Part shown: positions 1-64,000 of the stretch, in pieces
Layout of the letters: every line of letters starts with the position of its first letter
How positions within the stretch are numbered: position 1 is the first letter of the stretch
Origin: Effusibacillus dendaii
GTDB lineage: Bacteria; Bacillota; Bacilli; Tumebacillales; Effusibacillaceae
NCBI RefSeq assembly: GCF_015097055.1
Contig: NZ_AP023366.1
Span: forward strand, 1,612,001 to 1,676,000
Reading direction: 5' to 3'
DNA: 64,000 bases
Program-made: the position numbers and the translations under genes
Notes under the pieces: model-generated
What the model was told of the DNA's origin: nothing
What the model saw: only the letters and a program-made list of their open reading frames with translations
Databases searched by the model: none

Positions 1-99
1 GAAGAAGTCGTGAGTTTTCACACCGATCTTAGTACACGTACCGGAGAGCGGATTATAGTCTTTAGGATGTCAAGTGATTTATCACGCAAGTTTTCATAA
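1..99 (+). CDS. C-terminal end of a DUF2294/YbcI-like protein (partial)
   Basis: Frame 1 is open from the window edge to a TAA at 97-99, giving 32 residues. The segment with SFHTDLSTRTGERIIVF resembles the C-terminus of DUF2294 (YbcI-like) proteins, a family of unknown function. The 5' part lies outside the window, so family membership rests on a short stretch from memory. It sits upstream of a broken carbonic anhydrase; YbcI genes are sometimes found near inorganic-carbon genes, but that link is inference. It could also be an unrelated reading frame. Confidence 0.4.
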   Translation, partial: EEVVSFHTDLSTRTGERIIVFRMSSDLSRKFS

Positions 100-281
100 T
101 TATGGGACGTCTTTAAAACATGATTTTACTGTTTAAATAATTATTTGTAATCGGAATGGATCACAAATTGGTGTTACAACCATTCGTCATCATCCGTTGA
201 TGCCATCTGATGTTAGGGTCCTAAGAAACCATTAATGTTGAGCTAAAAACGCCATGAATTTATCTCCGAATTCCCCCAAAA

Positions 282-306
282 GATCAATGTTGTACATACA
301 TTGATC
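282..306. repeat. Perfect 8-bp inverted repeat (GATCAATG / CATTGATC)
   Basis: GATCAATG at 282-289 is matched by CATTGATC at 299-306 with a 9-bp spacer. It lies directly before a strong terminator hairpin and before the transposase remnant, so it may be an operator-like palindrome or part of an insertion-sequence end. The stretch 100-281 shows no gene or recognisable site. Confidence 0.5.
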
Positions 307-307
307 C

Positions 308-354
308 AGCCTGTAGACAAAGTTCCGCAAGGAACAAGGTCTACAGGCTTTTTT
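308..354 (+). terminator. Strong two-part intrinsic terminator
   Basis: AGCCTGTAGAC at 308-318 pairs perfectly with GTCTACAGGCT at 339-349. An inner stem GTTCC/GGAAC (322-326/331-335) carries a GCAA tetraloop, and a T run follows at 349-354. It insulates the transposase remnant from upstream transcription, either by chance or as the anti-readthrough hairpin that some insertion sequences carry near their left end. Confidence 0.8.
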
Positions 355-393
355 GTTGAATTGATCAGTAAGCCATTTCTTGGGGGGAGTAGT

Positions 394-472
394 ATGTTAA
401 GTAAAAATCGCGAAGAAGGACGTCATCAGGTATCCTTTTTCTCTTTAGACCAACTAGTTCCTAAAGAACGTC
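394..472 (+). pseudogene. IS1182-family transposase, N-terminal remnant
   Basis: An ATG at 394 follows a GGGGGGAG ribosome binding site. The first 25 residues (MLSKNREEGRHQVSFFSLDQ, then LVPKE) match the usual start of IS1182-family DDE transposases. Similarity stops near 468, where the sequence changes to an IS256-type transposase in another frame. The catalytic domain is absent, so the fragment is dead. No right end of an IS1182 element is visible in the window. Family assignment is from recognition of the N-terminal motif. Confidence 0.7.
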
Positions 473-733
473 TTGAGCCAGGTGCCAAAATCGTCTCAAG
501 CCATGGTATCGTCGATTGTACGAACCATATTCGCTCAACCTACACAAGAGACGACGAAAGAGCAGCTTGCTGTTGTGGTAGAGCAACTGAAGAATCGTTT
601 TCCCAAAGCGATGGAGATCCTGCAGCGTGCCGAGGAGGATGTACTGGCTTATATAGCGTTTCCGAAGGAGCACTGGCGCCAAATTTGCTCAACGAATCCA
701 TTGGAGCGTCTCAACCGTGAAATTCGACGCCGC
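473..733 (+). pseudogene. IS256-family transposase, C-terminal remnant
   Basis: Frame 473-733 encodes about 87 residues typical of the C-terminal third of IS256/Mutator transposases, including MVSSIVRTIFAQPTQ, RFPKAMEILQRAEEDVLAY and the hallmark STNPLERLNREIRRR. The N-terminal DNA-binding part, the DDE residues upstream of this block and the true C-terminal tail are missing. The frame runs straight into carbonic anhydrase sequence at 734 with no stop, so the open reading frame is a chance chimera of two unrelated genes. Confidence 0.85.
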
Positions 734-1220
734 ATGGTAATTTTGACCTGCATGGATACACGACTGGTCGAATTGTTGAAAAAGCAATGGGAATCTCGCA
801 GGGAGAAGCAAAAAACATCCGTGTGGCAGGCGCCCAGGTTCATCATCCGTCTGGTTCGGTTATGTACTCTATTTTGATCGCGGTTCATATGTTGGAAGCA
901 GATGAGGTTAGTGGTTGTCGCACATCATGATTGCGGCATGCAGAGCGTGGAAAAAGACCTGTTTGTAAAAAAATTATTAGACCGGGGCATTTCCGCCCAA
1001 ACGATCGAGATGATGGAATATGCAGGGGATCGATCTGAAGGAATGGCTGCACAAATTCGACAATGTGTACGACAGTGTTAAAAACACCGTTCATAACATC
1101 AGAAACCATCCATTTCTTGCAGAAGTAGGCATCCCTGTGCACGGACTTGTGATCGATCCGCAGACAGGAAAACTGGAACTGGTAGTCAATGGATACCAAG
1201 CGGCGGAGGCGGAAGCATAA
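734..1220 (+). pseudogene. Beta-class carbonic anhydrase, truncated and frameshifted
   Basis: Read across three frames, the region encodes a beta-carbonic anhydrase (CO2 hydration, zinc enzyme). VILTCMDTR supplies the first zinc Cys and the Asp-Arg pair, and VAHHDCGMQS supplies the zinc His and second Cys. The end reads HGLVIDPQTGKLELVVNGY. Single-base frame changes occur near 778-785 (A run after TTGTTG), 908-911 and 1023-1027 (GGGG). The first residues of the enzyme are replaced by IS256 sequence. It cannot be translated as one protein. The length otherwise fits the small YtiB/YvdA-like subfamily. Confidence 0.88.
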
Positions 1221-1287
1221 AACCATTGCCAAGCCAAACATGTCATGCTATAATGACCCCATCAGGTAAGTATCCAATATTAAGTTA

Positions 1288-1400
1288 TTCCAAGGGGAGT
1301 AGCTAACCGGATCAGGTCCGGTCGATATATCGTCATTACGGCAGTTTTTCTGCCCGGTATGTCGGACCCGTTACTATGGGTAAGCAAGACCTTCATGCAC
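1288..1400 (+). promoter_or_regulatory. yybP-ykoY (Mn2+) riboswitch
   Basis: The 5' strand carries AAGGGGAGTAGC (1292-1303), the conserved first loop of the yybP-ykoY aptamer. The 3' side has TACTATGGGTAAGCAAGACC, holding the conserved GCAAGACC of the partner loop. CGTCATTACG and a GC-rich hairpin lie between them, as in the known class. The 3' strand overlaps a terminator (1386-1422), so metal binding would pair AAGG with CCTT in P1 and prevent termination: an on-switch. The controlled gene is the membrane protease at 1457. Class assignment follows the published consensus; Mn2+ binding is inferred. Confidence 0.85.
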
Positions 1401-1422
1401 ATGCTGCGTGAAGGTCTTTTTT
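1386..1422 (+). terminator. Riboswitch expression-platform terminator
   Basis: AAGACCTTCA(T)GCA at 1386-1399 pairs with TGCGTGAAGGTCTT at 1405-1418, and a T run ends at 1422. The left arm is shared with the 3' strand of the Mn2+ aptamer, so the aptamer and the terminator exclude each other. Confidence 0.85.
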
Positions 1423-1456
1423 AATACTCACTCAAATCTTTAAAGGAGGATTTTAC

Positions 1457-2143
1457 ATGATGGGATTTCTGTACCTCTTAACCTTGCTTGCATTTGGACT
1501 TTCCATTTGGGCGCAATTTAAGGTCAAGGGAAACTTTAATCGATGGTCAGAAGTGCCCGCTTCGTCCGGTATGACGGGCGCGCAAGCAGCCCGCACGCTG
1601 CTTGACCGGCAAGGACTTTACGATGTGCCGGTAGAACCAATTGCCGGGCGGCTGACCGACCATTACGACCCGATTTCCCGTGTCGTTCGCTTGTCAGAGC
1701 CGGTTTATTACGGAACGTCAATCGCTGCTCTATCCGTTGCCTGCCACGAGGTGGGGCACTCCATCCAGCATAAGGTTCACTATCCGATGCTGGTGCTGAG
1801 ACATCGGATGTTTCCGGTCGTCAATTTTGCTTCCGGGGTAGCACCGTTTCTGCTGATGGGCGGTTTCCTGTTACATGCTCTGAACCTGATTGGATTAGGC
1901 ATTATTCTGTTCTCGGCCGCGGTTGCCTTCCAATTGGTTACCCTTCCGGTCGAGTTCAACGCAAGCTCCCGCGCCAAACGGCTGATGGTCGCGGAAGGAT
2001 TTATCGGCAACGCGGAAGAACGCGGCGTTAACAAAGTGCTTGGTGCAGCTGCGCTTACCTATGTAGCAGCCGCACTGGTGTCCGTATTTGAATTGATCCG
2101 ATACATTTGGATGTTCACCGCTTCTTCTCAGAGCGAAGAATAA
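1457..2143 (+). CDS. yugP: YugP-family membrane zinc metallopeptidase
   Basis: The 228-residue protein has an N-terminal membrane helix (about residues 3-20), a soluble stretch, the zinc motif HEVGHSIQ in CHEVGHSIQHK (about residues 98-108), two adjacent membrane helices and a C-terminal helix. Length and layout fit the putative neutral zinc metallopeptidase family (YugP). Its substrate is not established. AAAGGAGG at 1442-1449 sets the start at 1457; a second ATG follows at once. The gene lies directly behind a Mn2+ riboswitch, so its expression should rise with manganese, hinting at a role in coping with metal excess. That role is inference. Confidence 0.9.
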   Translation: MMGFLYLLTLLAFGLSIWAQFKVKGNFNRWSEVPASSGMTGAQAARTLLDRQGLYDVPVEPIAGRLTDHYDPISRVVRLSEPVYYGTSIAALSVACHEVGHSIQHKVHYPMLVLRHRMFPVVNFASGVAPFLLMGGFLLHALNLIGLGIILFSAAVAFQLVTLPVEFNASSRAKRLMVAEGFIGNAEERGVNKVLGAAALTYVAAALVSVFELIRYIWMFTASSQSEE

Positions 2144-2149
2144 AGTCTG

Positions 2150-2237
2150 CAAAAAGGCCATTCTTTTGGCGCTGTCCAGAAACCGGCATCCCGCTGTGTT
2201 CCTGGATATTTGCCGGCAAGAATGGCCTTTTTTACTT
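2150..2237. terminator. Long-stem bidirectional terminator
   Basis: AAAAAGGCCATTCTT near 2150 pairs with AAGAATGGCCTTTTTT near 2220-2237, and the long loop can fold internally (CCGGCA/TGCCGG). It separates the convergent protease and panD genes and has A/T tracts on both sides. Confidence 0.65.
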
Positions 2238-2261
2238 TTCCTCGTAAATTCATGCCGGGCC

Positions 2262-2639
2262 TTACCATTCGTTTACATCATGTTCCTCGATCCGGATCAC
2301 CGCATTGTTTTCATCAACAAATACCACTCTTGGCTTCAGAGAAGAAATCTCTTCTTCTTCATAAATTCCCAAACTCAGAATAATTACAATATCACCCGGC
2401 TGAAACAACAGGGCAGGCGGTCCATTCAAGCAAATTTTCCCGGAACCGGGCGGTGCAGGCAGCGCATATGTTTTCCAGCGGGTTGCATTACGAAGACTGG
2501 TGATCTGTACTTGCTCGTAAGGACGGATGTTGGCTTCCTCCATCAAAGTCCGATCTACTGTAATGCTTCCTACATAGTTGAGATCCGCTTCCGTCACGGT
2601 GGCTCGGTGAATTTTCCCCTTGCACATCACTCTTTTCAT
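2262..2639 (-). CDS. panD: Aspartate 1-decarboxylase proenzyme
   Basis: PanD makes beta-alanine from L-aspartate for pantothenate and CoA synthesis. The 125-residue protein starts MKRVMCKGKIHRATVTEADL and has the self-cleavage site Gly24-Ser25 (NYVGSITVD), which yields the pyruvoyl cofactor. GDIVIILSLG and the C-terminal acidic tail are also typical. An upstream in-frame ATG would add 25 residues not found in the family. The GAGAGG ribosome site and family alignment favour the start at 2639. panB and panC are not adjacent. The gene is divergent from the threonine synthase gene. Confidence 0.93.
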   Translation of the reverse strand: MKRVMCKGKIHRATVTEADLNYVGSITVDRTLMEEANIRPYEQVQITSLRNATRWKTYALPAPPGSGKICLNGPPALLFQPGDIVIILSLGIYEEEEISSLKPRVVFVDENNAVIRIEEHDVNEW

Positions 2640-2822
2640 GTCCACTTCTTCCTCTCCGTTGACGATTTCTCTCCATCCTATTCCAGCCAAAGTAATTTGC
2701 CCATTGGCATCCACCCATTTTTTCCGAATTGAGGGAACAGGCGGGCAGTACGCCGTGCCATATTTTAATGGTTTGATATACCTTATAAAGAATTTTCGAA
2801 GATAGATTTTGGGGGGAGAGCG

Positions 2823-4064
2823 GTGACGAAATGCTGGTTAACATGCGCACGTTGCGGGAAGCAAAAACCGCTTGCTTCACTCACCGGAACTTGTGAATGC
2901 AGTGGAGTTTTATTAGTTGAATACGATCTTGAACTGGCATCGAAAACCTTTACGAAGGAGGGGATTCTCCAACGACCTTCCACCATGTGGAGATATAGCG
3001 ATATGCTGCCTGTGCAGCAGACCAGATCGATCGTATCGTTGGGGGAAGGATGGACTCCTTTGATTCGAATCAATCAAGAACAGCAGATCCTCCCTGTGAA
3101 GGAATTGTGGGTAAAACGTGAGGAGCAGAACCCAACGGCCAGTTTTAAAGCACGCGGATTTTCTACCGCGATTTCACTTCTGAACGAACATGGAGTAAAA
3201 AAAGTGGCAGTTCCCTCGAACGGAAATGCTGCCTCTGCGTTGGCTGCCTATGCGGCTCACGCCGGTATGCAATCGTATGTGTTTGTACCGCAAGATTGTC
3301 CGGAAATGATTATCGACGAATGCCTTTATTATGGAGCCCACACGTACAAGGTAGACGGATACATTCATGATGCAGCCCGTATTATCCAGGATGGCAGTGT
3401 GGAACAAGGCTGGTTCAATGTAGGAACATTGCGGGAACCCGGCCGCGTGGAAGGCAAGAAAACGATGGGATTCGAATTGGCCGAACAGATGAACTGGATT
3501 TTGCCGGATGTGATTGTCTACCCAACAGGCGGAGGCTCTGGCATTATCGGCTTGTGGAAGGCGTTTCACGAATTGAAATCGCTGGGGATGCTTTCGGGCG
3601 ATTTGCCCCGTTTCGTTAGTGTCCAAGAGGCGGGATGCCAACCGATTGTCGATGCCATACGGTCCCAAACGAATTATAAACCGTTTCCGCCGGAAAAGGT
3701 GACGGCCAGTCCGACCGGTATGCGTGTGCCAGAACCTCCCGCCGGCTCGCTTATCGTATCGATTTTACGCGAGACAGATGGAACGGCCGTAGCGGTCGAC
3801 CGGGATGAAATTCGTGCTGCCCAGATAGCCATGGGAGCGCAGGGAATTTCCGCCTCACCGGAGGGATCTGCCACGTTGGCAGGCACTATCCGGTTAATTG
3901 AATCCGGTTGGATCGGACGAAACGAACGAGTAGTGCTATTTAATACTTCACATGCAATCAAGTATTGGCCTTATACATCCTCTTCCTCTGTACCGATCGT
4001 GAAAAATTACGAGGAATGGGTTCGCCTGACGAGTCCCCAACTAAAGGAAGGTGCCATGAAATGA
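2823..4064 (+). CDS. thrC: Threonine synthase (PLP-dependent, fold type II)
   Basis: The 413-residue protein converts O-phosphohomoserine to threonine. CARCGK and CEC near the N-terminus form the small cysteine motif common in this clade. The PLP lysine lies in NPTASFKARG (about residues 103-112), the phosphate loop is PTGGGSGIIG, and SPEGSATLAG follows near residue 345. GTG at 2823 is preceded by GGGGGGAGAG. The closest alternative is a related PLP enzyme such as cysteate or diaminopropionate synthase, but length and motifs fit threonine synthase. hom and thrB are not nearby. Its stop overlaps the next start (ATGA). Confidence 0.85.
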   Translation: MTKCWLTCARCGKQKPLASLTGTCECSGVLLVEYDLELASKTFTKEGILQRPSTMWRYSDMLPVQQTRSIVSLGEGWTPLIRINQEQQILPVKELWVKREEQNPTASFKARGFSTAISLLNEHGVKKVAVPSNGNAASALAAYAAHAGMQSYVFVPQDCPEMIIDECLYYGAHTYKVDGYIHDAARIIQDGSVEQGWFNVGTLREPGRVEGKKTMGFELAEQMNWILPDVIVYPTGGGSGIIGLWKAFHELKSLGMLSGDLPRFVSVQEAGCQPIVDAIRSQTNYKPFPPEKVTASPTGMRVPEPPAGSLIVSILRETDGTAVAVDRDEIRAAQIAMGAQGISASPEGSATLAGTIRLIESGWIGRNERVVLFNTSHAIKYWPYTSSSSVPIVKNYEEWVRLTSPQLKEGAMK

Positions 4065-4831
4065 CACAAACCCGCAAACCGGAAATGGGAAAATGGGGAC
4101 TCTACAAGTTTTTCAAGGCGGATACCGCTGTCAGCCGATACTTGCCACCAACAGCCGTTTTAAACTGCTCCACTCTGCAATCGTTTCTCTCGAATCATTC
4201 TGCTGTGTACATCAAACCGGCCAACGGATCGACCGGACGTGGCGTCATCAAGGTTTGGAAACACAACGGCCGTTACGCCTATGTAAAAGAAAAGGGAACA
4301 CAATTGCAGTTTTCCGATCTCGACTCCCTATACCGTAAGCTGAGAGCGGAACAGGCTGTCACCAAAGCCATTTACATTATTCAACGAGCCATCCCACTGG
4401 CGCAGATTAAGGGCCGTCCATTTGATGTCCGGCTAATGATGATGCGAAATGAGTCCGGTCATTGGGAATATGTCGGAATGGCGGCAAAAGTGGCCGGACC
4501 TAAAAGTATCATAACCAATGTGGTGCGTAGTAAAGGGTATATTCTATCGGTCGACGATGCTCTGAAACAGTCTCTCGGACTCAGTTCAACGGAAATTGAT
4601 AACATCAAACGACAAATGATCCATCTCGGTTACAAAACGTGCCACAGGTTTGATTCGTATAAACGGTACTGGCAGATCGGACTCGATCTGGCTGTTGACC
4701 AGAACAGAAAGGTTTGGATCATTGAGCAGAATACGGGTCCTGCTCACTTCCTGTTCGCCAAACTTAAAAATCCGACCGCCTTCCGGCGTATCAAACAATT
4801 AGCCGCATTCCGCCGTCGGAAAACACATTAA
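4061..4831 (+). CDS. YheC/YheD-family endospore coat-associated ATP-grasp protein
   Basis: The 256-residue protein matches the YheC/YheD family, ATP-grasp-like proteins associated with the spore coat. Visible features are YIKPANGSTGRGV (nucleotide loop), YIIQRAIPL, GRPFDVRLMMMR and IEQNTGPA (metal-binding end). The start ATG overlaps the threonine synthase stop as ATGA, with AAAGGAAG just upstream, so translation is probably coupled. An upstream in-frame ATG inside thrC is less likely. The enzymatic product is unknown for the family. Pairing with thrC is unusual and its meaning unclear. Confidence 0.83.
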   Translation: MTQTRKPEMGKWGLYKFFKADTAVSRYLPPTAVLNCSTLQSFLSNHSAVYIKPANGSTGRGVIKVWKHNGRYAYVKEKGTQLQFSDLDSLYRKLRAEQAVTKAIYIIQRAIPLAQIKGRPFDVRLMMMRNESGHWEYVGMAAKVAGPKSIITNVVRSKGYILSVDDALKQSLGLSSTEIDNIKRQMIHLGYKTCHRFDSYKRYWQIGLDLAVDQNRKVWIIEQNTGPAHFLFAKLKNPTAFRRIKQLAAFRRRKTH

Positions 4832-4852
4832 CGAAAAATCTCTGTACAGCAC

Positions 4853-4882
4853 AAACCCGGTCTGTCCTCCTGACCGGGTTTT
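4853..4882. terminator. Bidirectional intrinsic terminator
   Basis: AAACCCGGTC at 4853-4862 pairs with GACCGGGTTT at 4872-4881, with an adjoining T run. It separates the convergent YheC/D and cheW genes. Confidence 0.8.
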
Positions 4883-4896
4883 ACTCAAACGATACC

Positions 4897-5358
4897 TTAT
4901 GCCGTTTCCATGTTGTCAAAAATCGATACATCCAATTGTTTGATCAGATTCGGCACATTGAGTACCAGTATTAAACGGCCGTCCAAATTGACCACTTGAT
5001 TCACTTCCCGCGCACCTTGCTGCATTTCAACTGCCTGCAGGGTTTCTTTTGCGATGTCCAGTACATCGGTTGCCGCGTCGACGATCAGCCCCAACTTCTG
5101 CCCGTTTGACTCCGTCACCACGATCCGCTTATGATCCTGGTCCACATCGCCCGCCTTGCCAAATCCCAACCAAACTCGTAAATTCATCACAGGAACAACC
5201 GAGCCGCGCAATTCCATAATACCTGCCATGTATTCTTCCGTATGCGGCATGGAGCGGATATTTTGCAGCCGTTCGATCGACAGCACATGGCTGACATCCA
5301 GCGCATATTCCTCCTGCCCAATTTTGCAGATAATCGCTTTTGTCGTTTCAATCGCCAT
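4897..5358 (-). CDS. cheW: Chemotaxis coupling protein CheW
   Basis: The 153-residue single CheW domain links chemoreceptors to the CheA kinase at the inner face of the membrane. Typical segments are EYALDVSHVLSIER, MAGIMELRGSVVPVMNLR, and GLIVDAATDVLDI. The start at 5358 (MAIETTK) has GGGAGG six to seven bases upstream; an ATG five codons earlier overlaps that site. It directly follows a chemoreceptor remnant on the same strand, so the two probably formed an operon. No cheA, cheY or flagellar genes are visible here. Confidence 0.92.
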   Translation of the reverse strand: MAIETTKAIICKIGQEEYALDVSHVLSIERLQNIRSMPHTEEYMAGIMELRGSVVPVMNLRVWLGFGKAGDVDQDHKRIVVTESNGQKLGLIVDAATDVLDIAKETLQAVEMQQGAREVNQVVNLDGRLILVLNVPNLIKQLDVSIFDNMETA

Positions 5359-5382
5359 TTGAAAACCTCCCATTCTTTTCCG

Positions 5383-5890
5383 TTATACTTTAAATTTCGT
5401 CAACAAGGCCTGCATCTCCTCTGCCAGGTTGGAGAGCGATTGAGCAGAAGACGCCACTTCTTCTAACGTAGCCAGCGATTCCTGACTGGCTGCTGATGTC
5501 TACTGGCTGGCAGTTGCTCCTTCTTCTGCCGCTTTGCTAACCATTTCGATAGCACCTACGATTTGTTGGCTGCCAGCCGACATCTGCTGAACGGCAGCGG
5601 ACACTTCCTGTACCTCACTTGTCACATGCGAAACCGCATCTTCAATCACGCGAAATGCTTCGTTCACCTTTTGTGTCTTCGTTACCCCGTCCGCCACTGC
5701 ATTTTCTGTTTCTTTTCGGATTTCTCCGATCAATCCGGCAATCTGTTGTGCCGAACCGGCTGATTGTTCAGCTAATTTACGCACTTCATCCGCTACTACC
5801 GCAAATCCGCGTCCCATTTCGCCCGCTCTGGCCGCTTCAATCGCTGCATTGAGAGCCAGATGTTGGTTTGGCTCGCAATCTCTCTCTGTT
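5383..5890 (-). pseudogene. Methyl-accepting chemotaxis protein, signalling-domain remnant
   Basis: The reading contains the chemoreceptor signalling tip [19 protein letters not shown] and [20 protein letters not shown], followed by the C-terminal coiled coil and [17 protein letters not shown] at 5500-5502 interrupts the frame after EGATASQ. The remainder (LATLEEVASSAQSL and a normal end) continues in frame to a TAA at 5383-5385. Near 5860 one base is missing between QTN and LALNAA. Homology stops near 5885, so the sensor and membrane parts are gone. It is a pseudogene, once probably cotranscribed with cheW. Confidence 0.88.
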
Positions 5891-5928
5891 GTAACAGTTC
5901 AATGACAAACGTGTAACAAATTTGTAAC
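5890..5928 (-). promoter_or_regulatory. Four direct repeats at exact 11-bp spacing (Pho-box-like)
   Basis: On the minus strand GTTACA-type hexamers start every 11 bp. The + strand copies are TGTAAC at 5890, AATGAC at 5901, TGTAAC at 5912 and TGTAAC at 5923. Bacillus PhoP boxes are TT(A/C/T)ACA hexamers repeated every 11 bp; three of these units match five of six positions and the fourth is weaker. The array sits at the broken 5' edge of the chemoreceptor remnant, so any target gene may be lost. Confidence 0.4.
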
Positions 5929-5947
5929 AGTTTCATCAATATGTAAC

Positions 5948-6265
5948 CTACTTCTCCATCCGGATCACTTTTTCCAGAGGGATCTGGCGAATTCCGTCAG
6001 CCGTCTGCAGCTTCAAATGGCCATTTTTCACAACAGGAATTCCCTCCCAAATCACATCTTCATGCGGTTCGAACAATGTAATTCGGATAGGCTGTTTCTG
6101 ATGCAAAGCTTCATCCAGGATGTAGGCCATTTCATTCCATGCATCCTGCGAAATGATCGGCAACCTGCGTCGTGTTGATTCCCTTCTTGAACGTTCCATC
6201 AATTCGCGATCTTCCGGCAACATTAACCGCATCGCTTCAAAAATATTGCCGTCCACAATTCGCAT
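5948..6265 (-). CDS. YolD-like family protein
   Basis: The 105-residue protein resembles the YolD-like family, small soluble proteins that in Bacillus are regularly encoded beside Y-family polymerases (UvrX/YqjW with YolD/YqjX). Recognisable parts are LPEDRELMERS and the beta-rich C-terminal half QPIRITLFEPHEDVIWEGIP. Its biochemical role is unproven; a UmuD-like accessory role has been proposed for the family. It lies 14 bp behind the polymerase gene on the same strand and should share the LexA-controlled promoter near 7803-7868. Confidence 0.78.
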   Translation of the reverse strand: MRIVDGNIFEAMRLMLPEDRELMERSRRESTRRRLPIISQDAWNEMAYILDEALHQKQPIRITLFEPHEDVIWEGIPVVKNGHLKLQTADGIRQIPLEKVIRMEK

Positions 6266-6279
6266 GCTGTTCCCTCCAC

Positions 6280-7551
6280 TTACATATAATGCCCGCCAAT
6301 CTTTTTGCTCCGCTCTTTGAATTGACCGGCTTTCCCAAGACTGACCGCTCGCATAATGCTAATCTCTCCGTATTTTGTCCGGATGTCATCCACCGCTCGC
6401 GATAGCCGGTTTTGCTTGACAGCATCGTTAAACAACGATAGCTGCAAGGCATTTGTATTCTGCAGCAGATCAAGCGAAACACTGACCGCTCTCACGCCAT
6501 CCCCCATCCACCAACGATCCAGCAGTTGCAGCAAAACCGGGTACCATTCATTTGCTTCATCCGAATAAAAATCAACTGTTTTTGCTTTATAAAATCCGCC
6601 TTGCAGCCCCTCATAAGTCAATCCAAGCCCCACACGCCTGCCTTTCTGGCCTTCCGATCGTGCCCGGCGGCAGACTTCATCGAGCAATTCCAAAATCACA
6701 ACGGCAATCTCTTCACGCTTATAAAAATCTCGCGGCAAGGTCGTCCGGTGCGAAATCCCTTTATGCGGTTTCTCGCAAGAATGGGGATTTATTTGCGAAT
6801 CATCCTCCCCCCGACTCCAGCGATGAATAATCGTCCCCCACACGCCAAATCTGTCGACCAGTTTGCTTTCCGGTATCTCCGCCACATCGCCGATCGTTCG
6901 GGCTGCAAACTCCTCGTGTAAAATCTTCGCACGGCGCTTCAATCCCCACATATCAAATACGGATAAACGGTGCAGTTGTGTCGGCACATCCTGTTCCGTC
7001 CACCAGACGATGCGGTCCGGGTGCTTCTTGGCTTGTTTATTCGCCATTTTGGCCATCCATTTATTGGGCCCTAAACCGATTCGGCAGCGGATTCGGAACA
7101 GGTCCCAAACGGTTTGTTTCAGTTCCCGAACGGCTGCAATCGGATCGGAAAACAAATGAGACGGATAAGGGAACGCAAAAAAAGACTCGTCTACACTAAA
7201 CGGTTCATGCAGCGGAAACAGATGCTCGATCATTCTCCGAATGCGCACGCTTGTCTCCAGATAAAATTCCATGCGCGGTTTAACGACAATCGCTTCCGGA
7301 CAACGTTGCAATGCTTCCCCCAATCGCATCGCGTTGTCAACACCTGACCGCTTGGCTGCAGGCGTAGCCGCTAAAATAATTCCCGATCTGCGAGCCGGAT
7401 CACCTGATACCAAAAGCGGCGGATCTGTAAAGTCATCATCCTCACGACGCTTCCACGCGAATTCAGGCCGCGACGCCGCTTCACACGATGCATAGAAACT
7501 TTGCATATCAACCAGTCCGTATACCCATTTCATTCCTTTTCGCCTGTCCAT
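6280..7551 (-). CDS. Y-family DNA polymerase (UvrX/YqjW type)
   Basis: This is an error-prone translesion polymerase of 423 residues. VYGLVDMQSFYASCEAA holds the first catalytic Asp and the steric-gate region, and FSVDESFF supplies the second acidic pair. GLGPNKWMAKMANKQAK and the helix-hairpin-helix-like segment VFDMWGLKRR follow; the rest is the little-finger domain. ATG at 7551 has AGGGGA upstream. Another ATG at 7533 overlaps the preceding stop as ATGA and is a real alternative start. The upstream small gene and downstream yolD-like gene form an SOS operon with it. Confidence 0.9.
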   Translation of the reverse strand: MDRRKGMKWVYGLVDMQSFYASCEAASRPEFAWKRREDDDFTDPPLLVSGDPARRSGIILAATPAAKRSGVDNAMRLGEALQRCPEAIVVKPRMEFYLETSVRIRRMIEHLFPLHEPFSVDESFFAFPYPSHLFSDPIAAVRELKQTVWDLFRIRCRIGLGPNKWMAKMANKQAKKHPDRIVWWTEQDVPTQLHRLSVFDMWGLKRRAKILHEEFAARTIGDVAEIPESKLVDRFGVWGTIIHRWSRGEDDSQINPHSCEKPHKGISHRTTLPRDFYKREEIAVVILELLDEVCRRARSEGQKGRRVGLGLTYEGLQGGFYKAKTVDFYSDEANEWYPVLLQLLDRWWMGDGVRAVSVSLDLLQNTNALQLSLFNDAVKQNRLSRAVDDIRTKYGEISIMRAVSLGKAGQFKERSKKIGGHYM

Positions 7552-7787
7552 TGCCGAATTTTCCCCTGCACCTCCGCATCCAGCATCGCCCTCATAAATA
7601 CGGCTTCCCGAACGCGTTCACCGGACCGGTACTGAATCCATATATCAGACGCCTGATTGCTCCGATCCAATATCGAAATGTTTTGTTGCTGCAACTGTTG
7701 TTTCAACTTTCGCATCTGTTGCAAAAGATGTTCTTCGAATATTTCAAGCTCTAGCAGTTTCCGAATCAAAGCGGTCGGTCGTTCCAT
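7530..7787 (-). CDS. Small unknown protein, first gene of the SOS polymerase operon
   Basis: The 85-residue protein begins MERPTALIRKLLELEIFEEH and is rich in Leu, Gln and Glu up to about residue 35, likely a coiled coil, followed by a mixed C-terminal half. GGGGGAAATC precedes the ATG at 7787. I recognise no family. Its stop overlaps the polymerase coding region, so translation is likely coupled. Two LexA boxes lie directly upstream. A role as a polymerase partner is inference from position only. Confidence 0.65.
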   Translation of the reverse strand: MERPTALIRKLLELEIFEEHLLQQMRKLKQQLQQQNISILDRSNQASDIWIQYRSGERVREAVFMRAMLDAEVQGKIRQWTGEKE

Positions 7788-7802
7788 GATTTCCCCCAAA
7801 AT

Positions 7803-7868
7803 GCGAATATATGTTCCTGTTTAGATATTATAGTATTCGTTCGGCATAATATGCAAACAAATGTTCCC
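7803..7868 (-). promoter_or_regulatory. SOS promoter with two LexA boxes
   Basis: Two sites match 13 of 14 positions of the Bacillus LexA consensus CGAAC(R)N(R)(Y)GTTYC: CGAATATATGTTCC near 7804-7817 and CAAACAAATGTTCC near 7854-7867. On the minus strand a promoter with -35 TTGCAT (7851-7856), an 18-bp spacer and -10 TATAAT (7827-7832) lies between and over them. Box two covers the -35, and box one lies just downstream of the start of transcription. This predicts DNA-damage induction of the polymerase operon. Confidence 0.85.
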
Positions 7869-8026
7869 GTATTAATTTCTGTCCTTCATTTCCCAGTGAC
7901 ACTCGACAGGTGCTTTTGCACTGGCATTGGCGGTTTTGTGGCAGAATCGAAAGTTTGGATATGGTATATTGGTGATGGCCGAGGCAAGAAGGTCCAAACG
8001 TAAAATGCAAACATGGGGTGAAAGCC

Positions 8027-9217
8027 ATGGAATCTGTAAAATCTTCGAAAAGAAAGTCGTTTTTGGGATTGACCCCAGTGATTTTGGTTCTTGGGTTGGT
8101 CAGTTTGTTGACCGACCTCTCCAGTCAAATGATTGTCCCTGTGCTTCCCTTATTTCTTACGTCTGTACTGCACGTTCAGATTGAGGCTGTTGGCATAATC
8201 GAAGGAATTGCGGAGAGCACGGCGAGCGTTCTAAAGCTGTTTTCCGGTTGGATCTCGGATCATTTTGGTCGTCGAAAGCCTCTCATGATAGTAGGGTACG
8301 GACTTTCCAATCTCGTCAAACCGTTTTTTGCACTAAGCTCCTCCTGGGGGCAGGTGCTTGCGATTCGGTTTGCGGATCGTTTCGGCAAAGGTGTACGAGC
8401 AGCTCCCAGAGATGCGCTTCTGGCGGATGTCACTAGCAAGGAAGAACGCGGCAAAGCATTTGGTTTTAGACGTTCGATGGATACACTCGGGGCAGCCATA
8501 GGGCCTTTGGTTACGTATTGGATTCTCACCCAATCCGGCGGAAGCTATCAAACCGTATTCTGGGCATCGGCCATTCCCGGTGTGCTTGCCGTTTTGCTTC
8601 TTCTGTTTTTCTTGCGGGAACAAAACCGTTTGGCAGCAACGGGTAGGCGTAGGACATTACCGAAGATTGGATTTAAAAATCTGAACCGTCGTTTTATATG
8701 GTTCACACTGGCATCCACGCTATTTGCCGTAGCAAATTTCTCAGATGCGTTTCTCGTCTTGCGCGCACAGAATGTTGGCATGGCAACTGCCTTAATTCCC
8801 ATCGCCTATTTGACGTTTAATTTAACCGCTAGTGTATTTTCAATACCGGTTGGTGTTTTATCGGACCGTATCGGCCGACGTCCCGTTTTGATTGTCGGAT
8901 ACCTGATTTTCGCCGCCATTTATCTGGGATTTGGCTTTACCGAGAACGTCACATGGATTTGGATTCTATTTGTCATATACGGTCTTTACTACGCGGCGAC
9001 GGAAGGGATTCAAAAGGCATACATTGCCGACCTGGTTCCCGAAGGGCAACGGGGAACGGCAATGGGGACGTTTAATGCTTTGACTGGTTTGGCAGCGCTG
9101 CCCGCCAGCGTTATTGCGGGTTACCTTTGGCAGTTGTTTGGGCCGTCAACTGCTTTTGCCGCCAGCAGTTGTCTTGCAATTTTATCGGCCATCTTGATGA
9201 TCGTGTTTCGTATTTAA
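8027..9217 (+). CDS. MFS transporter (drug-efflux-like)
   Basis: About 396 residues with 12 predicted membrane helices. The motif GWISDHFGRRKPL between helices 2 and 3 is the MFS signature, echoed by VLSDRIGRRPVLI in the second half. RFADRFGKGVRAAPRDALLAD lies between helices 4 and 5. Substrate cannot be told from sequence. ATG at 8027 has GGGGTG six bases upstream, better than the GTG at 8018. The gene is divergent from the SOS operon and followed by a hairpin shared with the convergent gene. Confidence 0.85.
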   Translation: MESVKSSKRKSFLGLTPVILVLGLVSLLTDLSSQMIVPVLPLFLTSVLHVQIEAVGIIEGIAESTASVLKLFSGWISDHFGRRKPLMIVGYGLSNLVKPFFALSSSWGQVLAIRFADRFGKGVRAAPRDALLADVTSKEERGKAFGFRRSMDTLGAAIGPLVTYWILTQSGGSYQTVFWASAIPGVLAVLLLLFFLREQNRLAATGRRRTLPKIGFKNLNRRFIWFTLASTLFAVANFSDAFLVLRAQNVGMATALIPIAYLTFNLTASVFSIPVGVLSDRIGRRPVLIVGYLIFAAIYLGFGFTENVTWIWILFVIYGLYYAATEGIQKAYIADLVPEGQRGTAMGTFNALTGLAALPASVIAGYLWQLFGPSTAFAASSCLAILSAILMIVFRI

Positions 9218-9245
9218 AAACCGACCCGCCGTCTGGCGAATCGGT
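9215..9245 (-). terminator. Intrinsic terminator for the minus-strand coat-like gene
   Basis: On the minus strand ACCGATTCGCC pairs with GGCGGGTCGGT (9220-9245) and is followed by TTTTT at 9215-9219. Confidence 0.65.
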
Positions 9246-9264
9246 CATTCAATGTGTCCTCCAG

Positions 9265-9627
9265 TTAACGAACGGTGCCCATCATCTGGGTAAACACAGA
9301 AGGGTTATATCCGGCTCCGTATTGGCGAGTATTGCCCTGGCTATAACCGCCAGATTGGCCGCCGGCTGTGCCCCTGCCAATCGTGTACGCGCCGGTCGCC
9401 GTGAAATTGGCAGAGCCGCCCACTCCCTGAACGAAAGACTGTTCAATCCGATTACACAAGGAAACGCAGTACTGCAATTGCTGAGCAGCCTGATTTTCCC
9501 GCTGGGCAATGGTTTGCATGCCCGGTTGATTCGAGAAAATCTGTGCGTTCTGCCGTTCATTCTGGGCAAGCTGCTGACAGATGTCCCGAATTTGTTGAAT
9601 GTCTTGTGCAATCGTTTGATTGAACAT
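9265..9627 (-). CDS. Small Gln-rich protein, possibly spore-associated
   Basis: The 120-residue protein starts MFNQTIAQDIQQIRDICQQL. It has a helical Gln/Asn-rich N-terminal two thirds with two Cys close together (QYCVSLCNRIEQ). The C-terminal tail is rich in Gly, Tyr, Gln and Thr (GGQSGGYSQGNTRQYGAGY). GGGGGACATCCG precedes the ATG at 9627. I recognise no named family. Helical core plus Gly/Tyr tail recalls small coat or spore-surface proteins, but this is a guess. It has its own terminator downstream. Confidence 0.6.
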   Translation of the reverse strand: MFNQTIAQDIQQIRDICQQLAQNERQNAQIFSNQPGMQTIAQRENQAAQQLQYCVSLCNRIEQSFVQGVGGSANFTATGAYTIGRGTAGGQSGGYSQGNTRQYGAGYNPSVFTQMMGTVR

Positions 9628-9745
9628 CGGATGTCCCCCTTCGCCAAAAGATTTTGAACCGAAGTTCAACGCTATTTTGTGCGCTCCGTTCAGCTGTTAT
9701 GCTGACCAATAAACGGCAACGAAACAATGTGACATGCAAAGAAAG

Positions 9746-9772
9746 AAAAAAACGGGCCGCTTACGCAGTCCG
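9746..9772 (-). terminator. 6S RNA terminator
   Basis: On the minus strand GCGGACTGC pairs with GCGGCCCG across a short loop (9753-9772), followed by seven T residues (9746-9752). Confidence 0.75.
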
Positions 9773-9990
9773 CTTTTGGCTATGTATCCCCCGCCCATGC
9801 CGTCGATCCGGATTGTTTTCTGAACCCGCCAAAGCAGGTGGGCGACCCGTTATTGCTTGCTGACGTCCCATTCGTCCAAAAAAGGAGGTGGGCATGCCAT
9901 CCGCAATAAGTTCTGTCTCCCCGAAAACATGTATAGGTTCAAAACAAGGTACCGCTCTGACGCACACGGCAGGTTAAAACGTTCTTTGTG
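9773..9990 (-). ncRNA. ssrS: 6S RNA
   Basis: 6S RNA binds the housekeeping RNA polymerase holoenzyme and mimics an open promoter. The 5' segment CCTGCCGTGTGCGTC can pair with the 3' segment GACGGCATGGGCGGG to close the molecule. Internal stretches such as TTGTTTTGAACC, ATGCCCACCTCC and GCCCACCTGC match what I recall of Firmicute 6S RNAs. A sigma-A promoter lies just upstream and an intrinsic terminator downstream. No convincing protein is encoded. Ends are set from promoter and terminator. A covariance-model search would settle the class. Confidence 0.72.
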
Positions 9991-9996
9991 TTTATC

Positions 9997-10024
9997 ATTA
10001 TACCCCAAATCGGCATAAACTCAA
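9997..10024 (-). promoter_or_regulatory. Sigma-A promoter of the 6S RNA
   Basis: Minus-strand -35 TTGAGT (10019-10024), 16-bp spacer, -10 TATAAT (9997-10002). Transcription would start near 9990. Confidence 0.65.
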
Positions 10025-10064
10025 TCCCAAATTGATGGAAACAGATGAAAATCTTTCGTCTGTA

Positions 10065-11348
10065 CTACCGAAGTTTGCGAATGGTAAACATATCGGCCAG
10101 CAGGTGCCAGATTTGCGGAAAGGGATTGCCGAGCTCCCAAAAGCTGACCCCTCGCAAATTGAATTCATTGATCAGATTCAATTTAGCCTTTGCGCTGCGG
10201 GCGTCTTCAAACCAAACTTCATGCTGCCTTCCTTGATTATCGTAGTAATGGAAGAAAGGAGCCTGCAAGGTTTCGTCATACTCAATCGCCTGATTTTCCC
10301 GATCCGCCAGGCGAATCGCAGCTTGCGGACTGATGGTGCGGGCAGTTGTTCCCGGAGCAAACGGCAGTGTCCAATCGTATCCGTAGAGCGGGAACCCCAT
10401 TAAAATTTTCCGGGGGGGAATCCGGGTCACGGCATACCGAAGCACATCGCGCATTTTGTTGATCGGAGCAACCGCATATGCGGGACCGCCTGACCAGCCC
10501 CATTCATACGTCATGATAATGGTAAAATCAACAATCTCGCCGTGTGCCCGATAGTCGTGCGCTCCATGCCACTCGCCGCCTACATAGTCTGATTCTTTTG
10601 GCGCCAACGCTGTTGACAGGATAGCCCCTACTGCGTGCAATCTGGCAGCCAGATCACGCAAAAACTGGTTATATGTTTCGCGATCTTCCGGCCCGACCCG
10701 CTCGAAATCCACATTTACGCCGACAAACCCTTTTTCCCGGATGATCCGCACCAGATTGTCAAACAGACGGTTTTTGACCTCCTCGCTGGTGATAATCGCA
10801 CGCGCCAGTTCCGCACTAAATCCGATATCTGCTTCAAAATTGGTCATCACAAGCAGCGGCGCAATCCCAAACTCTCGAGCAGCTGCCAAGGCAAACGAAT
10901 CGTTCGGAGATGTCAGCCCTCCGTCACGTGTCGCCCGATAGCTGAATACGCTCACATAGGTCAGATAAGGGGCTACCTCCCGTAAAGTGGCACGATCATC
11001 CGGCCCCCCTGATGGCTCAAGGTATGCGTTTACTTCAATCGTTCGTTTCAGTTGCGCCTCCCGTGGAATCTGCACCTGTTGTCCAACCTGTAAATCGGCT
11101 GGACTCACTCCTGGATTCGCCTGCTCCAATTCCTGGGACACACCATATTGCTGAGCCGTTGTATAGAAGCTTTCCCCCGATTTTACAATGTCAGCGCGGC
11201 CCGCCGAAGGAATGAGGAGGGTCTGCCCCACGACAAGCGAATTGGGATTGGGTGGTTGATTAAGCCGTATAATTTCCTCCGGCGTGGTGCCGTATTGCTT
11301 TGCGATATTCCAAATGGTGTCGCCGCGCTTCACGACATGAATCTGCAC
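10065..11348 (-). CDS. LysM-GH18 spore-type glycosyl hydrolase (YaaH/SleL-like)
   Basis: The 427-residue protein has two N-terminal LysM repeats (HVVKRGDTIWNIAKQYGTTP and DIVKSGESFYTTAQQYGVS). A GH18 barrel follows with the catalytic motif GVNVDFERV, Glu being the acid. Such proteins (YaaH, SleL/CwlQ) bind spore peptidoglycan and act as N-acetylglucosaminidases during germination. There is no signal peptide, as in YaaH, which is made in the mother cell. GTG at 11348 follows AAAGGAGG by seven bases; an ATG eleven codons upstream overlaps that site. Role in spores is inferred from the family. Confidence 0.9.
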   Translation of the reverse strand: MQIHVVKRGDTIWNIAKQYGTTPEEIIRLNQPPNPNSLVVGQTLLIPSAGRADIVKSGESFYTTAQQYGVSQELEQANPGVSPADLQVGQQVQIPREAQLKRTIEVNAYLEPSGGPDDRATLREVAPYLTYVSVFSYRATRDGGLTSPNDSFALAAAREFGIAPLLVMTNFEADIGFSAELARAIITSEEVKNRLFDNLVRIIREKGFVGVNVDFERVGPEDRETYNQFLRDLAARLHAVGAILSTALAPKESDYVGGEWHGAHDYRAHGEIVDFTIIMTYEWGWSGGPAYAVAPINKMRDVLRYAVTRIPPRKILMGFPLYGYDWTLPFAPGTTARTISPQAAIRLADRENQAIEYDETLQAPFFHYYDNQGRQHEVWFEDARSAKAKLNLINEFNLRGVSFWELGNPFPQIWHLLADMFTIRKLR

Positions 11349-11543
11349 GTGCACTCCTCCTTTTTCTGCACAAAAATTCACTTTACCCTATTCACAAAAG
11401 TTGGGAAATGTGCCTATCCGCACGCTTATCAAGACGTTGCTTGATTCATTCCTCCTATGCAAATCGTTTCCGGTTGGAGGCGGTGACAAGAAAGCAGCAG
11501 CTTTCACGTTCGCCAGTGAAACGTTGTTGTAAAACGCACAAAG

Positions 11544-11585
11544 AAAAATGGATAGAGAAGCCGATTCTTTCTGGCCACTCTATCC
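11544..11585 (-). terminator. Intrinsic terminator
   Basis: GGATAGAG (11550-11557) pairs with CTCTATCC (11578-11585). On the minus strand the hairpin is followed by ATTTTTC. It ends the large exported-protein gene that stops at 11604. Confidence 0.65.
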
Positions 11586-11603
11586 ATAGGGAAACCGATT
11601 TTA

Positions 11604-14600
11604 TCATTTTTGGGGCGTTTGCGCAGGATAGGCTTTGGTTTGAAGCCATTCACCTTTTCCATCGACTCCAATACCGACCAGATTCCAACTGCGTGAATTG
11701 CCCGATGCAGCTTCATCACCTGTCCGCGGCTGGCTGTAGGATCCGACTGTCAAATATACCACACCATCCTGCCGCTTGACTGAGGTAGTGTCCGCATGAC
11801 CGTTCACATACGCGATTTCTTTCCCGGATGCGGCATGAAAATCGGCCATCCATTTTTCGATCAATCCCGCTTCCTGTGGATCCTGCAGATCGGCAGCATC
11901 ATCGAGTGGATAATGGCTGACAACAAGCACATGTTGCACAGCCGGATCGGCCGCCGCCTGGTTCAACTGGGCACGCAACCCAATCAATTGTTGAAAATTG
12001 GCAGTCCGGAAACTTCCAGTCGATGAGTCGAGCATCACCACACGCGTCCCTTTGTGATCAAACAGATTGTTTTGCGGGAATGCGTTCCAGAAAGCATTCA
12101 GATTTCCATCTGTCCGTTCTCCCTCGCCAGGTACGTAATAAACCGGGAATTTTCCGCCAATCTCCTGTTGGAGCAGCGCATTCACAAATGCGATATCCGC
12201 TTGTTTTTTGGCTGCCAGGTCCCCTGTGACTACCAGAAAATCAGGATTTTCCTTCACAATGTCCTGCAGCATCGATTGTACTTCCGCCGCTTGTTTACTG
12301 TCAGCAGCAGCGATCAATCGATCCCCCGTCAAAACAGCAAATTTCCAACGGTCGCCATCGAATGTCCGGCTTTGCACCATGATCGGATCGTTCGTTGCGG
12401 AAGCGGCAACCGGCGCCGAAACTGCGGGCAGCGTCCTGACAGTCAAGTCATCAAACGTAAGCTCCCCTTGATACAAATGATCATCCGCAGTTTCAATCGC
12501 TCCGATGGTGGTCAATTTTAGCGGATACTGAACCCCGTCCGGGACAGTTGCTTCCGCGTACTGCCAACCGGTCCAGTTTACATGCGGACCATATAAATTG
12601 TAATAGTTGCCGGCCGCATCCTGAACGGTAAAGGCGATCCACTCCCCTTTGTTGGCGCCATTAACCCAAACGCCGATCCGTTTTGGTTTATCCGGCAGGG
12701 CAATCGGTTCCTGCGGATGGATATTGGCCGTTCGGGTCGCGGTAGATTGGGTGAAATCATAATGAATTTTGATGCCCGCACCCGTTCGCCCCTCTGTCTT
12801 CTCCAATCCTCCAGTTGCCCGCGCGGTGGAAAACCGCCAAGCGTTGTCCGCTTCCTCAAAATCATCAGCCGCAATCGACTGCAGACCGACCGACACCGCA
12901 AGCTTTGTTTCAATGCCTGCAACCTCCGCAATCACCACCGCAGATCCGTTTCCGCCTGTCGGCGTGATGCGAAATTCTCCCGTATTGGTGGGAGTGATTT
13001 GAATCAGGGACGTATCGTAAGTAAAGTGTACATCACGGGGCTCAATCGGCGCACTGTACCCATCCTGGTCAAACCCGGTGACGCGGAAGGTTGCCGATTC
13101 GCCTGCCGTCAGGCTGATACGGTCAGGAGCCGTTTCGATCCGGTTCAGTTCACCCAGCACTTTTAAATGGACGGTCTGCTGCAGCTGCCCCGACGGCTGC
13201 TTAGTCGCACCTCTGGATTTCCCCTGTGCAATGCCTGAAACAGATGCCTGTACCGACGCGTCGCCCGATTGCCTGGCTGTAAACACACCTTGTTGATCAA
13301 CAGTTCCCATACTTTCCGCCAGAGACTGCCACTGCACACCGTTAGCCGCAGCCGGCGCATACGTTTCATCAAACACGTTTACCTTCAGGCTTCTCGACAA
13401 TCCGGGAAAAATCCGGTTCCAATTGTCCTGTTCAGACACTGGCGACACCGTCAATTTTGCCGGTTGACCGCTTCCCTTGCCGGTAAAAATACCAATTCCG
13501 TTTGGCACAGGCCGTTCCTTGCCGTCCGATGGTTGATTCACAACCGTTACAGTCGAATCGCCCGGTTGTCTAACCGCCATTGTGGCAGATCCGCCCCCAT
13601 CCAGGTTCAACGAGTTGGCAACACCGATCGATTGCAGCATGTCCGCAAACTCTTTCATCGTCAAGCCACGGCTGTCGGCCCGTCGTCCGTCTACGGTTAC
13701 GAGATACATGGTCTTGCCATCCTCCGAATATCCGATTGCGGTTCGCGGATCGGCCGTTTTGTCATCGAGTTGCTGCACAGCTCCATTTTTCAATAAAACC
13801 GTATTGCCGCCTACTGCAAACTGGAAGGCAGACAACGTATCCGGCTTCGCTTGAAAGGTTACCGACACGGAATCGCCCGCTTTCAGTCCGTCAAACGCCG
13901 CCACGGACGCATCACGGGCAACGATCACATAACTGTTGGCAGGGATCGGGCCGCTTCCCGGTTGATTGGAAACCGAAACCACCTTCCCGTTGCTGACCAG
14001 AATTTCTTTTGCAGCCCAACCGCCTGACACCGCTCCGCTGCGGGAAGCCGTTCCCCATTCCGGGGTGTAAATGCCCACTCCGTCGTTCGGAATGTAGCTT
14101 TGATTCAGCGCCGACAACGGGCACGATCCTTCTGGAAACTTGACCGTTCCCTGCAAGGTCGCCTCGACCAACCGCCCCAATCCGTCTTTTCCTACACCTG
14201 CCGCATTGTTCCAGCTTGGGACAGGACCTTTCACAAGCTTCCCGTTCTGAATTTCAATGCCAAATGGGGCATTTGTACCGTTAATATCGTACAAATCCCC
14301 GTTGACAGCCGCTATGGCGCCATTTTGTTGAGCCATTTCCGACAGACGGGCAGTTGCCGAAACCGTTCCAGGGAACAGCAGATTCGTTTTTACCGCCTGA
14401 TTTCCTAAATCCACCTGCAAAATCTGCCCCTGCACCCAACCTTTGCTATCCAGCCGATTGAAGGTAGTCCAGTTAACTCCGGGCCCGATCGGCAAAGTCT
14501 TCAGATGGGCCGTGATCGACTGAGCCGGATTGCCTACCGACAGAAACGGTGAATCACTTCCCGATTGTTGTGCCGCTGCTGTCGAATTGTCCGCTGCAGC

Positions 14601-14693
14601 CGCCGCAACCTCTGCGTGAAAGGGCGGAACCAGCAGAATGCCCGCCAAAACAGGAGACCACGCAGCCGATATCCAAACCCGCTTTTTGCTCAA
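11604..14693 (-). CDS. Exported phosphodiester glycosidase / metallophosphoesterase multidomain protein
   Basis: The 1029-residue protein has a signal peptide (about residues 1-33). A NAGPA-type phosphodiester glycosidase domain (about 70-410) shows AAVNGDLYD, PRTAIGYSEDGKTMYLVTVD and NSLNLDGGGSATM. Ig-like/Big segments follow (about 415-600), then a carbohydrate-binding-like beta domain (about 610-760). The last part (about 770-1029) is a calcineurin-like phosphoesterase with VTGDLA, VVSHYPL and YVNGHAD. It probably trims glycan phosphodiesters at the cell surface; substrate unknown. The start is TTG at 14693, eight bases after GGAGGG. It is a single gene with terminators on both sides. Confidence 0.85.
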   Translation of the reverse strand: MSKKRVWISAAWSPVLAGILLVPPFHAEVAAAAADNSTAAAQQSGSDSPFLSVGNPAQSITAHLKTLPIGPGVNWTTFNRLDSKGWVQGQILQVDLGNQAVKTNLLFPGTVSATARLSEMAQQNGAIAAVNGDLYDINGTNAPFGIEIQNGKLVKGPVPSWNNAAGVGKDGLGRLVEATLQGTVKFPEGSCPLSALNQSYIPNDGVGIYTPEWGTASRSGAVSGGWAAKEILVSNGKVVSVSNQPGSGPIPANSYVIVARDASVAAFDGLKAGDSVSVTFQAKPDTLSAFQFAVGGNTVLLKNGAVQQLDDKTADPRTAIGYSEDGKTMYLVTVDGRRADSRGLTMKEFADMLQSIGVANSLNLDGGGSATMAVRQPGDSTVTVVNQPSDGKERPVPNGIGIFTGKGSGQPAKLTVSPVSEQDNWNRIFPGLSRSLKVNVFDETYAPAAANGVQWQSLAESMGTVDQQGVFTARQSGDASVQASVSGIAQGKSRGATKQPSGQLQQTVHLKVLGELNRIETAPDRISLTAGESATFRVTGFDQDGYSAPIEPRDVHFTYDTSLIQITPTNTGEFRITPTGGNGSAVVIAEVAGIETKLAVSVGLQSIAADDFEEADNAWRFSTARATGGLEKTEGRTGAGIKIHYDFTQSTATRTANIHPQEPIALPDKPKRIGVWVNGANKGEWIAFTVQDAAGNYYNLYGPHVNWTGWQYAEATVPDGVQYPLKLTTIGAIETADDHLYQGELTFDDLTVRTLPAVSAPVAASATNDPIMVQSRTFDGDRWKFAVLTGDRLIAAADSKQAAEVQSMLQDIVKENPDFLVVTGDLAAKKQADIAFVNALLQQEIGGKFPVYYVPGEGERTDGNLNAFWNAFPQNNLFDHKGTRVVMLDSSTGSFRTANFQQLIGLRAQLNQAAADPAVQHVLVVSHYPLDDAADLQDPQEAGLIEKWMADFHAASGKEIAYVNGHADTTSVKRQDGVVYLTVGSYSQPRTGDEAASGNSRSWNLVGIGVDGKGEWLQTKAYPAQTPQK

Positions 14694-14814
14694 AACGCTT
14701 TCCCTCCTGCAAATCCAAATCTTGGTGCTCTATGTTTCTAGCAATCTAGCAACTTGTGTGTACTTTTATTGTAACAGGATTTGCAGAAAGAAAATGTTTC
14801 AGAGCCTACAAAAA

Positions 14815-14842
14815 AACAAAAAAACCCCATAAAATCCGGGGT
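14815..14842 (-). terminator. Intrinsic terminator
   Basis: Minus-strand ACCCC/GGGGT stem (14824-14842, loop ATTTTAT-like) followed by a long T run. It ends the small gene at 14877-15158. Confidence 0.7.
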
Positions 14843-14876
14843 CTATGCCAATATGCGCCTATTTTCGTACATTTTG

Positions 14877-15158
14877 TCAATCATTTGACGGGGCTGGCTT
14901 TTTGACAACCCGGACAATTCGCCGCGGTGGCTTTGCGGCGGCGGCATCGGCTTGCTCGCTGATCATTCCTTTTTCCAGCAGCAGGGATTGAATCCGCTTA
15001 ATATCGATCGGCGCAATCCGCCATGCCCTTTCAGCGAACGGAAATGTTTCGGCCGTCAAGTTCCCCTGCCGATCCAATTCCTCCAGCGCCAGACGAACTC
15101 GTTCCACCGGAATTTTCAGCATAGCAGCCACATCATCCAAATTAAACCGAATCGTCAT
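14877..15158 (-). CDS. Small winged-helix-like hypothetical protein
   Basis: A 93-residue protein beginning MTIRFNLDDVAAMLKIPVER. Residues 5-40 (DDVAAMLKIPVERVRLALEELDRQGNL) have the pattern of a DNA-binding helix-turn-helix, and the C-terminus is basic and Ala/Pro rich. GGGGGTGAGCGT precedes the ATG at 15158, and an ATG seven codons earlier overlaps that site. I cannot name a family. It follows proC on the same strand but is separated by the dispersed repeat. Confidence 0.6.
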   Translation of the reverse strand: MTIRFNLDDVAAMLKIPVERVRLALEELDRQGNLTAETFPFAERAWRIAPIDIKRIQSLLLEKGMISEQADAAAAKPPRRIVRVVKKPAPSND

Positions 15159-15192
15159 ACGCTCACCCCCCAAAAACAACCTGCTTTATTTT

Positions 15193-15285
15193 TAAAGAAA
15201 ACTTGGCTTCGCCAAGCCTAAGCGCAGGCGAACCTTAGTTGCCCTTATGTCGATAGGATAAAATTTATAACTTCCTGTCGACTAA
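15193..15285. repeat. Dispersed two-hairpin repeat, copy 1
   Basis: This about 90-bp element is shared with 45893-45996. It starts TAAAGAAAACTTGGCTTCGC, has a CTTGGCTTCGCCAAG hairpin, a middle block GCGCAGGCGA followed by CCTTAGTTGCCCTTATGTCG, and ends with an imperfect inverted repeat (GTCGATAGGA / TTCCTGTCGAC) around an AT-rich loop. The right arm lies inside the 3' end of proC and supplies its last codons and stop. It resembles a REP/MITE-like or small structured element of unknown class. Confidence 0.8.
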
Positions 15286-16140
15286 AAGAGAAGCCTGCTG
15301 CTCTCCCATCTCCTTGCTCCGCTCGGCTGCCCGACTGATCGTCCGTTCGATCAATTCTTTAAAATCAGCCTCTTCCAATGCGCGAATTCCCGCCATCGTG
15401 GTTCCGTTTGGCGATGTTACCTGACGGCGCAGTTCACGCGCGTCAAGTCCGGTTTCCTGCAGCATTTTGGCAGCGCCTGTCATCGTCTGCAGGACAAGCG
15501 TGCGGGCAGTTTCAGGCGACAATCCCATCGATTCGGCCGCCTGCTGCATCGCTTCCACCATATAGTAAAAATAGGCCGGGCCGCTGCCAGATACCCCTGT
15601 CACCACATCCATCTTCGATTCTTCTACCACAGACACGGTGCCCAACAGGGAGAGAATTTCTTGCGACAGCCGTTTTGCTTCTTCCGTGCAATATTGGCCA
15701 AATGCAACGGCAGTGGCAGATTGCAGGACGGCACAGGCGGTGTTTGGCATTGCCCGAACCACCTGTGGCCTTCCTCCCAGCACCGATTCCATCAAGGGTA
15801 TCGAAATGCCTGCCGCAACTGACAGGATAACCGGATTGCCGATTTTGCCAACCAATGTTTCCAATGTGTTCGCCACATCATACGGTTTGCAGGCCACCAA
15901 AATCACGTCGGCTGCCGCCAGTTCCCGCACCTTTGCATGGGTATCGGCACCTTCCACCGTACGGACACCATACAGTTTATTTAATTGCTGCAGCCGATCC
16001 GAATGGCTGCGATTTGTCACGCAGATTTGCGAAGGATCAACCGCATTTGCATGAATCAAACCACGGATGATCGCTTCCGCCATGGATCCGGCTCCTACCG
16101 ATAAAATCCGTTTGCCGTGCAAAATCGAATTCCCTTCCAT
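15265..16140 (-). CDS. proC: Pyrroline-5-carboxylate reductase
   Basis: ProC carries out the last proline step, reduction of pyrroline-5-carboxylate with NAD(P)H. The 291-residue protein has the Rossmann motif SVGAGSMAEAIIRGL near the N-terminus and the ProC signature region VTGVSGSGPAYFYYMVEAM (about residues 170-190), then LVLQTMTGAAKML and TSPNGTTMAGIRALE. ATG at 16140 has AGGGGGCG at a good distance; the ATG two codons earlier is too close. The last five codons (VDRKL) come from the dispersed repeat. It lies 34 bp behind proA in the proB-proA-proC operon. Confidence 0.94.
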   Translation of the reverse strand: MEGNSILHGKRILSVGAGSMAEAIIRGLIHANAVDPSQICVTNRSHSDRLQQLNKLYGVRTVEGADTHAKVRELAAADVILVACKPYDVANTLETLVGKIGNPVILSVAAGISIPLMESVLGGRPQVVRAMPNTACAVLQSATAVAFGQYCTEEAKRLSQEILSLLGTVSVVEESKMDVVTGVSGSGPAYFYYMVEAMQQAAESMGLSPETARTLVLQTMTGAAKMLQETGLDARELRRQVTSPNGTTMAGIRALEEADFKELIERTISRAAERSKEMGEQQASLLVDRKL

Positions 16141-16174
16141 ACACATCGCCCCCTGCCCCGTTAATTCAAATCGG

Positions 16175-17473
16175 CTATTGCCGGATCTGTCCGCTGCCTT
16201 TGATGATATATTTGTAACTGGTCATTTCACGCAGCCCCATCGGTCCCCGCGCATGCAGCTTTTGCGTAGAAATGCCGATTTCCGCCCCGAACCCGAATTC
16301 GAATCCGTCTGTGAAACGGGTCGACGCATTATGATAGACGGCTGCCGCATCGATTTCCGCCAAAAACCTGTCAGCCGCAGCCGAGTCTGTCGTCACGATC
16401 GCTTCGGAATGGCGCGTGCCGTATGTTTCAATATGCTCAATCGCCGCATCCAGACTGTCTACCACCCGCACCGCCAAGATCAGATCGAGAAACTCCGTTG
16501 CATAGTCTTCCACGCTTGCAGGAAGGACATTTTCCGCCCTGGCATCCTGCAAAATCGACCGGGTGCGCTCGCATCCCCTGACTTCCACACCCCGATCGCG
16601 CAGACTGCGAATGATGGAAGGCAGCCAATCATTTGCAACCGATTCATGTACCAAGAGCGTTTCCATCGCATTACAGACAGAAGGACGCTGCGTTTTTGCA
16701 TTGATTACAATCGCGGTCGCCATTTCCAGATCCGCCTTGGCGTCCACATACACGTGACAATTGCCGACACCCGTTTCGATCACGGGCACCAGCGAATTTT
16801 CCACCACCCGCTGGATCAGACCGGCTCCGCCGCGCGGGATCACCAGATCCACCTTGCCTTTTGCCCGGATTAAGATGTCCACCGACTCCCGTTCGGTGCG
16901 CTCAATCAATTGAATCGCATCCGCCGGCACCTTGCTTTTCCGCAATCCGTCCCGCAGCGCATTAACCAACGCCTGATTGGAACGAAGCGCTTCGCTGCCG
17001 CCCCGCAGCACGACCGCATTGCCTGTTTTTAGCGCCAATCCGGCCGCATCCACCGTGACATTCGGACGAGATTCGTAAATCATCGCTATGACGCCAAACG
17101 GTACGCGGACTTTTTCAATCCATAAGCCGTCCGGCCGCTCAATCGTCTCCAGTGTCTCCCCGACCGGATCCGGTAAACCGGCCACCTGTTTGAGTCCTTC
17201 CATAATATCGAGCAGCCGTTTTTCAGTCAGGGTCAGGCGATCAATCCGTGCTTCCGGGGTCCCCGATTTTCGCGCTTCCTGTACATCCTCCTGATTGGCG
17301 CGGTAAATCAGGTCACGCTGCTCCCAAAGCGATTCCGCCATTGCCTGAAGAGCCCGGTTTTTGTCCTCTGCGGACAATACGCCAAGCGTTCGAACCGTCT
17401 TTTTGGCTGCCTGAATTTTGCCCCATACTTCGTCCTGCAAACTGCTTCTTGTCTGCGTGTCGATTTGACTCAT
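16175..17473 (-). CDS. proA: Glutamate-5-semialdehyde dehydrogenase (gamma-glutamyl phosphate reductase)
   Basis: ProA reduces gamma-glutamyl phosphate to glutamate semialdehyde with NADPH. The 432-residue protein shows VPFGVIAMIYESRPNVTVDA, the catalytic Cys region NAKTQRPSVCNAMETLLVH (about residue 275), GRGPMG-like ARGPMGLREMTSYK near the end, and EFGFGAEIGISTQ. Length is normal. Its start overlaps the proB stop by four bases (ATGA), so translation is coupled. The operon is controlled by the proline T-box at 18602-18888. Confidence 0.95.
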   Translation of the reverse strand: MSQIDTQTRSSLQDEVWGKIQAAKKTVRTLGVLSAEDKNRALQAMAESLWEQRDLIYRANQEDVQEARKSGTPEARIDRLTLTEKRLLDIMEGLKQVAGLPDPVGETLETIERPDGLWIEKVRVPFGVIAMIYESRPNVTVDAAGLALKTGNAVVLRGGSEALRSNQALVNALRDGLRKSKVPADAIQLIERTERESVDILIRAKGKVDLVIPRGGAGLIQRVVENSLVPVIETGVGNCHVYVDAKADLEMATAIVINAKTQRPSVCNAMETLLVHESVANDWLPSIIRSLRDRGVEVRGCERTRSILQDARAENVLPASVEDYATEFLDLILAVRVVDSLDAAIEHIETYGTRHSEAIVTTDSAAADRFLAEIDAAAVYHNASTRFTDGFEFGFGAEIGISTQKLHARGPMGLREMTSYKYIIKGSGQIRQ

Positions 17474-18576
17474 ACCTGGCTCCCCTCCTGAACTTGCACC
17501 ACCATTTCGTTGCGGTGAATCACTTCATGGATGTTCCGCAGCTTCTCTCCCATCTGCCGGCGCTCCAACAGCAGCCGCAAATCCCGGTCGGAAAAGCTGA
17601 CCACCCCTTTTCCAATCAAAAGCCCTTCTTCCGTCACCATTTCTACAATCGATCCTTCTTGAAAATCTCCTTCGACTTCCCTAATCCCTTGAATTAACAA
17701 ACTGCCAGCCCGTTCCAGCAGCGCTTTTGCCGCACCCGGATCGATGATCAGCCTGCCTTCCGGTCTTGGACCGTAAGCAATCCACGATTTCTTGCTGGAA
17801 AGACGCTGTTGGGAATGAAACCGCGTACCCATCGATTCCCCGGCCAAAATCCGTTTCAGCACATCCGGCTCCGAGCTGGAGGCGACCACCACATCAACAC
17901 CCGAGTCAACGGCGATTCTTGCCGCCATCAGCTTGGTGCGCATGCCGCCTGTACCGACCGCGCTGCCGCTGCCGCCAGCCAATTCCATCAAGTCGGGCGT
18001 AATTTCCCAAACGTCTGGAATCCGGGTGGCATTCGGATCCGTTTTGGGGTTGGCCGTATACAATCCGTCAATGTCGGTCAACAGAACCAGCAGATCGGCC
18101 TCCGTGACAAGCGCCACCAATCCGCCCAACGTGTCATTATCGCCAAACCGGATTTCCTCCACCGTTACCGTGTCGTTTTCATTCACAATCGGCAGAATTC
18201 CATGATGCAAAAGTGTTTCGGTCGTGTTCCGGGTATGGATAAAACGCTTGCGATCTTCCATGTCAGAACGGGTAAGCAGGAGCTGCGCGGTAACAATCCC
18301 GTGCGGCGCAAACAGTTTTTGATACAACTCGATCAAAAGCCCTTGTCCGACAGCCGCCGCCGCCTGTTTCTCCGGCATCGTAATGTACGGTCGCGGCCAC
18401 CCTAACCGTCCCAAACCGGCCGCAACCGCACCGGATGACACCAGAATCAGTTGGCAGTCTGTGTCTTTTTGCAATTCTGCAATCTGATCGACCAGCCGCG
18501 ACATCTTTGCGGGAGACAGTTGCCCCGATTCGTCTGTCAAGCTGCTGGAACCGATTTTGACAACAATTCGTTTCAT
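17470..18576 (-). CDS. proB: Glutamate 5-kinase
   Basis: ProB phosphorylates glutamate, the committed and usually proline-inhibited step. The 368-residue protein starts MKRIVVKIGSSSLTDE and has VSSGAVAAGL, NENDTVTVEEIRFGDNDTLG (substrate and ATP sites) and GTGGMRTKLMAA. A C-terminal PUA domain begins at about residue 275. Start 18576 is preceded by GGTGGAG at nine bases; an in-frame ATG at 18582 is closer to it. It is the first gene of proBAC, under a Pro-specific T-box. Confidence 0.95.
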   Translation of the reverse strand: MKRIVVKIGSSSLTDESGQLSPAKMSRLVDQIAELQKDTDCQLILVSSGAVAAGLGRLGWPRPYITMPEKQAAAAVGQGLLIELYQKLFAPHGIVTAQLLLTRSDMEDRKRFIHTRNTTETLLHHGILPIVNENDTVTVEEIRFGDNDTLGGLVALVTEADLLVLLTDIDGLYTANPKTDPNATRIPDVWEITPDLMELAGGSGSAVGTGGMRTKLMAARIAVDSGVDVVVASSSEPDVLKRILAGESMGTRFHSQQRLSSKKSWIAYGPRPEGRLIIDPGAAKALLERAGSLLIQGIREVEGDFQEGSIVEMVTEEGLLIGKGVVSFSDRDLRLLLERRQMGEKLRNIHEVIHRNEMVVQVQEGSQV

Positions 18577-18601
18577 TCTCATATTCTCCACCAACCTGCG
18601 G

Positions 18602-18888
18602 AAACTCTAAAGAAAAACAAAAAGCCCTTCGCCCCAGAAGGACGAAAGGCATCTTTCGCGGTACCACCTTCATTGATACGCCGCCGTTTCCACACGTAAA
18701 ACGCTTCTGCAACGCGACATACCCACTCAATCCGAATAACGGTCGGCAGCCGTCCTGCTTTTCACAGGAATGTTCAGGAGCCGGTTTCGGTCTGATTTCC
18801 GGCGGAATCTTGCAGCCGATGGATTCCGCTCTCTGCCCGTTCCTACAGACGTACTCTCTCCATCATCACAACGTATAGCTTATTGTTC
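18602..18888 (-). promoter_or_regulatory. Proline-specific T-box leader of proBAC
   Basis: On the minus strand the leader has an AGAGA motif before a GCGGAATC/GATTCCGC stem, a specifier region CCTGAAC with codon CCT (18776-18778), and the T-box core AAGGTGGTACCGCG (18657-18670). A terminator follows (GCCTTTCGTCC / GGGGCGAAGGGC, then TTTTT, about 18621-18651). Uncharged tRNA-Pro should stabilise the antiterminator and turn on proline synthesis. The CCT specifier agrees with the downstream genes. Confidence 0.92.
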
Positions 18889-18893
18889 TTTAT

Positions 18894-18922
18894 ACTATAG
18901 CGAAAACAGGAAAAAGTGTCAA
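18894..18922 (-). promoter_or_regulatory. Sigma-A promoter of the proBAC leader
   Basis: Minus-strand -35 TTGACA (18917-18922), 17-bp spacer, -10 TATAGT (18894-18899). The TGA stop of the upstream oxidase gene (18919-18921) lies inside the -35 hexamer. Confidence 0.8.
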
Positions 18923-20286
18923 ATCGCCGGAATCAATTTTCCGGGGTTCAAAATGCCGTTCGGATCAAACGATTTTTTGATGGCAGCCATCAAATCAAGC
19001 GCATCTCCATGTTCTTGCCGCTGATACTTCATTTTCCCGACACCCACTCCATGCTCGCCGGTGCAGGTACCGCCGCGGCTCAATGCATACTCGACTATCG
19101 AAGCGTTCACATGCTCGGTACGTTTGACATCGTCCGGATTGTTCGGATCCGTCATCAGGACCGCATGGTAATTGCCGTCTCCCACGTGACCCAGCACGGC
19201 GCCTTCTATCCCATATTCGTCCAGCATCTGGCGGGCATGTTCGATGGCCCCTGTCAGTTCCGTCAACGGCACCACCACGTCGGTCGACATCAGCTTTTTG
19301 CCGGGCGACGCTTTGATAAATGCGTAGGCCAAATTGTGACGCGCTTCCCAAAGTTGCGACCGCGCTTTTGAATCGGTTTCAAACTGGAATCCCTGACATC
19401 CTTCCTGCATCGCCAGTTCAGTCGCCGATTCCACATCCTGTTTTAAACCGGGTTCATTGCCATGAAACTCTAAAAAGAGGGTAGGGGCTTCCGGATAGTC
19501 AGTCCCGCTGAACCTGTTCACCTGCTTGATGGAGATCGCGTCAACCAGCTCTATGCGGGCCACCGGGATACCGGTCGAGATGATCGCAACGGCCGCATCG
19601 ACCGCATTTTTAACAGAGGGAAAAGTCGCCCTGGCCGCCATGGTAGCTTCCGGAATGCCATATACGCGCAGCGTCAACTCGGTGAACACGCCCAGTGTCC
19701 CTTCCGACCCGACAAACAAGCCGGTCAGGTTGTAGCCGGAGGAAGACTTGGCTGACAGTCCGCCGGTATGTATGATCCTGCCGTCTGCCAACACCACTTC
19801 CAGATCACGCACCTGGTCTCTCATCACACCGTAACGAACCGCAGTCGTACCGCTGGCGTTGGTGGCCGCCATCCCTCCCAGCGTAGCATCCGCACCCGGA
19901 TCCACCGAGAAAAACAAACCGTGTTTGCTTAATTCTTTGTTCAGCTGTGTTCGCAGCACACCCGGCTGCACCCGCACCAGCATGTCGCGCGGCCGGATCT
20001 CAAGGATCCGATTCATCAACTGAAAGTCAAGCGTAATTCCGCCGCGATAGGGGATCACATGTCCCTCCAGGCTGCTGCCGACGCCAAACGGAACCACAGG
20101 AATCTGATGCTTGTTGGCAAACTGCAGCACTTTGCTTACATCTTCCCTGCTTTTCGGGAACACCACTACATCGGGCAAATGCGGCGCATGATACGATTCG
20201 TCCCGGCTGTGCTGCTCCAATACGGTTTGATTAACAGTTACCTGATCATCCGGCAAAAACCCACGCAGTTCTTTCAACAGATCCAT
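18919..20286 (-). CDS. GlcD/LDH-D-type FAD-linked oxidase
   Basis: The 455-residue protein belongs to the vanillyl-alcohol-oxidase flavoprotein family (GlcD glycolate oxidase subunit, D-lactate dehydrogenase). The FAD domain shows VVPFGVGSSLEGHV, VDPGADATLGGMAATNASGT and VGSEGTLGVFTELTL. The C-terminal part has VLGHVGDGNYHAV and the family end CTGEHGVGVGKMKY. It oxidises a 2-hydroxy acid such as glycolate or D-lactate; which one cannot be told. glcE/glcF partners are not adjacent. Start 20286 has AGGGGGG upstream; a longer in-frame start is unlikely. Confidence 0.85.
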   Translation of the reverse strand: MDLLKELRGFLPDDQVTVNQTVLEQHSRDESYHAPHLPDVVVFPKSREDVSKVLQFANKHQIPVVPFGVGSSLEGHVIPYRGGITLDFQLMNRILEIRPRDMLVRVQPGVLRTQLNKELSKHGLFFSVDPGADATLGGMAATNASGTTAVRYGVMRDQVRDLEVVLADGRIIHTGGLSAKSSSGYNLTGLFVGSEGTLGVFTELTLRVYGIPEATMAARATFPSVKNAVDAAVAIISTGIPVARIELVDAISIKQVNRFSGTDYPEAPTLFLEFHGNEPGLKQDVESATELAMQEGCQGFQFETDSKARSQLWEARHNLAYAFIKASPGKKLMSTDVVVPLTELTGAIEHARQMLDEYGIEGAVLGHVGDGNYHAVLMTDPNNPDDVKRTEHVNASIVEYALSRGGTCTGEHGVGVGKMKYQRQEHGDALDLMAAIKKSFDPNGILNPGKLIPAI

Positions 20287-20297
20287 CCTGAACCCCC

Positions 20298-20513
20298 CTA
20301 AATTCTTACAATCAACCCTTCGGTCTTCTGGCGATTCCATTCTGCTTCCGATGCGAAAGACGGTTTCGCATCCCAGCGGTCATTGATTCCGTACAGATGA
20401 ACGGCTGCCGCCATGGTTACGCAGGCCACAAACGAATCGGCCGCATCCTGCGAGACAGCTTGCAGCAAGCGGACAGGCAGTCTGACCTTCAAACACGGAT
20501 GCGCCTGGTGCAT
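20298..20513 (-). CDS. Small hypothetical protein between rmuC and the FAD oxidase
   Basis: A 71-residue reading on the same strand as its neighbours begins 15 bp after the rmuC stop and ends in the ribosome binding region of the oxidase gene. AAGGTGATGCAGG precedes the ATG. It resembles no family I know and has no membrane segment. It fills an otherwise empty gap in an operon-like array, which supports it, but it may be spurious. Confidence 0.4.
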   Translation of the reverse strand: MHQAHPCLKVRLPVRLLQAVSQDAADSFVACVTMAAAVHLYGINDRWDAKPSFASEAEWNRQKTEGLIVRI

Positions 20514-20527
20514 CCTGCATCACCTTG

Positions 20528-21955
20528 TCAATCCATTCCCACTGCATTCAATTCGTCTGCATCCGCTTCCAGCCGTTCCATATCTGGCAGCAATCGCGTT
20601 GCTTCCGCCGTCGGCAGCTCCTCCACCGTACGCAGTTTGCGTTCAATCGCACGCGTTCGGACCGCTGCCGTATCAATCGTTTTGCTGGCCTCCTGCAATT
20701 TCTTCTGTGTTTTCTCCAAGACATCGCCAAACTTGCCGAATTCGGTCTTAACCGCACCAAGCAGCTGCCACACTTCGCCCGACCGTTTTTGGATCGCAAG
20801 TGTGCGGAATCCCATCTGAAGGCTGTTCAACAGCGCCGTTAACGTCGTAGGTCCCGTAATCACGACCCGATATTCTTTCTGCAAACTCTCCCATAGACCC
20901 GATTTCCGCAGCACTTCTGCAAACAGTCCTTCAATCGGCAGGAACATGATTGCAAAATCGGTCGTGTGCGGCGGCTCGATGTACTTTTCGCGAATCGATT
21001 TCGCTTCCAGCCGGATGCGCGCTTCCAACTGTTTGGCTGCATCATTCAGCGCCTGCAGATTGCCTTCCTCCTGAGCATCCAGCAGCCGTTGATAATCTTC
21101 CAGCGGAAACTTCGAGTCAATCGGCAGCCAAACCTGCGAGCGATCTCCGTCAGGCCCCGGCAATTTGACGGCAAATTCAACCCGATCGCCGCTGTTAGGC
21201 CGGGTCGCCACATTTTTCTCGTACTGCTCGACTGTCAAAATCTGCTCCAGCAGATTTTCCAACTGAATCTCGCCCAGAATCCCCCGCGTTTTGACGTTTG
21301 ACAGCACTTTTTTCAGGTCGCCTACACCCGATGCCAGATTTTTCATTTCGCCCAATCCGTTGTGCACCTGTTCCAGCCGCTCGCTGACCAATTTGAACGA
21401 TTCGCCCAAGCGTTGTTCCAACGTGGCATGGAGTTTCTCGTCAACCGTCACACGCATCTGTTCCAGCTTTTTGCTGTTGTCCTCCTGCAGCGCCGCCAGT
21501 TTCTGTTCGACCGTGCCGCGAATCGACTCCAGTTTCCGTTCGTTCATCTGTGTCAACTCATTCAACTGTTTGGCGAATCCGTCCAACAGATGTTTCTGCT
21601 GCGTGGACAGTTCGCCGATCGCTGCAATCGTGTTCTGATTCGCAGATTGCAGCCCGTTGCTCATCTGTGTTGCCATTTCGCCTACATTTGCCAGAACCGT
21701 TTTGGTAAAATGGGAAAACGCAGCGTTTTGCTCTTCCCGTCCCTGCTTGGCCGTCAAACCGGCTTCTTCCCGGTTTCTCGCGATTTCGTCCCGAACGGCC
21801 TTTTCCAATCGTTCCAGCCCTTTTTCCAGCAGCGCCAGACGGTTTTCCAACGGAACGGAAATGCCAGCCGCAGGTTTTCTCACCAACAATGTGATCAACA
21901 ATCCAATCCCGGCCAAACTTACCAGTAGAGATACGACCAACAGCGCGTCTGTCAT
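20528..21955 (-). CDS. rmuC: DNA recombination protein RmuC
   Basis: The 475-residue protein has an N-terminal membrane anchor (residues 4-25), a long coiled coil (about 35-190) and the RmuC nuclease-like domain with GILGEIQLENLLEQIL, VEFAVKLPGPDGD, VWLPIDSKFPLEDYQRL and FLPIEGLFAEVLR. RmuC limits inversions at short inverted repeats in E. coli; its nuclease activity is inferred from the PD-(D/E)XK-like fold. ATG at 21955 is preceded by GGGGGAC. The gene is followed closely by a small gene and the FAD oxidase. Confidence 0.93.
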   Translation of the reverse strand: MTDALLVVSLLVSLAGIGLLITLLVRKPAAGISVPLENRLALLEKGLERLEKAVRDEIARNREEAGLTAKQGREEQNAAFSHFTKTVLANVGEMATQMSNGLQSANQNTIAAIGELSTQQKHLLDGFAKQLNELTQMNERKLESIRGTVEQKLAALQEDNSKKLEQMRVTVDEKLHATLEQRLGESFKLVSERLEQVHNGLGEMKNLASGVGDLKKVLSNVKTRGILGEIQLENLLEQILTVEQYEKNVATRPNSGDRVEFAVKLPGPDGDRSQVWLPIDSKFPLEDYQRLLDAQEEGNLQALNDAAKQLEARIRLEAKSIREKYIEPPHTTDFAIMFLPIEGLFAEVLRKSGLWESLQKEYRVVITGPTTLTALLNSLQMGFRTLAIQKRSGEVWQLLGAVKTEFGKFGDVLEKTQKKLQEASKTIDTAAVRTRAIERKLRTVEELPTAEATRLLPDMERLEADADELNAVGMD

Positions 21956-21997
21956 ATTGTATGTCCCCCGTTACAAATTTGTTGCCATGATGTCCTG

Positions 21998-22861
21998 TTA
22001 CTCACGCACCAACAAATTGACCAGCGCGTCAATCGCCGGATTTTGCCGTTTGATCGTCAAATAGGTCAAATAAAAGCCGCGTGTCTCCGGCAGTGACGCC
22101 AACACTTTGACGCGCCCATGCTTTGTGGCAGGCAGAGCGGCGAGGTCGGAGATAATCGAATATCCAATCCCCGCTTCCACCATCGAAATCACCGCTTCCG
22201 TACTGTCTACTTCCGCCACGGAACGTAATTCATCAACAGAACCGCCCCATTTTTGCAGCGCTTCTTTCGCCGCTTCCCAGGTACCGGACCCCGACTGCCG
22301 GAAAATAAACGGCAGATTTTTTATATCGCCGAATCCGTCCACTTCATCGCTGTCGGCCGGTCCGATCATCACCATATGGTCTTCGCCGATCAGATGGGAA
22401 ACAAACGGATCCCCCTTCGGCTCCACCCCGACAATGCCGATTTCCAGCTTCCCATCCCGCAGCAGATGCAATACCTCCTCCGAGCTGTTTACAGAGATAC
22501 GAAATTCGACACGCGGATAACGTTTGCGAAACTCACCGAAAAATGCGGGCAGCAGATACGAGCCGGGAATGGTACTGGTTCCAATCCGCAGCAATCCGCT
22601 CAATTCTCCCTGCATCGAACGGCATTCGTCGACCAGCTGCTGCCAATCGCGCATCAGTTCCTTTCCTTTTTGATACACGAACCGTCCCGCCTCCGTCGGC
22701 TCGATCGATTCCCGGTGCAGGAGCACAACGCCGAGCTCTTCCTCCAGCGTTTTGATCTGCTTGCTGACCGCCGGTTGACTGACATCAAGCAGTTCCGCGA
22801 CAACCGAAAAGTTTTTGTGTTCCACTACCATCATAAAAGTCCGGATTCGCTTTAAGTTCAT
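21998..22861 (-). CDS. LysR-family transcriptional regulator
   Basis: The 287-residue protein has an N-terminal winged helix-turn-helix (MNLKRIRTFMMVVEHKNFSV through QPAVSKQIKTLEEELGVVLL) and a periplasmic-binding-like effector domain (about residues 90-287). It resembles the CysL/selenium-metabolism-type LysR proteins. Start 22861 is the usual LysR start; AAGGATG lies upstream. Effector and targets are unknown. It sits between rmuC and a quinone oxidoreductase gene, all on the minus strand, with no divergent partner. Confidence 0.85.
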   Translation of the reverse strand: MNLKRIRTFMMVVEHKNFSVVAELLDVSQPAVSKQIKTLEEELGVVLLHRESIEPTEAGRFVYQKGKELMRDWQQLVDECRSMQGELSGLLRIGTSTIPGSYLLPAFFGEFRKRYPRVEFRISVNSSEEVLHLLRDGKLEIGIVGVEPKGDPFVSHLIGEDHMVMIGPADSDEVDGFGDIKNLPFIFRQSGSGTWEAAKEALQKWGGSVDELRSVAEVDSTEAVISMVEAGIGYSIISDLAALPATKHGRVKVLASLPETRGFYLTYLTIKRQNPAIDALVNLLVRE

Positions 22862-22907
22862 CAGATTCGCATCCTTCAATTTCTTGTCGATTCATGATCG
22901 GTTTACT

Positions 22908-23885
22908 TTAAGGCAAAAGCAAGATTTTCCCCTTATTCTTCCGCTGTTCAATCACCTGTTGAGCGGCGGCCGCCTCTTTGAGAGGAAACTTGTTATCAAT
23001 ATACATCTGCAGCTTGCCTTCCGCCAGCAGACGCAGGATGGCCTCCGCCGAATCACGCAGCACAGCGGGACGATAGCGCCGGTTTGTACCCATGCTATAG
23101 CCCAGTACGCACCGGCTGCTGGCATGCAGCGCAGTTGTCTGAACCGTCCCCGGCTGTCCGCTAAAATGGCCAAACACCGCAATTCGACCGAAAGTCGCCA
23201 AACAGCTTAATCCCCGCTCAAACACGTCACCCGCCACCGAATCAAGAATGACGTCGACCCCTTTGCCGTCGGTCAGTTCCAATGCCCGTTTTGCAAAATC
23301 TTCCGTCCGATAATTGATCACATAATCCGCACCGACACGCTTTGCAAAATCGGCTTTTTCCTCACTGCCTACAGTGCCGATGATTTTGCCGGCGCCAAAA
23401 ATCTTCGCCAATTGGATCGCCGTCGTGCCAATGCCGCCAGCCGCCGCATGAATGAGCACCGTCTCACCCGGTCGGATGCGGGTCAGTTCATGCAGCAAAT
23501 TGTAAGAGGTGATGGAAATTGTCGGACAGGCCGCCGCCGTTTCGAAATCAACCGCATCCGGCAGTTTGTAAGTCAACACGGTCTGCGCAATCGTATATTC
23601 GGAGTACGAACCCGTCTCCGGAAATGCAATCACCCGCTGTCCAACGGCAAATTCTTCTACACCCGGTCCCACTGCTTCGATTGTGCCTGCCACGTCCAAC
23701 CCGGGAACGAAGGGAGGCTGCCCCGCCCCGTGATAATGCCCTTCCCGTGATTTGATGTCAGCAAAATTGATTCCGATTGCCGCCGTTTTAATCAGCACCT
23801 GGTTCGGCCCCGGCTGCGGAACAGGCAATTTTTGATATTCCAATACTTCCGGCCCGCCAAACTTGGTAATCACAACTCCGTTCAT
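22908..23885 (-). CDS. Zinc-free quinone oxidoreductase / MDR alcohol dehydrogenase family
   Basis: The 325-residue medium-chain dehydrogenase starts MNGVVITKFGGPEVLEY. It has the NAD(P)H loop VLIHAAAGGIGTTAIQLAK (about residues 150-168), the GQRVIAF segment and a YGxG-free substrate region. Zinc ligands of alcohol dehydrogenases are absent, placing it with NADPH:quinone reductases. Start 23885 has GGAGGAGATGG just upstream; a long upstream in-frame extension is not credible. Substrate unknown. Confidence 0.85.
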   Translation of the reverse strand: MNGVVITKFGGPEVLEYQKLPVPQPGPNQVLIKTAAIGINFADIKSREGHYHGAGQPPFVPGLDVAGTIEAVGPGVEEFAVGQRVIAFPETGSYSEYTIAQTVLTYKLPDAVDFETAAACPTISITSYNLLHELTRIRPGETVLIHAAAGGIGTTAIQLAKIFGAGKIIGTVGSEEKADFAKRVGADYVINYRTEDFAKRALELTDGKGVDVILDSVAGDVFERGLSCLATFGRIAVFGHFSGQPGTVQTTALHASSRCVLGYSMGTNRRYRPAVLRDSAEAILRLLAEGKLQMYIDNKFPLKEAAAAQQVIEQRKNKGKILLLP

Positions 23886-23977
23886 TCCATCTCCTCCGTA
23901 TGTGAAAACAGATTTTTCAAAACTTGCAATTTTTTCTATGGTACATCCTTCCAAATCAGATTGGCAAGTAACCGGTT

Positions 23978-26900
23978 TTATCTTCCACACAAAACGCGAT
24001 AGCCGCACCGCCCGCACGAGTCCCGCTGCTCCGTCATCGGGTACGATTCCATTTTCCCGTCATCCGCAAACCGCACAAACAACCGTTCCAATTCGCCGCG
24101 CAATCGGGTCAGCGTTGGACGGCTCACATCAACGGGAACCGACGTATTACCCGCCAGGAAAAACAATACCGCCTGTCCCACCGTTTTTTGAAAAACGGCT
24201 TCTGCCGCCAGCGCGTACAATTGCAGCTGTACGGTATACCGCTCTGTCAATTCGGCCACATGCTGCTGATCTTTTATATCGTTTGTTTTAAAATCGACCA
24301 CGGTCAGCGTTCCGTCCGCCTCCGTAATGATCGCATCTATGAATCCATGTACGATAGCCGGGCCGATTTTAATATGAAAAGACTGTTCCCGGAACGATTC
24401 AGACTGAAACCACCGACTTTGCAGATAGCGATCGGCCATTTCCTCAAGATAAGGAATCAGTTCCGTCTTTGCCTGCCGATCCACTCCTGCCGACCGCAGA
24501 ACCGCCTCGATCAGTTCCTGCTTCTGGCTGGATTGCCGCAGTTGTTCAAACAGTTGATGGACCAATGTGCCGCGCAAATCTGCATGAACCCGTTTGGAGC
24601 GACCGCTATGTTGCGAAATCAGCTCACCCGCTGCCTTCGCTTGATCGGCCTCGCCCGGCCAAAAACCGGCAGTTTGCCACTCTGCCCTCTCGTCCGGCAG
24701 TTCGGACACCAGCGTTTCTTCTGTATCAGGCAATCTGGCTTCCTCTTCCGACAACCGCTGTGCCGTATCTTCGCCACGCCATTCCGGGAGCTGAAACAGA
24801 TACCGCAGGTAAAATCGGCGCGCGCACGTCCGGTGCGTCATCACCGCCGAGGCGGAAATCATCGGCAATTGAGGAGCGTCCAATCGCCCGACCGGAAACA
24901 GCAGACCAAACGAACCGGCGGTCGCGCTGTCTATTCCGGTTCCTGTCGCCGCTGCCGCCCTCCCGCCAGACCTTTGCCCCAAGCGTTCCTGCAGTTGCTG
25001 ATACCTCTTTTTGCCGCGGTTAGAGAAATCCGCATCCATTTTCGCAACCTCACCGTTTATCTCAATCCGGTATAGGGCACGATCCGCCGCATTCTCTTTT
25101 TCCCACACCCCGAACGTCAAATCGTCAAACTTGTCAAATCCGGCATGCTGTAAAATCCATTTCTGCCAGGAAGGGCCCTCAATTCTGGGTCTTGTCACTG
25201 GCAGAATCAAATAATCACGAGCGCGCGTCATCGCCACATACAGCTTGCGGTGTTCCTCGAACAGCTCACGCTGTTTTTCCTGTTGCCGTAGCAAGCGGAA
25301 CAGCCCGTCTCCCTGCATCTCCAGTTTACTTTCGTTTGCTTCGTCGAAAGAGGGCGCTCGTTTCAGTCCAATGCCTTGACCCGGACGAATAATAAAGCAT
25401 GTCGCATCTCCGGTTTTTAGGGATCGTTTCAAATCGGGCAAAATCACCACTGGAAACTCCAACCCTTTTGACGCGTGAACCGTCATGATCCGGACAGCGC
25501 CCCCAAGCAGGCTCGAACTGCCCAACTGCGCCTCCGTTTCCTGCACGCCTTCATCCTGCATCCGCTGCAGGTAGTCCACAAATTCGGAGATTCCATATCC
25601 TTCCGTCCGCTGCAATTCTTCCGCCATTTCGATCAACTTGAAGAGGTTTGCATATTTCTGTTCGCCGCCAAATCCGGCCAGAACCACCTGCAGATATCCG
25701 CTTTCCGCCAAAATCTCCCGCATAAAATCGGCCAGCGGCTGCCGTTCACAGATCGTCCGCCATTTCCCCAACTGCTCGAACGCCGTCAGCGTTTTGGCCA
25801 ATTCCTGCTCGCCAAGAAGCGCCTGCAGTTCCACTCTCTGCCCGTCACTCGCCGCCTCCCGCCAAACACAGGCGAGCCCTTTCGACAGTGCTCCCTGCGG
25901 TTCCAGCTCCTGCGCAAGAGGGCTTTTCTGCACCGTCTCCCCCGCAAAAGCCCCTTTCTGAGCCAGCCAGAACAAGGTTTCATCAGACAAAGCAAACACG
26001 GGGGAACGCAGCAGCGCCGCCAGTGCTACCTGATCGCTTGCGTCAACAATCGCTTTCAGCCAGGACAGCATGTCGGCAATCTCCCTTTTTTTGTAAAACT
26101 GGCGTCCTTTCTCCACCACATAGGGAATTCCATAGCGCTGCAGCGCCTCTTCATAAACCGCAAGCTGTGTGGTGGCGGAAAACAGCATGGCAATATCACC
26201 ATAACGGACCGGATGGGGAGATTCGACCGATTCTCCGCTTTTTTTCTTATAGACGGCGACCCGATCCCCCTTCACCAACTCCAAAATCCGTCTGGCAATC
26301 AGATCCGCTTCCGCTTCCCTCGCATCCTCCGCCGCATCATTTCGCTCGACAAGGAATTCCACACACGGCTGTTGATGTTCCGGATTCCGGTGTGGATCCA
26401 ACGATTCAAAGCGGACCTGACGAACTTCCCCCGCTTCTGCGCCATCCATCAACCAGCCGAAAAAATCGTTGATATAATGGATGACCCCCGCCTGCGTCCG
26501 GAAATTTTTCGTCATCTGAATCCGTTTGTACCGCGTTTCCGTTTCCTGAAAAATATCCACATCCGCCCCGCGGAACTTGTAAATCGACTGTTTGCCGTCG
26601 CCGACAAAAAACTTGCGGATCTGCCCGTCATCCTCCGCAATCCGGTCGATGATTGTTTTCTGCAGGCGGTTCGTGTCCTGAAACTCGTCCACCATGATAT
26701 ATTTCAGTTTCCGGCTGTATTCTTCCGCCACTTCCGGATGACGTTCCAACATTCTGGCGGTCAACCGCTCCAAATCATGAAAATCGAGTTTGTGCCGTTC
26801 GCTTTTGGCCTCTGAATAACGTCCGTCAATCGCAGACAGCAGTTCGCCGAACAACCGCGCCTGCTCTACCGTATCGGGCGCCGTTTCCAACGAGGCAAGC

Positions 26901-27826
26901 CGTGGCAGACATTCCTCTTTCAGCATCTTGTGCGCTTCCTTGACCGACTCCCCGCCGCCCCGGTTGGCCCACATCGATTTATGCAGATCATACAGCGTCT
27001 GCCGCACTTCTGGTTGGATCGTCCCATCCCACTCCCGCAGCAGGGCCGATTTTTCCCGCCACTTATCGATCCATGCGGCCATATCAAGCACATATTGGGC
27101 CGGTTTTTTCTTCCCCCCCATCTGCGCGGCCGCTTCCGGCGCAATAACGGTATCGACAAGCCGGTCAATCTGTTCGATCACAACCGGAATCTGACGGCGC
27201 AAATCGGCCAGCATGCGTTCCGTATCCCTAAGCATATCCGAAACCGGGTAATCAAACGTCACCATCGCCAGATAGGCGTCAAGCAGACTGTGGATGATGC
27301 CGCGGCGACCGCCCCACGCCAGATAAAACGCTTGAATATCGGCTGTCCGCTCCCGCATCCATTGTTCTGTGACTTCGATTACCGCCTGCAGTAAAAGCCG
27401 GTCCGCTTCGTCAGGCGACAGTACATCGGCCGTCGGATCAATCGCCGCCTCGACCGGATACTCTTTCAAAAGCCGCATGCAAAATCCGTGAATGGTCGAA
27501 ATGACAGCTCCATCCAGCTCATTGTACATTCGCCGCCAGTGCGCTTTTTGCCGCAGGTCGGGCGTTTCGTCAATCATTCTCTGCACGGCGCTGCGAATCC
27601 GGCCTTTCATTTCGGCAGCCGCCAATTCGGTAAAGGTGATGGCCACAATCTGTCTGGGGGCAGCCCCATTCACCAGCATCTCCAGGTATCGTTCCGTCAG
27701 CACCCACGTTTTGCCGGAACCGGCGCCTGCCGATACCAACAGGTGGTCGCTCAGGTTCTCAATTGCCTGCTGCTGCTGTTCATTCGGTTTCGGATCGCGA
27801 ATTCGCTGTATCGACGATTGGTTCAT
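23978..27826 (-). CDS. addA: ATP-dependent helicase/nuclease subunit A
   Basis: AddA is the helicase-nuclease subunit of AddAB, which processes double-strand breaks. The 1282-residue protein has Walker A SAGAGSGKTWVL (about residue 33), DEFQDTN, FVGDGKQSIYKFRGA, TVHASKGLEFPVV and VAMTRARDYLILP, all UvrD-type helicase motifs. A C-terminal PD-(D/E)XK nuclease shows VVDFKTND and ends CGRCGYRVLCG. ATG at 27826 follows AAAGGAGAG and overlaps the addB 3' end by about 47 bp. Confidence 0.95.
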   Translation of the reverse strand: MNQSSIQRIRDPKPNEQQQQAIENLSDHLLVSAGAGSGKTWVLTERYLEMLVNGAAPRQIVAITFTELAAAEMKGRIRSAVQRMIDETPDLRQKAHWRRMYNELDGAVISTIHGFCMRLLKEYPVEAAIDPTADVLSPDEADRLLLQAVIEVTEQWMRERTADIQAFYLAWGGRRGIIHSLLDAYLAMVTFDYPVSDMLRDTERMLADLRRQIPVVIEQIDRLVDTVIAPEAAAQMGGKKKPAQYVLDMAAWIDKWREKSALLREWDGTIQPEVRQTLYDLHKSMWANRGGGESVKEAHKMLKEECLPRLASLETAPDTVEQARLFGELLSAIDGRYSEAKSERHKLDFHDLERLTARMLERHPEVAEEYSRKLKYIMVDEFQDTNRLQKTIIDRIAEDDGQIRKFFVGDGKQSIYKFRGADVDIFQETETRYKRIQMTKNFRTQAGVIHYINDFFGWLMDGAEAGEVRQVRFESLDPHRNPEHQQPCVEFLVERNDAAEDAREAEADLIARRILELVKGDRVAVYKKKSGESVESPHPVRYGDIAMLFSATTQLAVYEEALQRYGIPYVVEKGRQFYKKREIADMLSWLKAIVDASDQVALAALLRSPVFALSDETLFWLAQKGAFAGETVQKSPLAQELEPQGALSKGLACVWREAASDGQRVELQALLGEQELAKTLTAFEQLGKWRTICERQPLADFMREILAESGYLQVVLAGFGGEQKYANLFKLIEMAEELQRTEGYGISEFVDYLQRMQDEGVQETEAQLGSSSLLGGAVRIMTVHASKGLEFPVVILPDLKRSLKTGDATCFIIRPGQGIGLKRAPSFDEANESKLEMQGDGLFRLLRQQEKQRELFEEHRKLYVAMTRARDYLILPVTRPRIEGPSWQKWILQHAGFDKFDDLTFGVWEKENAADRALYRIEINGEVAKMDADFSNRGKKRYQQLQERLGQRSGGRAAAATGTGIDSATAGSFGLLFPVGRLDAPQLPMISASAVMTHRTCARRFYLRYLFQLPEWRGEDTAQRLSEEEARLPDTEETLVSELPDERAEWQTAGFWPGEADQAKAAGELISQHSGRSKRVHADLRGTLVHQLFEQLRQSSQKQELIEAVLRSAGVDRQAKTELIPYLEEMADRYLQSRWFQSESFREQSFHIKIGPAIVHGFIDAIITEADGTLTVVDFKTNDIKDQQHVAELTERYTVQLQLYALAAEAVFQKTVGQAVLFFLAGNTSVPVDVSRPTLTRLRGELERLFVRFADDGKMESYPMTEQRDSCGRCGYRVLCGR

Positions 27827-30800
27827 GGAGCTCTCCTTTCTTTTTCCCGTCAAATCGGCAAACCGATCCAAACGGGCAATACGGATCGCAATCGGCGCGC
27901 GGTTGCGCGTCAAACACGCCCTGCCGCAGGGCATCCCGCTGGTTGGCTACCTGCAGCAAAGCGTTTTGCAAATCAGCCTCCAAATCGGGTCGCACATCGT
28001 TTCGCTTGATCGCCGTCAAGCCAAATGATTTCGCATCTTCCGCCCAGACGCCAACCATTGCCTCCGCTTTCGCTGCGAGCTTCTGATAGCCACCGCCAAG
28101 GGCGGACAGAGTTTGCCCCTGCTGTCCGGCCCATTTTTCAAAAATGGCCAGATACAGCGGCACCTGCCAATTCGTTCCGTTTTCCAAATCCTTGCTTCCT
28201 TTGTAACGCGCCAAACTTGTCTTATAATCAAGAATCGCATACCGGCTGCCGTCTTCCGCCAAGTCGACCCGGTCGATCCGGCCGCGAAACCACATCGTTT
28301 CCTTGCCAACCGGAAGACCGATCCGCTCCTCTGTCGATTGCGGGTCCAACATCTCTTTCCGCTCCGCATCCCCGGTACGCCGCTCGCCGCCAAACGACCA
28401 TTCCAAACGGACAGGCCGCAGACGGGATTGCACCAACATCTCCAATTCCCGCTCCAGCCAAGTGCGCATCTCCTGCTGCAGACGCGTTTTTTCAATCGGC
28501 CAATAGAGCGATTCGGTCAAATCCGACCCTTTCCAGTTTTCGCAGGTTTCCTCAAATATACGGTCAAAATCGGCCAGAATCTTATCCGCCGCCCCCTGCT
28601 CTACACGGGATTCTCCCGTTAGCGGCAACAGCAGCCGCTGGGTCAATTCGTGCAAAAAACTGCCCCGCTCATCAACCGGTATTCCGTCTTCCAGCGCCTC
28701 TTTCGGATCAATCCGCAGCACATGATCGGCAAAAAACTGAAAGGGGCAAACGGCGTACCGGTTGAGCTTGGAAACGCTCCACGTGTAACCGGAACTGTAG
28801 ATTTCCTGCAACCGGGCATGAATCGCAGGATCTGACAAACGTCCGGCAAATCGGCTTGGACCCCCGCTTTCCCGTTCCTCTTCGAGAGCTATCCGCTCCA
28901 AAACAGACCGCCAGCCGATCAGTCGCGTAGGCCGCCCGGCCTCATGTTCCGTCATTTCGGATTCTACCCGGCGCAGTATGTCCGCCGCCTCGCCCAAATC
29001 CTCGCCGTTAGCAGGCCCCCCCAGCCAGACAGCCGCTCTCTCCCGCCACTCCTGTTCACCCGACAATTCTTCCCATCGGTCGGAAATCGGCAGATGGGAC
29101 AGAGCGCTGGCAAACCGGGCGGGATGCTTCCAATCCCCCTCTGCGATACATCGCATCACCGCCTCCAAATAAGGCGACCGCAGGTTGCGTTCATCCGCTT
29201 CCGGACTCAGAAAACTCAAATAAAGCCGCTCTTCCGCAGCCAACAGGCAGGAACGGAACAGCAGATTTTGCAGTTCAAACTGCTCCCGCCGCTGCAGCAC
29301 ATACCCGTTGCGGACTGCCGCCTGTTCCAATCGATCCAGCAACCAATGATCGGACGGCTTTTTCGGATACGAATCCTCGTTCAGTCCCAACACAAAAACG
29401 GCCCGAAACGATAAGCCGCGCACCTCCGCCGGACGCAGCACCGAAACACCGCTCCCCGCTCCGCCAGCCACCTCTACTTTCTGCTCCCGCAGCTGTTCCC
29501 GCCACTCTTCCCAAAACACCCGAAACGGCACAGTACGCTCACCGAACAGCCTTTTTGCCCGCACCAAACTGCTCAGACTGTCGAGGCAGCTCTGCCACGC
29601 CCTTACGTCACGCCGCAAATCGTCCAGCGTTATGACTGCCTGTGCGGCGGCGGCATACAATTCTTCCACCAGACCGGCTTCCGCCACCCGTTTCCGGACC
29701 GTTTCCGCATGTTTCTGATAGGTCGCCGTTTCTGAAAAATCCGCCTGCTGCTCACCGATTACCCGCAGCATCCTGCGGACAAACGGCACTTCCGTCAGAT
29801 TGCGAATATCCGCCAGCCGAACTGCAATCCGGTCCGCTTTGCACACACGATGAATCAAAGGCCGGTACGCGGCGTCATTCGCCGTCACAATCGCAATCTG
29901 CTCCGGCTGCCAACCGTCTTTCACCAGCCGTTTCATCTCTTTCGCAACCGCTCTTACTTCCTGTAAGAGGGTGCTGCTCGGGATCAATTCCACGCCGTCC
30001 GCCTGCACCGGCTTGACCTGCTCGGCAAACAGCGATTTGGCCAACCGGGTGAAGCGATTTTCCTCAGCAGCCCGTTCTGCCTCCCCGGCCTTGCCCCCAC
30101 TGTGAGCGCCAGATGATCGCACTGCCCGATCAGCCGATCCGGACGGTTCCGCTTCCAGTTCGATATGCTCGAATCCCATATTTATCAGAAGATCGGTCAA
30201 ACGCTCCCGATTTTTTTGCAAAATCGGAATTCCTGCCGCTTCCTGCGGGTAAGGCATAAAAATCTCCACATGTGGCACATGGCGGCAAACGGCTTCCAAA
30301 ATCGGCAGCTGCAGCGGCGTAACCGTCAGATAATCGATAAACACCGTCTCGATTCCCGCCAACAGACGGTCTCCGTCTTGCAGCAGATGTTCTGCCGCCA
30401 GCCTGTATCCTTCCTGCCGGTCAAGCAAACGGCCTCCCGCATATTCTTTCAAAACCTTCTGGTAGTTTTCGTAGATTGCGGCAAAAGAACGAACATATTG
30501 GACATCGCGTTCCGACAGGACACCAGAATCTTTCACCCATCCAGCCAACACCGACTCAGCAATGCCTGAATTTTTCAGTTCTTCGATTGCGTCAAGCAGG
30601 GACTGTGCAAAACCGGGTTTGTCCAAAATCGCCGCAAACGGAACAAGCGCCGCGTCCCCCGCCTGCTGCAGCGCACGGTGCAGCACCGCCAATTTTCCCT
30701 GTTCATCAATGCGAATCAAATTCGTTTCCTGTGACAAGCCGAGATCGACCAGATCGTCAAACGTCCCAACCTGTTCCGCCACCCCATAGCCGGATGCGGC

Positions 30801-30947
30801 CAGCGATTCCCGTACCTGCTGAATTAAATAACGGGTCGGTAGCAGAAAGCGAAAGTTCCGCCGTCCGTTCCGCAAGAAAAGGCCGCATTGCGCGATCCAT
30901 TCCTGCCGCAGCCGTTTCGTATACCACCCCGTATAAATCCGTTTCAT
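27780..30947 (-). CDS. addB: ATP-dependent helicase/nuclease subunit B (AddB/RexB-like)
   Basis: The 1055-residue partner of AddA. It has an inactivated helicase fold with FLLPTRYLIQQVRE at the N-terminus, a nuclease motif AILDYKTSLARY near the C-terminus, and four cysteines fit for an Fe-S cluster: one in CPFQFFADHVL and three in CDPYCPFGSVC. The N-terminal GxxGxGKT Walker A of Bacillus subtilis AddB is not present, so ATP binding by this subunit may be lost, as in RexB-like proteins. It precedes and overlaps addA. Confidence 0.88.
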   Translation of the reverse strand: MKRIYTGWYTKRLRQEWIAQCGLFLRNGRRNFRFLLPTRYLIQQVRESLAASGYGVAEQVGTFDDLVDLGLSQETNLIRIDEQGKLAVLHRALQQAGDAALVPFAAILDKPGFAQSLLDAIEELKNSGIAESVLAGWVKDSGVLSERDVQYVRSFAAIYENYQKVLKEYAGGRLLDRQEGYRLAAEHLLQDGDRLLAGIETVFIDYLTVTPLQLPILEAVCRHVPHVEIFMPYPQEAAGIPILQKNRERLTDLLINMGFEHIELEAEPSGSADRAVRSSGAHSGGKAGEAERAAEENRFTRLAKSLFAEQVKPVQADGVELIPSSTLLQEVRAVAKEMKRLVKDGWQPEQIAIVTANDAAYRPLIHRVCKADRIAVRLADIRNLTEVPFVRRMLRVIGEQQADFSETATYQKHAETVRKRVAEAGLVEELYAAAAQAVITLDDLRRDVRAWQSCLDSLSSLVRAKRLFGERTVPFRVFWEEWREQLREQKVEVAGGAGSGVSVLRPAEVRGLSFRAVFVLGLNEDSYPKKPSDHWLLDRLEQAAVRNGYVLQRREQFELQNLLFRSCLLAAEERLYLSFLSPEADERNLRSPYLEAVMRCIAEGDWKHPARFASALSHLPISDRWEELSGEQEWRERAAVWLGGPANGEDLGEAADILRRVESEMTEHEAGRPTRLIGWRSVLERIALEEERESGGPSRFAGRLSDPAIHARLQEIYSSGYTWSVSKLNRYAVCPFQFFADHVLRIDPKEALEDGIPVDERGSFLHELTQRLLLPLTGESRVEQGAADKILADFDRIFEETCENWKGSDLTESLYWPIEKTRLQQEMRTWLERELEMLVQSRLRPVRLEWSFGGERRTGDAERKEMLDPQSTEERIGLPVGKETMWFRGRIDRVDLAEDGSRYAILDYKTSLARYKGSKDLENGTNWQVPLYLAIFEKWAGQQGQTLSALGGGYQKLAAKAEAMVGVWAEDAKSFGLTAIKRNDVRPDLEADLQNALLQVANQRDALRQGVFDAQPRADCDPYCPFGSVCRFDGKKKGELHEPIVDTANSRSETE

Positions 30948-31025
30948 GCCGCCGTCACCGTCCTTCCATCAGGTCAATATTCGCCATTGCAGTGCGAGAA
31001 CCCTCCCTTTCCTATCGACCATAAA

Positions 31026-31054
31026 AGACCATCCGCATACAGCGTGGTCTCAAT
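31026..31054 (-). terminator. Intrinsic terminator after the yitT remnant
   Basis: Minus-strand AGACCACGC pairs with GCG..TGGTCT around TGTAT, followed by TTTTA. Confidence 0.55.
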
Positions 31055-31078
31055 TAAAATGTGGATAGGGTCCCTCAA

Positions 31079-31779
31079 TTAGTGAATGTCCTTCTTCTTA
31101 AATCGACCGCCCTTCACATCGTGGATGTTTCCGATGGCAAGAAAGGAGGATGGATCGATCTCATCGACAATCGACTTTAACTTTGCTTCCTCCAAACGCG
31201 TGATCACACAGAAAATGACCTTCTTGACATCACCGGAATATCCGCCTTCCCCGTTTAGATACGTGACTCCCCGACCTAAATCAGTGCTCACTGTGCTGCC
31301 AATTTCGTTATATTCTTCACTGATTATCCATACGAATCTCGATTGATCCAACCCTTCAATTGAACCACCCGCGCGGATAACCAGACCCACACCAATACCT
31401 GAAATGATTCCACCAAATACGGAAGATAAAAGAAGGACTTGCGTCAAACTGGGAACAGGCAAAAACAAAGCGGTCCCTAACGACATGACAAAAACGCCAA
31501 ACAGGGTAGAGATCGCAAAGGTCGTTCCAATCTGTTTATACCCGATTATTAAAAAAGGAAGGTTGAATAGGAAGAGGAACACCCCTAGTTTCATGCCGGT
31601 AAGGTGTGATAACATAATGGATACTCCAGTTACCCCGCCATCAATAATATGATTCGGCACTAAAAAATCTCCAACGCGACAGAAACCAGCATCGCACCCA
31701 AAAAGATAAAAAGGACCCTTAACAAGACCTGCCTCTTTCGTAAGCGCTTATGACTGATTTTTGCACTAACGCCTTCCAT
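31079..31779 (-). pseudogene. YitT-family membrane protein, frameshifted and internally deleted
   Basis: YitT proteins have five or six membrane helices and a C-terminal DUF2179 domain. The real start is ATG 31779 behind AAAGGAGG (MEGVSAKISHKRLRKRQVLL). At the T run near 31661 one T is missing, so the frame hits TAG instead of reading LVPNHIIDGGVTGV. Downstream the helical part runs to VIRAGGS and then jumps directly to IEGLDQSRFVWIISEEYNE. About 65-70 residues containing the last helices are missing in frame. The DUF2179 end (GRGVTYLNGEGGYSG) is intact. Confidence 0.82.
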
Positions 31780-31831
31780 TTTCATCCTCCTTTGCTTCAA
31801 TTATGCCCCTCCCAATTGATTTCACACACAT

Positions 31832-31867
31832 AAAAGGGTAAGCGGCCCAAGTTCGGATCGTTTACCC
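31832..31867 (-). terminator. Intrinsic terminator
   Basis: GGGTAA (31836-31841) pairs with TTACCC (31862-31867); on the minus strand it is followed by TTTTA. It would end the hypothetical gene at 31952-32413. The rest of 31868-31951 shows nothing recognisable. Confidence 0.6.
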
Positions 31868-31951
31868 TGTTATACGCTTTACTTTTGTATTTACGCCTTT
31901 TCCCAAGTGGCGCTGCCGTGATGCCGTGATCTCTATTTTTCACACTGTCGC

Positions 31952-32413
31952 CTAATCCCGTCCTTTGAGTTCCTTCGCAATCCACGGTTTTGCCGGGTGT
32001 TCCATTTGCCTGTAAGAGTCGAAAAGGATGGGGAGCACGCTTTGTCCACGTTGCCACCGGTTTCTGTTTGTGTCAGGCGGCTTGCGGAAAGCCCGCCTCG
32101 ATGCTTTGTCTTCACTGCGAGCCTGCCTGGGAATTGTTTCCTTGACCGCCCGCTTGCCATCCGCCACTTTGGTCAACCGTTGCCGCTCCTCTAGATACGA
32201 TTCTAACCAGGACCGGGCAAACCGAAATAGATAAGGCTTCGCGTTTTTCACGTGTTTTCTGACAAAATCGGCCGCAACCCGAGACACATCGTAAACCGTT
32301 AAGGAACCTTCCAGCAGGCGCAACGAACCGGCCACCCATTCCTCCACTTTGGCCCGTGGTTGCCCCGTTCGCGCCACCAAAGCGTCTACCAGCCGCTGTT
32401 GCTCGTCCCCCAT
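31952..32413 (-). CDS. Hypothetical basic protein
   Basis: A 153-residue protein that starts MGDEQQRLVDALVARTGQPR with GGGAGGGG ten bases upstream. The first 90 residues look helical, and the C-terminal 60 are strongly basic and probably disordered. The helical part ends in NAKPYLFRFARSWLESYLEE, faintly like the helix pairs of replication-initiator C-termini, but too weak to name. It stands alone between the yitT remnant and the tricarboxylate operon, with its own terminator. Confidence 0.6.
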   Translation of the reverse strand: MGDEQQRLVDALVARTGQPRAKVEEWVAGSLRLLEGSLTVYDVSRVAADFVRKHVKNAKPYLFRFARSWLESYLEERQRLTKVADGKRAVKETIPRQARSEDKASRRAFRKPPDTNRNRWQRGQSVLPILFDSYRQMEHPAKPWIAKELKGRD

Positions 32414-32533
32414 GCGAAACCCCTCCCAAGCCTTATCCTTCCATGTGAGACAATCCCTTCACCTAAAGGTCAATAACGACCCTATGTACCCGTTTTCAGT
32501 GTACGAAGGGAGAAAGAACATGGTGAGCCCAAT

Positions 32534-33682
32534 CTAAATCGACACATCCACCATGCCGCTCATCAACCGGCGGGCCGTTCGAAAAACGCTTCCCCGCAGG
32601 GCGCGGTATGTTCCCTGTTCTTGAATCACTTCTGCACCGACAGAGATGGCTCCGCTGCAGTGCCCGATCTGCAGCTCATAGTTGTTTCTTCTATCCACCG
32701 GAACCATCTCGTGGGCCAACGTCCCGTCGATTTTACAAGCAACCGCCAAACAAATGCTGCCAGTGATCGCAAACGAAGGATGCATTTTTCCCATCGACAG
32801 CATACGGGCCATAATGTCAATCTCCTCTTTTTGCACCACCGCGTCGCTTGTCGTTATATAATCGGACGGTTCTGACAGAAAGGCGACTTTCGGCACGGAG
32901 GGAACGTTCACAAACGCATCCTGCATGTCTTGTGCCAAACCAATCCGAACGGCGGCCGCCGCCCGAATCTGCAAAATCTTATCCAACAATTGCATATTGT
33001 TGTCGATATCTTTCGGCAACTCCTTACCGGTCAGACCGATATCAGCCGCACGCACAAACACCACCGGGTTGGCCGCATCCACAATTGATACCTGAAAACT
33101 GCCGTATGAATCTGTGTTAATCATTTCCACCGGTTGACCCGTTGGCAGCAGCCACCCTGTCACCGCGCCACCCGGTTCCATGAAATCCAATTGGATCTTG
33201 CTCCCCTGCCCGGGTACACCGGCAATCTGAAAGTCGCCGTCATACAACGTTTTACCATTGCGTGTTGGGACATGCGCTACGATATACTTTTGTGTGTTCG
33301 TATTGTAAATACGGACCTTCGTATAAGGTTCTTCAATCTTATCGACCAGCCTCATATCAATCGCGTAAGGCCCTACTGCGGACGACAGATTGCCGCAGTT
33401 GCCGCGCATATCCACGAGCGATGTTTTCAAATCAACCTGTCCGAACGTGTAGTTGATCCCGTTCACTTCTTCCTTTCGCTTACTGATGATCGCCATTTTA
33501 CTGGTGGTGGAGGTTCCCCCACCCAACCCGTCAATCTGTCGTCCGCTCGGGTCGGGACTGCCGAACGCCCGTACAATCACTTCGTTCCGGACTGCGGGGC
33601 TCTTCGGAAGGTCCTCTTCCAGAAAAAATACGCCTTTGCTGGTTCCGCCCCTCATTAATATACAAGGAATACTGATCTGCAT
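32534..33682 (-). CDS. PrpF-family isomerase (methylaconitate/aconitate or oxalomesaconate type)
   Basis: The 382-residue protein belongs to the PrpF fold (2-methylaconitate cis-trans isomerase, 4-oxalomesaconate tautomerase GalD, itself diaminopimelate-epimerase-like). It starts MQISIPCILMRGGTSKGVFF. Conserved parts are GLGGGTSTTSKMAII and DMRGNCGNLSSAVGPYAI, whose Cys is a candidate general base. It is the last gene of the operon with the TcuA-like flavoprotein and a decarboxylating-type dehydrogenase. A role in moving the double bond of an aconitate-like acid is inference. GGAGGAGGGAC precedes the ATG. Confidence 0.88.
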   Translation of the reverse strand: MQISIPCILMRGGTSKGVFFLEEDLPKSPAVRNEVIVRAFGSPDPSGRQIDGLGGGTSTTSKMAIISKRKEEVNGINYTFGQVDLKTSLVDMRGNCGNLSSAVGPYAIDMRLVDKIEEPYTKVRIYNTNTQKYIVAHVPTRNGKTLYDGDFQIAGVPGQGSKIQLDFMEPGGAVTGWLLPTGQPVEMINTDSYGSFQVSIVDAANPVVFVRAADIGLTGKELPKDIDNNMQLLDKILQIRAAAAVRIGLAQDMQDAFVNVPSVPKVAFLSEPSDYITTSDAVVQKEEIDIMARMLSMGKMHPSFAITGSICLAVACKIDGTLAHEMVPVDRRNNYELQIGHCSGAISVGAEVIQEQGTYRALRGSVFRTARRLMSGMVDVSI

Positions 33683-33706
33683 CGCTTCGTCCCTCCTCCC
33701 CGCAAA

Positions 33707-34783
33707 CTACCGATTGGTTGCAAAAATTCTGGATACGATTGCATCGGTCATATCCTGCGTAGTCGAACATCCTCCCAAATCCGGGGTGCGAACCTGACCG
33801 TCCGCCAGTACGCCCCAAACTGCTTGATCAAGAATGGACGCCGCTTCTGTCAGACTCCCGTCATGATGTGTGATTCCCAGCCAGTGAAGCAGCATCTTGG
33901 CAGACAAAATTTCGGCAATCGGATTCGCCAGATTTTGTCCGGCAATCGAAGGGGCAGAACCGTGCGTAGCCTGCGCAACGGCAAACGAATCTCCTGCATT
34001 GAGTCCCGGAGCGATGCCCAGTCCGCCAACGAGGCCTGCTGCTTCATCCGACAAAATATCGCCAAACATGTTGGTGGTCACGATCACATCATATGTTTCC
34101 GGCTGGAGAATCAATTGCATCGCAAATGCGTCAATATGAAAATCATCCAACTGAATATCTGCAAACGACTCTTTGACCTTGCGGCATTCCTCCAAAAACA
34201 ACCCACACCCCTTGCGCAGCACGTTTGCCTTGTGAATAACGGCCACATGCTTTTTGCCGTTTCGTTCGCGGGCCATTTGGAATGCCATACGCCCTACCCG
34301 TTCCGATGCATGTCGCGTAACGACTCTGACTGACAACACCGTATCTGCGTCAATCATCCATTCGCCGTTGCCGCTGAACAGATTGCGGTCTGCATACATG
34401 CCTTCCGTATTCTCCCGCACGATCAGCAGATCCACATCGGGGAATTTAGAGTAGCCGGGTATCGAACGGACAGGCCGGAGATTGGCGTACAGATCAAACT
34501 GTTTGCGAATTCTGGCACTCGGGTTCGGCATGTTCCGATCCGGCTGATAGGCATGGGTCGATACCGGCCCCAAAACGGCGCCGTCACAGTCGGCAAGGAT
34601 TTTCATCGCTTTATCCGGACATGTGGAACCCATTTTTTCAAAAGCGGACAATCCAATCGGAAGAGGGATAAAGGTGAACAAGAGGATTCCCAATTTACGT
34701 TCCAAAGCCCGCAAAACTTCGATGGAAGCTTTCACCACCTCCGGACCGATACCGTCCCCTTCCATTACTCCAATCTTGTACAA
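33707..34783 (-). CDS. Isocitrate/isopropylmalate-family dehydrogenase (3-hydroxy-acid decarboxylating)
   Basis: A 358-residue NAD(P)-dependent beta-decarboxylating dehydrogenase. MEGDGIGPEVV begins the fold, IVRENTEGMYADRN is the substrate motif, IHKANVLRKGCGLF carries the catalytic Lys, and TNMFGDILSDEAAGLVGGLG supplies the metal Asp residues; ATHGSAPSIAGQNLANP binds NAD. The RENTEG motif is closer to isocitrate/homoisocitrate enzymes than to LeuB. TTG at 34783 has GTGGAGGGG upstream; an ATG eleven codons earlier lacks a site. Within the operon it may oxidise an isocitrate-like intermediate. Confidence 0.87.
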   Translation of the reverse strand: MYKIGVMEGDGIGPEVVKASIEVLRALERKLGILLFTFIPLPIGLSAFEKMGSTCPDKAMKILADCDGAVLGPVSTHAYQPDRNMPNPSARIRKQFDLYANLRPVRSIPGYSKFPDVDLLIVRENTEGMYADRNLFSGNGEWMIDADTVLSVRVVTRHASERVGRMAFQMARERNGKKHVAVIHKANVLRKGCGLFLEECRKVKESFADIQLDDFHIDAFAMQLILQPETYDVIVTTNMFGDILSDEAAGLVGGLGIAPGLNAGDSFAVAQATHGSAPSIAGQNLANPIAEILSAKMLLHWLGITHHDGSLTEAASILDQAVWGVLADGQVRTPDLGGCSTTQDMTDAIVSRIFATNR

Positions 34784-34817
34784 TGCCCCTCCACTCCCTT
34801 CAGACAAAGACAGCATT

Positions 34818-36095
34818 TCATAACAGTCGGTTTGGCAGCCAGAGCGACAGACCCGGCCATATCATCGCGATCACCATACAGATGCACAGCACGATAATAA
34901 AGGGAAAGCTCCCTCTGCACACCGAACCAAGACTTTCCTTTGATATGCCGCTGATTACGAACAGATTGAGTCCCACCGGCGGTGTAACCTGTGCAATCTC
35001 CATGTTAATGATCATAACGACAGCAAAATGAATCGGATCAATGCCAAGCGATTTCATAATCGGCAAAAGCAGCGGCAACGTGATTAGCATAATGGAAGAC
35101 GATTCAAGAAACATGCCGAGAATCAAAAACAGTACGGCGGTCAGTACGAAGAACAAAGCTGTATTCAGATCGATGGAGAGCATCGCCGCCGCAATCATCT
35201 GCGGAATCTCTTCCTGTGTCATATACAGCGAGAAAATAGTGGCTGCCGCAATAATCAGCATAATCATTCCGGTTATGCCAATCGTTTCTTTCAAGATTTG
35301 GTGCCAGGTTTTCCAGGAAACTTCCCGGTAGACAAAAACGGAAACCAGAACCGAATAAACACTTGCCACAATGGAAGCTTCCGTAGGAGTCGTCGCCCCG
35401 CTATAAATACTGCCAAGAATCAGGATCGGCAGCAGAAGTCCCCAGATCGCTTTCCGTGTACTGGCCGACCTGTCCGCCCATGACATTTTGTCCAGTTTTC
35501 CGTATCCTTTGATTCGCGCGTAAATCAGGGCATATAAGATCAACACCAACGATACTCCGATACCTGGGACCACTCCGGCCATGAACAGTTTTCCAATTGA
35601 CTCTTCTGTAACCACACCATAAACAATCAGCGGAATGCTGGGTGGAATCAAAATCCCTAACGTCCCCGATGCGGCCACTAAGCCCATGGCATACCGTTTG
35701 TTATATCCCGCTTCCACCATTGCCGGAATCATGATCGATCCGATCGCGGCGGCGGTAGCCGGACTTGATCCGCTGATGGCGGCAAAAAATGTACAGGCGA
35801 GAATCGTAACAATCGACAGACCGCCCGAAATATGTCCTACCCAGGCGCGCAGAGCCTCGATTAAATACTTGGCGATTCCTCCTCGCGCCATAATCGTGCC
35901 GGCCAATACAAATCCGGGAATCGCAATCAATGTGACAGAATTCAAGGCACTGAACACTTTTTGCGGAATCGTCCACATGCCAAAAGATCCAGACAGCCAG
36001 AACATGAAAACGGTGGACAACATCAACGACACCGCGATAGGGATCCGCAGCAGAAGCAGAATGGCAAAAGCACTAAAAAGCATGGTAGTGTTCAA
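34818..36095 (-). CDS. dctM: TRAP transporter large permease (DctM)
   Basis: About 425 residues with some 12 membrane helices. It matches the DctM family: FAAISGSSPATAAAIGSIMIP, GTLGILIPPSIPLIVYG, YSGATTPTEA and QVTPPVGLNLFVISGI. With DctP and DctQ it imports an organic acid using an ion gradient. The start is uncertain: TTG at 36095 is nearer the AAAGGAGGCGGAG site, ATG at 36083 is farther. Either overlaps the end of dctQ. Confidence 0.9.
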   Translation of the reverse strand: MNTTMLFSAFAILLLLRIPIAVSLMLSTVFMFWLSGSFGMWTIPQKVFSALNSVTLIAIPGFVLAGTIMARGGIAKYLIEALRAWVGHISGGLSIVTILACTFFAAISGSSPATAAAIGSIMIPAMVEAGYNKRYAMGLVAASGTLGILIPPSIPLIVYGVVTEESIGKLFMAGVVPGIGVSLVLILYALIYARIKGYGKLDKMSWADRSASTRKAIWGLLLPILILGSIYSGATTPTEASIVASVYSVLVSVFVYREVSWKTWHQILKETIGITGMIMLIIAAATIFSLYMTQEEIPQMIAAAMLSIDLNTALFFVLTAVLFLILGMFLESSSIMLITLPLLLPIMKSLGIDPIHFAVVMIINMEIAQVTPPVGLNLFVISGISKESLGSVCRGSFPFIIVLCICMVIAMIWPGLSLWLPNRLL

Positions 36096-36594
36096 TCGTC
36101 TCCGCCTCCTTTCCCGCTTCAACCGATGGAGCGTGGCGCAGTTCGTATATTTTCGTCAAAAACCGAATACCAAACATTACCCCAGAAATGGGAACAACCA
36201 GATAATAAACCCATATCGGTATACCCGTCTCAATGGAAACCTGGCTGGATTTGATGCCTCTTCCCACCAGAATGATCCCGTTGTAGGTGAAAAACAGACA
36301 AAACACAAGTCCCGCAAGGTTCGCGATAAAATCGATTAGCCTGCGCACTTTTCCAGGTAAAAACTCATACAAAATATCAACACTGATATGGTGATTATCC
36401 CGCAATCCCAGAGACAGACCGAGCAAAACTCCCCAAACTACAAACATGGTTGAGATTTCATTTACCCAGGTGGTAGGGGAATTAAACACATACCGCATAA
36501 CCACTTCATAAAACATCAGAAGAAAGCCGGTCACCAAGAACAAGCCGGATGATAGATCTTCAAACAATCTGTAGCCTCTTTGCCCCTTTTTCAT
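36073..36594 (-). CDS. dctQ: TRAP transporter small permease (DctQ)
   Basis: A 173-residue protein with four membrane helices. It shows the DctQ pattern VVMRYVFNSPTTWVNEIST in the first loop and SLGLRDNHHISVDIL after helix 2. It pairs with DctM, whose start overlaps its 3' end. ATG at 36594 is preceded by GGAGGGAGCAGGG. It is the fifth gene of the operon. Confidence 0.9.
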   Translation of the reverse strand: MKKGQRGYRLFEDLSSGLFLVTGFLLMFYEVVMRYVFNSPTTWVNEISTMFVVWGVLLGLSLGLRDNHHISVDILYEFLPGKVRRLIDFIANLAGLVFCLFFTYNGIILVGRGIKSSQVSIETGIPIWVYYLVVPISGVMFGIRFLTKIYELRHAPSVEAGKEAETIEHYHAF

Positions 36595-36677
36595 TCCCTG
36601 CTCCCTCCGTACATCCCGATTTCCCTTCCATTCATAACCGTTTCACATCATACTTTCTGGCCATAACTGCATCTCCT

Positions 36678-37733
36678 TTACTTCGCCAACTCATCGATTG
36701 CCTTTAGAAGGTTCGGGTCAATATCTTTCCCCCACTTTTCTGAAACCGGTTTCAACGTTTTCAAAAATGTTTGCCGCTCTTCAGGAGTCAATTGATGAAT
36801 TTGCATCTTGTTGTGTTTTTTGATATTGTCCAACGCTTCCTTTTCCTCTTTTTCAACCAGATTCCGTCCTACGGAAGTTGCTTCTTTCATCGCCTGCGTC
36901 AGCAAATCTTTTGTCTTGGCATTAAGACCATCCCACCACTTTTTGTTTGTCACAACCACATATTCGGAACGGGCGTGATTCGTAAGCGTCAGGTATTTTT
37001 GCACCTCTTCATACTTTTGTGTCTCAATATTGACCAGGCTGTTCTCCTGACCGTCTACCGTGCCCAACTGCAGTCCCTGATAGGTTTCATTGAATGCCAA
37101 TTTTGTCGAGGCGGCACCCAGCGCTGTGTACACGTCATTGATGATTTCGCCGCCATGGGTACGGATTTTCAACCCTTTCAGGTCTTCCGGTTTGGCGATC
37201 GGACGTTTCGAGTTGGTAATGTGTTTGAACCCGTTTGGCCAAAATGCCAGCCCTTCCATATTGTTGGAATTTACTTTGGAGAGCAGTTGCTTGCCCGCCT
37301 GTCCGTCTTCGAACGCCTCCAGATGCTTCTCATCTTTAAATAAAAAGGGAAGATCGAACAGTTCAAACGATTTGTCAAACCCACCCAATTTAGCGGAAGA
37401 AGGAGCGATAAACTGTACATTGTTCGCCTGTAAAGCTTCGATTTCGTCATTGTCCCCGTACAATTGGCCATTGGGATACACTTTGACCGAGATGTTGCCG
37501 CCGCTTTTCGATTCTACAAATTCCTTGAACTTTAATGCTGACTGCCCTTTTGGCGTATCGGGAGCCGCAACATGAGAGAATTTGATTTCCATTTTCGGAT
37601 AGTCGGAACCGGTTCCACTGTTGTTACCGGAAGCGGCATTCTGGCTGCCCGAACTGCCGCAGCCGCTGATGAGGAACCCCACCATGGCTGCGCTTACGGC
37701 TGCTGCCTGAAAGAACCCAAACTTCTTTTTCAT
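36678..37733 (-). CDS. dctP: TRAP transporter solute-binding lipoprotein (DctP)
   Basis: A 351-residue extracytoplasmic binding protein. The signal peptide ends in a lipobox (FLISGCGSS), then a Ser/Asn/Gly linker. The DctP fold includes KFSHVAAPDTPKGQSALKFK, VYPNGQLYGDNDEIEALQ, RTHGGEIINDVYTALGA and GLQLGTVDGQENSLVNIET. The Arg of LKGLKIRTHGG is the usual carboxylate-binding residue, so the ligand is an organic acid. ATG 37733 is preferred over an in-frame GTG inside the AAAGGGG site. Confidence 0.92.
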   Translation of the reverse strand: MKKKFGFFQAAAVSAAMVGFLISGCGSSGSQNAASGNNSGTGSDYPKMEIKFSHVAAPDTPKGQSALKFKEFVESKSGGNISVKVYPNGQLYGDNDEIEALQANNVQFIAPSSAKLGGFDKSFELFDLPFLFKDEKHLEAFEDGQAGKQLLSKVNSNNMEGLAFWPNGFKHITNSKRPIAKPEDLKGLKIRTHGGEIINDVYTALGAASTKLAFNETYQGLQLGTVDGQENSLVNIETQKYEEVQKYLTLTNHARSEYVVVTNKKWWDGLNAKTKDLLTQAMKEATSVGRNLVEKEEKEALDNIKKHNKMQIHQLTPEERQTFLKTLKPVSEKWGKDIDPNLLKAIDELAK

Positions 37734-37770
37734 ATTTGTCCACACCCCTTTAATTTTTTGGCCTGAAGTC

Positions 37771-38763
37771 TTAGCCGATTGTAATTTCCGGTTTTCCCAA
37801 AATATTCCGAAATTCTTCTGTCAATAAGGGCACCACTTCAAACAAATCACCGACGATGCCGTAATCAGCCACCTTGAAAATCGGGGCTTCCGGGTCGGTA
37901 TTGATCGCGACAATAATTTTCGAATTGGACATACCAGCCAGATGCTGAATGGCGCCGGATATCCCGCAAGCGATATAAAGATCTGGCGTCACAACCTTCC
38001 CTGTCTGTCCTACCTGCATCGAATAGTCGCAATACTGCTGATCGCAGGCTCCCCGTGATGCGCCTACCGCCGCTCCCAACACAGCCGCCAGTTCCCGCAA
38101 CGGTTTGAATCCTTCTGCACTTTTAACGCCCCGCCCGCCAGAGACAATGATTTTTGCTTCCGTCAGGTCAACGGTTCCGGCAGTGTTCTTCACAATCTCC
38201 TTGACAACTGTCTGCAGATTTTTACTCTCGACTTTTAAATGGACCGTCTCTGCCTGGCGCGACATATCAGGCTCCGGCAAAGGAATGTTATTGGGGCGAA
38301 TGGTGGCAAATATTGTTCCATCGGTAATTTTTTTCCGGGCAAACGCCTTTCCCGCATAGATGGGGCGAGTAAAGATCACATCTTCATCAGTAAGCGCCAC
38401 ATCCGTACAATCAGACACTAACCCGAGATTCAGCCTGCCTGCAATACGGGCCGCCAGATCACGACCGGTTGCCGTGTGACCGAGCAGAATGGCATCCGGC
38501 CTAACCTGCTTGATGACCTGTTCAAATGCATAGGTGTAAGTTTCATTTAAATAGAAATTAAACTGCTCCTCCTCGACCAGATATACTTTTTGGGCTCCAT
38601 AGCGAGCCAATTGGTCCGCATGAGCCGCAATTCCCGTCCCGAAAAGAACGGCTCCGATTTCTCCTCCATCTGCTATTCTTGCGGCTGCAGCAAGCGATTC
38701 CAACGAAACGTTACGGACCTGCCCTTCCCTTACTTCGGCAAATACAAGCACGTTTTTTCCCAC
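37771..38763 (-). CDS. etfA: Electron-transfer flavoprotein alpha subunit
   Basis: EtfA binds FAD and with EtfB takes electrons from flavin dehydrogenases. The 330-residue protein has the FAD-binding C-terminal motif SGGRGVKSAEGFKPLRELAA, GASRGACDQQYCDYSMQVGQ, then TPDLYIACGISGAIQHLAGM and VAINTDPEAPIF. GTG at 38763 has GGGGGGAAAG upstream. Placement after etfB and behind a TcuA-like flavoprotein suggests it is the electron acceptor of that enzyme; an ETF:quinone oxidoreductase is not in the window. Confidence 0.95.
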   Translation of the reverse strand: MGKNVLVFAEVREGQVRNVSLESLAAAARIADGGEIGAVLFGTGIAAHADQLARYGAQKVYLVEEEQFNFYLNETYTYAFEQVIKQVRPDAILLGHTATGRDLAARIAGRLNLGLVSDCTDVALTDEDVIFTRPIYAGKAFARKKITDGTIFATIRPNNIPLPEPDMSRQAETVHLKVESKNLQTVVKEIVKNTAGTVDLTEAKIIVSGGRGVKSAEGFKPLRELAAVLGAAVGASRGACDQQYCDYSMQVGQTGKVVTPDLYIACGISGAIQHLAGMSNSKIIVAINTDPEAPIFKVADYGIVGDLFEVVPLLTEEFRNILGKPEITIG

Positions 38764-38777
38764 TTTGCTTTCCCCCC

Positions 38778-39545
38778 TTATACGACCCGCCGCTCATCGT
38801 GCAATAAGTGGGCCAGCTCTTTCACCTGCTCCCGAACATCCCCTTGCAAAATTCGGCCCGGCGCTTTTGGAGGAGTCATGTGGACTCCCAGCATTTCCGT
38901 TTTGGGCGCCAGTTCCATCCCTTCCATTTGAAGATTGGTAACGGTCAAACGCTCCAGCGGTTTCTTTTTCGCTTTCATCTTATTGGGCAAGGAAGGATAT
39001 CTCGGTTCATTTAACCCTTGCTGGCAAGTCACCAAAAGAGGCAGATTCGCTTCAATGATTTCTATGTTTCCTTCCGATTCCCGCTTGATCGTTGCTGTTC
39101 CGTTCCGAATCTCCAAATCGACTGCGGTAGCCACGTGCGGGATGGCAAGCAATTCTGCCACCCGCGTCCCCACCTGTGCCGCTCCGTCATCCACCGCCAT
39201 CTGTCCGCACAGAATCAGATCAAACGGTCGATTCCTGATAACGGTCGCCAGCACTTTGGAAGTTGTATATTCATCGCCAAAGCAGGCTTTATCCTCAACC
39301 AGAACGGCTTTGTCCGCTCCCATTGCTAATGCCGTCCGAAGCGCTTCTTCGACACGGCCAGGCCCCACGGAAACCACAGTTACTTCCCCACCGTATTCTT
39401 CCGTTAATTGAATCGCTTCCTCCACCGCATACTCATCGTACGGGTTTATAACAAAACGGACGCCGTCTTCCACCACTTTTCCGTTTTCTATGATGACTTG
39501 CTCTTCTGTGTCAAACGTCTGTTTCAGCAAAACGAAGATGTTCAT
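38778..39545 (-). CDS. etfB: Electron-transfer flavoprotein beta subunit
   Basis: The 255-residue EtfB starts MNIFVLLKQTFDTEEQV. It shows NPYDEYAVEEAIQLTEEYGG, ALAMGADKAVLVED, DLILCGQMAVDDGAAQVGTR and the EtfB signature LPLLVTCQQGLNEPRYPSLP. AGAAGGAGGGACAGC precedes the ATG. It lies between the TcuA-like gene and etfA, all on the minus strand. Spacing of 14 bp to etfA and 31 bp from the flavoprotein gene indicates one transcript. Confidence 0.95.
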   Translation of the reverse strand: MNIFVLLKQTFDTEEQVIIENGKVVEDGVRFVINPYDEYAVEEAIQLTEEYGGEVTVVSVGPGRVEEALRTALAMGADKAVLVEDKACFGDEYTTSKVLATVIRNRPFDLILCGQMAVDDGAAQVGTRVAELLAIPHVATAVDLEIRNGTATIKRESEGNIEIIEANLPLLVTCQQGLNEPRYPSLPNKMKAKKKPLERLTVTNLQMEGMELAPKTEMLGVHMTPPKAPGRILQGDVREQVKELAHLLHDERRVV

Positions 39546-39576
39546 GCTGTCCCTCCTTCTTTGTCACCTGCCACCC

Positions 39577-41088
39577 TTAATTTTCCAGAACGTGTTTTCC
39601 GGCGTGAACCGCCGCCTGTTCCCCGGCAATTTTGCCAAATACCGCACCGTTCATCAGACCGGTTCCACCAGGATAGTTAAAATAGAACAGACCTCCGACC
39701 AGTTCTCCGGCAGCATAAAGCCCAGGAATGGTGGCCAGTGACGTATCCTGCACTTCCGCCTTCGTATTGATGCGCAGTCCCCCGAACGTGAACGTAATTC
39801 CGCAGGTAACGGCATACGCTTCAAACGGACCCTGATCAATCGTATTCGCCCAGTTCGACTTCGGGATGGAAAGCCCCTCGGTACAACGCCCGTCCTTACT
39901 GTTCGGATTGAAAGGAATATCTGTTCGGACAGCCGCGTTATACTCCCGGACTGTTTTCAGAAACGCCTCCGGATTGACCCCCTCCAGTTTGGCTGCCAGT
40001 TCTTCAAGCGTATTGGCTTTCACTTTGGTCACCTGTTTGATGCGGTATTCATCCCGTAACAAATGAGTGACTTTCGAATCAAATATCTGCCAGGCAAACT
40101 GCCCTGGCTGCATCAAAATCTCGCGTCCGTATTTGGCGTACGTGTAATTCCGAAAATCAGCCCCTTCATCCAGAAACCGCTGCCCCTTGGCATTCACCAT
40201 AATGCTGAACGGATAGCTGTGTTTCTGAAAACCATCCCCCACCGCCAAGTCTCCAAACTCAGGCGCGTTCATGTCCCAACCGACCGCATGACAGCCGGAC
40301 CAATGTCCGTAGGGGGATGCCCCGATCTCAAGCGCCATCCGGATTCCATCGCCGGTGTTAAAACGGGTACCCCTCACTTTGGCCAGCTCCCAGCCGGGGC
40401 CCAAGTAACGGGTTCTCATCTCAACGTTCGACTGGAAACCTCCACACGCCAGTACTACCGCCTTTGCCCGAATTTCCGCAGTTCTTCCCTTCAGTTTCAG
40501 GCGCACGCCATGTACGCCGTCGTCATCATGCAACAGTTTCGTGGCCTGCGCTTCATAGAAAACCCGAACGCCTTCCCGCTCCGCCGCGTCGTGTAATTGC
40601 TGCACCAGTCCGGGACCGCCGCCCACCGCTTCCACTGTCAAACCGCCCCAGAATTTGAATTTGCCATCGATTTTAAAAGCCTGACGGCCATAAATCGGTG
40701 TAAAACGGACTTTTTTAGAACGCATCCAGATCATAGTCTCCAGGCTTTTGCTCGTCAGAATTTCGATCAACTCCGGGTTTCCCCGATATTGGGTGACCCG
40801 ACACATATCCTCGAAAAATTGTTCTTCAGTGTAGGTGCCGAAATCGGTGCTGGCAATCTCTTCTTCCGTCAGATCGGTGACAACTTTCAACAAATCGTCC
40901 AGACCGTTATACGCAAAGCGAATCGCTCCTGCAGTGAAAGTACTGTTACCGCCCCGTTCCTTTTGTGGTGCCCGTTCCAACACAATCACATCGGCACCGT
41001 TTTCCCTCGCTGCAAGCGCCGCACACATTGCCGCATTGCCGGCGCCCACAACCAACACATCTGTCTGCAACCCTATTGCTGTCTCCAT
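39577..41088 (-). CDS. tcuA: TcuA-like FAD-dependent tricarballylate dehydrogenase
   Basis: The 503-residue flavoprotein of the fumarate reductase/succinate dehydrogenase family. The N-terminus has the FAD motif TDVLVVGAGNAAMCAALAAR, then PQKERGGNSTFTAGAIRFAY, FWGGLTVEAVGGGPGLVQQL and VLACGGFQSN. The C-terminus has ITFTFGGLRINTKAEV and GLYAAGELVGGLFYFNYPGG. TcuA oxidises tricarballylate to cis-aconitate in Salmonella, passing electrons to TcuB. No tcuB is present; etfB and etfA follow instead. GGGAGGATGCT sets the start at 41088. Exact substrate is inferred. Confidence 0.82.
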   Translation of the reverse strand: METAIGLQTDVLVVGAGNAAMCAALAARENGADVIVLERAPQKERGGNSTFTAGAIRFAYNGLDDLLKVVTDLTEEEIASTDFGTYTEEQFFEDMCRVTQYRGNPELIEILTSKSLETMIWMRSKKVRFTPIYGRQAFKIDGKFKFWGGLTVEAVGGGPGLVQQLHDAAEREGVRVFYEAQATKLLHDDDGVHGVRLKLKGRTAEIRAKAVVLACGGFQSNVEMRTRYLGPGWELAKVRGTRFNTGDGIRMALEIGASPYGHWSGCHAVGWDMNAPEFGDLAVGDGFQKHSYPFSIMVNAKGQRFLDEGADFRNYTYAKYGREILMQPGQFAWQIFDSKVTHLLRDEYRIKQVTKVKANTLEELAAKLEGVNPEAFLKTVREYNAAVRTDIPFNPNSKDGRCTEGLSIPKSNWANTIDQGPFEAYAVTCGITFTFGGLRINTKAEVQDTSLATIPGLYAAGELVGGLFYFNYPGGTGLMNGAVFGKIAGEQAAVHAGKHVLEN

Positions 41089-41233
41089 AGCATCCTCCCA
41101 AACCAGTTCTGAAGTGTTTGATATATCTGAAAATATATGATAATTATGTGAATAAAGAAAATATTGATATTTTATAATGATTGATAAAAAAATTTTATGA
41201 TTGAAAGAGAGTAATTGGATGGGGGCAGGCCAA
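41089..41233. promoter_or_regulatory. Divergent AT-rich control region between tcuA-like operon and its LysR gene
   Basis: A roughly 75% AT segment between divergent genes contains ATATCTGAAAATATAT and ATTGATATTTTATAAT, plausible LysR T-N11-A-type boxes and -10 elements. No exact operator can be fixed by eye. Divergent LysR proteins usually bind here and activate the catabolic operon with the substrate as inducer. Confidence 0.5.
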
Positions 41234-42088
41234 ATGGGGGAGAATGATTGGATCATACTGCAGACGATTCATTCCGAACGAAACATTACGAAAGCGGCGG
41301 AAAAGCTGTACTTGTCTCAGCCCGCACTTACTTACCGGTTGAAACAGATCGAGAAGGAGTTTGGCACAAAAATTGTATATCGCGGCAAACGGGGAATCGA
41401 ATTTACTCCGCAAGGGGAATACCTGGTGCAGTATGCGCACAACATGCTTTCGCTGCTTAGACAAACCAAGGAACATATGAACAATATGGACAACAAAGTG
41501 AGAGGAACCCTGAGGCTTGGAGTTTCCAGCCTGTTTGCCCGTTATCAATTGGCGCCTATCCTAAAAAACTTCCTTGCGCAATACCCGGAGGTGGAAATCA
41601 ACGTTACCACCGGCTGGAGTTCAGCCGTCATTCAATCTGTTTTCAAGGAAGAAGTCCATGTAGGAATCATTCGTGGGGATCACAACTGGCCGGAACAAAA
41701 AATGCTGTTAAAAGAAGAAAAAGTGTGCCTGGTTTCTGATTCACCCGTTCCGTTTGAGGATTTGCCGAACCTGCCGCGCATCAACTATTCGACCGACAGT
41801 TCCCTTAAGAATCTGATCCAAAATTGGTGGAACGAAATGTACAGGCAGCCGCCGCTGATTACGATGGAAGTGGACCGGATTGAAACCTGTCTGGAAATGG
41901 TCCAGCACGGGCTTGGATACGGTCTTTTTCCAAGTTTGTGCCTGCATGACCGCGACAACCTGTTTACGGCCGATCTGCTGGACAGAGACGGGCAGCCCAT
42001 CATTCGAAAAACTTCGTTGATCTATCGCAACACGGCAACCCGGTTATCTGTCATTAGAGCGTTTGTTAATTTTTTAGCGGCTAACTAA
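41234..42088 (+). CDS. LysR-family regulator of the tricarboxylate operon (TcuR-like)
   Basis: About 284 residues. The N-terminal helix-turn-helix reads ENDWIILQTIHSERNITKAA followed by LSQPALTYRLKQIEKEFG, and the rest is a LysR effector domain. The divergent position against the TcuA-like operon makes it the likely activator. ATG 41234 gives the usual LysR N-terminus; ATG 41219 and TTG 41201 are in frame. GGGGGCAGG precedes 41234. The inducer is presumably the transported acid. Confidence 0.87.
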   Translation: MGENDWIILQTIHSERNITKAAEKLYLSQPALTYRLKQIEKEFGTKIVYRGKRGIEFTPQGEYLVQYAHNMLSLLRQTKEHMNNMDNKVRGTLRLGVSSLFARYQLAPILKNFLAQYPEVEINVTTGWSSAVIQSVFKEEVHVGIIRGDHNWPEQKMLLKEEKVCLVSDSPVPFEDLPNLPRINYSTDSSLKNLIQNWWNEMYRQPPLITMEVDRIETCLEMVQHGLGYGLFPSLCLHDRDNLFTADLLDRDGQPIIRKTSLIYRNTATRLSVIRAFVNFLAAN

Positions 42089-42097
42089 TTCGTCCCC

Positions 42098-42760
42098 CTA
42101 CCCATTACGGCTGATAGCCAGCAGTGTCGGCGGTCTGTTTTGCTGGTTCAAAAATCGATACCATAACACCTGCGCCTGCCTTTGATCGACTGTGCGGGCC
42201 CATTGCAACACCCTGTCCGATTCCTCAGCTCCGCCTGGATGACCCGGGTAGATCACGCACGTAATGACGCCTTGCGGGGCGAGCCATTCCAAAGCTGTCT
42301 GCAAAGCCCTGACTGTCGTATCCGCGCGAGTGATAACCGATTTGTCACCGCCCGGCAGATACCCGAGGTTAAACATGACAGCCTGCAGGTTCCCCTTTGT
42401 ATCTTGCGGCAGCATCTCTGCCAGACGCTCATGTCCTGCCTCCAGTAAAACGACCCGCTGCAAAAGCCGCGCATCTGACAACCTGTTGCTTGCAGCTTCG
42501 ATCGCCGCAGATTGGATGTCGAATCCGTAGACAAGCCCGTTTGCACCCACACACTCCGCCAGAAACAACGTATCATGGCCATTCCCCACCGTCGCGTCAA
42601 CCGCCAGAATCCTCCGATTACGTTCCTGCATCGAAATTTGTCCGTCGTTATCAGGAATCGATTCTCCACGGCCGCCCATCAACCGTTCCCTCACCAACAT
42701 CCTGGCCTGTTCCAAAACGGACGGCAGGCGCCAGCCAGCTTGTCGCCACCCGCCACTCAT
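42098..42760 (-). CDS. mnmM: tRNA wobble-uridine methyltransferase MnmM (YtqB)
   Basis: A 220-residue class I SAM methyltransferase with VDATVGNGHDTLFLAECVG (SAM site), VMFNLGYLPGGDKS and CVIYPGHPGGAEE. These identify the YtqB family, reported to methylate nm5s2U to mnm5s2U in tRNA of Gram-positive bacteria. Its start overlaps the stop of the preceding radical SAM gene by four bases (ATGA), the same pairing as ytqA-ytqB. It converges on the LysR gene with only about 10 bp between stops. Confidence 0.87.
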   Translation of the reverse strand: MSGGWRQAGWRLPSVLEQARMLVRERLMGGRGESIPDNDGQISMQERNRRILAVDATVGNGHDTLFLAECVGANGLVYGFDIQSAAIEAASNRLSDARLLQRVVLLEAGHERLAEMLPQDTKGNLQAVMFNLGYLPGGDKSVITRADTTVRALQTALEWLAPQGVITCVIYPGHPGGAEESDRVLQWARTVDQRQAQVLWYRFLNQQNRPPTLLAISRNG

Positions 42761-43815
42761 AGAAATGTATCCTTAAAAACGGGCAGCTCGACAAAATCAG
42801 CCTGCGGATTGAGCAGCCGTCCTTTTTCCGGTGTCCACGAATCTTTTGGCGTCCACAATCTTCCTTGCCAGGTATTGCGGCGCTCCAGTTCCGCATCGAT
42901 GCCGTTGAGAACGCCCCACTTGTCGAGACTCCACATCGGTCCGATCAAAATATCGGGCGGCCCATCTCCCGTCAGACGATGCACCACCATCTCCGGCGGC
43001 AGCATTTCCAGAATGTCGACTACCAGACGAATGTACTGATCTTTCTCAAGAAATTGCAAACCGCCCGCTTCAAACAGTTTCACAAGCGGTGTGTATTTCA
43101 ACAAGTGCAACAGGTGGATTTTGATGCCTTGAACTGGCAACGCGGCAACCGCTTGGCCTGTTTCCAGCATTTCCTGTTCCGATTCCCCGGGCAGTCCCAG
43201 AATGATATGCGAACAAATCCGGATATTGCGCGCCCGCAGTTTTTCCACCGCATCCAGATAGCATTGGTAGTCATGTCCCCGGTTAATCAGCAGAGCCGTT
43301 TTTTCATGAACCGTCTGCAGTCCCAATTCCACCCATAGATAGGTTTTCTCATTCAACTCAGACAGTAAATCCACCACATCATCCGGCAAACAGTCGGGGC
43401 GCGTCGCAATTGACAATCCGACAACCCCTTCCTGAGCCAAAACGGTTTCATACATCTCACGCAGTTGATGGGCGGGCGCGTACGTGTTGGTAAACGCCTG
43501 GAAATATCCCAGATATTTGGCGCGCGGCCATTTTTCGTGCATCCGGTCTCGGATCGTTTGAAACTGATCGACCAGCGAATCTCTCCGGTCCCCGGCAAAA
43601 TCACCCGATCCTTCCGCCGAACAAAACGTACAGCCGCCGGTTCCTTTTGAACCGTCCCGATTTGGACAAGTAAACCCCGCATCCAACGGCACTTTGAATA
43701 CTTTCTCCTGAAAAATCTGCCGTAAATGATGATTCCACGTATGATACCGCTTTTTATGGTATCCGTCACCGCCCCAAAACCGGGGCGTCCGGCTGCCTGC
43801 CACAAGGTCTGTCAT
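42757..43815 (-). CDS. mnmL: TIGR01212-family radical SAM protein MnmL (YtqA)
   Basis: The 352-residue radical SAM protein has the cluster-binding cysteines in CPNRDGSKGTGGCTFC, spaced as in the YtqA/TIGR01212 family (the Elp3-like clade). YLGYFQAFTNTYAP, LSIATRPDCLPD, WVELGLQTVHEKT and SHIILGLPGE follow. YtqA (MnmL) acts with MnmM in conversion of cmnm5s2U toward mnm5s2U in tRNA. AAAAGGAGCTATCT precedes the ATG. A 20-bp tandem repeat lies in its leader. Confidence 0.88.
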   Translation of the reverse strand: MTDLVAGSRTPRFWGGDGYHKKRYHTWNHHLRQIFQEKVFKVPLDAGFTCPNRDGSKGTGGCTFCSAEGSGDFAGDRRDSLVDQFQTIRDRMHEKWPRAKYLGYFQAFTNTYAPAHQLREMYETVLAQEGVVGLSIATRPDCLPDDVVDLLSELNEKTYLWVELGLQTVHEKTALLINRGHDYQCYLDAVEKLRARNIRICSHIILGLPGESEQEMLETGQAVAALPVQGIKIHLLHLLKYTPLVKLFEAGGLQFLEKDQYIRLVVDILEMLPPEMVVHRLTGDGPPDILIGPMWSLDKWGVLNGIDAELERRNTWQGRLWTPKDSWTPEKGRLLNPQADFVELPVFKDTFL

Positions 43816-43830
43816 AGATAGCTCCTTTTG

Positions 43831-43870
43831 ATCGATTCGTCTTGTATTTCATCGATTCGTTTTGAATTTC
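43831..43870. repeat. 20-bp tandem duplication in the mnmL leader
   Basis: ATCGATTCGTCTTGTATTTC (43831-43850) is followed at once by ATCGATTCGTTTTGAATTTC (43851-43870), two mismatches. It separates the likely promoter from the mnmL ribosome site and could be a recent slippage duplication. Confidence 0.85.
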
Positions 43871-43900
43871 ATTGTAGAATACATGTGAATTCTTTTTCAA
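43871..43900 (-). promoter_or_regulatory. Sigma-A promoter of mnmL-mnmM
   Basis: Minus-strand -35 TTGAAA (43895-43900), 18-bp spacer, -10 TACAAT (43871-43876). Confidence 0.55.
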
Positions 43901-43950
43901 ATGCTGATTGCAGGAAAGTCATGGGACCTTACGGAAAAAGGATGATGCGG

Positions 43951-44405
43951 ATGAATGCCTATGAACAAAAAGCGAGATATGAAGTGAAGGAATGGGAATG
44001 AAAAATAACCAGGCCCTCACAAAGTAAACAGCCTGCTTCCCGACAAATACCATGCGATCCTCACGGAAGCTATCAAAAAAATTGTACAAACCGCACTCGT
44101 TAGTTCGGAGTACACAACCAAACGGCGGCCGCCGAAGGAGCGGGAACCGGGGCGGGCGGCATATTTTTGGGGTTAGCTGATTTCCCGTTATGATTTGGCA
44201 TTAAAATGAAATTTTTGTTTGAAGCAGCGGCTATCTACGGATTCGACGTAAAAAAGTACGAAGAACGAATCTTTATTTTGCACGTGTTTCAATTGGCGTT
44301 CTCAAGCGATGCGCATCGTCAACATACACTGGAAATTATTAAAAATTGGGAAGAGCGCAAAGAGCAGCTCAAACAGCTTGATTGGAGAGTCTTCCAGCAG
44401 GAGAG
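43951..44405 (+). pseudogene. EcsC-family protein, heavily decayed
   Basis: EcsC proteins are hydrophobic proteins of uncertain role. The start MNAYEQKARYEVKEWE runs into TGA at 43999. In another frame LLPDKYHAILTEAIKKIVQT continues. Returning to the first frame, AAAEGAGTGAGGIFLGLADF is followed by TGA at 44191. Then KMKFLFEAAAIYGFDVKKY and FILHVFQLAFSSDAHRQ run to DWRVFQQE. That is two nonsense codons, a frameshift, an internal deletion of roughly 35 residues and a lost C-terminus. The frame from 44206 stays open to 44640 but its tail is unrelated sequence. Confidence 0.85.
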
Positions 44406-44432
44406 TTTTGTCCGGCAAGAGGGCCTTTCACT

Positions 44433-44489
44433 TGAGATCGATTCCATTCCGCCCAGTTTTTCATATAACGTAGCCATGATGATTCCCTC
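44433..44489 (-). pseudogene. Truncated hemoglobin (trHb), ribosome site and first 15 codons only
   Basis: On the minus strand GGAGGGAATCATC is followed by ATG at 44477 and MATLYEKLGGMESIS, the standard beginning of group II truncated hemoglobins. Similarity then stops. Only the translation start survives, embedded between EcsC and cytochrome c debris. Confidence 0.6.
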
Positions 44490-44599
44490 CTTACAGCTAC
44501 CTTTTCCAAAAAACATGCAACTGCATACGAAGGAACAAGTAAAATTGCTTTTTCCGATGCCGCATCATCTAATGCCGCATCTGATCAAACAGACTTGTT

Positions 44600-44701
44600 C
44601 CATACTTGCCGGCGAAACTGTGCGGGATGCCGGCTTTTGATAAACGATTAAGTGACCAACAGGTCAAAACGTTGGTCGATTGTCTTGCAAACGAAAAGTA
44701 G
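44600..44701 (+). pseudogene. Cytochrome c C-terminal fragment
   Basis: MPAFDKRLSDQQVKTLVDCL followed by ANEK and TAG (44627-44701) matches the C-terminal end of small class I cytochromes c, Met of MPAF being the usual axial ligand. Just upstream in another frame NCAGC resembles the heme CxxC, with the His and intervening loop missing. It is a deleted remnant, not a functional cytochrome. Confidence 0.55.
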
Positions 44702-44712
44702 CGAAAAGTTAG

Positions 44713-44798
44713 AGGAAGCCATAACAGCACCCACGCGGTGGCAGGCGAACCGACTGCGGCTTTCACGTTCAGCAGTCAGGCTTCCTTCACGCGTGGGT
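44713..44798. repeat. Two interleaved inverted repeats (pseudoknot-like)
   Basis: AGGAAGCC (44713-44720) matches GGCTTCCT (44779-44786), and ACCCACGCG (44729-44737) matches CGCGTGGGT (44790-44798). Their order is A-B-A'-B', and a third small stem GACTGC/GCAGTC lies inside. An RNA could form a pseudoknot or switch between stems. No T run follows, so it is not a normal terminator. It lies downstream of the convergent esterase gene. Confidence 0.7.
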
Positions 44799-44839
44799 CT
44801 ACAAAAACAAATCCGATCCCGTTTCCTGCCTATCGCCGT

Positions 44840-45772
44840 TTAATTCCCGAAGGCGGAACGCAGCGAGCCGGCAACTTGTTCAATTGCCGCTTTCCCTTTG
44901 TCCATCAATCCCGCCATCCAGAAAAATCCGTGGATCATGCCTTCATAGCGGGTCAGTTCAACCGGAACACCCGCTTCTTTCAAACGTGCCGCATACGCTT
45001 CCCCTTCATCACGCAGCGGATCGTATTCGGCGGTAATAACCAGGGCAGGCGGCAGATCGCTGAGATCTTCCGCCAGAAGCGGAGATGCCAACACATTCCG
45101 GGCGTCCGATTCGGTGCGCAAATAATGATTTTTAAACCAATTCATACTATCCTTCGTCAAAAAATAGCCTTCTCCATTGTCCCGATACGATTGCGTATTA
45201 AACGAAAGATCTGTGGCCGGATAAATCAACACCTGAAAGGCCAACTCGAGACCGCCGCGCTGCTTCGCCAATTGCGAGACGACCGCCGCCAAATTGCCGC
45301 CGGCACTGTCGCCGCCAACCGCAATTCGGTTTGCATCTCCGTTAAACTGCTGAGCATTTTCCCTTACCCAGACCGTAGCCGCATAACAATCTTCGACTGC
45401 TGTCGGAAATTTGTATTCCGGCGCCAATCGGTAATCGACAGACGCCACAATGCAACCGGCTCGGTTGGCAACTGCCTGCATGGGAGAATCGACCGTATCC
45501 AGGTCGCCGATTACCCATCCTCCACCGTGATAGTAGACAAATAGAGGGAATGGCCCTTCCCCCGATGGCGTATAGACGCGAACGGTGATCTCACCTCCGT
45601 CTACCGGCACGGCCATATCCTCCACTTTGGCCACCGGCTCTAGCGGCCCAGCCAGTTCTTTGATGCCGCTGATGCTTTCCCGCCCTTCTTGCGGTGACAA
45701 TTCAGACAACGGAGGAGCGTTTGAAGCAGCCAATTGATCAAGAAACATTTTTGCCTGGGGATCTAGAGTCAT
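44840..45772 (-). CDS. HSL-family alpha/beta-hydrolase (Est2-like carboxylesterase)
   Basis: The 310-residue esterase has the oxyanion motif YYHGGGWVIGDLDTVDSP (about residues 80-97), the nucleophile elbow GGDSAGGNLAA (Ser about 154), the acid in EYDPLRDEGEAYA and the His in GMIHGFFWM. It closely resembles Alicyclobacillus acidocaldarius Est2, which hydrolyses medium-chain acyl esters. Physiological substrate unknown. The ATG at 45772 is preceded by GAGGAAAACC. It is monocistronic. Confidence 0.92.
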   Translation of the reverse strand: MTLDPQAKMFLDQLAASNAPPLSELSPQEGRESISGIKELAGPLEPVAKVEDMAVPVDGGEITVRVYTPSGEGPFPLFVYYHGGGWVIGDLDTVDSPMQAVANRAGCIVASVDYRLAPEYKFPTAVEDCYAATVWVRENAQQFNGDANRIAVGGDSAGGNLAAVVSQLAKQRGGLELAFQVLIYPATDLSFNTQSYRDNGEGYFLTKDSMNWFKNHYLRTESDARNVLASPLLAEDLSDLPPALVITAEYDPLRDEGEAYAARLKEAGVPVELTRYEGMIHGFFWMAGLMDKGKAAIEQVAGSLRSAFGN

Positions 45773-45892
45773 TTCGGTTTTCCTCCTCTACATTTCCCTG
45801 TCGACTGAAAATCGCAGGGTCTCACTTCTATTCTACAATCTAATTTTTCGAATAGTACGATAATTTTTCCACTTCCATATATTGTTATGTGA

Positions 45893-45996
45893 TAAAGAAA
45901 ACTTGGTTTCGCCAAGCCACTGGCGCAGGCGAGCCTTAGTTGCCCTTATGTCGATATGTCGATAGGAAAAAATTTATAAATTCCTATCGACCAAAC
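45893..45996. repeat. Dispersed two-hairpin repeat, copy 2
   Basis: Second copy of the element at 15193-15285: TAAAGAAAACTTGGTTTCGC, then CCAAGCC, GGCGCAGGCGAG, CCTTAGTTGCCCTTATGTCG, and a near-perfect GTCGATAGGAA / TTCCTATCGAC inverted repeat. It contains a short extra TATGTCGA duplication. Here it lies in a true intergenic gap between divergent genes. Confidence 0.8.
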
Positions 45997-46058
45997 AGGG
46001 AACTTTTTTATCCGGATCGAATTTTAAAAAGAGCGACAATTCAAAACAGGGGGTCCCC

Positions 46059-46382
46059 ATGCTGCTTGCTTCTCCATCTTTTCCGCTGATCCTGTTTACA
46101 CTTTTGGCAGTTTGTTTATGCGGACTCCTGATCGGCCGACTCGCGGCACCTTTTTTTCCTGAAAAATGGGCGCGACCCCGTTATTTGCTGCCTGTTGCCG
46201 TTTTGGTTGCCATTCTGCACGCCAACCTGTTCCACTTTATGTTGCATGTGGGGTCTGCCTACACAAATCATTACTTCTTCTTTTGGTGGCCGTTGTTCCA
46301 GATGATCTGCCTGCGCAAACAAACACTCGCAAAAGGAACTGCACCAAGCGGGGAATATGACGGGAAACAAATGTCATACTAA
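46059..46382 (+). CDS. Hypothetical small membrane protein
   Basis: A 107-residue protein with two clear hydrophobic segments (about residues 9-28 and 42-62) and an aromatic cluster HYFFFWWPLF, then a polar tail. CAGGGGGTCCCC precedes the ATG. I do not recognise a family. It is followed within 40 bp by another small gene. Confidence 0.6.
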   Translation: MLLASPSFPLILFTLLAVCLCGLLIGRLAAPFFPEKWARPRYLLPVAVLVAILHANLFHFMLHVGSAYTNHYFFFWWPLFQMICLRKQTLAKGTAPSGEYDGKQMSY

Positions 46383-46418
46383 AAAAAGGTTGCACCTAAG
46401 ACTAAGAGGTGATTTCGT

Positions 46419-46634
46419 ATGGCGACCGCATCTCCGTTACTCCATGAGTTTTGGGAGAAATCCCTGCACAACATGCCCCGTGATAAAGTAACCGAGTTCT
46501 TAAAGGAGATCGGCTTTACCTATTCCACGTCCCGGTTGTCGGATGACGAACTTCGCAAAATCCTGTTTGGTCTGATTGCCAAATTGGATGAAACCAGCCA
46601 ACAGGACACGATTCGAATTCTAAGGGTCTATTAA
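46419..46634 (+). CDS. Hypothetical small soluble protein
   Basis: A 71-residue helical protein (MATASPLLHEFWEKSLHNMP ... RLSDDELRKILFGLIAKLDE). AGAGGTGATTTCGT precedes the ATG at 46419. No family recognised. Its last 15 bp overlap the 3' end of the convergent gamma-glutamylcyclotransferase-like gene. Confidence 0.6.
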   Translation: MATASPLLHEFWEKSLHNMPRDKVTEFLKEIGFTYSTSRLSDDELRKILFGLIAKLDETSQQDTIRILRVY

Positions 46635-47069
46635 CCTGCTGTTGGCAGTAATCCACTGAACCCAATCGCCGTTCGGGATATGTACGGCGCGTCGCTCAAG
46701 TTCAGGCAGTTTGTCAGGGGTAAACAGATAAACCATACAAGAGGCAGAGTGACCGCGTACAGTGACAACCGAAACATTCACTCGCTCATACAGATTGCGC
46801 GGATCGTTCGGGCTATAATAATCTTCCAACTCATCCAGGATGGGAAGCACTTGGGCGATTTCGGAAAAATACAACAGTTCACCTCGAACTGGTCCGTTCC
46901 GCTTTCCGTGCGATTGATCGCTAGCCAGGACCAGCGCCGGATATCCTTCCGGCAGATGATACAATCTGCCAGAAAGTGTAGCCGAAACAGAATGTTTTAC
47001 GTATGCTTCTATAAGTTTATGATAACGTTGGCCAGGACGCAGGGTCCCGTATACGAACACACTGTTCAT
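46620..47069 (-). CDS. Gamma-glutamylcyclotransferase (AIG2-like) family protein
   Basis: A 149-residue protein with the family start VFVYGTLRPGQRYH (substrate loop YGTLRPG), VRGELLYF and the candidate catalytic Glu in LDELEDYYSP. Family members cyclise gamma-glutamyl amines or dipeptides to 5-oxoproline; the substrate of this branch is not known. It converges on the 71-residue gene with a 15-bp overlap. Confidence 0.85.
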   Translation of the reverse strand: MNSVFVYGTLRPGQRYHKLIEAYVKHSVSATLSGRLYHLPEGYPALVLASDQSHGKRNGPVRGELLYFSEIAQVLPILDELEDYYSPNDPRNLYERVNVSVVTVRGHSASCMVYLFTPDKLPELERRAVHIPNGDWVQWITANSRLIDP

Positions 47070-47102
47070 GAATCCCCCTCCTGTTTGTTATTATATACAA
47101 AA

Positions 47103-47132
47103 GAAAAGTCCGGGGATCGTTCCCCAGACTTT
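47103..47132 (-). terminator. Intrinsic terminator
   Basis: AAAGTCCGGGGA pairs with TCCCCAGACTTT; the minus strand continues TTCTTTTG. It serves the small gene at 47157-47336. Confidence 0.65.
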
Positions 47133-47156
47133 CTGCTCCGTTTTTTTGTTAGGTTG

Positions 47157-47336
47157 TCAAGTGATTTCAATACCGGTTTCCTTACATGCATGTTCCCAGG
47201 AAGGATAATAATAGGATGCGTGTCGGAGCAATTCCGGGTCTGTCTTTTTAATGTGCCGCTTGGTCATGTTGGCTCCGTTCTGATGCATCTTCAAGATACG
47301 CTCGCGAACTTGGTCCGCCGTCAGACTAATTTCCAT
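47157..47336 (-). CDS. Small protein with a homing-endonuclease-associated repeat (HNR-like)
   Basis: A 59-residue protein. The pattern RERILKMHQNGANMTKRHIK ... LLRHASYYYPSWEHACKETG matches the single-unit HNR motif (helix, small-residue loop, SWE-A---G end), usually found next to homing endonucleases or HNH proteins, probably DNA binding. Here it stands alone. Start 47336 follows GCGAGGTCGATTGC; an upstream ATG extension is less likely. Confidence 0.6.
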   Translation of the reverse strand: MEISLTADQVRERILKMHQNGANMTKRHIKKTDPELLRHASYYYPSWEHACKETGIEIT

Positions 47337-47471
47337 GCAATCGACCTCGCTTTTTCTCACATTATGGAAGTTACATGACAAGCCTTTCCTTTTTTCAGAT
47401 TTTTTAAACAACAAAAGGTGTTTTCATAGAAAAGTTCACATTTTGCTCATAAAAATATTTGCATGCTTCAA

Positions 47472-47500
47472 TTGAACAATATGGTCTGTTATATTAAAAT
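47472..47500 (+). promoter_or_regulatory. Sigma-A promoter of pckA
   Basis: -35 TTGAAC (47472-47477), 17-bp spacer, -10 TAAAAT (47495-47500), about 50 bp before the pckA start. Confidence 0.55.
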
Positions 47501-47552
47501 CTTAAAGAATTGTTTTTTTCGATTAACGCTCAGAAAGGATCTGACAATAGGC

Positions 47553-49133
47553 ATGAATGTAAACGCCTCAACCGTTGACTTAGATCAGATTTTAAAATCC
47601 GACCGGGTGCACTTTCGCCTCTCCGTGCCGGAATTGGTAGAAGCTGCTGTCGCCCGCAAGGAAGGGGTTCTTTCTTCGACGGGCGCGCTTCGGGCTACAA
47701 CCGGCAAATACACCGGCCGTTCACCCAAAGACAAATTCATTGTAGACACTCCTGCGGTTCACAACCATATAGCGTGGGGACCCGTCAATCAACCGATTTC
47801 TTCGGAAAAGTTTGACCAATTGTATGAACGGGCACTCGATTATTTGAAAAATCGTGAATTGTTTGTATTCGACGGTTTTGCCGGTGCTGACAAGAAATAC
47901 CGTCTGCCCATCCGTATCATTAATGAATATGCCTGGCACAACCTGTTTGTCCACCAGTTGTTTATCCGTCCTACCGCAGAGGAACTGAAGACGCACAAAC
48001 CGGAATTTACCGTAATCGGAGTTCCCGGCCTGCAAGCAGACCCGGCTGAAGACGGAACCAATTCGGAAACATTCATCATTCTCAATCTGGAGAAAAAAAT
48101 CGTTCTGATTGGCGGAACCGAATATGCAGGGGAAATGAAAAAATCAATTTTCAGCGCGCTCAATTACCTCCTGCCGATGCGTGATGTGTTCCCGATGCAC
48201 TGTTCCGCAAACGTGGGAGAGAAGGGCGATGTAACGCTTTTCTTCGGGTTGTCCGGAACGGGTAAAACCACTCTGTCCGCCGATCCGAACCGGCGTTTGA
48301 TCGGAGACGACGAGCATGGTTGGTCGGATCATGGCGTTTTCAACTTCGAAGGCGGTTGTTACGCGAAATGCATCAACCTATCGGAGGAAAAAGAGCCACA
48401 AATCTGGAATTCGATCAAATTTGGCGCCGTGCTTGAGAATGTAACACTTGACGAGACTACCCGAGTAGCCGACTATGACGATGCTTCTTTGACAGAGAAT
48501 ACACGGGCCGCCTATCCGGTCGACTACATTCCGGGCGCCGTGATTCCCGGTGTGGCAGGCCATCCGAATGTGGTCGTGTTCTTGACGGCGGATGCATTTG
48601 GCGTATTGCCGCCCATCTCCAAACTCTCCCGCGAACAGGCCATGTACCACTTCCTGTCCGGTTACACGTCCAAACTGGCCGGTACGGAACGCGGCGTTAC
48701 AGAACCGGAAGCCACCTTCTCGACCTGTTTCGGCTCTCCCTTCCTGCCGCTCTATCCGCATGTGTATGCGGAAATGCTCGGGAAGAGAATCGACCAACAT
48801 AACGCCAAAGTCTACCTGCTGAACACCGGTTGGTCCGGCGGTCCTTACGGTGTGGGCAAACGGATGAATCTTGCTTACACGCGAGCCATGGTCACGGCTG
48901 CGATCAACGGAAGCATTGAAAAAGCCAATTTTACGTCAGATCCGATATTTGGCGTTTTGGTGCCTGACCAAATCGAAGGGGTTCCATCGGAAGTTCTGAA
49001 TCCTCGCAACACCTGGGCGGACAAACAGGCTTATGACGATATGGCACGCCATTTGGCCGGTCTGTTCGTGAAAAACTTTGAGAAATTCCCAACTGCTTCC
49101 GAACAGATCCGCCAAGCAGGTCCCAAATTGTAA
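47553..49133 (+). CDS. pckA: Phosphoenolpyruvate carboxykinase (ATP)
   Basis: PckA converts oxaloacetate and ATP to phosphoenolpyruvate and CO2, the first gluconeogenic step. The 526-residue protein has the P-loop [20 protein letters not shown] (about residues 232-251), [29 protein letters not shown] and [19 protein letters not shown] at 47553 matches the family N-terminus although its AAAGGA site is 14 bases away; an upstream in-frame ATG lacks homology. Monocistronic with a strong terminator. Confidence 0.96.
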
Positions 49134-49156
49134 AGAAAACGCAGCTTTTGCCAAAC

Positions 49157-49194
49157 AAAAAGCGGTTCTCGCTCTATGCGCAGAACCGCTTTTT
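49157..49194. terminator. Bidirectional intrinsic terminator
   Basis: AAAAGCGGTTCT (49158-49169) pairs with AGAACCGCTTTT (49182-49193); A and T runs flank both sides. It ends pckA and the convergent ECF operon. Confidence 0.85.
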
Positions 49195-49244
49195 CGTATT
49201 TTAATCTCTCCACCAAGCGCATGCGTGTAGAATTCCGCTTGAGC

Positions 49245-50909
49245 TCAAGACAATAACCAAACTGCGGCAGAAATGATGGCTATCACACCACAGGCAACTG
49301 TATCACCGCGCCGCCAAATCAACGGTTTCCCGGATGTTCGCTCCACGTTCCGTTTATACCCTCTCGATTCAATCGCCGTTGCCAGTTCGTCCCCCATTTT
49401 CAGCATCAGGATCAAAAGCGCTGTCACAAGCATCCCCATCTGGCGGGGAGCCAGTCGCTTGAACCGACTGCCCTGCGGCATGCGAACGTGTAACGATTTG
49501 CGCAATTGGCTGATTTTGATCAGAATCAAGGGCACAAATTGCAAAGCGATGGAAACGGCAAGTGACAGATCGCGGGTAGGAAGCCCGATTTTTTGCAGCG
49601 GCCGGATGGCCCACTCAAAACCTTCCCGTAACGCCAGTCCCCCTGTTGTCCCTGCAAACAGAATCCCAAGGCAGATGACATACAAAAAGCGGGCCACCCC
49701 ATATCCTCCGCTTGCCATCCCCTGATAGGAAAGACCAAACCAACCGAAGGAGATGTCTGAATCCCCCAACGAGACAGCCGACACCGCCCAAAGAAACAGA
49801 AAAAGCGGCAAAAACGGCCGAATCGAGCGCCCTATTTTACGGATTGGCATATCGCTTACCGCAAACAGCGCGCACAAAACCGCATACGACAATGTCAATA
49901 CCGAAAGGTTTGCCATCTGAATTCCTGCCAGCGACAAAACCACCATGCCCAGCCATTTGACGCGGGGATCCAATCGGTGCAAGAGAGACCGACGCTCTCT
50001 GTCCTGCCGGTCACCGGACTCGGCGCGGACTCCGGATTCAACACTGTTCGCCAATGGATTACCGTTTTCGGACGGAAGACAGGGCAGGCTTTTTTTCAAA
50101 GCAGTATCAGTTCCCGCAACGGAATCGAGGGAGTCCAACAACTCCTCAATCTGGAGAGAAATCTTCACATTCATTCCGTGATTCCGCAACTGCCAACCAA
50201 TCCGTGCGGCTGTCGGCAGAACGAGACCGGCATCTTGCAGAATGGCCGGCTGTTCAACAAGTGAATCCGGCCGACCGGCAAACGCCAGTTTCCCGTTGTA
50301 CAAAACCGCAACCTGATCAGCCAACGGAAAAAATGCGTCCAAGTCATGTGTCGCCACCACTACCGTAATCCCCAACTCCGACAGTTCCCGCAAAATCTCC
50401 AACAATCCCCGTTGCGCCGACGGATCCAATCCGGCAGTCGGCTCGTCCAGCAGCAAAAGCTGTGGCATAGGCGCGAGAGCAGCGGCAAGTGCCACCCGTT
50501 TTTTCTCGCCGCCGCTTAACAGAAACGGGGATCGCTGCAAAAAATCTTCCGGTTCCAAGCGCACCTGCCGCAGCGCCGCATCGATCAACCGTTGCCGCTG
50601 TTTTTGCGGAATGTTGCGCAACCGCAGCCCATATTCGATCTCCTCGCAAACGGTGCCAGCAAACAACTGGTGGTCCGGGTTCTGGAAAACAAAGCCGATT
50701 TCGCGTTTGCTGGATGCGTCCCCGTCAAATTGCACCGAACCGCTTGCAGGCAGCTCCAGTCCGCCGATCACCTGCAGCAGGGTGGACTTGCCGCTCCCCG
50801 TCAGTCCGCAGACAACCGTCAGGCTGCCCGTTTCAATCTGCAGATTCACCTCTTGCAAAATCGGTTCCTGCCCATACCGAACTCCTACATTTGTCAGTGT
50901 AACCCGCAT
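49245..50909 (-). CDS. ECF transporter ATPase fused to T component (EcfA2-EcfT fusion)
   Basis: The 554-residue protein joins two ECF modules. Residues 1-245 form an ABC ATPase: Walker A CGLTGSGKSTLLQ, Q-loop FVFQNPDHQLFAGTVCEEIE, signature LLSGGEKKRVALAAALA, Walker B LLLLDEPTAGLDPSA and ATHDLD. A polar linker (about 260-315) leads to HRLDPRVKWLG, the start of an EcfT protein with several membrane helices and the coupling motif AIESRGYKR. In most bacteria these are separate genes. ATG 50909 follows GAGGAGGTGGCAGGG and overlaps ecfA1 by 16 bp. Confidence 0.9.
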   Translation of the reverse strand: MRVTLTNVGVRYGQEPILQEVNLQIETGSLTVVCGLTGSGKSTLLQVIGGLELPASGSVQFDGDASSKREIGFVFQNPDHQLFAGTVCEEIEYGLRLRNIPQKQRQRLIDAALRQVRLEPEDFLQRSPFLLSGGEKKRVALAAALAPMPQLLLLDEPTAGLDPSAQRGLLEILRELSELGITVVVATHDLDAFFPLADQVAVLYNGKLAFAGRPDSLVEQPAILQDAGLVLPTAARIGWQLRNHGMNVKISLQIEELLDSLDSVAGTDTALKKSLPCLPSENGNPLANSVESGVRAESGDRQDRERRSLLHRLDPRVKWLGMVVLSLAGIQMANLSVLTLSYAVLCALFAVSDMPIRKIGRSIRPFLPLFLFLWAVSAVSLGDSDISFGWFGLSYQGMASGGYGVARFLYVICLGILFAGTTGGLALREGFEWAIRPLQKIGLPTRDLSLAVSIALQFVPLILIKISQLRKSLHVRMPQGSRFKRLAPRQMGMLVTALLILMLKMGDELATAIESRGYKRNVERTSGKPLIWRRGDTVACGVIAIISAAVWLLS

Positions 50910-51718
50910 AACAGCCCTGCCACCTCCTCTTCCCGCAGAGGTAAGGAGGGCAGCGGAATACCCCGTTCCCTTAGCCAACACCCGATTTTGACCACAGGCG
51001 GCAATTCCCAGCCCAGCCGCTGCGGGACATCAGAGTCATAAAACAAATGGCGGGGTGCCCCGTCATATTCAATTCCACCCGCATCCATTACGACCGCCCG
51101 ATCCGCCTCTAACAGCTCATCCAGCCTCTGTGTAGCCCATATCACAGTCATGCCGTTTCGCCAAAGCGTTCGAGCCAACAGGTAAATATCGCGCCGCCCC
51201 GCCGGATCGAGCATCGATGTGGCTTCATCAAACAGCAAACAGTCCGGCTCCAATGCCAGACAACTGGCGATTGCCAACCTCTGTTTTTGTCCCCCGGATA
51301 ACTCGGATACAGAAGCCGACCTTTTTTCGCGTAATCCAACTTGATGCAGCGCCCGTTCGATTCGCTCTTCCATTTGCGCCCGATCAATCCCTCTGTTTTC
51401 CAGTCCAAACGCCACATCTTCCTGCGGCGTTGTACCGATGGCCTGCGCGTCCGGATTTTGAAATACCACTTGCACACGGAGTTTGACCTGTTCCCTGTTT
51501 GACGCATTCGTCAAATCCATACCCGCTACTGTCAAACGTCCTTCCGAAGGAACCAGCAGCCCGTTTATCAGCCGAAGCAAGGTGGATTTTCCCGAACCGT
51601 TTGGACCTGTCAGCACCACCCATTCCCCTTTTTGAATGGTAAGATCGATTCCGTTTACAGCCTTTATCAAATTGGCACCGTCCCGATAAAAACAGGACAA
51701 ACGTTCTGCCTGAATCAT
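50894..51718 (-). CDS. ecfA1: ECF transporter ATP-binding protein EcfA1
   Basis: A 274-residue ATPase with Walker A TGPNGSGKSTLLRL, Q-loop VVFQNPDAQAIGTTPQEDVA, signature VSELSGGQKQRLAIASCLAL and DEATSMLDPAGR. In the switch position it has ATQRLDEL instead of a His-containing H-loop. It pairs with the fused A2-T protein and overlaps its start. Divergent bioY implies the module serves biotin uptake and perhaps other S components. Confidence 0.9.
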   Translation of the reverse strand: MIQAERLSCFYRDGANLIKAVNGIDLTIQKGEWVVLTGPNGSGKSTLLRLINGLLVPSEGRLTVAGMDLTNASNREQVKLRVQVVFQNPDAQAIGTTPQEDVAFGLENRGIDRAQMEERIERALHQVGLREKRSASVSELSGGQKQRLAIASCLALEPDCLLFDEATSMLDPAGRRDIYLLARTLWRNGMTVIWATQRLDELLEADRAVVMDAGGIEYDGAPRHLFYDSDVPQRLGWELPPVVKIGCWLRERGIPLPSLPLREEEVAGLLCGLH

Positions 51719-51769
51719 AAAAATCCAACCTTCTCAAGCACGCATGCACATGCTATCATTCAAATGAAA

Positions 51770-51800
51770 TAGTCAACTATTTTAATCTTATCGGTTAACA
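51770..51800. promoter_or_regulatory. BirA-type biotin operator between ecfA1 and bioY
   Basis: TAGTCAACT (51770-51778), 14 bp, then GGTTAACA (51793-51800). The right half is a good match to the BirA operator half-site (GGTTAACAA) and the left half is degenerate (consensus TTGTTAACC). It lies 19 bp before bioY, just ahead of its AAGGAGG, and next to a minus-strand TTGACT that may drive ecfA1. Confidence 0.6.
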
Positions 51801-51818
51801 TTTAAGGAGGCAAGCCAT

Positions 51819-52376
51819 ATGGCAAAATGGACCATTCGCGGGCTGGTTTTCAGTGCTTTGTTTGCGGCAATTACCGGCGCCCTCAGCTATCTGAAAATCA
51901 CTCTTCCGTTCAGTCCGGTGCCGATCACGTTCTCGACGTTCGGTATTATGCTGGCCGGATCCATACTGGGAGCCCGCTACGGATTTCTGTCGATGCTGCT
52001 GGTCGTGATTCTGGAAGTAGCCGGAATTCCCTTGCTGGAAGGAATTCCTGGAGTGGCACGAATCTATGGACCGACCGGCGGTTTTCTCTTGGCGTACCCG
52101 GTAGCTGCACTATTGATTGGGTTATTTGTGGAACGGATCAAACCGAACCGATGGCTGTTCGGCAAACTGTCGATTGTAAACTTCCTGTTCGGTTCCCTGT
52201 TTCTGTATCCGTCCGGGGTTGCCTGGCTCGCTCACATTTACCATTTCTCGCTTGCAAAAGCGCTCGCGGCCGGTTTCTGGCCGTTTTTGCCCGGTGACAT
52301 TTTGAAATCGCTGCTCTGTGCCGCCATTACAGTTGCCGTATGGCGTGTCTATCCGGTCGAACGGGTGAGCGGTTAA
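51819..52376 (+). CDS. bioY: Biotin ECF transporter S component BioY
   Basis: A 185-residue membrane protein with six helices. It starts MAKWTIRGLVFSALFAAITG and shows the BioY patterns LPFSPVPITFSTFGIMLAG, GARYGFLSMLLVVILE, GIPGVARIYGPTGGFLLAYP and FWPFLPGDILKSLLCAAI; the last Asp and Lys line the biotin site. TTAAGGAGG precedes the ATG. It needs the ECF ATPases and T protein encoded divergently. Confidence 0.94.
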   Translation: MAKWTIRGLVFSALFAAITGALSYLKITLPFSPVPITFSTFGIMLAGSILGARYGFLSMLLVVILEVAGIPLLEGIPGVARIYGPTGGFLLAYPVAALLIGLFVERIKPNRWLFGKLSIVNFLFGSLFLYPSGVAWLAHIYHFSLAKALAAGFWPFLPGDILKSLLCAAITVAVWRVYPVERVSG

Positions 52377-52390
52377 CATCGGTTAACACC
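52371..52390. repeat. Direct repeat GGTTAACA(T/C)C at the end of bioY
   Basis: GGTTAACATC and GGTTAACACC stand side by side (52371-52390); the first holds the bioY TAA stop. Both repeat the core of the BirA half-site at 51793. They lie just upstream of the rpsF promoter. Function unproven. Confidence 0.6.
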
Positions 52391-52394
52391 ACTA

Positions 52395-52423
52395 TTGATT
52401 TTCAAGTCCATATACTTTATAAT
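52395..52423 (+). promoter_or_regulatory. Sigma-A promoter of rpsF-rpsR
   Basis: -35 TTGATT (52395-52400), 17-bp spacer, -10 TATAAT (52418-52423). The transcript leader is about 70 nt. Confidence 0.75.
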
Positions 52424-52498
52424 TACCTCCTGTGTGAAAGATCCTTACTCTCATCTCTGTCCAAGGTGAGGGTCAGACGTCCAAAAGGAGGTACAGCC

Positions 52499-52786
52499 AT
52501 GCGCGCGTACGAAACCATGTATATTTTAAAACCGGACTTGGAAGAAGAAACACGGAAATCCCTGATTGAGAAGTTCAACAACGTCATCACGGAAAACGGC
52601 GGTCAGATTGACAAAGTCACCGAACTCGGTCCTCGCCGTCTCGCCTATGAAATTGAAAAGTTTAAACAAGGCTACTACGTGTTGTTGAACTATCAAGCCG
52701 AACCGGCCGTTCCACAGGAGCTTGAACGCATTCTTCGCATCAGCGACGAAGTGATTCGGATTCTGACAACTGTGGCGAACCGCTAA
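52499..52786 (+). CDS. rpsF: 30S ribosomal protein S6
   Basis: The 95-residue S6 starts MRAYETMYILKPDLEEETRK and contains ITENGGQIDKVTELGPRRLA and YYVLLNYQAEP. It binds S18 on the 30S platform. AAAAGGAGG sits seven to eight bases before the ATG. rpsR follows after 19 bp; the ssb gene that usually lies between them is missing. Confidence 0.96.
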   Translation: MRAYETMYILKPDLEEETRKSLIEKFNNVITENGGQIDKVTELGPRRLAYEIEKFKQGYYVLLNYQAEPAVPQELERILRISDEVIRILTTVANR

Positions 52787-52805
52787 TTAAGGAGGGGACA
52801 AGAAC

Positions 52806-53042
52806 ATGAACGATTTTAAGAAAAAACGCGGCAAGCGTAAAAAAGTTTGCAAACTGTGTGTAGACAAAGTGGAACATGTGGACTATAAAGATACCAACCG
52901 TTTGAGCCGATACGTTACAGAACGGGGCAAAATTTTACCCCGCCGGATTTCCGGCAACTGCGCGTATCATCAACGGCAGGTTACCAATGCGATCAAAAAC
53001 GCACGTGTAATCGCACTTCTTCCGTATACGGTAGAAGGCTAA
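52806..53042 (+). CDS. rpsR: 30S ribosomal protein S18
   Basis: The 78-residue S18 has a Cys-containing N-terminal form ([20 protein letters not shown]) with further Cys in [14 protein letters not shown], the zinc-ribbon-like C+ type. The end [13 protein letters not shown] is typical. TTAAGGAGGGGACAAGAAC precedes the ATG. Cotranscribed with rpsF. Confidence 0.96.
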
Positions 53043-53047
53043 GATTG

Positions 53048-53190
53048 TTGACAATTTAAGAAAACTTCGGTATTCTAACTTTTGTAAAGAAGAAGCGCTC
53101 GCTTCTCACCTTCCTGCCAACGGCAGTCAGGTCACTGTGGCAATACGTTATGTCGTATTTCATGCGGGCGCATCGCGTCCGCTTTTTACT
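53048..53190 (+). promoter_or_regulatory. infC operon promoter and L20-type attenuator leader
   Basis: Promoter -35 TTGACA (53048-53053), 17-bp spacer, -10 TATTCT (53071-53076). The leader holds CTTCTCACCTTCCTGCC and GGCAGTCAGG, paired segments like those of the L20 leader. It ends in a terminator GCGGGCGC/GCGTCCGC followed by TTTTT (about 53163-53187). Excess L20 is expected to favour termination before infC. Class is judged by position and layout. Confidence 0.7.
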
Positions 53191-53210
53191 TTATTTGGGG
53201 GTGACTCACT

Positions 53211-53735
53211 ATTAGTCGCGATCACGAAACCACTGTTCAGATTAACGAAGAGATTCGAGCACGGGAAGTGCGCGTTATTGACGTAAACGGGGATCAGCTC
53301 GGTATTGTCCCGCTTAATAAGGCGCTGGAACTTGCTGCTGAGCGCGACCTCGATCTGGTCAACGTGGCACCGACCGCCAAGCCTCCCGTTTGCAGAATCA
53401 TGGATTATGGCAAGTTCAAGTTTGAGCAGCAAAAGAAGGAGAAAGAGGCGCGCAAGAATCAGCAGGTGATCAACATTAAGGAGATTCGACTCTCGCCGAC
53501 CATTGACGAGCATGATTTTCAAACCAAGCTCCGGAATGCGGTGAAGTTTCTCCAAAATGGCGACAAAGTGAAAGTCTCCATTCGTTTCCGCGGCCGACAA
53601 ATCACGCATACTGAAATCGGCAGGAAAGTGCTCCAACGTGTGATTGAACAAACGAATGAATTGGCAACTGTCGAACGTACGCCCAATATGGACGGACGAC
53701 AAATGATTATGATTCTGGCTCCAAGAAAGGGATGA
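53211..53735 (+). CDS. infC: Translation initiation factor IF-3
   Basis: The 174-residue IF-3 has its N-domain from [20 protein letters not shown] and a C-domain with VRFRGRQ-like [16 protein letters not shown], ending [10 protein letters not shown]. Homology begins at an ATT codon at 53211, seven bases after GGGGGTGA. IF-3 genes commonly use ATT/ATC starts, which IF-3 itself discriminates against for autoregulation. The first ATG/GTG candidates are inside the domain. rpmI follows seven bases later. Confidence 0.93.
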
Positions 53736-53742
53736 ATTTTCC

Positions 53743-53940
53743 ATGCCGAAAATGAAAACTAAACGTGCTGCCGCTAAGCGTTTCAAGCGGACTGGCTCTG
53801 GCAAACTGAAACGTTCACACGCATACACCAGCCATTTGTTCTCCAACAAATCGGAAAAGCAAAAACGTCATCTGGCTAAAGCTGCCGTTGTTTCCAGCAG
53901 CGACTACAAGCGCATCAAACAACTTGTATCGTACCTGTAA
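53743..53940 (+). CDS. rpmI: 50S ribosomal protein L35
   Basis: A 65-residue basic protein: [20 protein letters not shown], then [13 protein letters not shown]. Normal length. The ribosome site AAAGGGATGAAT overlaps the end of infC. Part of infC-rpmI-rplT. Confidence 0.96.
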
Positions 53941-53982
53941 AAACCACAAAACAGTCATTCAGACCTAAAGGAGTGAAGTGTA

Positions 53983-54336
53983 ATGCCACGCGTTAAAGGT
54001 GGAACGGTTACACGCCGTCGTCATAAAAAAATCTTGAAACTTGCTCGCGGGTATCGCGGTTCCAAACATCGTTTGTTCCGTACGGCGAACGCGCAAGTAA
54101 TGAAATCTTTGCTGTATGCATTCCGTGACCGCCGCCAACGCAAGCGGGATTTCCGGAAACTTTGGATCACCCGTATTAACGCGCAAGCACGCGTTAACGG
54201 CCTGTCTTACAGCAAGCTGATCAACGGCCTGAAAAAAGCAGGCATCGAAGTGAACCGCAAAATGCTCGCGGACTTGGCTGTAAACGATAAACAAGCGTTT
54301 GCATCGATCTGCGACAAAGCGAAAGCAGCTGTATAA
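53983..54336 (+). CDS. rplT: 50S ribosomal protein L20
   Basis: The 117-residue L20 starts [20 protein letters not shown] and shows [20 protein letters not shown] and [21 protein letters not shown]20 assembles 23S rRNA and usually represses its own operon via the leader. AAAGGAGTG precedes the ATG. An intrinsic terminator follows. Confidence 0.96.
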
Positions 54337-54351
54337 TAACAGCAATGTTTC

Positions 54352-54382
54352 ACCCGTCAGACGTAGGTTGCTGGCGGGTTTT
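54352..54382 (+). terminator. Intrinsic terminator after rplT
   Basis: ACCCGTCAG (54352-54360) pairs with CTGGCGGGT (54371-54379), then TTTT. Confidence 0.8.
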
Positions 54383-54479
54383 GATTTGTTGTGACACGCT
54401 TTTGAGTAATCTGTTACAATGACAGTGCCATGAACGAGACAGTACATTTGAAATGATTGAGACGGAGGAATCACCGGTT

Positions 54480-54911
54480 ATGCGAATCGCTTTTTACATC
54501 ATTCTCGCCATTCACCTGTCGGCGGTAGCATTTAAACTGGCGCTGTTGTTCCGAATTCCCCGTTTGAAAAACAAATCGGCCGTACAAGCATTTCTTGTCA
54601 CATACAAAAAATGGGACGCCTACGCCAACTGGTCCCTCTGGATTACCGGGGCCGCCATGGTGTTCACCACTTCGCTCAAAATGTTATTGCAGCCCTGGCT
54701 GCAAATTTCGATTTTAATCTATGTGCTGATCTTTTGGTTAATCAAAATCTTTGTTGTCAAAAGCATGGAAGAGGTAGCCGCCAGCAAGAAAGTATCCGCC
54801 ATAGAAGAAATGCGTCTGCTTCGCTTTCAAAACCTCTGTGTCGGCATTACCGTCTTTGTGCTCCTGATGTCAATCGGTACGATGATGATGACAAAGCCGT
54901 TTGGGCATTAG
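54480..54911 (+). CDS. Hypothetical four-helix membrane protein
   Basis: A 143-residue protein with four predicted membrane helices and a YKKWDAYANWSLWITGAAMV segment between the first two. The layout resembles small CopD/DUF2269-like proteins, but I cannot assign a family. GACGGAGGAATCACCGGTT precedes the ATG at 54480. Its 3' end overlaps the convergent DCC-family gene by about 65 bp. Confidence 0.65.
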   Translation: MRIAFYIILAIHLSAVAFKLALLFRIPRLKNKSAVQAFLVTYKKWDAYANWSLWITGAAMVFTTSLKMLLQPWLQISILIYVLIFWLIKIFVVKSMEEVAASKKVSAIEEMRLLRFQNLCVGITVFVLLMSIGTMMMTKPFGH

Positions 54912-55257
54912 GCAACTGGTTAAAACTCCGCCGCCGCTTCGCCACCTGTTTGTAAATCCCTGACGCCGCGCGCATAAACAACCTGGACCGCAGCCCAACC
55001 CGCAACCAGCTATAGCCAGGCAAACAAGCGATCACCCGTACCACACCGTCAGCTCCTCTATAACGGGTTCCGTTAATTATCGCCTGCATTTCCGACATGG
55101 CTTCTTCAAACGGGATATCGAATTTTATAAGAACTTCCGGGTCTTGCAATGGCGTGAACGATAGAATCCCGTGCCGGTCTTTGCTTTTTAACCACGCGAC
55201 ACTATTGCGGCATAAGCTGCATCCTCCATCGTAGATGACATGAATTTGTTTGTCCAT
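54847..55257 (-). CDS. DCC-family thiol-disulfide oxidoreductase (DUF393)
   Basis: A 136-residue protein starting MDKQIHVIYDGGCSLCRNSV; YDGGCSLC is the DCC motif with the CxxC redox pair. The basic C-terminal tail (about residues 112-136) lies in the overlap with the convergent membrane-protein gene. Function of the family is poorly known. The ribosome site is GGGTGAGAGTGC, four to nine bases before the ATG. Confidence 0.85.
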   Translation of the reverse strand: MDKQIHVIYDGGCSLCRNSVAWLKSKDRHGILSFTPLQDPEVLIKFDIPFEEAMSEMQAIINGTRYRGADGVVRVIACLPGYSWLRVGLRSRLFMRAASGIYKQVAKRRRSFNQLPNAQTALSSSSYRLTSGAQRR

Positions 55258-55280
55258 GCACTCTCACCCCGTTACCCCCA

Positions 55281-56333
55281 TTATAATTCCGATCCCGTTT
55301 GATTCACACCGCTTTCTCCAAACGTCTCCTTCAATATCTCCACAAAAGCGAGAGCTGCCTTGGAAAGATAACGTCCCTCCCGGTAAGCGACGACCAGGGT
55401 CCGGGTCGGATTCAGGTTGGCCAGCCTCAAATACACCGGATGATCGGAGCCCCAGCCAGCCCTTGCCACCATCTCCGGTACGAACGACACTCCCATGCCG
55501 GACGCTACCAACGACTGAACCGTTTGAATGTTGCTGCTTTCAAACGCGACGTGCGGCTCAAAGCCCGATTCCCTGCACAAGTCGAGCGCAATTTGCCGGA
55601 ACCCTTGTCCCCGTTTCAGCAGAATAAACGGCTCCTTTTTCAAATCGGACAGCGCTGCTTCCGGCAGTTTGTCCGCCCAGCCAGAAGCGTCCACATACTT
55701 ATCCTTTAACCTGACGTCCGAGTCCTCATCCTTTACCTTCCTGTCTGTATGCTTGCTCTTCCACTTCGTGTCCGCTTTCTTGCCCGCCTTTTCATTCACC
55801 TGCTTTGCAAGCCTATGAGTTGGCGGGACGGCCAACAGGATTTTTTCTTTTAAAATCGGTTCAAACGCCAATTCCGGTTCCTGCAGCGGCAAAGTCAACA
55901 GCGTTAAGTCGGTTTTTCCCTTGACTGTTAATTCTTCCAAATTGGCCGTTGTATCTTCGACCAGCACGATTTCAATGCCGGGAAACCGCTTTTGGAAAAT
56001 CGGCAAAACGGGCGGCAGCATATGGGCGCCCGTAATCGGCAGACTGCCGATGACAAGCCTTCCTTTTTTCAGATTGGCCTCATCTTCCATCTCCCGCCGA
56101 AGCTGCTCCGTCAAATCCAAAATACGGGAGGCCGTCGCAATAAACCGTTCCCCCGCATGCGTCAATTCAAGCGGGGAACCGGTCCGGTCAAACAGCTTCA
56201 CGCCCAGCTGCTGCTCCAGTTTGAGAATTTGCTGGCTGAGCGAAGGCTGTGTGATATGCAGCTTCTCGGCAGCGCGTGAAAAACTGCGCTCCTCCGCAAC
56301 CTTTAGAACATACTGCAGCTGACGAAATTCCAT
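55281..56333 (-). CDS. LysR-family regulator with a charged insertion
   Basis: A 350-residue LysR protein of the CynR/CysL-like group: MEFRQLQYVLKVAEERSFSR and HITQPSLSQQILKLEQQLGV form the DNA-binding domain. In the effector domain, between HRLAKQ and LPEAALSDLKKEPF, it has about 40 extra residues rich in Lys and Asp (for example DTKWKSKHTDRKVKDEDSDV), making it longer than the usual 290-300. Effector and targets unknown; the EamA gene lies upstream of nothing obvious in common. Confidence 0.85.
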   Translation of the reverse strand: MEFRQLQYVLKVAEERSFSRAAEKLHITQPSLSQQILKLEQQLGVKLFDRTGSPLELTHAGERFIATASRILDLTEQLRREMEDEANLKKGRLVIGSLPITGAHMLPPVLPIFQKRFPGIEIVLVEDTTANLEELTVKGKTDLTLLTLPLQEPELAFEPILKEKILLAVPPTHRLAKQVNEKAGKKADTKWKSKHTDRKVKDEDSDVRLKDKYVDASGWADKLPEAALSDLKKEPFILLKRGQGFRQIALDLCRESGFEPHVAFESSNIQTVQSLVASGMGVSFVPEMVARAGWGSDHPVYLRLANLNPTRTLVVAYREGRYLSKAALAFVEILKETFGESGVNQTGSEL

Positions 56334-56419
56334 TCCGTTCCCCCTTCATAGCATAACTTGTGCCCTTTGTATGCATAGCGAGATCTGGCGGCTAAGTCGC
56401 CAAGTCGAGACTTGTTGCT

Positions 56420-57346
56420 TCATACCCCACTTTGTTTGCCCTGCAGCTGCTCGTCTATCGGGAGCGATTTCTTGCGATCGGTGATACCCGATGTCAGGCA
56501 GACACCTGCAATCACCAACAGACCGCCGATCGATTGCGGCGCCGTCAGTTTCTCTCCCAGAATCACACTGATCAATGCGGTAAAGACAGCAATCAGGTTG
56601 AGAAAAATCCCGGAACGGCTCGGCCCTACTTCACGAACCGCCATGTTCCAGAAGACAAACGAACCAATCGACGGAAACAACACGATATAGAGCATGCCGA
56701 TCACCGCAAGCGGCCCGATTTTTGCCAGATCAATCCCTTGATAAAGCGCAACAGGCAGCATCAGGATTACGGCAAATACAGCGGATACGGCGGTTGCCGT
56801 AACAGGCGGAATGGAACTTAAACGTCTGCCGAGAATCGAATAGAACGTCCATACCAAAATAGCGGCAAGCATCAATAAATCGCCTTTGTTAAATTCTGTA
56901 TGAAAAATTTGCAGCACGTGCCCCTGCGTCAAAATCACAATTACGCCAAACAACGATAACACAAAGCCGCCCACCTGCACCGCCTTGATTTTCTCCCGTA
57001 ACAACAGGACGGAGAACAACACGATGAGTGCCGGGTTCAATGAGTTGACCAATGCTGCGTTCGTGGACGATGTATAGAAAAGCGAAGAATATAAGAGTAT
57101 GTTATAACCGATCACTCCCAACAGGGCCATACCCAGTAAGGGAAGCCAGGCTCTGCCCACCTGTTTCCAGTCAGGTTTTTCAATCAGGCAGGCAATCGGC
57201 AACAGTACAATAAGCGCCAGCAACCAACGGGAAAACGTCATCCATAGCGGCGTCATTTGCGCAATTACATATTTTCCAAATACATAATTTCCCGCCCAAA
57301 ACAGATTGGCTAATACCAATAGTAAGAATGCTTTCGATTTGCTCAC
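56420..57346 (-). CDS. EamA/DMT-family transporter
   Basis: A 308-residue protein with ten membrane helices and two EamA repeats: LLVLANLFWAGNYVFGKYVI at the start, SSTNAALVNSLNPALIVLFS in the first repeat and GPSRSGIFLNLIAVFTALIS in the second. Such proteins export amino acids or other metabolites. GTG at 57346 follows AGGAGAGCGGGAGCAA. It is transcribed toward the LysR gene and away from leuC. Confidence 0.87.
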   Translation of the reverse strand: MSKSKAFLLLVLANLFWAGNYVFGKYVIAQMTPLWMTFSRWLLALIVLLPIACLIEKPDWKQVGRAWLPLLGMALLGVIGYNILLYSSLFYTSSTNAALVNSLNPALIVLFSVLLLREKIKAVQVGGFVLSLFGVIVILTQGHVLQIFHTEFNKGDLLMLAAILVWTFYSILGRRLSSIPPVTATAVSAVFAVILMLPVALYQGIDLAKIGPLAVIGMLYIVLFPSIGSFVFWNMAVREVGPSRSGIFLNLIAVFTALISVILGEKLTAPQSIGGLLVIAGVCLTSGITDRKKSLPIDEQLQGKQSGV

Positions 57347-57478
57347 TTGCTCCCGCTCTCCTGTCTCTTTATAGATAATACCTATCACATTTATAATAAC
57401 TATATATTAGACCTATTACTTTAAAAATGGTACAACAATAATAAGAGTGAAACAAGAAATATTTAAGGGGGAAGGGAA

Positions 57479-58885
57479 ATGGCAGCTCCTCGCACTTTGT
57501 TCGAAAAAATATGGGATGCGCATGTTGTTCACGAAGAAGCAGGAAAACCCACAATTCTTTACATCGATTTGCACCTGATTCATGAAGTCACTACACCGCA
57601 AGCGTTTGACGGTCTTCGTATGGCAGGCCGCAAAGTTCGCCGACCGGACCGGACGTATGCCGTAATGGATCATAATGTTCCGACCACCGATCGCAGCGTG
57701 CCGATTGCAGATCCGATCTCCAAGCAACAGTTGGACGCGCTGGCGAAAAACTGTAAAGAGTTTGGCATCCGGTTGGCTGATTTGAACAGCCCCGATCAGG
57801 GGATTGTGCATGTGGTCGGTCCGGAACTGGGTCTTACCCAGCCTGGCATGACGATCGTCTGCGGTGACAGCCACACCGCGACACATGGTGCGTTCGGCGC
57901 TTTGGCATTTGGCATCGGCACCAGTGAAGTGGAGCACGTTTTGGCTACGCAATGCCTGCCGCAATCGAAGCCGAAGACGATGGAAGTCCGCGTCAACGGG
58001 AAGCTTCCGTTTGGCGTTACGGCAAAGGATTTGATTCTCGGAATTATCGCCAAGTTTGGAACCGATTTCGGAACCGGTTATGTGATTGAATATACCGGTG
58101 AAGCGATCCGGGGCCTTTCCATGGAAGAACGGATGACCGTTTGCAACATGTCGATTGAAGCGGGTGCACGGGCCGGTCTCATTGCTCCCGATCAGACAAC
58201 GTTTGAATATATTCGCGGCCGTCAGTACGCTCCGCAGGGAGACGCATTTGAAAAAGCGGTTGCCAAATGGAGCGAACTGAAAACGGATAACGGGGCTCAC
58301 TATGACAACGTGGTCGAATTTGACGCGACAAGCCTGATTCCGCAGGTTACCTGGGGAACCAGCCCCGGTATGGGAACAGATATTACGGCGAGCGTTCCAA
58401 ACCCGGCCGATTTTTCAGATGCGACTCAGCGCAAAGCGGCAGAAGCAGCTCTTGCCTATATGGATCTGAAACCTGGAACGCCAATGACCGATATCAAAAT
58501 TGACCGCGTGTTTATCGGCTCTTGTACGAACAGCCGAATTGAGGATTTGCGCATCGCCGCACAGGTGGTAAAAGGCAAAAAAGTGGCGCCGCATGTCAAC
58601 GCGCTCGTCGTACCTGGTTCTTACCGGGTGAAAGAACAGGCGGAAAAAGAAGGACTCGACAAAATTTTCTTGGAAGCCGGATTTGAGTGGCGAGAGCCGG
58701 GATGCAGCATGTGCCTTGGCATGAACCCGGACATCCTGCAGCCGGGAGAACGTTGCGCTTCTACATCAAACCGTAACTTTGAAGGGCGGCAAGGACGCGG
58801 CGGACGCACCCATCTCGTATCGCCCCCGATGGCAGCCGCAGCTGCCATAGCTGGACATTTTGTCGATGTGCGGAACTGGAATTAA
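57479..58885 (+). CDS. leuC: 3-isopropylmalate dehydratase large subunit
   Basis: LeuC with LeuD isomerises 2- to 3-isopropylmalate in leucine synthesis. The 468-residue protein has [36 protein letters not shown] and the Fe-S cysteines in [14 protein letters not shown] and [27 protein letters not shown] precedes the ATG. leuD follows after 21 bp. leuA and leuB are not adjacent and no T-box is visible upstream. Confidence 0.96.
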
Positions 58886-58906
58886 TAGGAGTAGGGAGGA
58901 AACCAT

Positions 58907-59500
58907 ATGGAACCGTTTGTAAAGCATACTGGACTGGTCGCTCCGCTGGACCGGGTAAACGTGGACACCGACGCGATTATTCCGAAACAATTCTTGAAGC
59001 GGATTGAGCGGACCGGATTCGGGCAGTTTTTGTTCTATGATTGGCGGTTTGATGAAAACGGCAATCCGCGTCCCGATTTTGTGTTAAACAAGGAGCAGTA
59101 CAAAGGGGCTTCCATCCTGCTCGCACAGCAAAATTTTGGATGCGGTTCGTCCCGCGAGCATGCGCCTTGGTCGCTGCTTGATTATGGGTTCCGCGCCATC
59201 ATTGCGCCGTCATTTGCCGACATCTTCTACAACAACTGTTTTAAAACCGGCGTGCTGCCGGTCCGTCTGCCGCAGGAAAAGGTGGATGAACTGTTCGCAC
59301 GGGCAAACGCCACACCCGGCTACCAACTTTCAATCGACCTGGAAGCCCTGACGGTGAGCGACAATGCCGGATTTTCAGCGACATTTGAAGTGGATCCGCA
59401 CCGCCGCGAATTTCTGTTAAAAGGTCTGGATGATATTGGCCTGACCCTTCAGCACGAAGACAAAATTCGTCAATACGAAGATAAGATGGCTGCATTTTAA
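58907..59500 (+). CDS. leuD: 3-isopropylmalate dehydratase small subunit
   Basis: The 197-residue LeuD starts [20 protein letters not shown] and shows [38 protein letters not shown] and [37 protein letters not shown] precedes the ATG. It forms the swivel domain of the enzyme with LeuC. A strong terminator closes the leuCD operon. Confidence 0.96.
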
Positions 59501-59521
59501 GCCGATTTGATCTGCAAAAAT

Positions 59522-59567
59522 AGCGCCTCCGCCAAACCCTGCAACAGGTTTCGGCGAGGCGCTTTTT
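59522..59567 (+). terminator. Intrinsic terminator of leuCD
   Basis: AGCGCCTCCGCC(A)AACC pairs with GGTTTCGGCGAGGCGCT, followed by TTTTT. Confidence 0.85.
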
Positions 59568-59593
59568 CCTGATCATGATTCGGCAAAGTTTGC

Positions 59594-60063
59594 TTACTGG
59601 TTTTTCTCCTGTACGCCCCATGAAAGGTAGGTGATCCCGTGCGAATCGGATCGAACCGTCAGGCTGAATGCCTGTAAATGATTCAGACTGCGGCGCCGAA
59701 TCTCATCCTTTGTAGCCGTACCCGCTTGTGTTCCCAAACCGGCTTGTGTCGCTGGTGTATTCAAGCCAGCTTGCGTACTCAAACGGGGTTTCGGCTGATT
59801 CTCAGGCCCAGCCATTTTCTGGCTTGACAGTTGATTCGGCTGTTGATTCGGGATCAAGGATACGGCCATCACAATCGATGCGGCAGCAAGCACACCCGCC
59901 CACAGTGCAGTGAACCATTTCCCCCCAGTGAATGGCGATTCATTTTGTCACTGATCTGCTTTACAGATTGACTATTCTGTTGTCTGTCGTTATCGATTGC
60001 CCGCAACACCCGTTGTTGCAAACGTTTCAACGTCTCGTCCGAAATATCCAGCGAATTATGCAT
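59594..60063 (-). pseudogene. Probable anti-sigma factor, frameshifted
   Basis: From ATG 60063 the minus strand reads MHNSLDISDETLKRLQQRVL and on to DKMNRHS, then a run of six G (59921-59926) breaks the frame. One more G would continue into GGKWFTALWAGVLAAASIVM, a single membrane helix, and an extracytoplasmic part with TQAG repeats ending YLSWGVQEKNQ at 59594. A cytoplasmic head, one helix and an outer domain beside a sigma gene fit an anti-sigma factor. No named family is recognised. The break may be real decay, slippage variation or a sequencing error. Confidence 0.55.
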
Positions 60064-60491
60064 ATGCTGTTCCGCTTCAGTCCTTCCAGATAATGCAATA
60101 CAATCACTTCGCGATACTTCAGCGGCAATCGCATCGCGTTGCACAAGAGTTCATTCCGGTTCATCCTGTTCATCGCTTCCTGTTCGGCAGAACGTTCAGA
60201 AACGTTTTCTGCAAACGGCTGCATCAGAACAAGTTTGCGGTAACTCCAGGAACGCAAATAATCTTTACAGGCATTTACCGTGATGCGGTACAACCATGTG
60301 GCGGCAGCCGACTCTCCCCGGTATGCATCAAATTTTTGATAGGCACGCAAAAAAACTTCCTGCGCGATGTCTTCCGCTACCATTTGATCCTTCACATAGT
60401 AGAATGCGGTGCGGATGACCGCCGCTCCATGCAAACTCACCCACTCGCTGATCTGTCTCTTTTTTTCTGCTTCTGTTTGCCAGTCTTGCAA
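60027..60491 (-). pseudogene. ECF sigma factor lacking an intact region 4
   Basis: The 154-residue reading has ECF region 2 (VAEDIAQEVFLRAYQKFDAY) and ATWLYRITVNACKDYLR. Region 4 begins LPLKYREVIVLHYLEGL, then changes to KRNSICIIRWIFRTRR and stops with no DNA-binding helix-turn-helix. Either a one-base frameshift occurred (the other frame reads TEAEQHMHNSLDISDETLKR, HTH-like) or the HTH was deleted. As written it should not recognise a -35. TTG at 60491 follows GGGGTG. Confidence 0.65.
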
Positions 60492-60527
60492 AAAGGGACA
60501 CCCCGTTTCAGTTCCGGAACTGCTTGT

Positions 60528-60556
60528 TAGACGATAGATTCGTGCATTTTGCTACA
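60528..60556 (-). promoter_or_regulatory. Possible ECF-type promoter of the sigma gene
   Basis: Minus-strand TGTAGC (60551-60556), 17-bp spacer, CGTCTA (60528-60533). CGTCTA is typical of ECF -10 elements, and the position 30-40 bp before the sigma ribosome site suggests autoregulation. The -35 is weak. Confidence 0.35.
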
Positions 60557-60629
60557 GGTCCGGACCATTCTTTCGTTCTCTGCATATCGTCTCCTATGCT
60601 ACAATGAAAAGAAAAAATAGGAGGCACAC

Positions 60630-61028
60630 ATGGAAGCCGTACTGGAAATTATCGTTCGCTCTACTGAAATTGATGTAAACGGCCACGTTAACAACGCCAA
60701 ATATCTGGAATACCTTGAATGGGGCCGGGAAGAATGGTTTGAGCAAAACGATCTCTATTACGATCGGATTCTCGCGATGGGAGCACAAACCGTTACGGTT
60801 AACATCAATATTAACTATCGGAAAGAATGCAAGCAGGGCGACGTTTTGATCATTAAAACCCGGCCGCAGAAATTGGGACGCACCAGTTTTGTGCTGCTTC
60901 AGGAAATTTTTAAGAAAAATGGAGAATTGGCAGCCGATGCAACCGTCACAGTTGTAACGATAGACACTGAGACACGCAAAAGCCGTCCGGTTCCCGCAGA
61001 AATCGCCCGCCTATTCCCCGCGAGCTGA
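60630..61028 (+). CDS. Hotdog-fold acyl-CoA thioesterase (YbgC/FadM type)
   Basis: A 132-residue protein of the 4-hydroxybenzoyl-CoA thioesterase family. VRSTEIDVNGHVNNAKYLEY has the family pattern with the Asp-x-x-x-H-x-x-N segment, followed by EWGREEWFEQ and INYRKECKQGDVLIIKT. It hydrolyses acyl-CoA thioesters; chain preference unknown. ATAGGAGGCACAC precedes the ATG. Monocistronic, divergent from the sigma gene. Confidence 0.88.
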   Translation: MEAVLEIIVRSTEIDVNGHVNNAKYLEYLEWGREEWFEQNDLYYDRILAMGAQTVTVNININYRKECKQGDVLIIKTRPQKLGRTSFVLLQEIFKKNGELAADATVTVVTIDTETRKSRPVPAEIARLFPAS

Positions 61029-61126
61029 TCCGCCCTAATCAATTCCTATAGGGAAAATAGCCGTGTCAGAGCCGATCACCGCGCGAGTAAAATGAAGTAA
61101 ACAAACTTGCGCGGGAGGTTTTTGAC

Positions 61127-61462
61127 GTGGATTTTTCGAAGTTTGTCAAATTTGGCGGACATACGTTTAACCTTTTGCAAAACAAAGATTTGTTGGGGTT
61201 ATATGGAATAGTGAAACCAAGTCTGATGAATCAACTCAAAAATATGTGGGTATCACCATCCTCACAAAATGCCAATACACAACAGGGATCGAATTCCGCA
61301 GGAATTGCGCCACCCATCCCCTACTCGTATCCGATTCCGATTGACTCCCCTCACTGGCGGCCTCCTGTATACTATCGGCCTTATGGGCACCCGTATGGGG
61401 GAAACTTTTTTCCAGTTGGTTATCCGAGGATAACGGGCTATGCGCCCAAACGGCGTCCATAA
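61127..61462 (+). CDS. Pro/Tyr-rich hypothetical protein, possibly spore-coat related
   Basis: A 111-residue protein. The first 45 residues are a soluble helical segment (MDFSKFVKFGGHTFNLLQNK). The C-terminal half is rich in Pro, Tyr, His and Gly (HWRPPVYYRPYGHPYGGNFF). GTG at 61127 follows GCGGGAGG. The tail composition recalls YppG-like coat proteins, but I cannot assign a family. Confidence 0.6.
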   Translation: MDFSKFVKFGGHTFNLLQNKDLLGLYGIVKPSLMNQLKNMWVSPSSQNANTQQGSNSAGIAPPIPYSYPIPIDSPHWRPPVYYRPYGHPYGGNFFPVGYPRITGYAPKRRP

Positions 61463-61476
61463 AGAATCGCCCCAAC

Positions 61477-61522
61477 AAGAAAGACCTTGCCGGAATGTAA
61501 CAGTTCCGCAAGGTCTTTCTTT
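61477..61522. terminator. Strong bidirectional terminator
   Basis: AAGAAAGACCTTGC (61477-61490) pairs perfectly with GCAAGGTCTTTCTT (61508-61521), extended by CGGAA/TTCCG. It separates convergent genes. Confidence 0.85.
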
Positions 61523-61547
61523 CGCTGTCAGAACATATCCGTTTCTG

Positions 61548-63065
61548 TCAGTTGGCAGGCGCCGTTTTCGTATAATCTGTTGTATCGGCCGGAAACCATT
61601 TGATGCCTATACTTGCCCTGCCTGTTTCATCAGGCGGGTTCAACTGCAGATCGTCAGCTGGAACCCGTTCCTTGTTCACAAACACAATCGTATTTTTCGG
61701 GTCTTCTACATAAAATGTCAACCCCCGAACTTTGTCGATCGTAATCTCCTGATTCCCAAAGATCGGATCCTGAATCGATTTCAGGAAGATCACCATTTTT
61801 CCGTTTTTCTTTTTCATCTTGTACTGTACAAACTGCTGTGCTACGCTGTAATTCAATAAACGGGAGGTGCGGGCAACAAGGATTTTTCCGTTGTGATGAT
61901 AATCGGCCAACATCCGAAGCGCACCCACATCAGCCGGATAATAGAACGTAAACGGTGTTTTCGTACCGCCAAAATGTTCCGCATAAATGCAATACTGTTG
62001 TTTCGCCATCAGTTGATCGAGCCGCTCTTTCGTCAGCGCCTGATACAAATCGCCGTCCGCACTCCACATCCATTTGATTTGACCTTTTATAATATCATAG
62101 GTATAACGATGGAACCCCCAAATCTTTTGACCGTCTCTTAGAGTAATGGGAAAAATAGGGCTGTCTTGACCGAACTGGCTTTCCCCGAGAGAATTCCATA
62201 CAAACCGGATTCCATTTTTCACCGTCAAATCGGTGTGATAGTAAGGGGATTTCGGATCGTCGCCCGCCTGGTATTTCAGGAACGTAATCGGGTTGTATCC
62301 CCCGAAGTTTTGCCGATTCGCTTCATTCCCGTGGTTAATCCAGTAAGAAGGATGAATCCCCAGTCGGTTCATCACATCCCAGGCAGCTTGCGCCAAACCA
62401 CGAGTAAACAGCGTATGGGAAGGATTTTTCCGGGAAAAATCACCAAAGGAATGGATTCCATCAATCCAGCCGGCATCTGCATAGTGTTTGATCAAATTGC
62501 CGTTTTTGAGTGTATTTGGATCGGTTAATTTAAACACGGTCATCACCGAATCCAATCCTTCACCGTTCATGTCCACTTTCAGGTTCATATCATCCGCCAT
62601 ATAAACCCAAAATGTGTCGCCCACATCAAGTCCCAATCCAGGACCGGCAGGCGTCATTTCTTTTGTGTTTAAAAAACGGTGATATACGGCAAATTCCCGT
62701 GGAGTCGTTTCGTCAATGTCGCTGGCAAACGCGAACATCGCACGGTATGGGTAGGGAAATTTCCGAATGTCACGTGCACGATCCGGGATGACTATGGCAT
62801 TCGAATCGGCGCCCTCATCTATATAGATGTCCGTATCCGCCGCTGCAAACGCTTGCTGTAATCCGCTTATTTGCCCATCCCTTTCGGCAGAAGCCATAAC
62901 ACCGGACCGCTTCGCAAACGTATTTTGCAAACCGTAATGATGACTCGGCTTGGCTTGAGCCGCGATCACATGCCGCGTAGTTTGCAAGCGAAATCCGGCA
63001 ATCGACAAGACCAGGATAAGCATTAAAAAAACGCCTACAATCATACGAAAATTCCTGTTCACCAT
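61548..63065 (-). CDS. Exported protein of unknown function with deacetylase-like features
   Basis: A 505-residue protein with an N-terminal signal or anchor helix (about residues 8-27). AMFAFASDIDETTPREF near residue 110 and HPSYWINHGNEANRQNFGG near 235 look like the metal-binding parts of polysaccharide-deacetylase or related TIM-barrel enzymes, and a beta-rich C-terminal domain follows. The usual NodB motif is not clear, so the activity is a guess. ATG at 63065 is used. It is divergent from pgi. Confidence 0.65.
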   Translation of the reverse strand: MVNRNFRMIVGVFLMLILVLSIAGFRLQTTRHVIAAQAKPSHHYGLQNTFAKRSGVMASAERDGQISGLQQAFAAADTDIYIDEGADSNAIVIPDRARDIRKFPYPYRAMFAFASDIDETTPREFAVYHRFLNTKEMTPAGPGLGLDVGDTFWVYMADDMNLKVDMNGEGLDSVMTVFKLTDPNTLKNGNLIKHYADAGWIDGIHSFGDFSRKNPSHTLFTRGLAQAAWDVMNRLGIHPSYWINHGNEANRQNFGGYNPITFLKYQAGDDPKSPYYHTDLTVKNGIRFVWNSLGESQFGQDSPIFPITLRDGQKIWGFHRYTYDIIKGQIKWMWSADGDLYQALTKERLDQLMAKQQYCIYAEHFGGTKTPFTFYYPADVGALRMLADYHHNGKILVARTSRLLNYSVAQQFVQYKMKKKNGKMVIFLKSIQDPIFGNQEITIDKVRGLTFYVEDPKNTIVFVNKERVPADDLQLNPPDETGRASIGIKWFPADTTDYTKTAPAN

Positions 63066-63157
63066 GTTGTCCTACCCCTGAATTGATGAAATATGATTTA
63101 ATAGCATTATAAAAGATTTCACTTAATAAATGTATATTTTTATTCAAGGAGCAGCCC

Positions 63158-64000
63158 ATGCCAAATCTAATTGAATTTGATTACTCCGCCTCGAACTCGT
63201 TTATAGATGAAAAAGAGCTGAATCGGCTGCAGCCTTCTGTTCAAACCGCTCATCAACAGCTGCACGATCCAAACGGAGTGTGGAAAGGGTCAACCGGTTG
63301 GGTGCATTTGCCCGTTGCCTTTCACCAAAGAGAATTGGTAAAAATCCAAACTGCCGCCCGAAAAATCCAATCGCAGTCAGACGCGTTTCTTGTGATTGGC
63401 ATTGGCGGTTCTTATCTCGGTTCAAGGGCCGCGATTGAAATGCTGTCGCACTCGTTTTACAACCTGCTGCCAGCGGATACCCGGCAGACTCCGCAGGTTT
63501 TTTTTGCGGGGCAAAACATAAGTTCCGTTTATCTGACACATTTGCTGGAGATTCTGCAGGACAAAGAGATTTCATTGAACGTCATCTCCAAATCGGGTAC
63601 CACAACGGAGCCGGCGATTGCCTTCCGGATTTTTCGGGATTTCTTGGAGAAAAAGTACGGAAAACAAGGGGCCCGCGAGCGGATTTATGTAACGACCGAC
63701 AGCTCGAAAGGCGCCCTGCGGCAGTTAGCAGAACAGGAAGGATATGAAACGTTTGCCATTCCGGATGATGTTGGCGGGCGTTATTCGGTATTGACAGCAG
63801 TCGGATTGCTGCCAATGGCAGTTGCTGGCATTGACGTGGAATCTGTTTTGGCAGGCGCAGCGGATGCTTACCACGCTTACTCGACTCCTCTGCTTGAAGA
63901 AAACGACTGCTACCGCTATGCGTCCATCCGCAACCTCCTGTATCAGCAGGGAAAAACAATTGAAATCCTGGTCAACTACGAACCGGCTCTGCACTGCTTT
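63158..64000 (+). CDS. pgi: Glucose-6-phosphate isomerase (5' part, runs off the window)
   Basis: ATG at 63158, nine bases after CAAGGAG, opens a frame that stays open to the window end (281 codons). It has the sugar isomerase motif [38 protein letters not shown] and [20 protein letters not shown] followed by [17 protein letters not shown]. Pgi interconverts glucose-6- and fructose-6-phosphate. The catalytic C-terminal part lies beyond 64000. Confidence 0.95.

Follow-up and report, generated by a model that had tools for sequence, protein, structure and literature searches.

Two copies of a structured repeat in Effusibacillus dendaii point to a probably mobile family of small elements in Bacillota

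The DNA analysed here, called the window throughout, is a stretch of 64,000 nucleotides from Effusibacillus dendaii (NZ_AP023366.1, positions 1,612,001 to 1,676,000). It carries two copies of a short dispersed repeat, the first of which overlaps the end of a minus-strand gene that we take, from its protein sequence, to be proC-like and lies directly upstream of the next minus-strand gene. Three known RNAs also lie in the window: a T-box leader (18635-18875, minus strand), 6S RNA (9784-9978, minus strand) and an L20 leader (53081-53196, plus strand). The features of the two copies and their neighbours are as follows.

14877-15179, minus strand: gene whose start lies 13 nt past copy 1
15193-15286, plus strand: element copy 1, edge to edge (TAAAG ... 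GTCGAC-TAAA)
15193-15197, plus strand: copy 1 left edge motif TAAAG (boundary composition over 218 copies)
15200-15240, plus strand: copy 1 5' module with the long stem (AACT/AGTT, then GG..GCC/GGC..CC, then an inner stem; covariation and fold)
15202-15216, plus strand: copy 1 short stem CTTGGC/GCCAAG, which competes with the long stem (covariation and fold)
15205-15218, minus strand: copy 1 short stem as a terminator-like unit, then AAGTTTTCTT (terminator call)
15244-15248, plus strand: copy 1 internal CTTAT (the "guide"), complementary to the left edge (A)TAAAG
15249-15282, plus strand: copy 1 3' hairpin, GTCGATAGGA ... TCCTGTCGAC (fold)
15283-15286, plus strand: copy 1 right edge motif TAAA (compare the GTRTAA edges elsewhere)
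15265-16146, minus strand: presumed proC-like gene, its final codons and stop inside copy 1
45893-45996, plus strand: element copy 2
45900-45941, plus strand: copy 2 5' module with the same competing stems (fold)
45900-45918, minus strand: copy 2 terminator-like reading (terminator call)
45945-45949, plus strand: copy 2 internal CTTAT
45950-45957, plus strand: GTCGATAT, in copy 2 only, a partial duplication of the hairpin 5' arm ahead of the second hairpin
45958-45991, plus strand: copy 2 3' hairpin, GTCGATAGGAA ... TTCCTATCGAC (fold)
45992-45995, plus strand: copy 2 right edge motif CAAA

An earlier note on this DNA had described a two-hairpin repeat in two copies that share more than 80 bp. 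Two similar stretches do lie at these sites, and the copies (94 and 104 nt) have 85 identical aligned positions. A search of the window for the 20-base block CCTTAGTTGCCCTTATGTCG that tolerated up to three mismatches gave exactly two hits (mean 0.00 in 100 shuffles), and the DNA folds of both strands of both copies beat dinucleotide shuffles (z -3.5 to -4.1). The long inverted repeat is present in both copies, as GTCGATAGGA/TCCTGTCGAC and GTCGATAGGAA/TTCCTATCGAC. The first hairpin was described correctly for copy 1 alone, which reads CTTGGCTTCGCCAAG; copy 2 differs by one base and reads CTTGGTTTCGCCAAG. Two parts of the description had to be revised: the repeat is not made of two independent hairpins, its first module holding a long and a short stem that compete with each other, and the supposedly single-stranded block consists of the 3' arm of the long stem together with an internal CTTAT able to pair with both ends.

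The prediction that two copies in 64 kb imply many genome-wide was borne out by at least 48 places in the 3.45 Mb genome. A first query gave 51 same-sense blastn hits in 40 places and a second query raised the count to 48, where hits no more than 300 bp apart were merged into one place and fragments are included. Four copies stand in a head-to-tail array with a period of 94 bp (1287296-1287629). Arrays also occur in Pseudalkalibacillus decolorationis and in Desulfosporosinus metallidurans, the latter seen also in a search that covered 200 loci, and neighbours within an array have one ATAAA in common.

The element is modular. Its 5' module and 3' hairpin are adjacent in the window copies; elsewhere they are split by inserted modules, which may be a hairpin (for example L016, L018, L023 and L024) or a long multi-hairpin module (L033, L042 and L046). 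The 3' hairpin itself comes in two kinds, a GTCGATAGG type and an ACTGTCG type. A module has been gained or lost at one apparently shared site (L310 versus L304), with an extra module, between GTGC repeats, in G144 that G209 lacks. Several other sequences accompany individual copies. A different short repeat, AAGGCTTCTACCGAAGCATATTCAAG-like, adjoins or is merged with element ends in L025, L038 and L043; L013 and L043 have a common stretch nearby, AATAGAGGAAGCCTTTTTCGACAGCCGAAAG followed by TATAAAAATGGTGA-like sequence; and in one Ammoniphilus copy (L175) the 5' module loop has taken up a long inverted repeat. In Bacillus sp. Marseille-Q3570 (L128, L142, L155, L166, L167 and L177) the element lies within a longer dispersed repeat, with upstream DNA in common.

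The earlier note was prepared to give up its reading if only these two copies existed and their stems showed no compensatory changes. There are more than two copies, and compensatory changes are present. The long stem consists of P1 (ATAA-G/CTTAT), P2 (AACT/AGTT), P3 (GGCnnnnGCC/GGCnnnnGCC) and P4 (GCC/GGC), and it is paired in 89.4% of the cells of a 69-sequence alignment, which was picked by hand from 120 candidate 5' modules so as to avoid near-duplicates, chance matches and copies that were truncated or carried insertions. Two-sided changes occupy 61 cells of this alignment, against 21.2 ± 3.3 in shuffles (0 of 500 reached this value). A larger set of 121 matches (112 distinct rows) gave 94 against 31.4 ± 4.5 (again 0 of 500), in an alignment that is itself fitted to the covariance model. 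The short stem CTTGGC/GCCAAG cannot form together with P3, and 96.4% of its cells are paired; outside the P3 pairs it has one two-sided change (columns 13/25, U-A to C-G), seen in two rows that both come from G021. In P1, a G-C to C-G change is found in three rows, all from G050, where edge and guide have changed together to TAAAC/GTTAT; this joint change may be one event. Counts of G-T versus A-C pairs favour the plus strand in P3 and the minus strand in P4 and P2, with neither strand favoured in the 3' hairpin and P1 confounded by the flanking base.

The left edge is sharply defined: across 218 copies TAAAG is conserved at 93-98% per position, an A precedes it in 54%, and there is no conservation farther upstream. 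In the genus designated g188 the left edge is often TATAG or ACTAG and the guide is CTTAGAT, and the two pair by eye. The right edge is usually YAAA in the E. dendaii genome, a weaker match to the TTTAT motif. In many of the 112 copies (out of 218) whose right hairpin was scored, the outer arms of this hairpin are TTATRC and GTRTAA, although some of these pairings are clearly wrong by eye. The internal CTTAT therefore complements the right edge GTRTAA in many copies as well as the left edge, which would let a single CTTATAC pair with one or the other. Terminal inverted repeats of the kind found in a DDE-type MITE were not seen by eye: the left end reads TAAAGAAAAC, and the right end, read inward, TTTRGTCGAT or TTTACAC.

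The element is widespread in Bacillota and patchy in its distribution. It is present in 11 of 61 relatives (E. dendaii included), and three congeners have 0 (G001), 8 (G002) and 15 (G003) matches. A pattern scan of named genomes found at least 120 stretches, in Desulfosporosinus, Aneurinibacillus, Natribacillus, Pseudalkalibacillus, Salinibacillus, Pelosinus, Sporolactobacillus and other genera. A covariance model built on the 69 5' modules matched 29 of 299 Bacillota genomes (E ≤ 0.001) in 22 of 215 genera, and 270 of the 299 had no match; at most 17 places were scored per genome, so copy numbers per genome are lower limits. Plasmids gave a single match, a partial one on a Sporomusa plasmid. 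Neither the viral contigs, scanned with two exact patterns, nor the phage set, searched with two blastn queries, gave a match, an unexpected result if the element is mobile and active.

Evidence for movement comes from near-identical copies in unrelated surroundings. We took pairs of copies with an identity of 95% or more across 92 nt and asked whether both 80-nt flanks were below 65% identity. P. decolorationis had 37 such pairs out of 41, PH28_bin88 4 out of 4, Natribacillus 7 out of 8 and E. dendaii 1 out of 8; Marseille-Q3570, where the longer repeat contains the element, had none among 15. The proC site of the window provides a single and distant empty site, with flanking blocks only 71-78% identical. 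Two aligned blocks are separated by 122 bases in the query and by 22 in G001, where the gap holds no element. As to a target-site duplication of the DDE-type MITE kind, the observations are a TAAA-type motif at both element edges and this one site. The proC orthologues of G001, G002 and G003 all end without an element, and the sequence that follows differs in G002 and G003. A second candidate empty site (G308 versus G260) holds a possible remnant and was not used.

Copies lie near gene ends, and the element prefers the A-tract side of intrinsic terminators. Of 57 copies with a plus-strand gene on their left, 11 have that gene ending at offset -3, on the element's own TAA. After 55 copies without a recognisable right end were dropped, a terminator-like structure was found at 43 of 160 right edges, compared with 3 of 160 left edges and 175 of 1474 TAAA-type control motifs (p = 1e-6). 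In G181, three copies that are 97-99% alike each lie directly after a stem-loop and T-tract and end at ...CTTTAT. Insertion behind intrinsic terminators is a habit of group IIC introns, and the element has it too, at the 43 of 160 right edges and at all three sites in G181. No group II intron RNA was matched by Rfam in the window or in 14 further loci.

Once in place, copies receive no extra protection overall and decay at least as fast as their surroundings. Among orthologous copies in g188 (19 pairs in 5 sets), identity is 89.9% in the 5' module and 86.5% in the 3' hairpin. The adjacent 60 nt stand at 92.7% and 90.6%, and the 600 nt beyond at about 95% (95.1% at most), where the upstream value comes from 17 of the 19 pairs. 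One orthologous set (L264, L267, L268 and L275) keeps its 5' module at 96-100%, above its 3' surroundings. Since resident copies are unprotected, the covariation probably reflects selection on copies that move and not host regulation.

This bears on two readings in which the element serves the host. The first is a cis-acting attenuator or riboswitch-like leader on the minus strand, in which the short stem and TTTTCTTTA would form the terminator, the long stem the antiterminator, and a ligand or protein would decide between them for the downstream gene. Both competing stems are conserved, mutually exclusive and combined with a terminator, which is called on the minus strand in both window copies. 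Moreover, among 151 copies both neighbours are on the minus strand in 65 cases and both on the plus strand in 23 (p = 8.5e-6), and several copies end, by eye, near a ribosome-binding-site-like sequence and start codon. The terminator reading and the orientation bias make this a fair rival. However, there is no recurrent downstream gene family and there are no regulon-like neighbours, orthologous copies change no more slowly than the DNA around them, and at 57 of the 151 copies the left gene is on the other strand. The orientation bias would also be expected if the element targets terminator T-tracts on one strand. We therefore judge an attenuator unlikely.

The second is a chromosomal site useful to the host, such as a transcription terminator, mRNA stabiliser or protein-binding site, that was multiplied by other means. 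A terminator-like unit on the minus strand, placement at gene ends and presence across the phylum would all suit such a site, but the patchy distribution (congener G001 has no match, nor have 270 of the 299 Bacillota genomes), the frequent adjacency to a terminator that already exists and the decay of resident copies make it very improbable.

The earlier note proposed a search for a REP-type (Y1) transposase, which did not yield a partner: Y1_Tnp is missing from 6 of 11 element-bearing genomes. Among 20 genomes it is found in 5 of the 11 with the element and 4 of the 9 without it, and G030, with 99 first-look element candidates, has no Y1_Tnp match. Mobilisation on one strand by an IS200/IS605- or RAYT-type Y1 HUH transposase, as for PATE- or REP-like palindromic elements, would fit the hairpins near both ends, the lack of visible terminal inverted repeats, the target-like edge motif and the internal complement of both edges. 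The E. dendaii genome, which holds IS200/IS605-type genes and remnants and has 7 Y1_Tnp matches, would offer a source, and gene loss after spread could account for hosts free of Y1. Against this stand the six element-bearing genomes without the gene, the four element-free genomes with it, and the failure to see any copy whose ends enclose a Y1 gene. This leaves a Y1 enzyme as a quite unlikely agent.

IS200/IS605-type genes or remnants lie at G000:C1 443969-444320 (with two in-frame stops) and 1567739-1568041. The Y1 genes near the L074 and L090 copies proved to be of this IS200/IS605 type, whole or as remnants, and are not enclosed by element ends; in L074 an additional degenerate copy adjoins the Y1 gene, and for the Y1 gene in L073 the open reading frame list has no adjoining copy. 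A search for neighbouring transposases, integrases or reverse transcriptases (clustering of open reading frames of at least 70 aa that lay no more than 1.5 kb from any of 97 copies, these copies coming from 80 of 120 named loci) found no recurrent mobility protein. The recurrent neighbour groups comprise one of five loci, whose example looks by eye like an ABC transporter, and two that lie within the longer Marseille-Q3570 repeat.

The long internal modules of some copies have a distinct character. They are arrays of hairpins with the hexaloop CANGGAYG, which we take to be a CsrA/RsmE-type motif, and occur in L033, L034, L042, L046, L091, L092 and L094 and, in Desulfosporosinus, in L138, L146, L208 and L217. 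Element regions contain 28 such hairpins in 64,005 nt, compared with 11 in 1,031,798 nt elsewhere; 26 of the 28 are on the element plus strand and 2 on the opposite one, and of 14 genomes checked, 13 have CsrA. Bacillaceae-1 RNA (RF01690) is itself multi-copy, with 24 matches in the E. dendaii genome, for example at 829741-829975 (L282) and in a run of four close together, and 15 each in G001 and G002. One of its matches lies within element copy L034, on the opposite strand.

We consider it likely that the family consists of non-autonomous mobile elements of Bacillota, about 90-110 bp long, whose movement requires folding of a single strand. This folded strand would be acted on by an enzyme provided in trans, the internal CTTAT would align the two edges, and exchange would take place at targets resembling TTTA(T), for instance stop codons and the T-tracts of terminators. 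Read on the minus strand, the short stem and TTTTCTTTA look like an intrinsic terminator, which may shield the element or limit the damage it does and is probably not a host regulatory switch. A bolder version, which we put forward as tentative and rather doubtful, is that the internal guide CTTATAC pairs with both edges and with a TTTAT-like target, so that the folded strand and not a linked transposase sets the site, and that some lineages carry CsrA-type hairpin arrays as mobile CsrA decoys.

The small structured repeats of Bacillota that we found in print have been described species by species. With a covarying family that includes both Bacillaceae and Desulfosporosinus, it seems that many of these repeats could share a single old mechanism, and its covariance model, edge motifs and guide offer a handle for seeking the enzyme, as for that of bcr1. 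Terminator-like calls and C-terminal codons near copies, as at proC here, may derive from the element.

The earlier note held that the repeat fits no named element, and a search of Rfam 15 agrees, with no gathering-score match on either window copy. In the 14 further loci, the sole gathering-score match on a copy is Bacillaceae-1, on the internal insert of L042. That RNA thus matches the long internal module of some copies, on the opposite strand, and does not match the core element or the window copies; its reverse complement has been proposed as a CsrA-binding RNA (PMC4333381). A literature search for six element strings, mostly of open-access scope and hence unable to establish absence in print, found related repeats and none of the strings.

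REP and REPIN sequences are dispersed palindromes that are thought to move as single strands. The element differs from them in being about 95 bp long with two domains, in its conserved left end TAAAG and in the absence of a Y1 gene from 6 of 11 hosts; the REP palindrome, as described in PMC3733652, is 20-40 bp with a GTAG or CGTC tag at one end. PMC3049150 describes two repeats of Streptococcus pneumoniae: BOX, whose fixed ends may or may not enclose further modules and which has terminal inverted repeats and duplicates its target, and SPRITE, which is terminator-like and near gene ends; both are given there as nearly confined to a few streptococci. The element is modular like BOX, and terminator-like and near gene ends like SPRITE, but lacks terminal inverted repeats and does not share that host range.

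The closest published description is that of the TTTAT-flanked bcr1. The B. cereus group repeats bcr1-bcr3 (BCR group A) are small, intergenic, MITE-like and partly transcribed, with tens of copies (PMC3446304); they carry a TTTAT motif and are described as having a recombination-like mobility (PMC6542083, PMC3446304). Of these, bcr1 is 147-167 bp long (PMC2267715) and is reported only from the B. cereus group (PMC6542083). The element is shorter, at about 90-110 bp, and is found in many genera of Bacillota (among them Desulfosporosinus, Aneurinibacillus, Natribacillus and Effusibacillus itself), so the B. cereus-group restriction does not apply to it. It resembles the bcr repeats in size class, in copy number, in a probable mobility of recombination-like kind and in the TTTAT motif at its ends, where its left edge (A)TAAA is TTTA(T) on the other strand. 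Compared by description, the element is thus most likely a phylum-wide, structured, non-autonomous repeat that works as bcr1 is described to work.

Follow-up and report, generated by a model that had tools for sequence, protein, structure and literature searches.

A tethered EcfA2-EcfT protein in a probable biotin ECF importer of Bacilli, with a substituted H-loop in its EcfA1 partner

ECF transporters serve as targets for antibiotics and as models of transport by toppling. In the window analyzed here, a stretch of 64,000 nucleotides from Effusibacillus dendaii (NZ_AP023366.1, positions 1,612,001 to 1,676,000), a single open reading frame covers both an EcfA-type ATPase and an EcfT protein, raising the question of whether the two are genuinely fused and, if so, what kind of importer the fused chain belongs to. 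As read from the open frame, the gene, which we call ecfA2T, starts with an ATG at 50909 and encodes 554 amino acids followed by a stop, with a calculated product mass of 60,304 Da. The gene and its parts, in positions of the window, are:

49245-50909, minus strand: ecfA2T, encoding a fused EcfA2 ATPase, linker and EcfT, 554 amino acids (open frame and Pfam matches)
50124-50909, minus strand: EcfA2 part, residues 1-262 (ABC motifs all canonical; Foldseek match 4hlu_A)
49992-50123, minus strand: polar linker, about residues 263-306, ~44 residues (comparison of fused proteins; low pLDDT)
49248-49991, minus strand: EcfT (CbiQ) part, residues 307-554 (PF02361; solved EcfT chains)

Both halves of the protein matched Pfam families above the curated cut-offs, ABC_tran at residues 18-159 (E 2.9e-27) and CbiQ (PF02361) at residues 307-520 (E 2.7e-19). 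For the ATPase half the top NCBIfam model was ECF_ATPase_2 (TIGR04521), at 224 bits and under the equivalog cut-off of 330, and the top Foldseek match was the EcfA' chain of an EcfA-A' heterodimer (4hlu_A). Its motifs are all canonical: Walker A GLTGSGKST (residue 35), the Q-loop (74), the signature LSGGEKKR (131), Walker B LLLLDEP (151) and the H-loop ATHD (186). The T half could be aligned with solved EcfT chains (4hzu_T, E 7.9e-21) over a stretch running from the RLDPR motif almost to the C-terminus, and it contains LHRLDPR (310) and two coupling motifs, HVRMP (474) and AIESRGY (512). The first coupling motif (about 49476-49490) diverges from the ARG or similar motif of relatives and keeps the central Arg. 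An AlphaFold model, based on an alignment of the window protein with proteins of related loci only, had a mean pLDDT of 85.9, with two confident domains parted by a low-confidence stretch at residues 265-288 (pLDDT < 50). The linker, ~30 to ~111 residues long across the fused proteins, is predicted to be flexible. A preliminary description of this DNA had proposed that EcfA2 and EcfT are truly fused, with a polar linker, an AIESRGY coupling motif and a chain near 60 kDa, all of which is borne out by the Pfam and NCBIfam matches, the solved EcfT chains, the model and the calculated mass.

The fused gene is part of a cluster that also contains:

50894-51718, minus strand: ecfA1, 274 amino acids (TIGR04520, 283 bits)
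51731-51759, plus strand: promoter-like site for bioY, TTCTCA-17-TATCAT, TG-extended (consensus match only)
51770-51801, no strand assigned: predicted BirA-type operator, TAGTCAACT-N14-GGTTAACAT (top-scoring site in the 64-kb window)
51819-52376, plus strand: bioY, biotin S component, 185 amino acids (PF02632, E 6.3e-35)

The ecfA1 gene lies upstream of ecfA2T and overlaps its start by 16 nt, and the parts of an ECF transporter are all present at the locus: EcfT/CbiQ, two ECF-type ATPases and the S component BioY. The divergent arrangement of bioY and ecfA1-ecfA2T is shared by each of the 10 further genomes of the order that carry the fusion, and by almost every fused locus that was sampled in other families. 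This conserved layout keeps the genes for the S, A and T components together, as in group I. The site between ecfA1 and bioY has the form of BirA operators. It matches their consensus at 13 of 16 positions, and when the region was shuffled 2000 times, a score as high was reached in 2 cases. Most relatives have a comparable site in the corresponding position, several of these matching at 15-16 of the 16 positions, and no operator site was seen at this intergenic place in one part of the sampled fused clade (L187-L189 and L193-L197). The predicted operator is preceded by the promoter-like site for bioY, whose end lies 11 nt upstream of it, and TTGACT, which overlaps the left half-site, could be a -35 element for ecfA1. 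Rfam matches elsewhere in the window, a T-box leader (18635-18875, minus strand), 6S RNA (9784-9978, minus strand) and an L20 leader (53081-53196, plus strand), are ordinary for Bacilli.

To judge from gene content, ecfA1-ecfA2T and bioY most likely form a dedicated biotin importer, not a module shared by swapping S components, since the genome's one other EcfT belongs to a CbiMQO-type metal importer and no vitamin S component besides BioY turned up in the four families searched (PF02632, PF12822, PF09515 and PF07155). The genome encodes two CbiQ proteins, the second of which belongs to a cbiM-cbiQ-cbiO cluster beside urease; this cluster (L077:5498-8239, at 185.5-188.2 kb of the genome), next to an agmatinase-like gene and the urease genes, is by its gene content a metal ECF importer. 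BioY is the sole PF02632 protein in the genome. S components of families outside the search, such as QueT, ThiW, TrpP and others, could share the fused module. A rival explanation holds that the module is a shared (group II) one serving BioY and further vitamin S components, and adjoins bioY in position only. We consider it unlikely: it accounts for the presence of two different ATPases, A1 and A2, which group II modules also have, and for the lack of a second vitamin-type ECF module in the genome, but a search of the genome for PF12822, PF09515 or PF07155 found no further S component, two genomes of another family (G177 and G224) have a separate, unfused A1-A2-T locus beside the fused one, and BioY and the fused gene are absent together from a relative (G009). 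Swapping of S components on a shared module was set aside because no second vitamin S component was found in the families searched.

Two wider claims made for the fusion, that it constrains the swapping of S components and that it fixes stoichiometry, did not hold up. Almost every species sampled has the module in synteny with bioY, and in the window's genome no other vitamin S component (PF12822, PF07155, PF09515) was found. Because the module appears to be dedicated, its fusion reveals little about how S components swap on the shared modules of group II. In ECF complexes each T is in any case accompanied by one A2, so the fusion tethers EcfA2 rather than changing stoichiometry.

The fused gene might also be real while a separate EcfT, produced by internal initiation or by cleavage of the linker, provides the working subunits. 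The linker is indeed long, polar and predicted to be flexible, and in the window one weak in-frame TTG with AGGAG is found 48 residues before T, with no ATG and Shine-Dalgarno just 5' of the T half. However, an in-frame start with a Shine-Dalgarno match of at least 5 nt near the T half is present in only 10 out of 50 fused genes and lacking in the other 40, compared with its presence in 39 out of 84 unfused T genes. Moreover, the N-terminal segment typical of free EcfT is absent from the fused T, where the linker takes its place. We consider a separate EcfT quite improbable, and an internal start of T was rejected as a general feature, no general signal being present among the 50 fused genes.

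The fusion was identified in all four genomes of the window's genus (the other three at 47-52 % identity), in 11 out of 14 genomes of its order (10 besides the window genome) and, as a full-length match free of stops, in dozens of genomes from other families of the same class. Such conservation excludes chance or sequencing error. A sequencing or assembly frameshift that joined two separate genes, conceivable where A2 and T overlap in an unfused relative and a small indel could fuse the frames, has a negligible probability and was rejected given the conservation in genus, order and class, with an open fused frame in about 50 or more genomes at identities down to about 30 % and a window genome assembled as a single 3.45 Mb contig. 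The preliminary description had proposed looking in related genomes for the same fusion and in the linker for a stop or frameshift; the fusion does recur, the frame is open in the window, and the arrangement is not unique to this assembly.

In a tree of the ATPase and T parts from 50 fused and 83 unfused systems, the fused proteins formed one clade, with a support of 0.91 in one rooting and 1.0 in another and one change by parsimony. We infer that the EcfA2-EcfT fusion arose essentially once, in a single main origin. That homologues might always be split had been named as an objection to the fusion, and it is answered by the 50 sampled fused proteins. In one genome of the same order (G004) the cluster is alike except that A2 and T are distinct genes, the A2 stop overlapping the T start, which is likely the layout that preceded the fusion. 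Cohnella mopanensis (L114) is a named example of the fused gene; it came, together with most of the unfused controls, from a motif scan of genome contigs that used generic ABC motifs and was thus unselective.

Two further arrangements were observed. In a genome from another class of the phylum (G717), an EcfA2-EcfT fusion of 641 residues with a Gly/Ser/Thr-rich low-complexity linker is encoded at L251:5842-7764. It was placed just outside the main fused clade, with weak support (0.71), and no bioY was found within the 13 kb examined around it; taken together, these suggest that it may represent a second, independent origin. Its EcfA1 partner keeps the canonical H-loop His. In another genome (G226), one frame of 918 residues at L209:3999-6752 (also L252:10499-13252) comprises EcfA1, EcfA2 and EcfT, with a divergent bioY beside it. 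This candidate triple fusion was found in that genome only.

We then compared the ABC motifs of the two ATPases, using an alignment that covered every A1 and A2 domain. In the window, every motif of EcfA1 and EcfA2 is canonical except the H-loop His of EcfA1:

51128-51130, minus strand: codon CAG for Gln197 of EcfA1, at the H-loop switch position (alignment of EcfA1/EcfA2 domains)

The same His to Gln change is present in 40 out of 50 EcfA1 partners of fused proteins (window included), whereas the His is kept in 80 out of 80 unfused EcfA1 and in every EcfA2, including 50 out of 50 in fused systems. In all 80 unfused systems checked, the ATP-site residues that were read are canonical in both ATPases. 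Ten of the 50 fused systems have an altered EcfA2 signature (LSTG, LSEG, LSQG or LSHG), five of which keep the EcfA1 His, and one has an altered EcfA1 signature. Overall, the composite site made of the EcfA1 Walker motifs and the EcfA2 signature deviates in 45 out of 50 fused systems, and the opposite site is intact, for the residues read, in 49. Two unfused bioY-linked systems (L064 and L222) keep the EcfA1 His, which indicates, from these two cases only, that linkage to bioY does not by itself explain the loss. Since fusion and His loss occur in one clade, their association does not represent a set of independent events.

One substituted composite site opposite a canonical one is the pattern of ABC transporters with a degenerate ATP site, and TAP1 also has Gln at the H-loop position. 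The H-loop His of such heterodimeric transporters makes contact with the gamma-phosphate, and the degenerate site keeps its ATP bound (PMC12422388). Loss of the Walker B Glu is reported as a hallmark of degenerate sites in exporters (PMC7544095); this catalytic Glu is kept in 50 out of 50 EcfA1 partners. In the window both it and the EcfA2 signature are intact, so the EcfA1 site may still hydrolyse ATP, and because the Glu is retained, the safer inference is that hydrolysis at this site would be reduced rather than absent. We tentatively suggest, at slightly less than even confidence, that in a large clade of Bacilli the biotin ECF importer is based on a tethered EcfA2-EcfT chain and works, in the manner of TAP, with two unequal ATP sites, of which one hydrolyses and the other is degenerate, and that in one genome the whole A1-A2-T module is maybe a single polypeptide.

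Overall, the locus probably encodes a dedicated, BirA-regulated biotin ECF importer of three chains: BioY as the S component, EcfA1 and the fused EcfA2-EcfT. What the sequence itself shows of this proposal is the fusion, conserved and with one main origin, the gene cluster with divergent bioY, a site resembling an operator and an EcfA1 that lacks the H-loop His. When biotin is scarce, BirA would leave the intergenic operator and both divergent transcripts would rise. EcfA1 and the tethered EcfA2 domain would form a pair at the coupling helices of the fused T domain, on which biotin-loaded BioY would dock, and ATP binding and hydrolysis by the EcfA1/EcfA2 pair would drive toppling and release. 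The composite site that joins the EcfA1 signature to the Walker A, Walker B and H-loop of EcfA2 may carry out most of the hydrolysis. The opposite site, formed by the Walker motifs and H-loop Gln of EcfA1 and the EcfA2 signature, would mostly hold ATP, and the tether would keep EcfA2 on T. The asymmetric ATP site is in our view more interesting than the fusion itself. A natural lineage in which one ATP site departs from the consensus and A2 is tethered to T offers a system for examining if a single hydrolysis per cycle is enough for import and if the ATPases have to come off T, and the tether simplifies purification to three chains.

Fusions of ECF subunits are known in the form of two ATPases in one chain (PMC6828968, PMC5037267). 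Our literature search, with key early papers outside its reach, found no report that describes an EcfA-EcfT fusion or an ECF transporter with a degenerate site; the fusion itself must already exist among the annotated proteins of public genomes. The group II EcfA1-EcfA2-EcfT module (folate ECF structures 5d3m, 5jsz and 4huq) has the same three components in the same gene order, and among solved structures its EcfA1 and EcfT come nearest in sequence to the window's EcfA1 and EcfT part. The locus described here differs in that A2 and T form one chain, the EcfA1 H-loop has Gln for His and the module is linked to BioY and probably dedicated to it. BioMNY of Rhodobacter capsulatus, a group I biotin transporter (PMC3246461), likewise consists of a dedicated AT module and BioY, but with one type of ATPase (BioM) and a separate T (BioN) in place of two distinct ATPases, one of them fused to T. 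The group I thiamine transporter YkoEDC (PMC5037267) is likewise a dedicated ECF importer with a subunit fusion; in YkoD, however, two ATPases are fused to each other, whereas here the ATPase is fused to T. Finally, TAP-type heterodimeric ABC transporters (PMC12422388) likewise have deviations in one composite site only, with the other intact, but these degenerate-site systems are exporters, in contrast to the ECF importer described here, which keeps the catalytic Walker B Glu.
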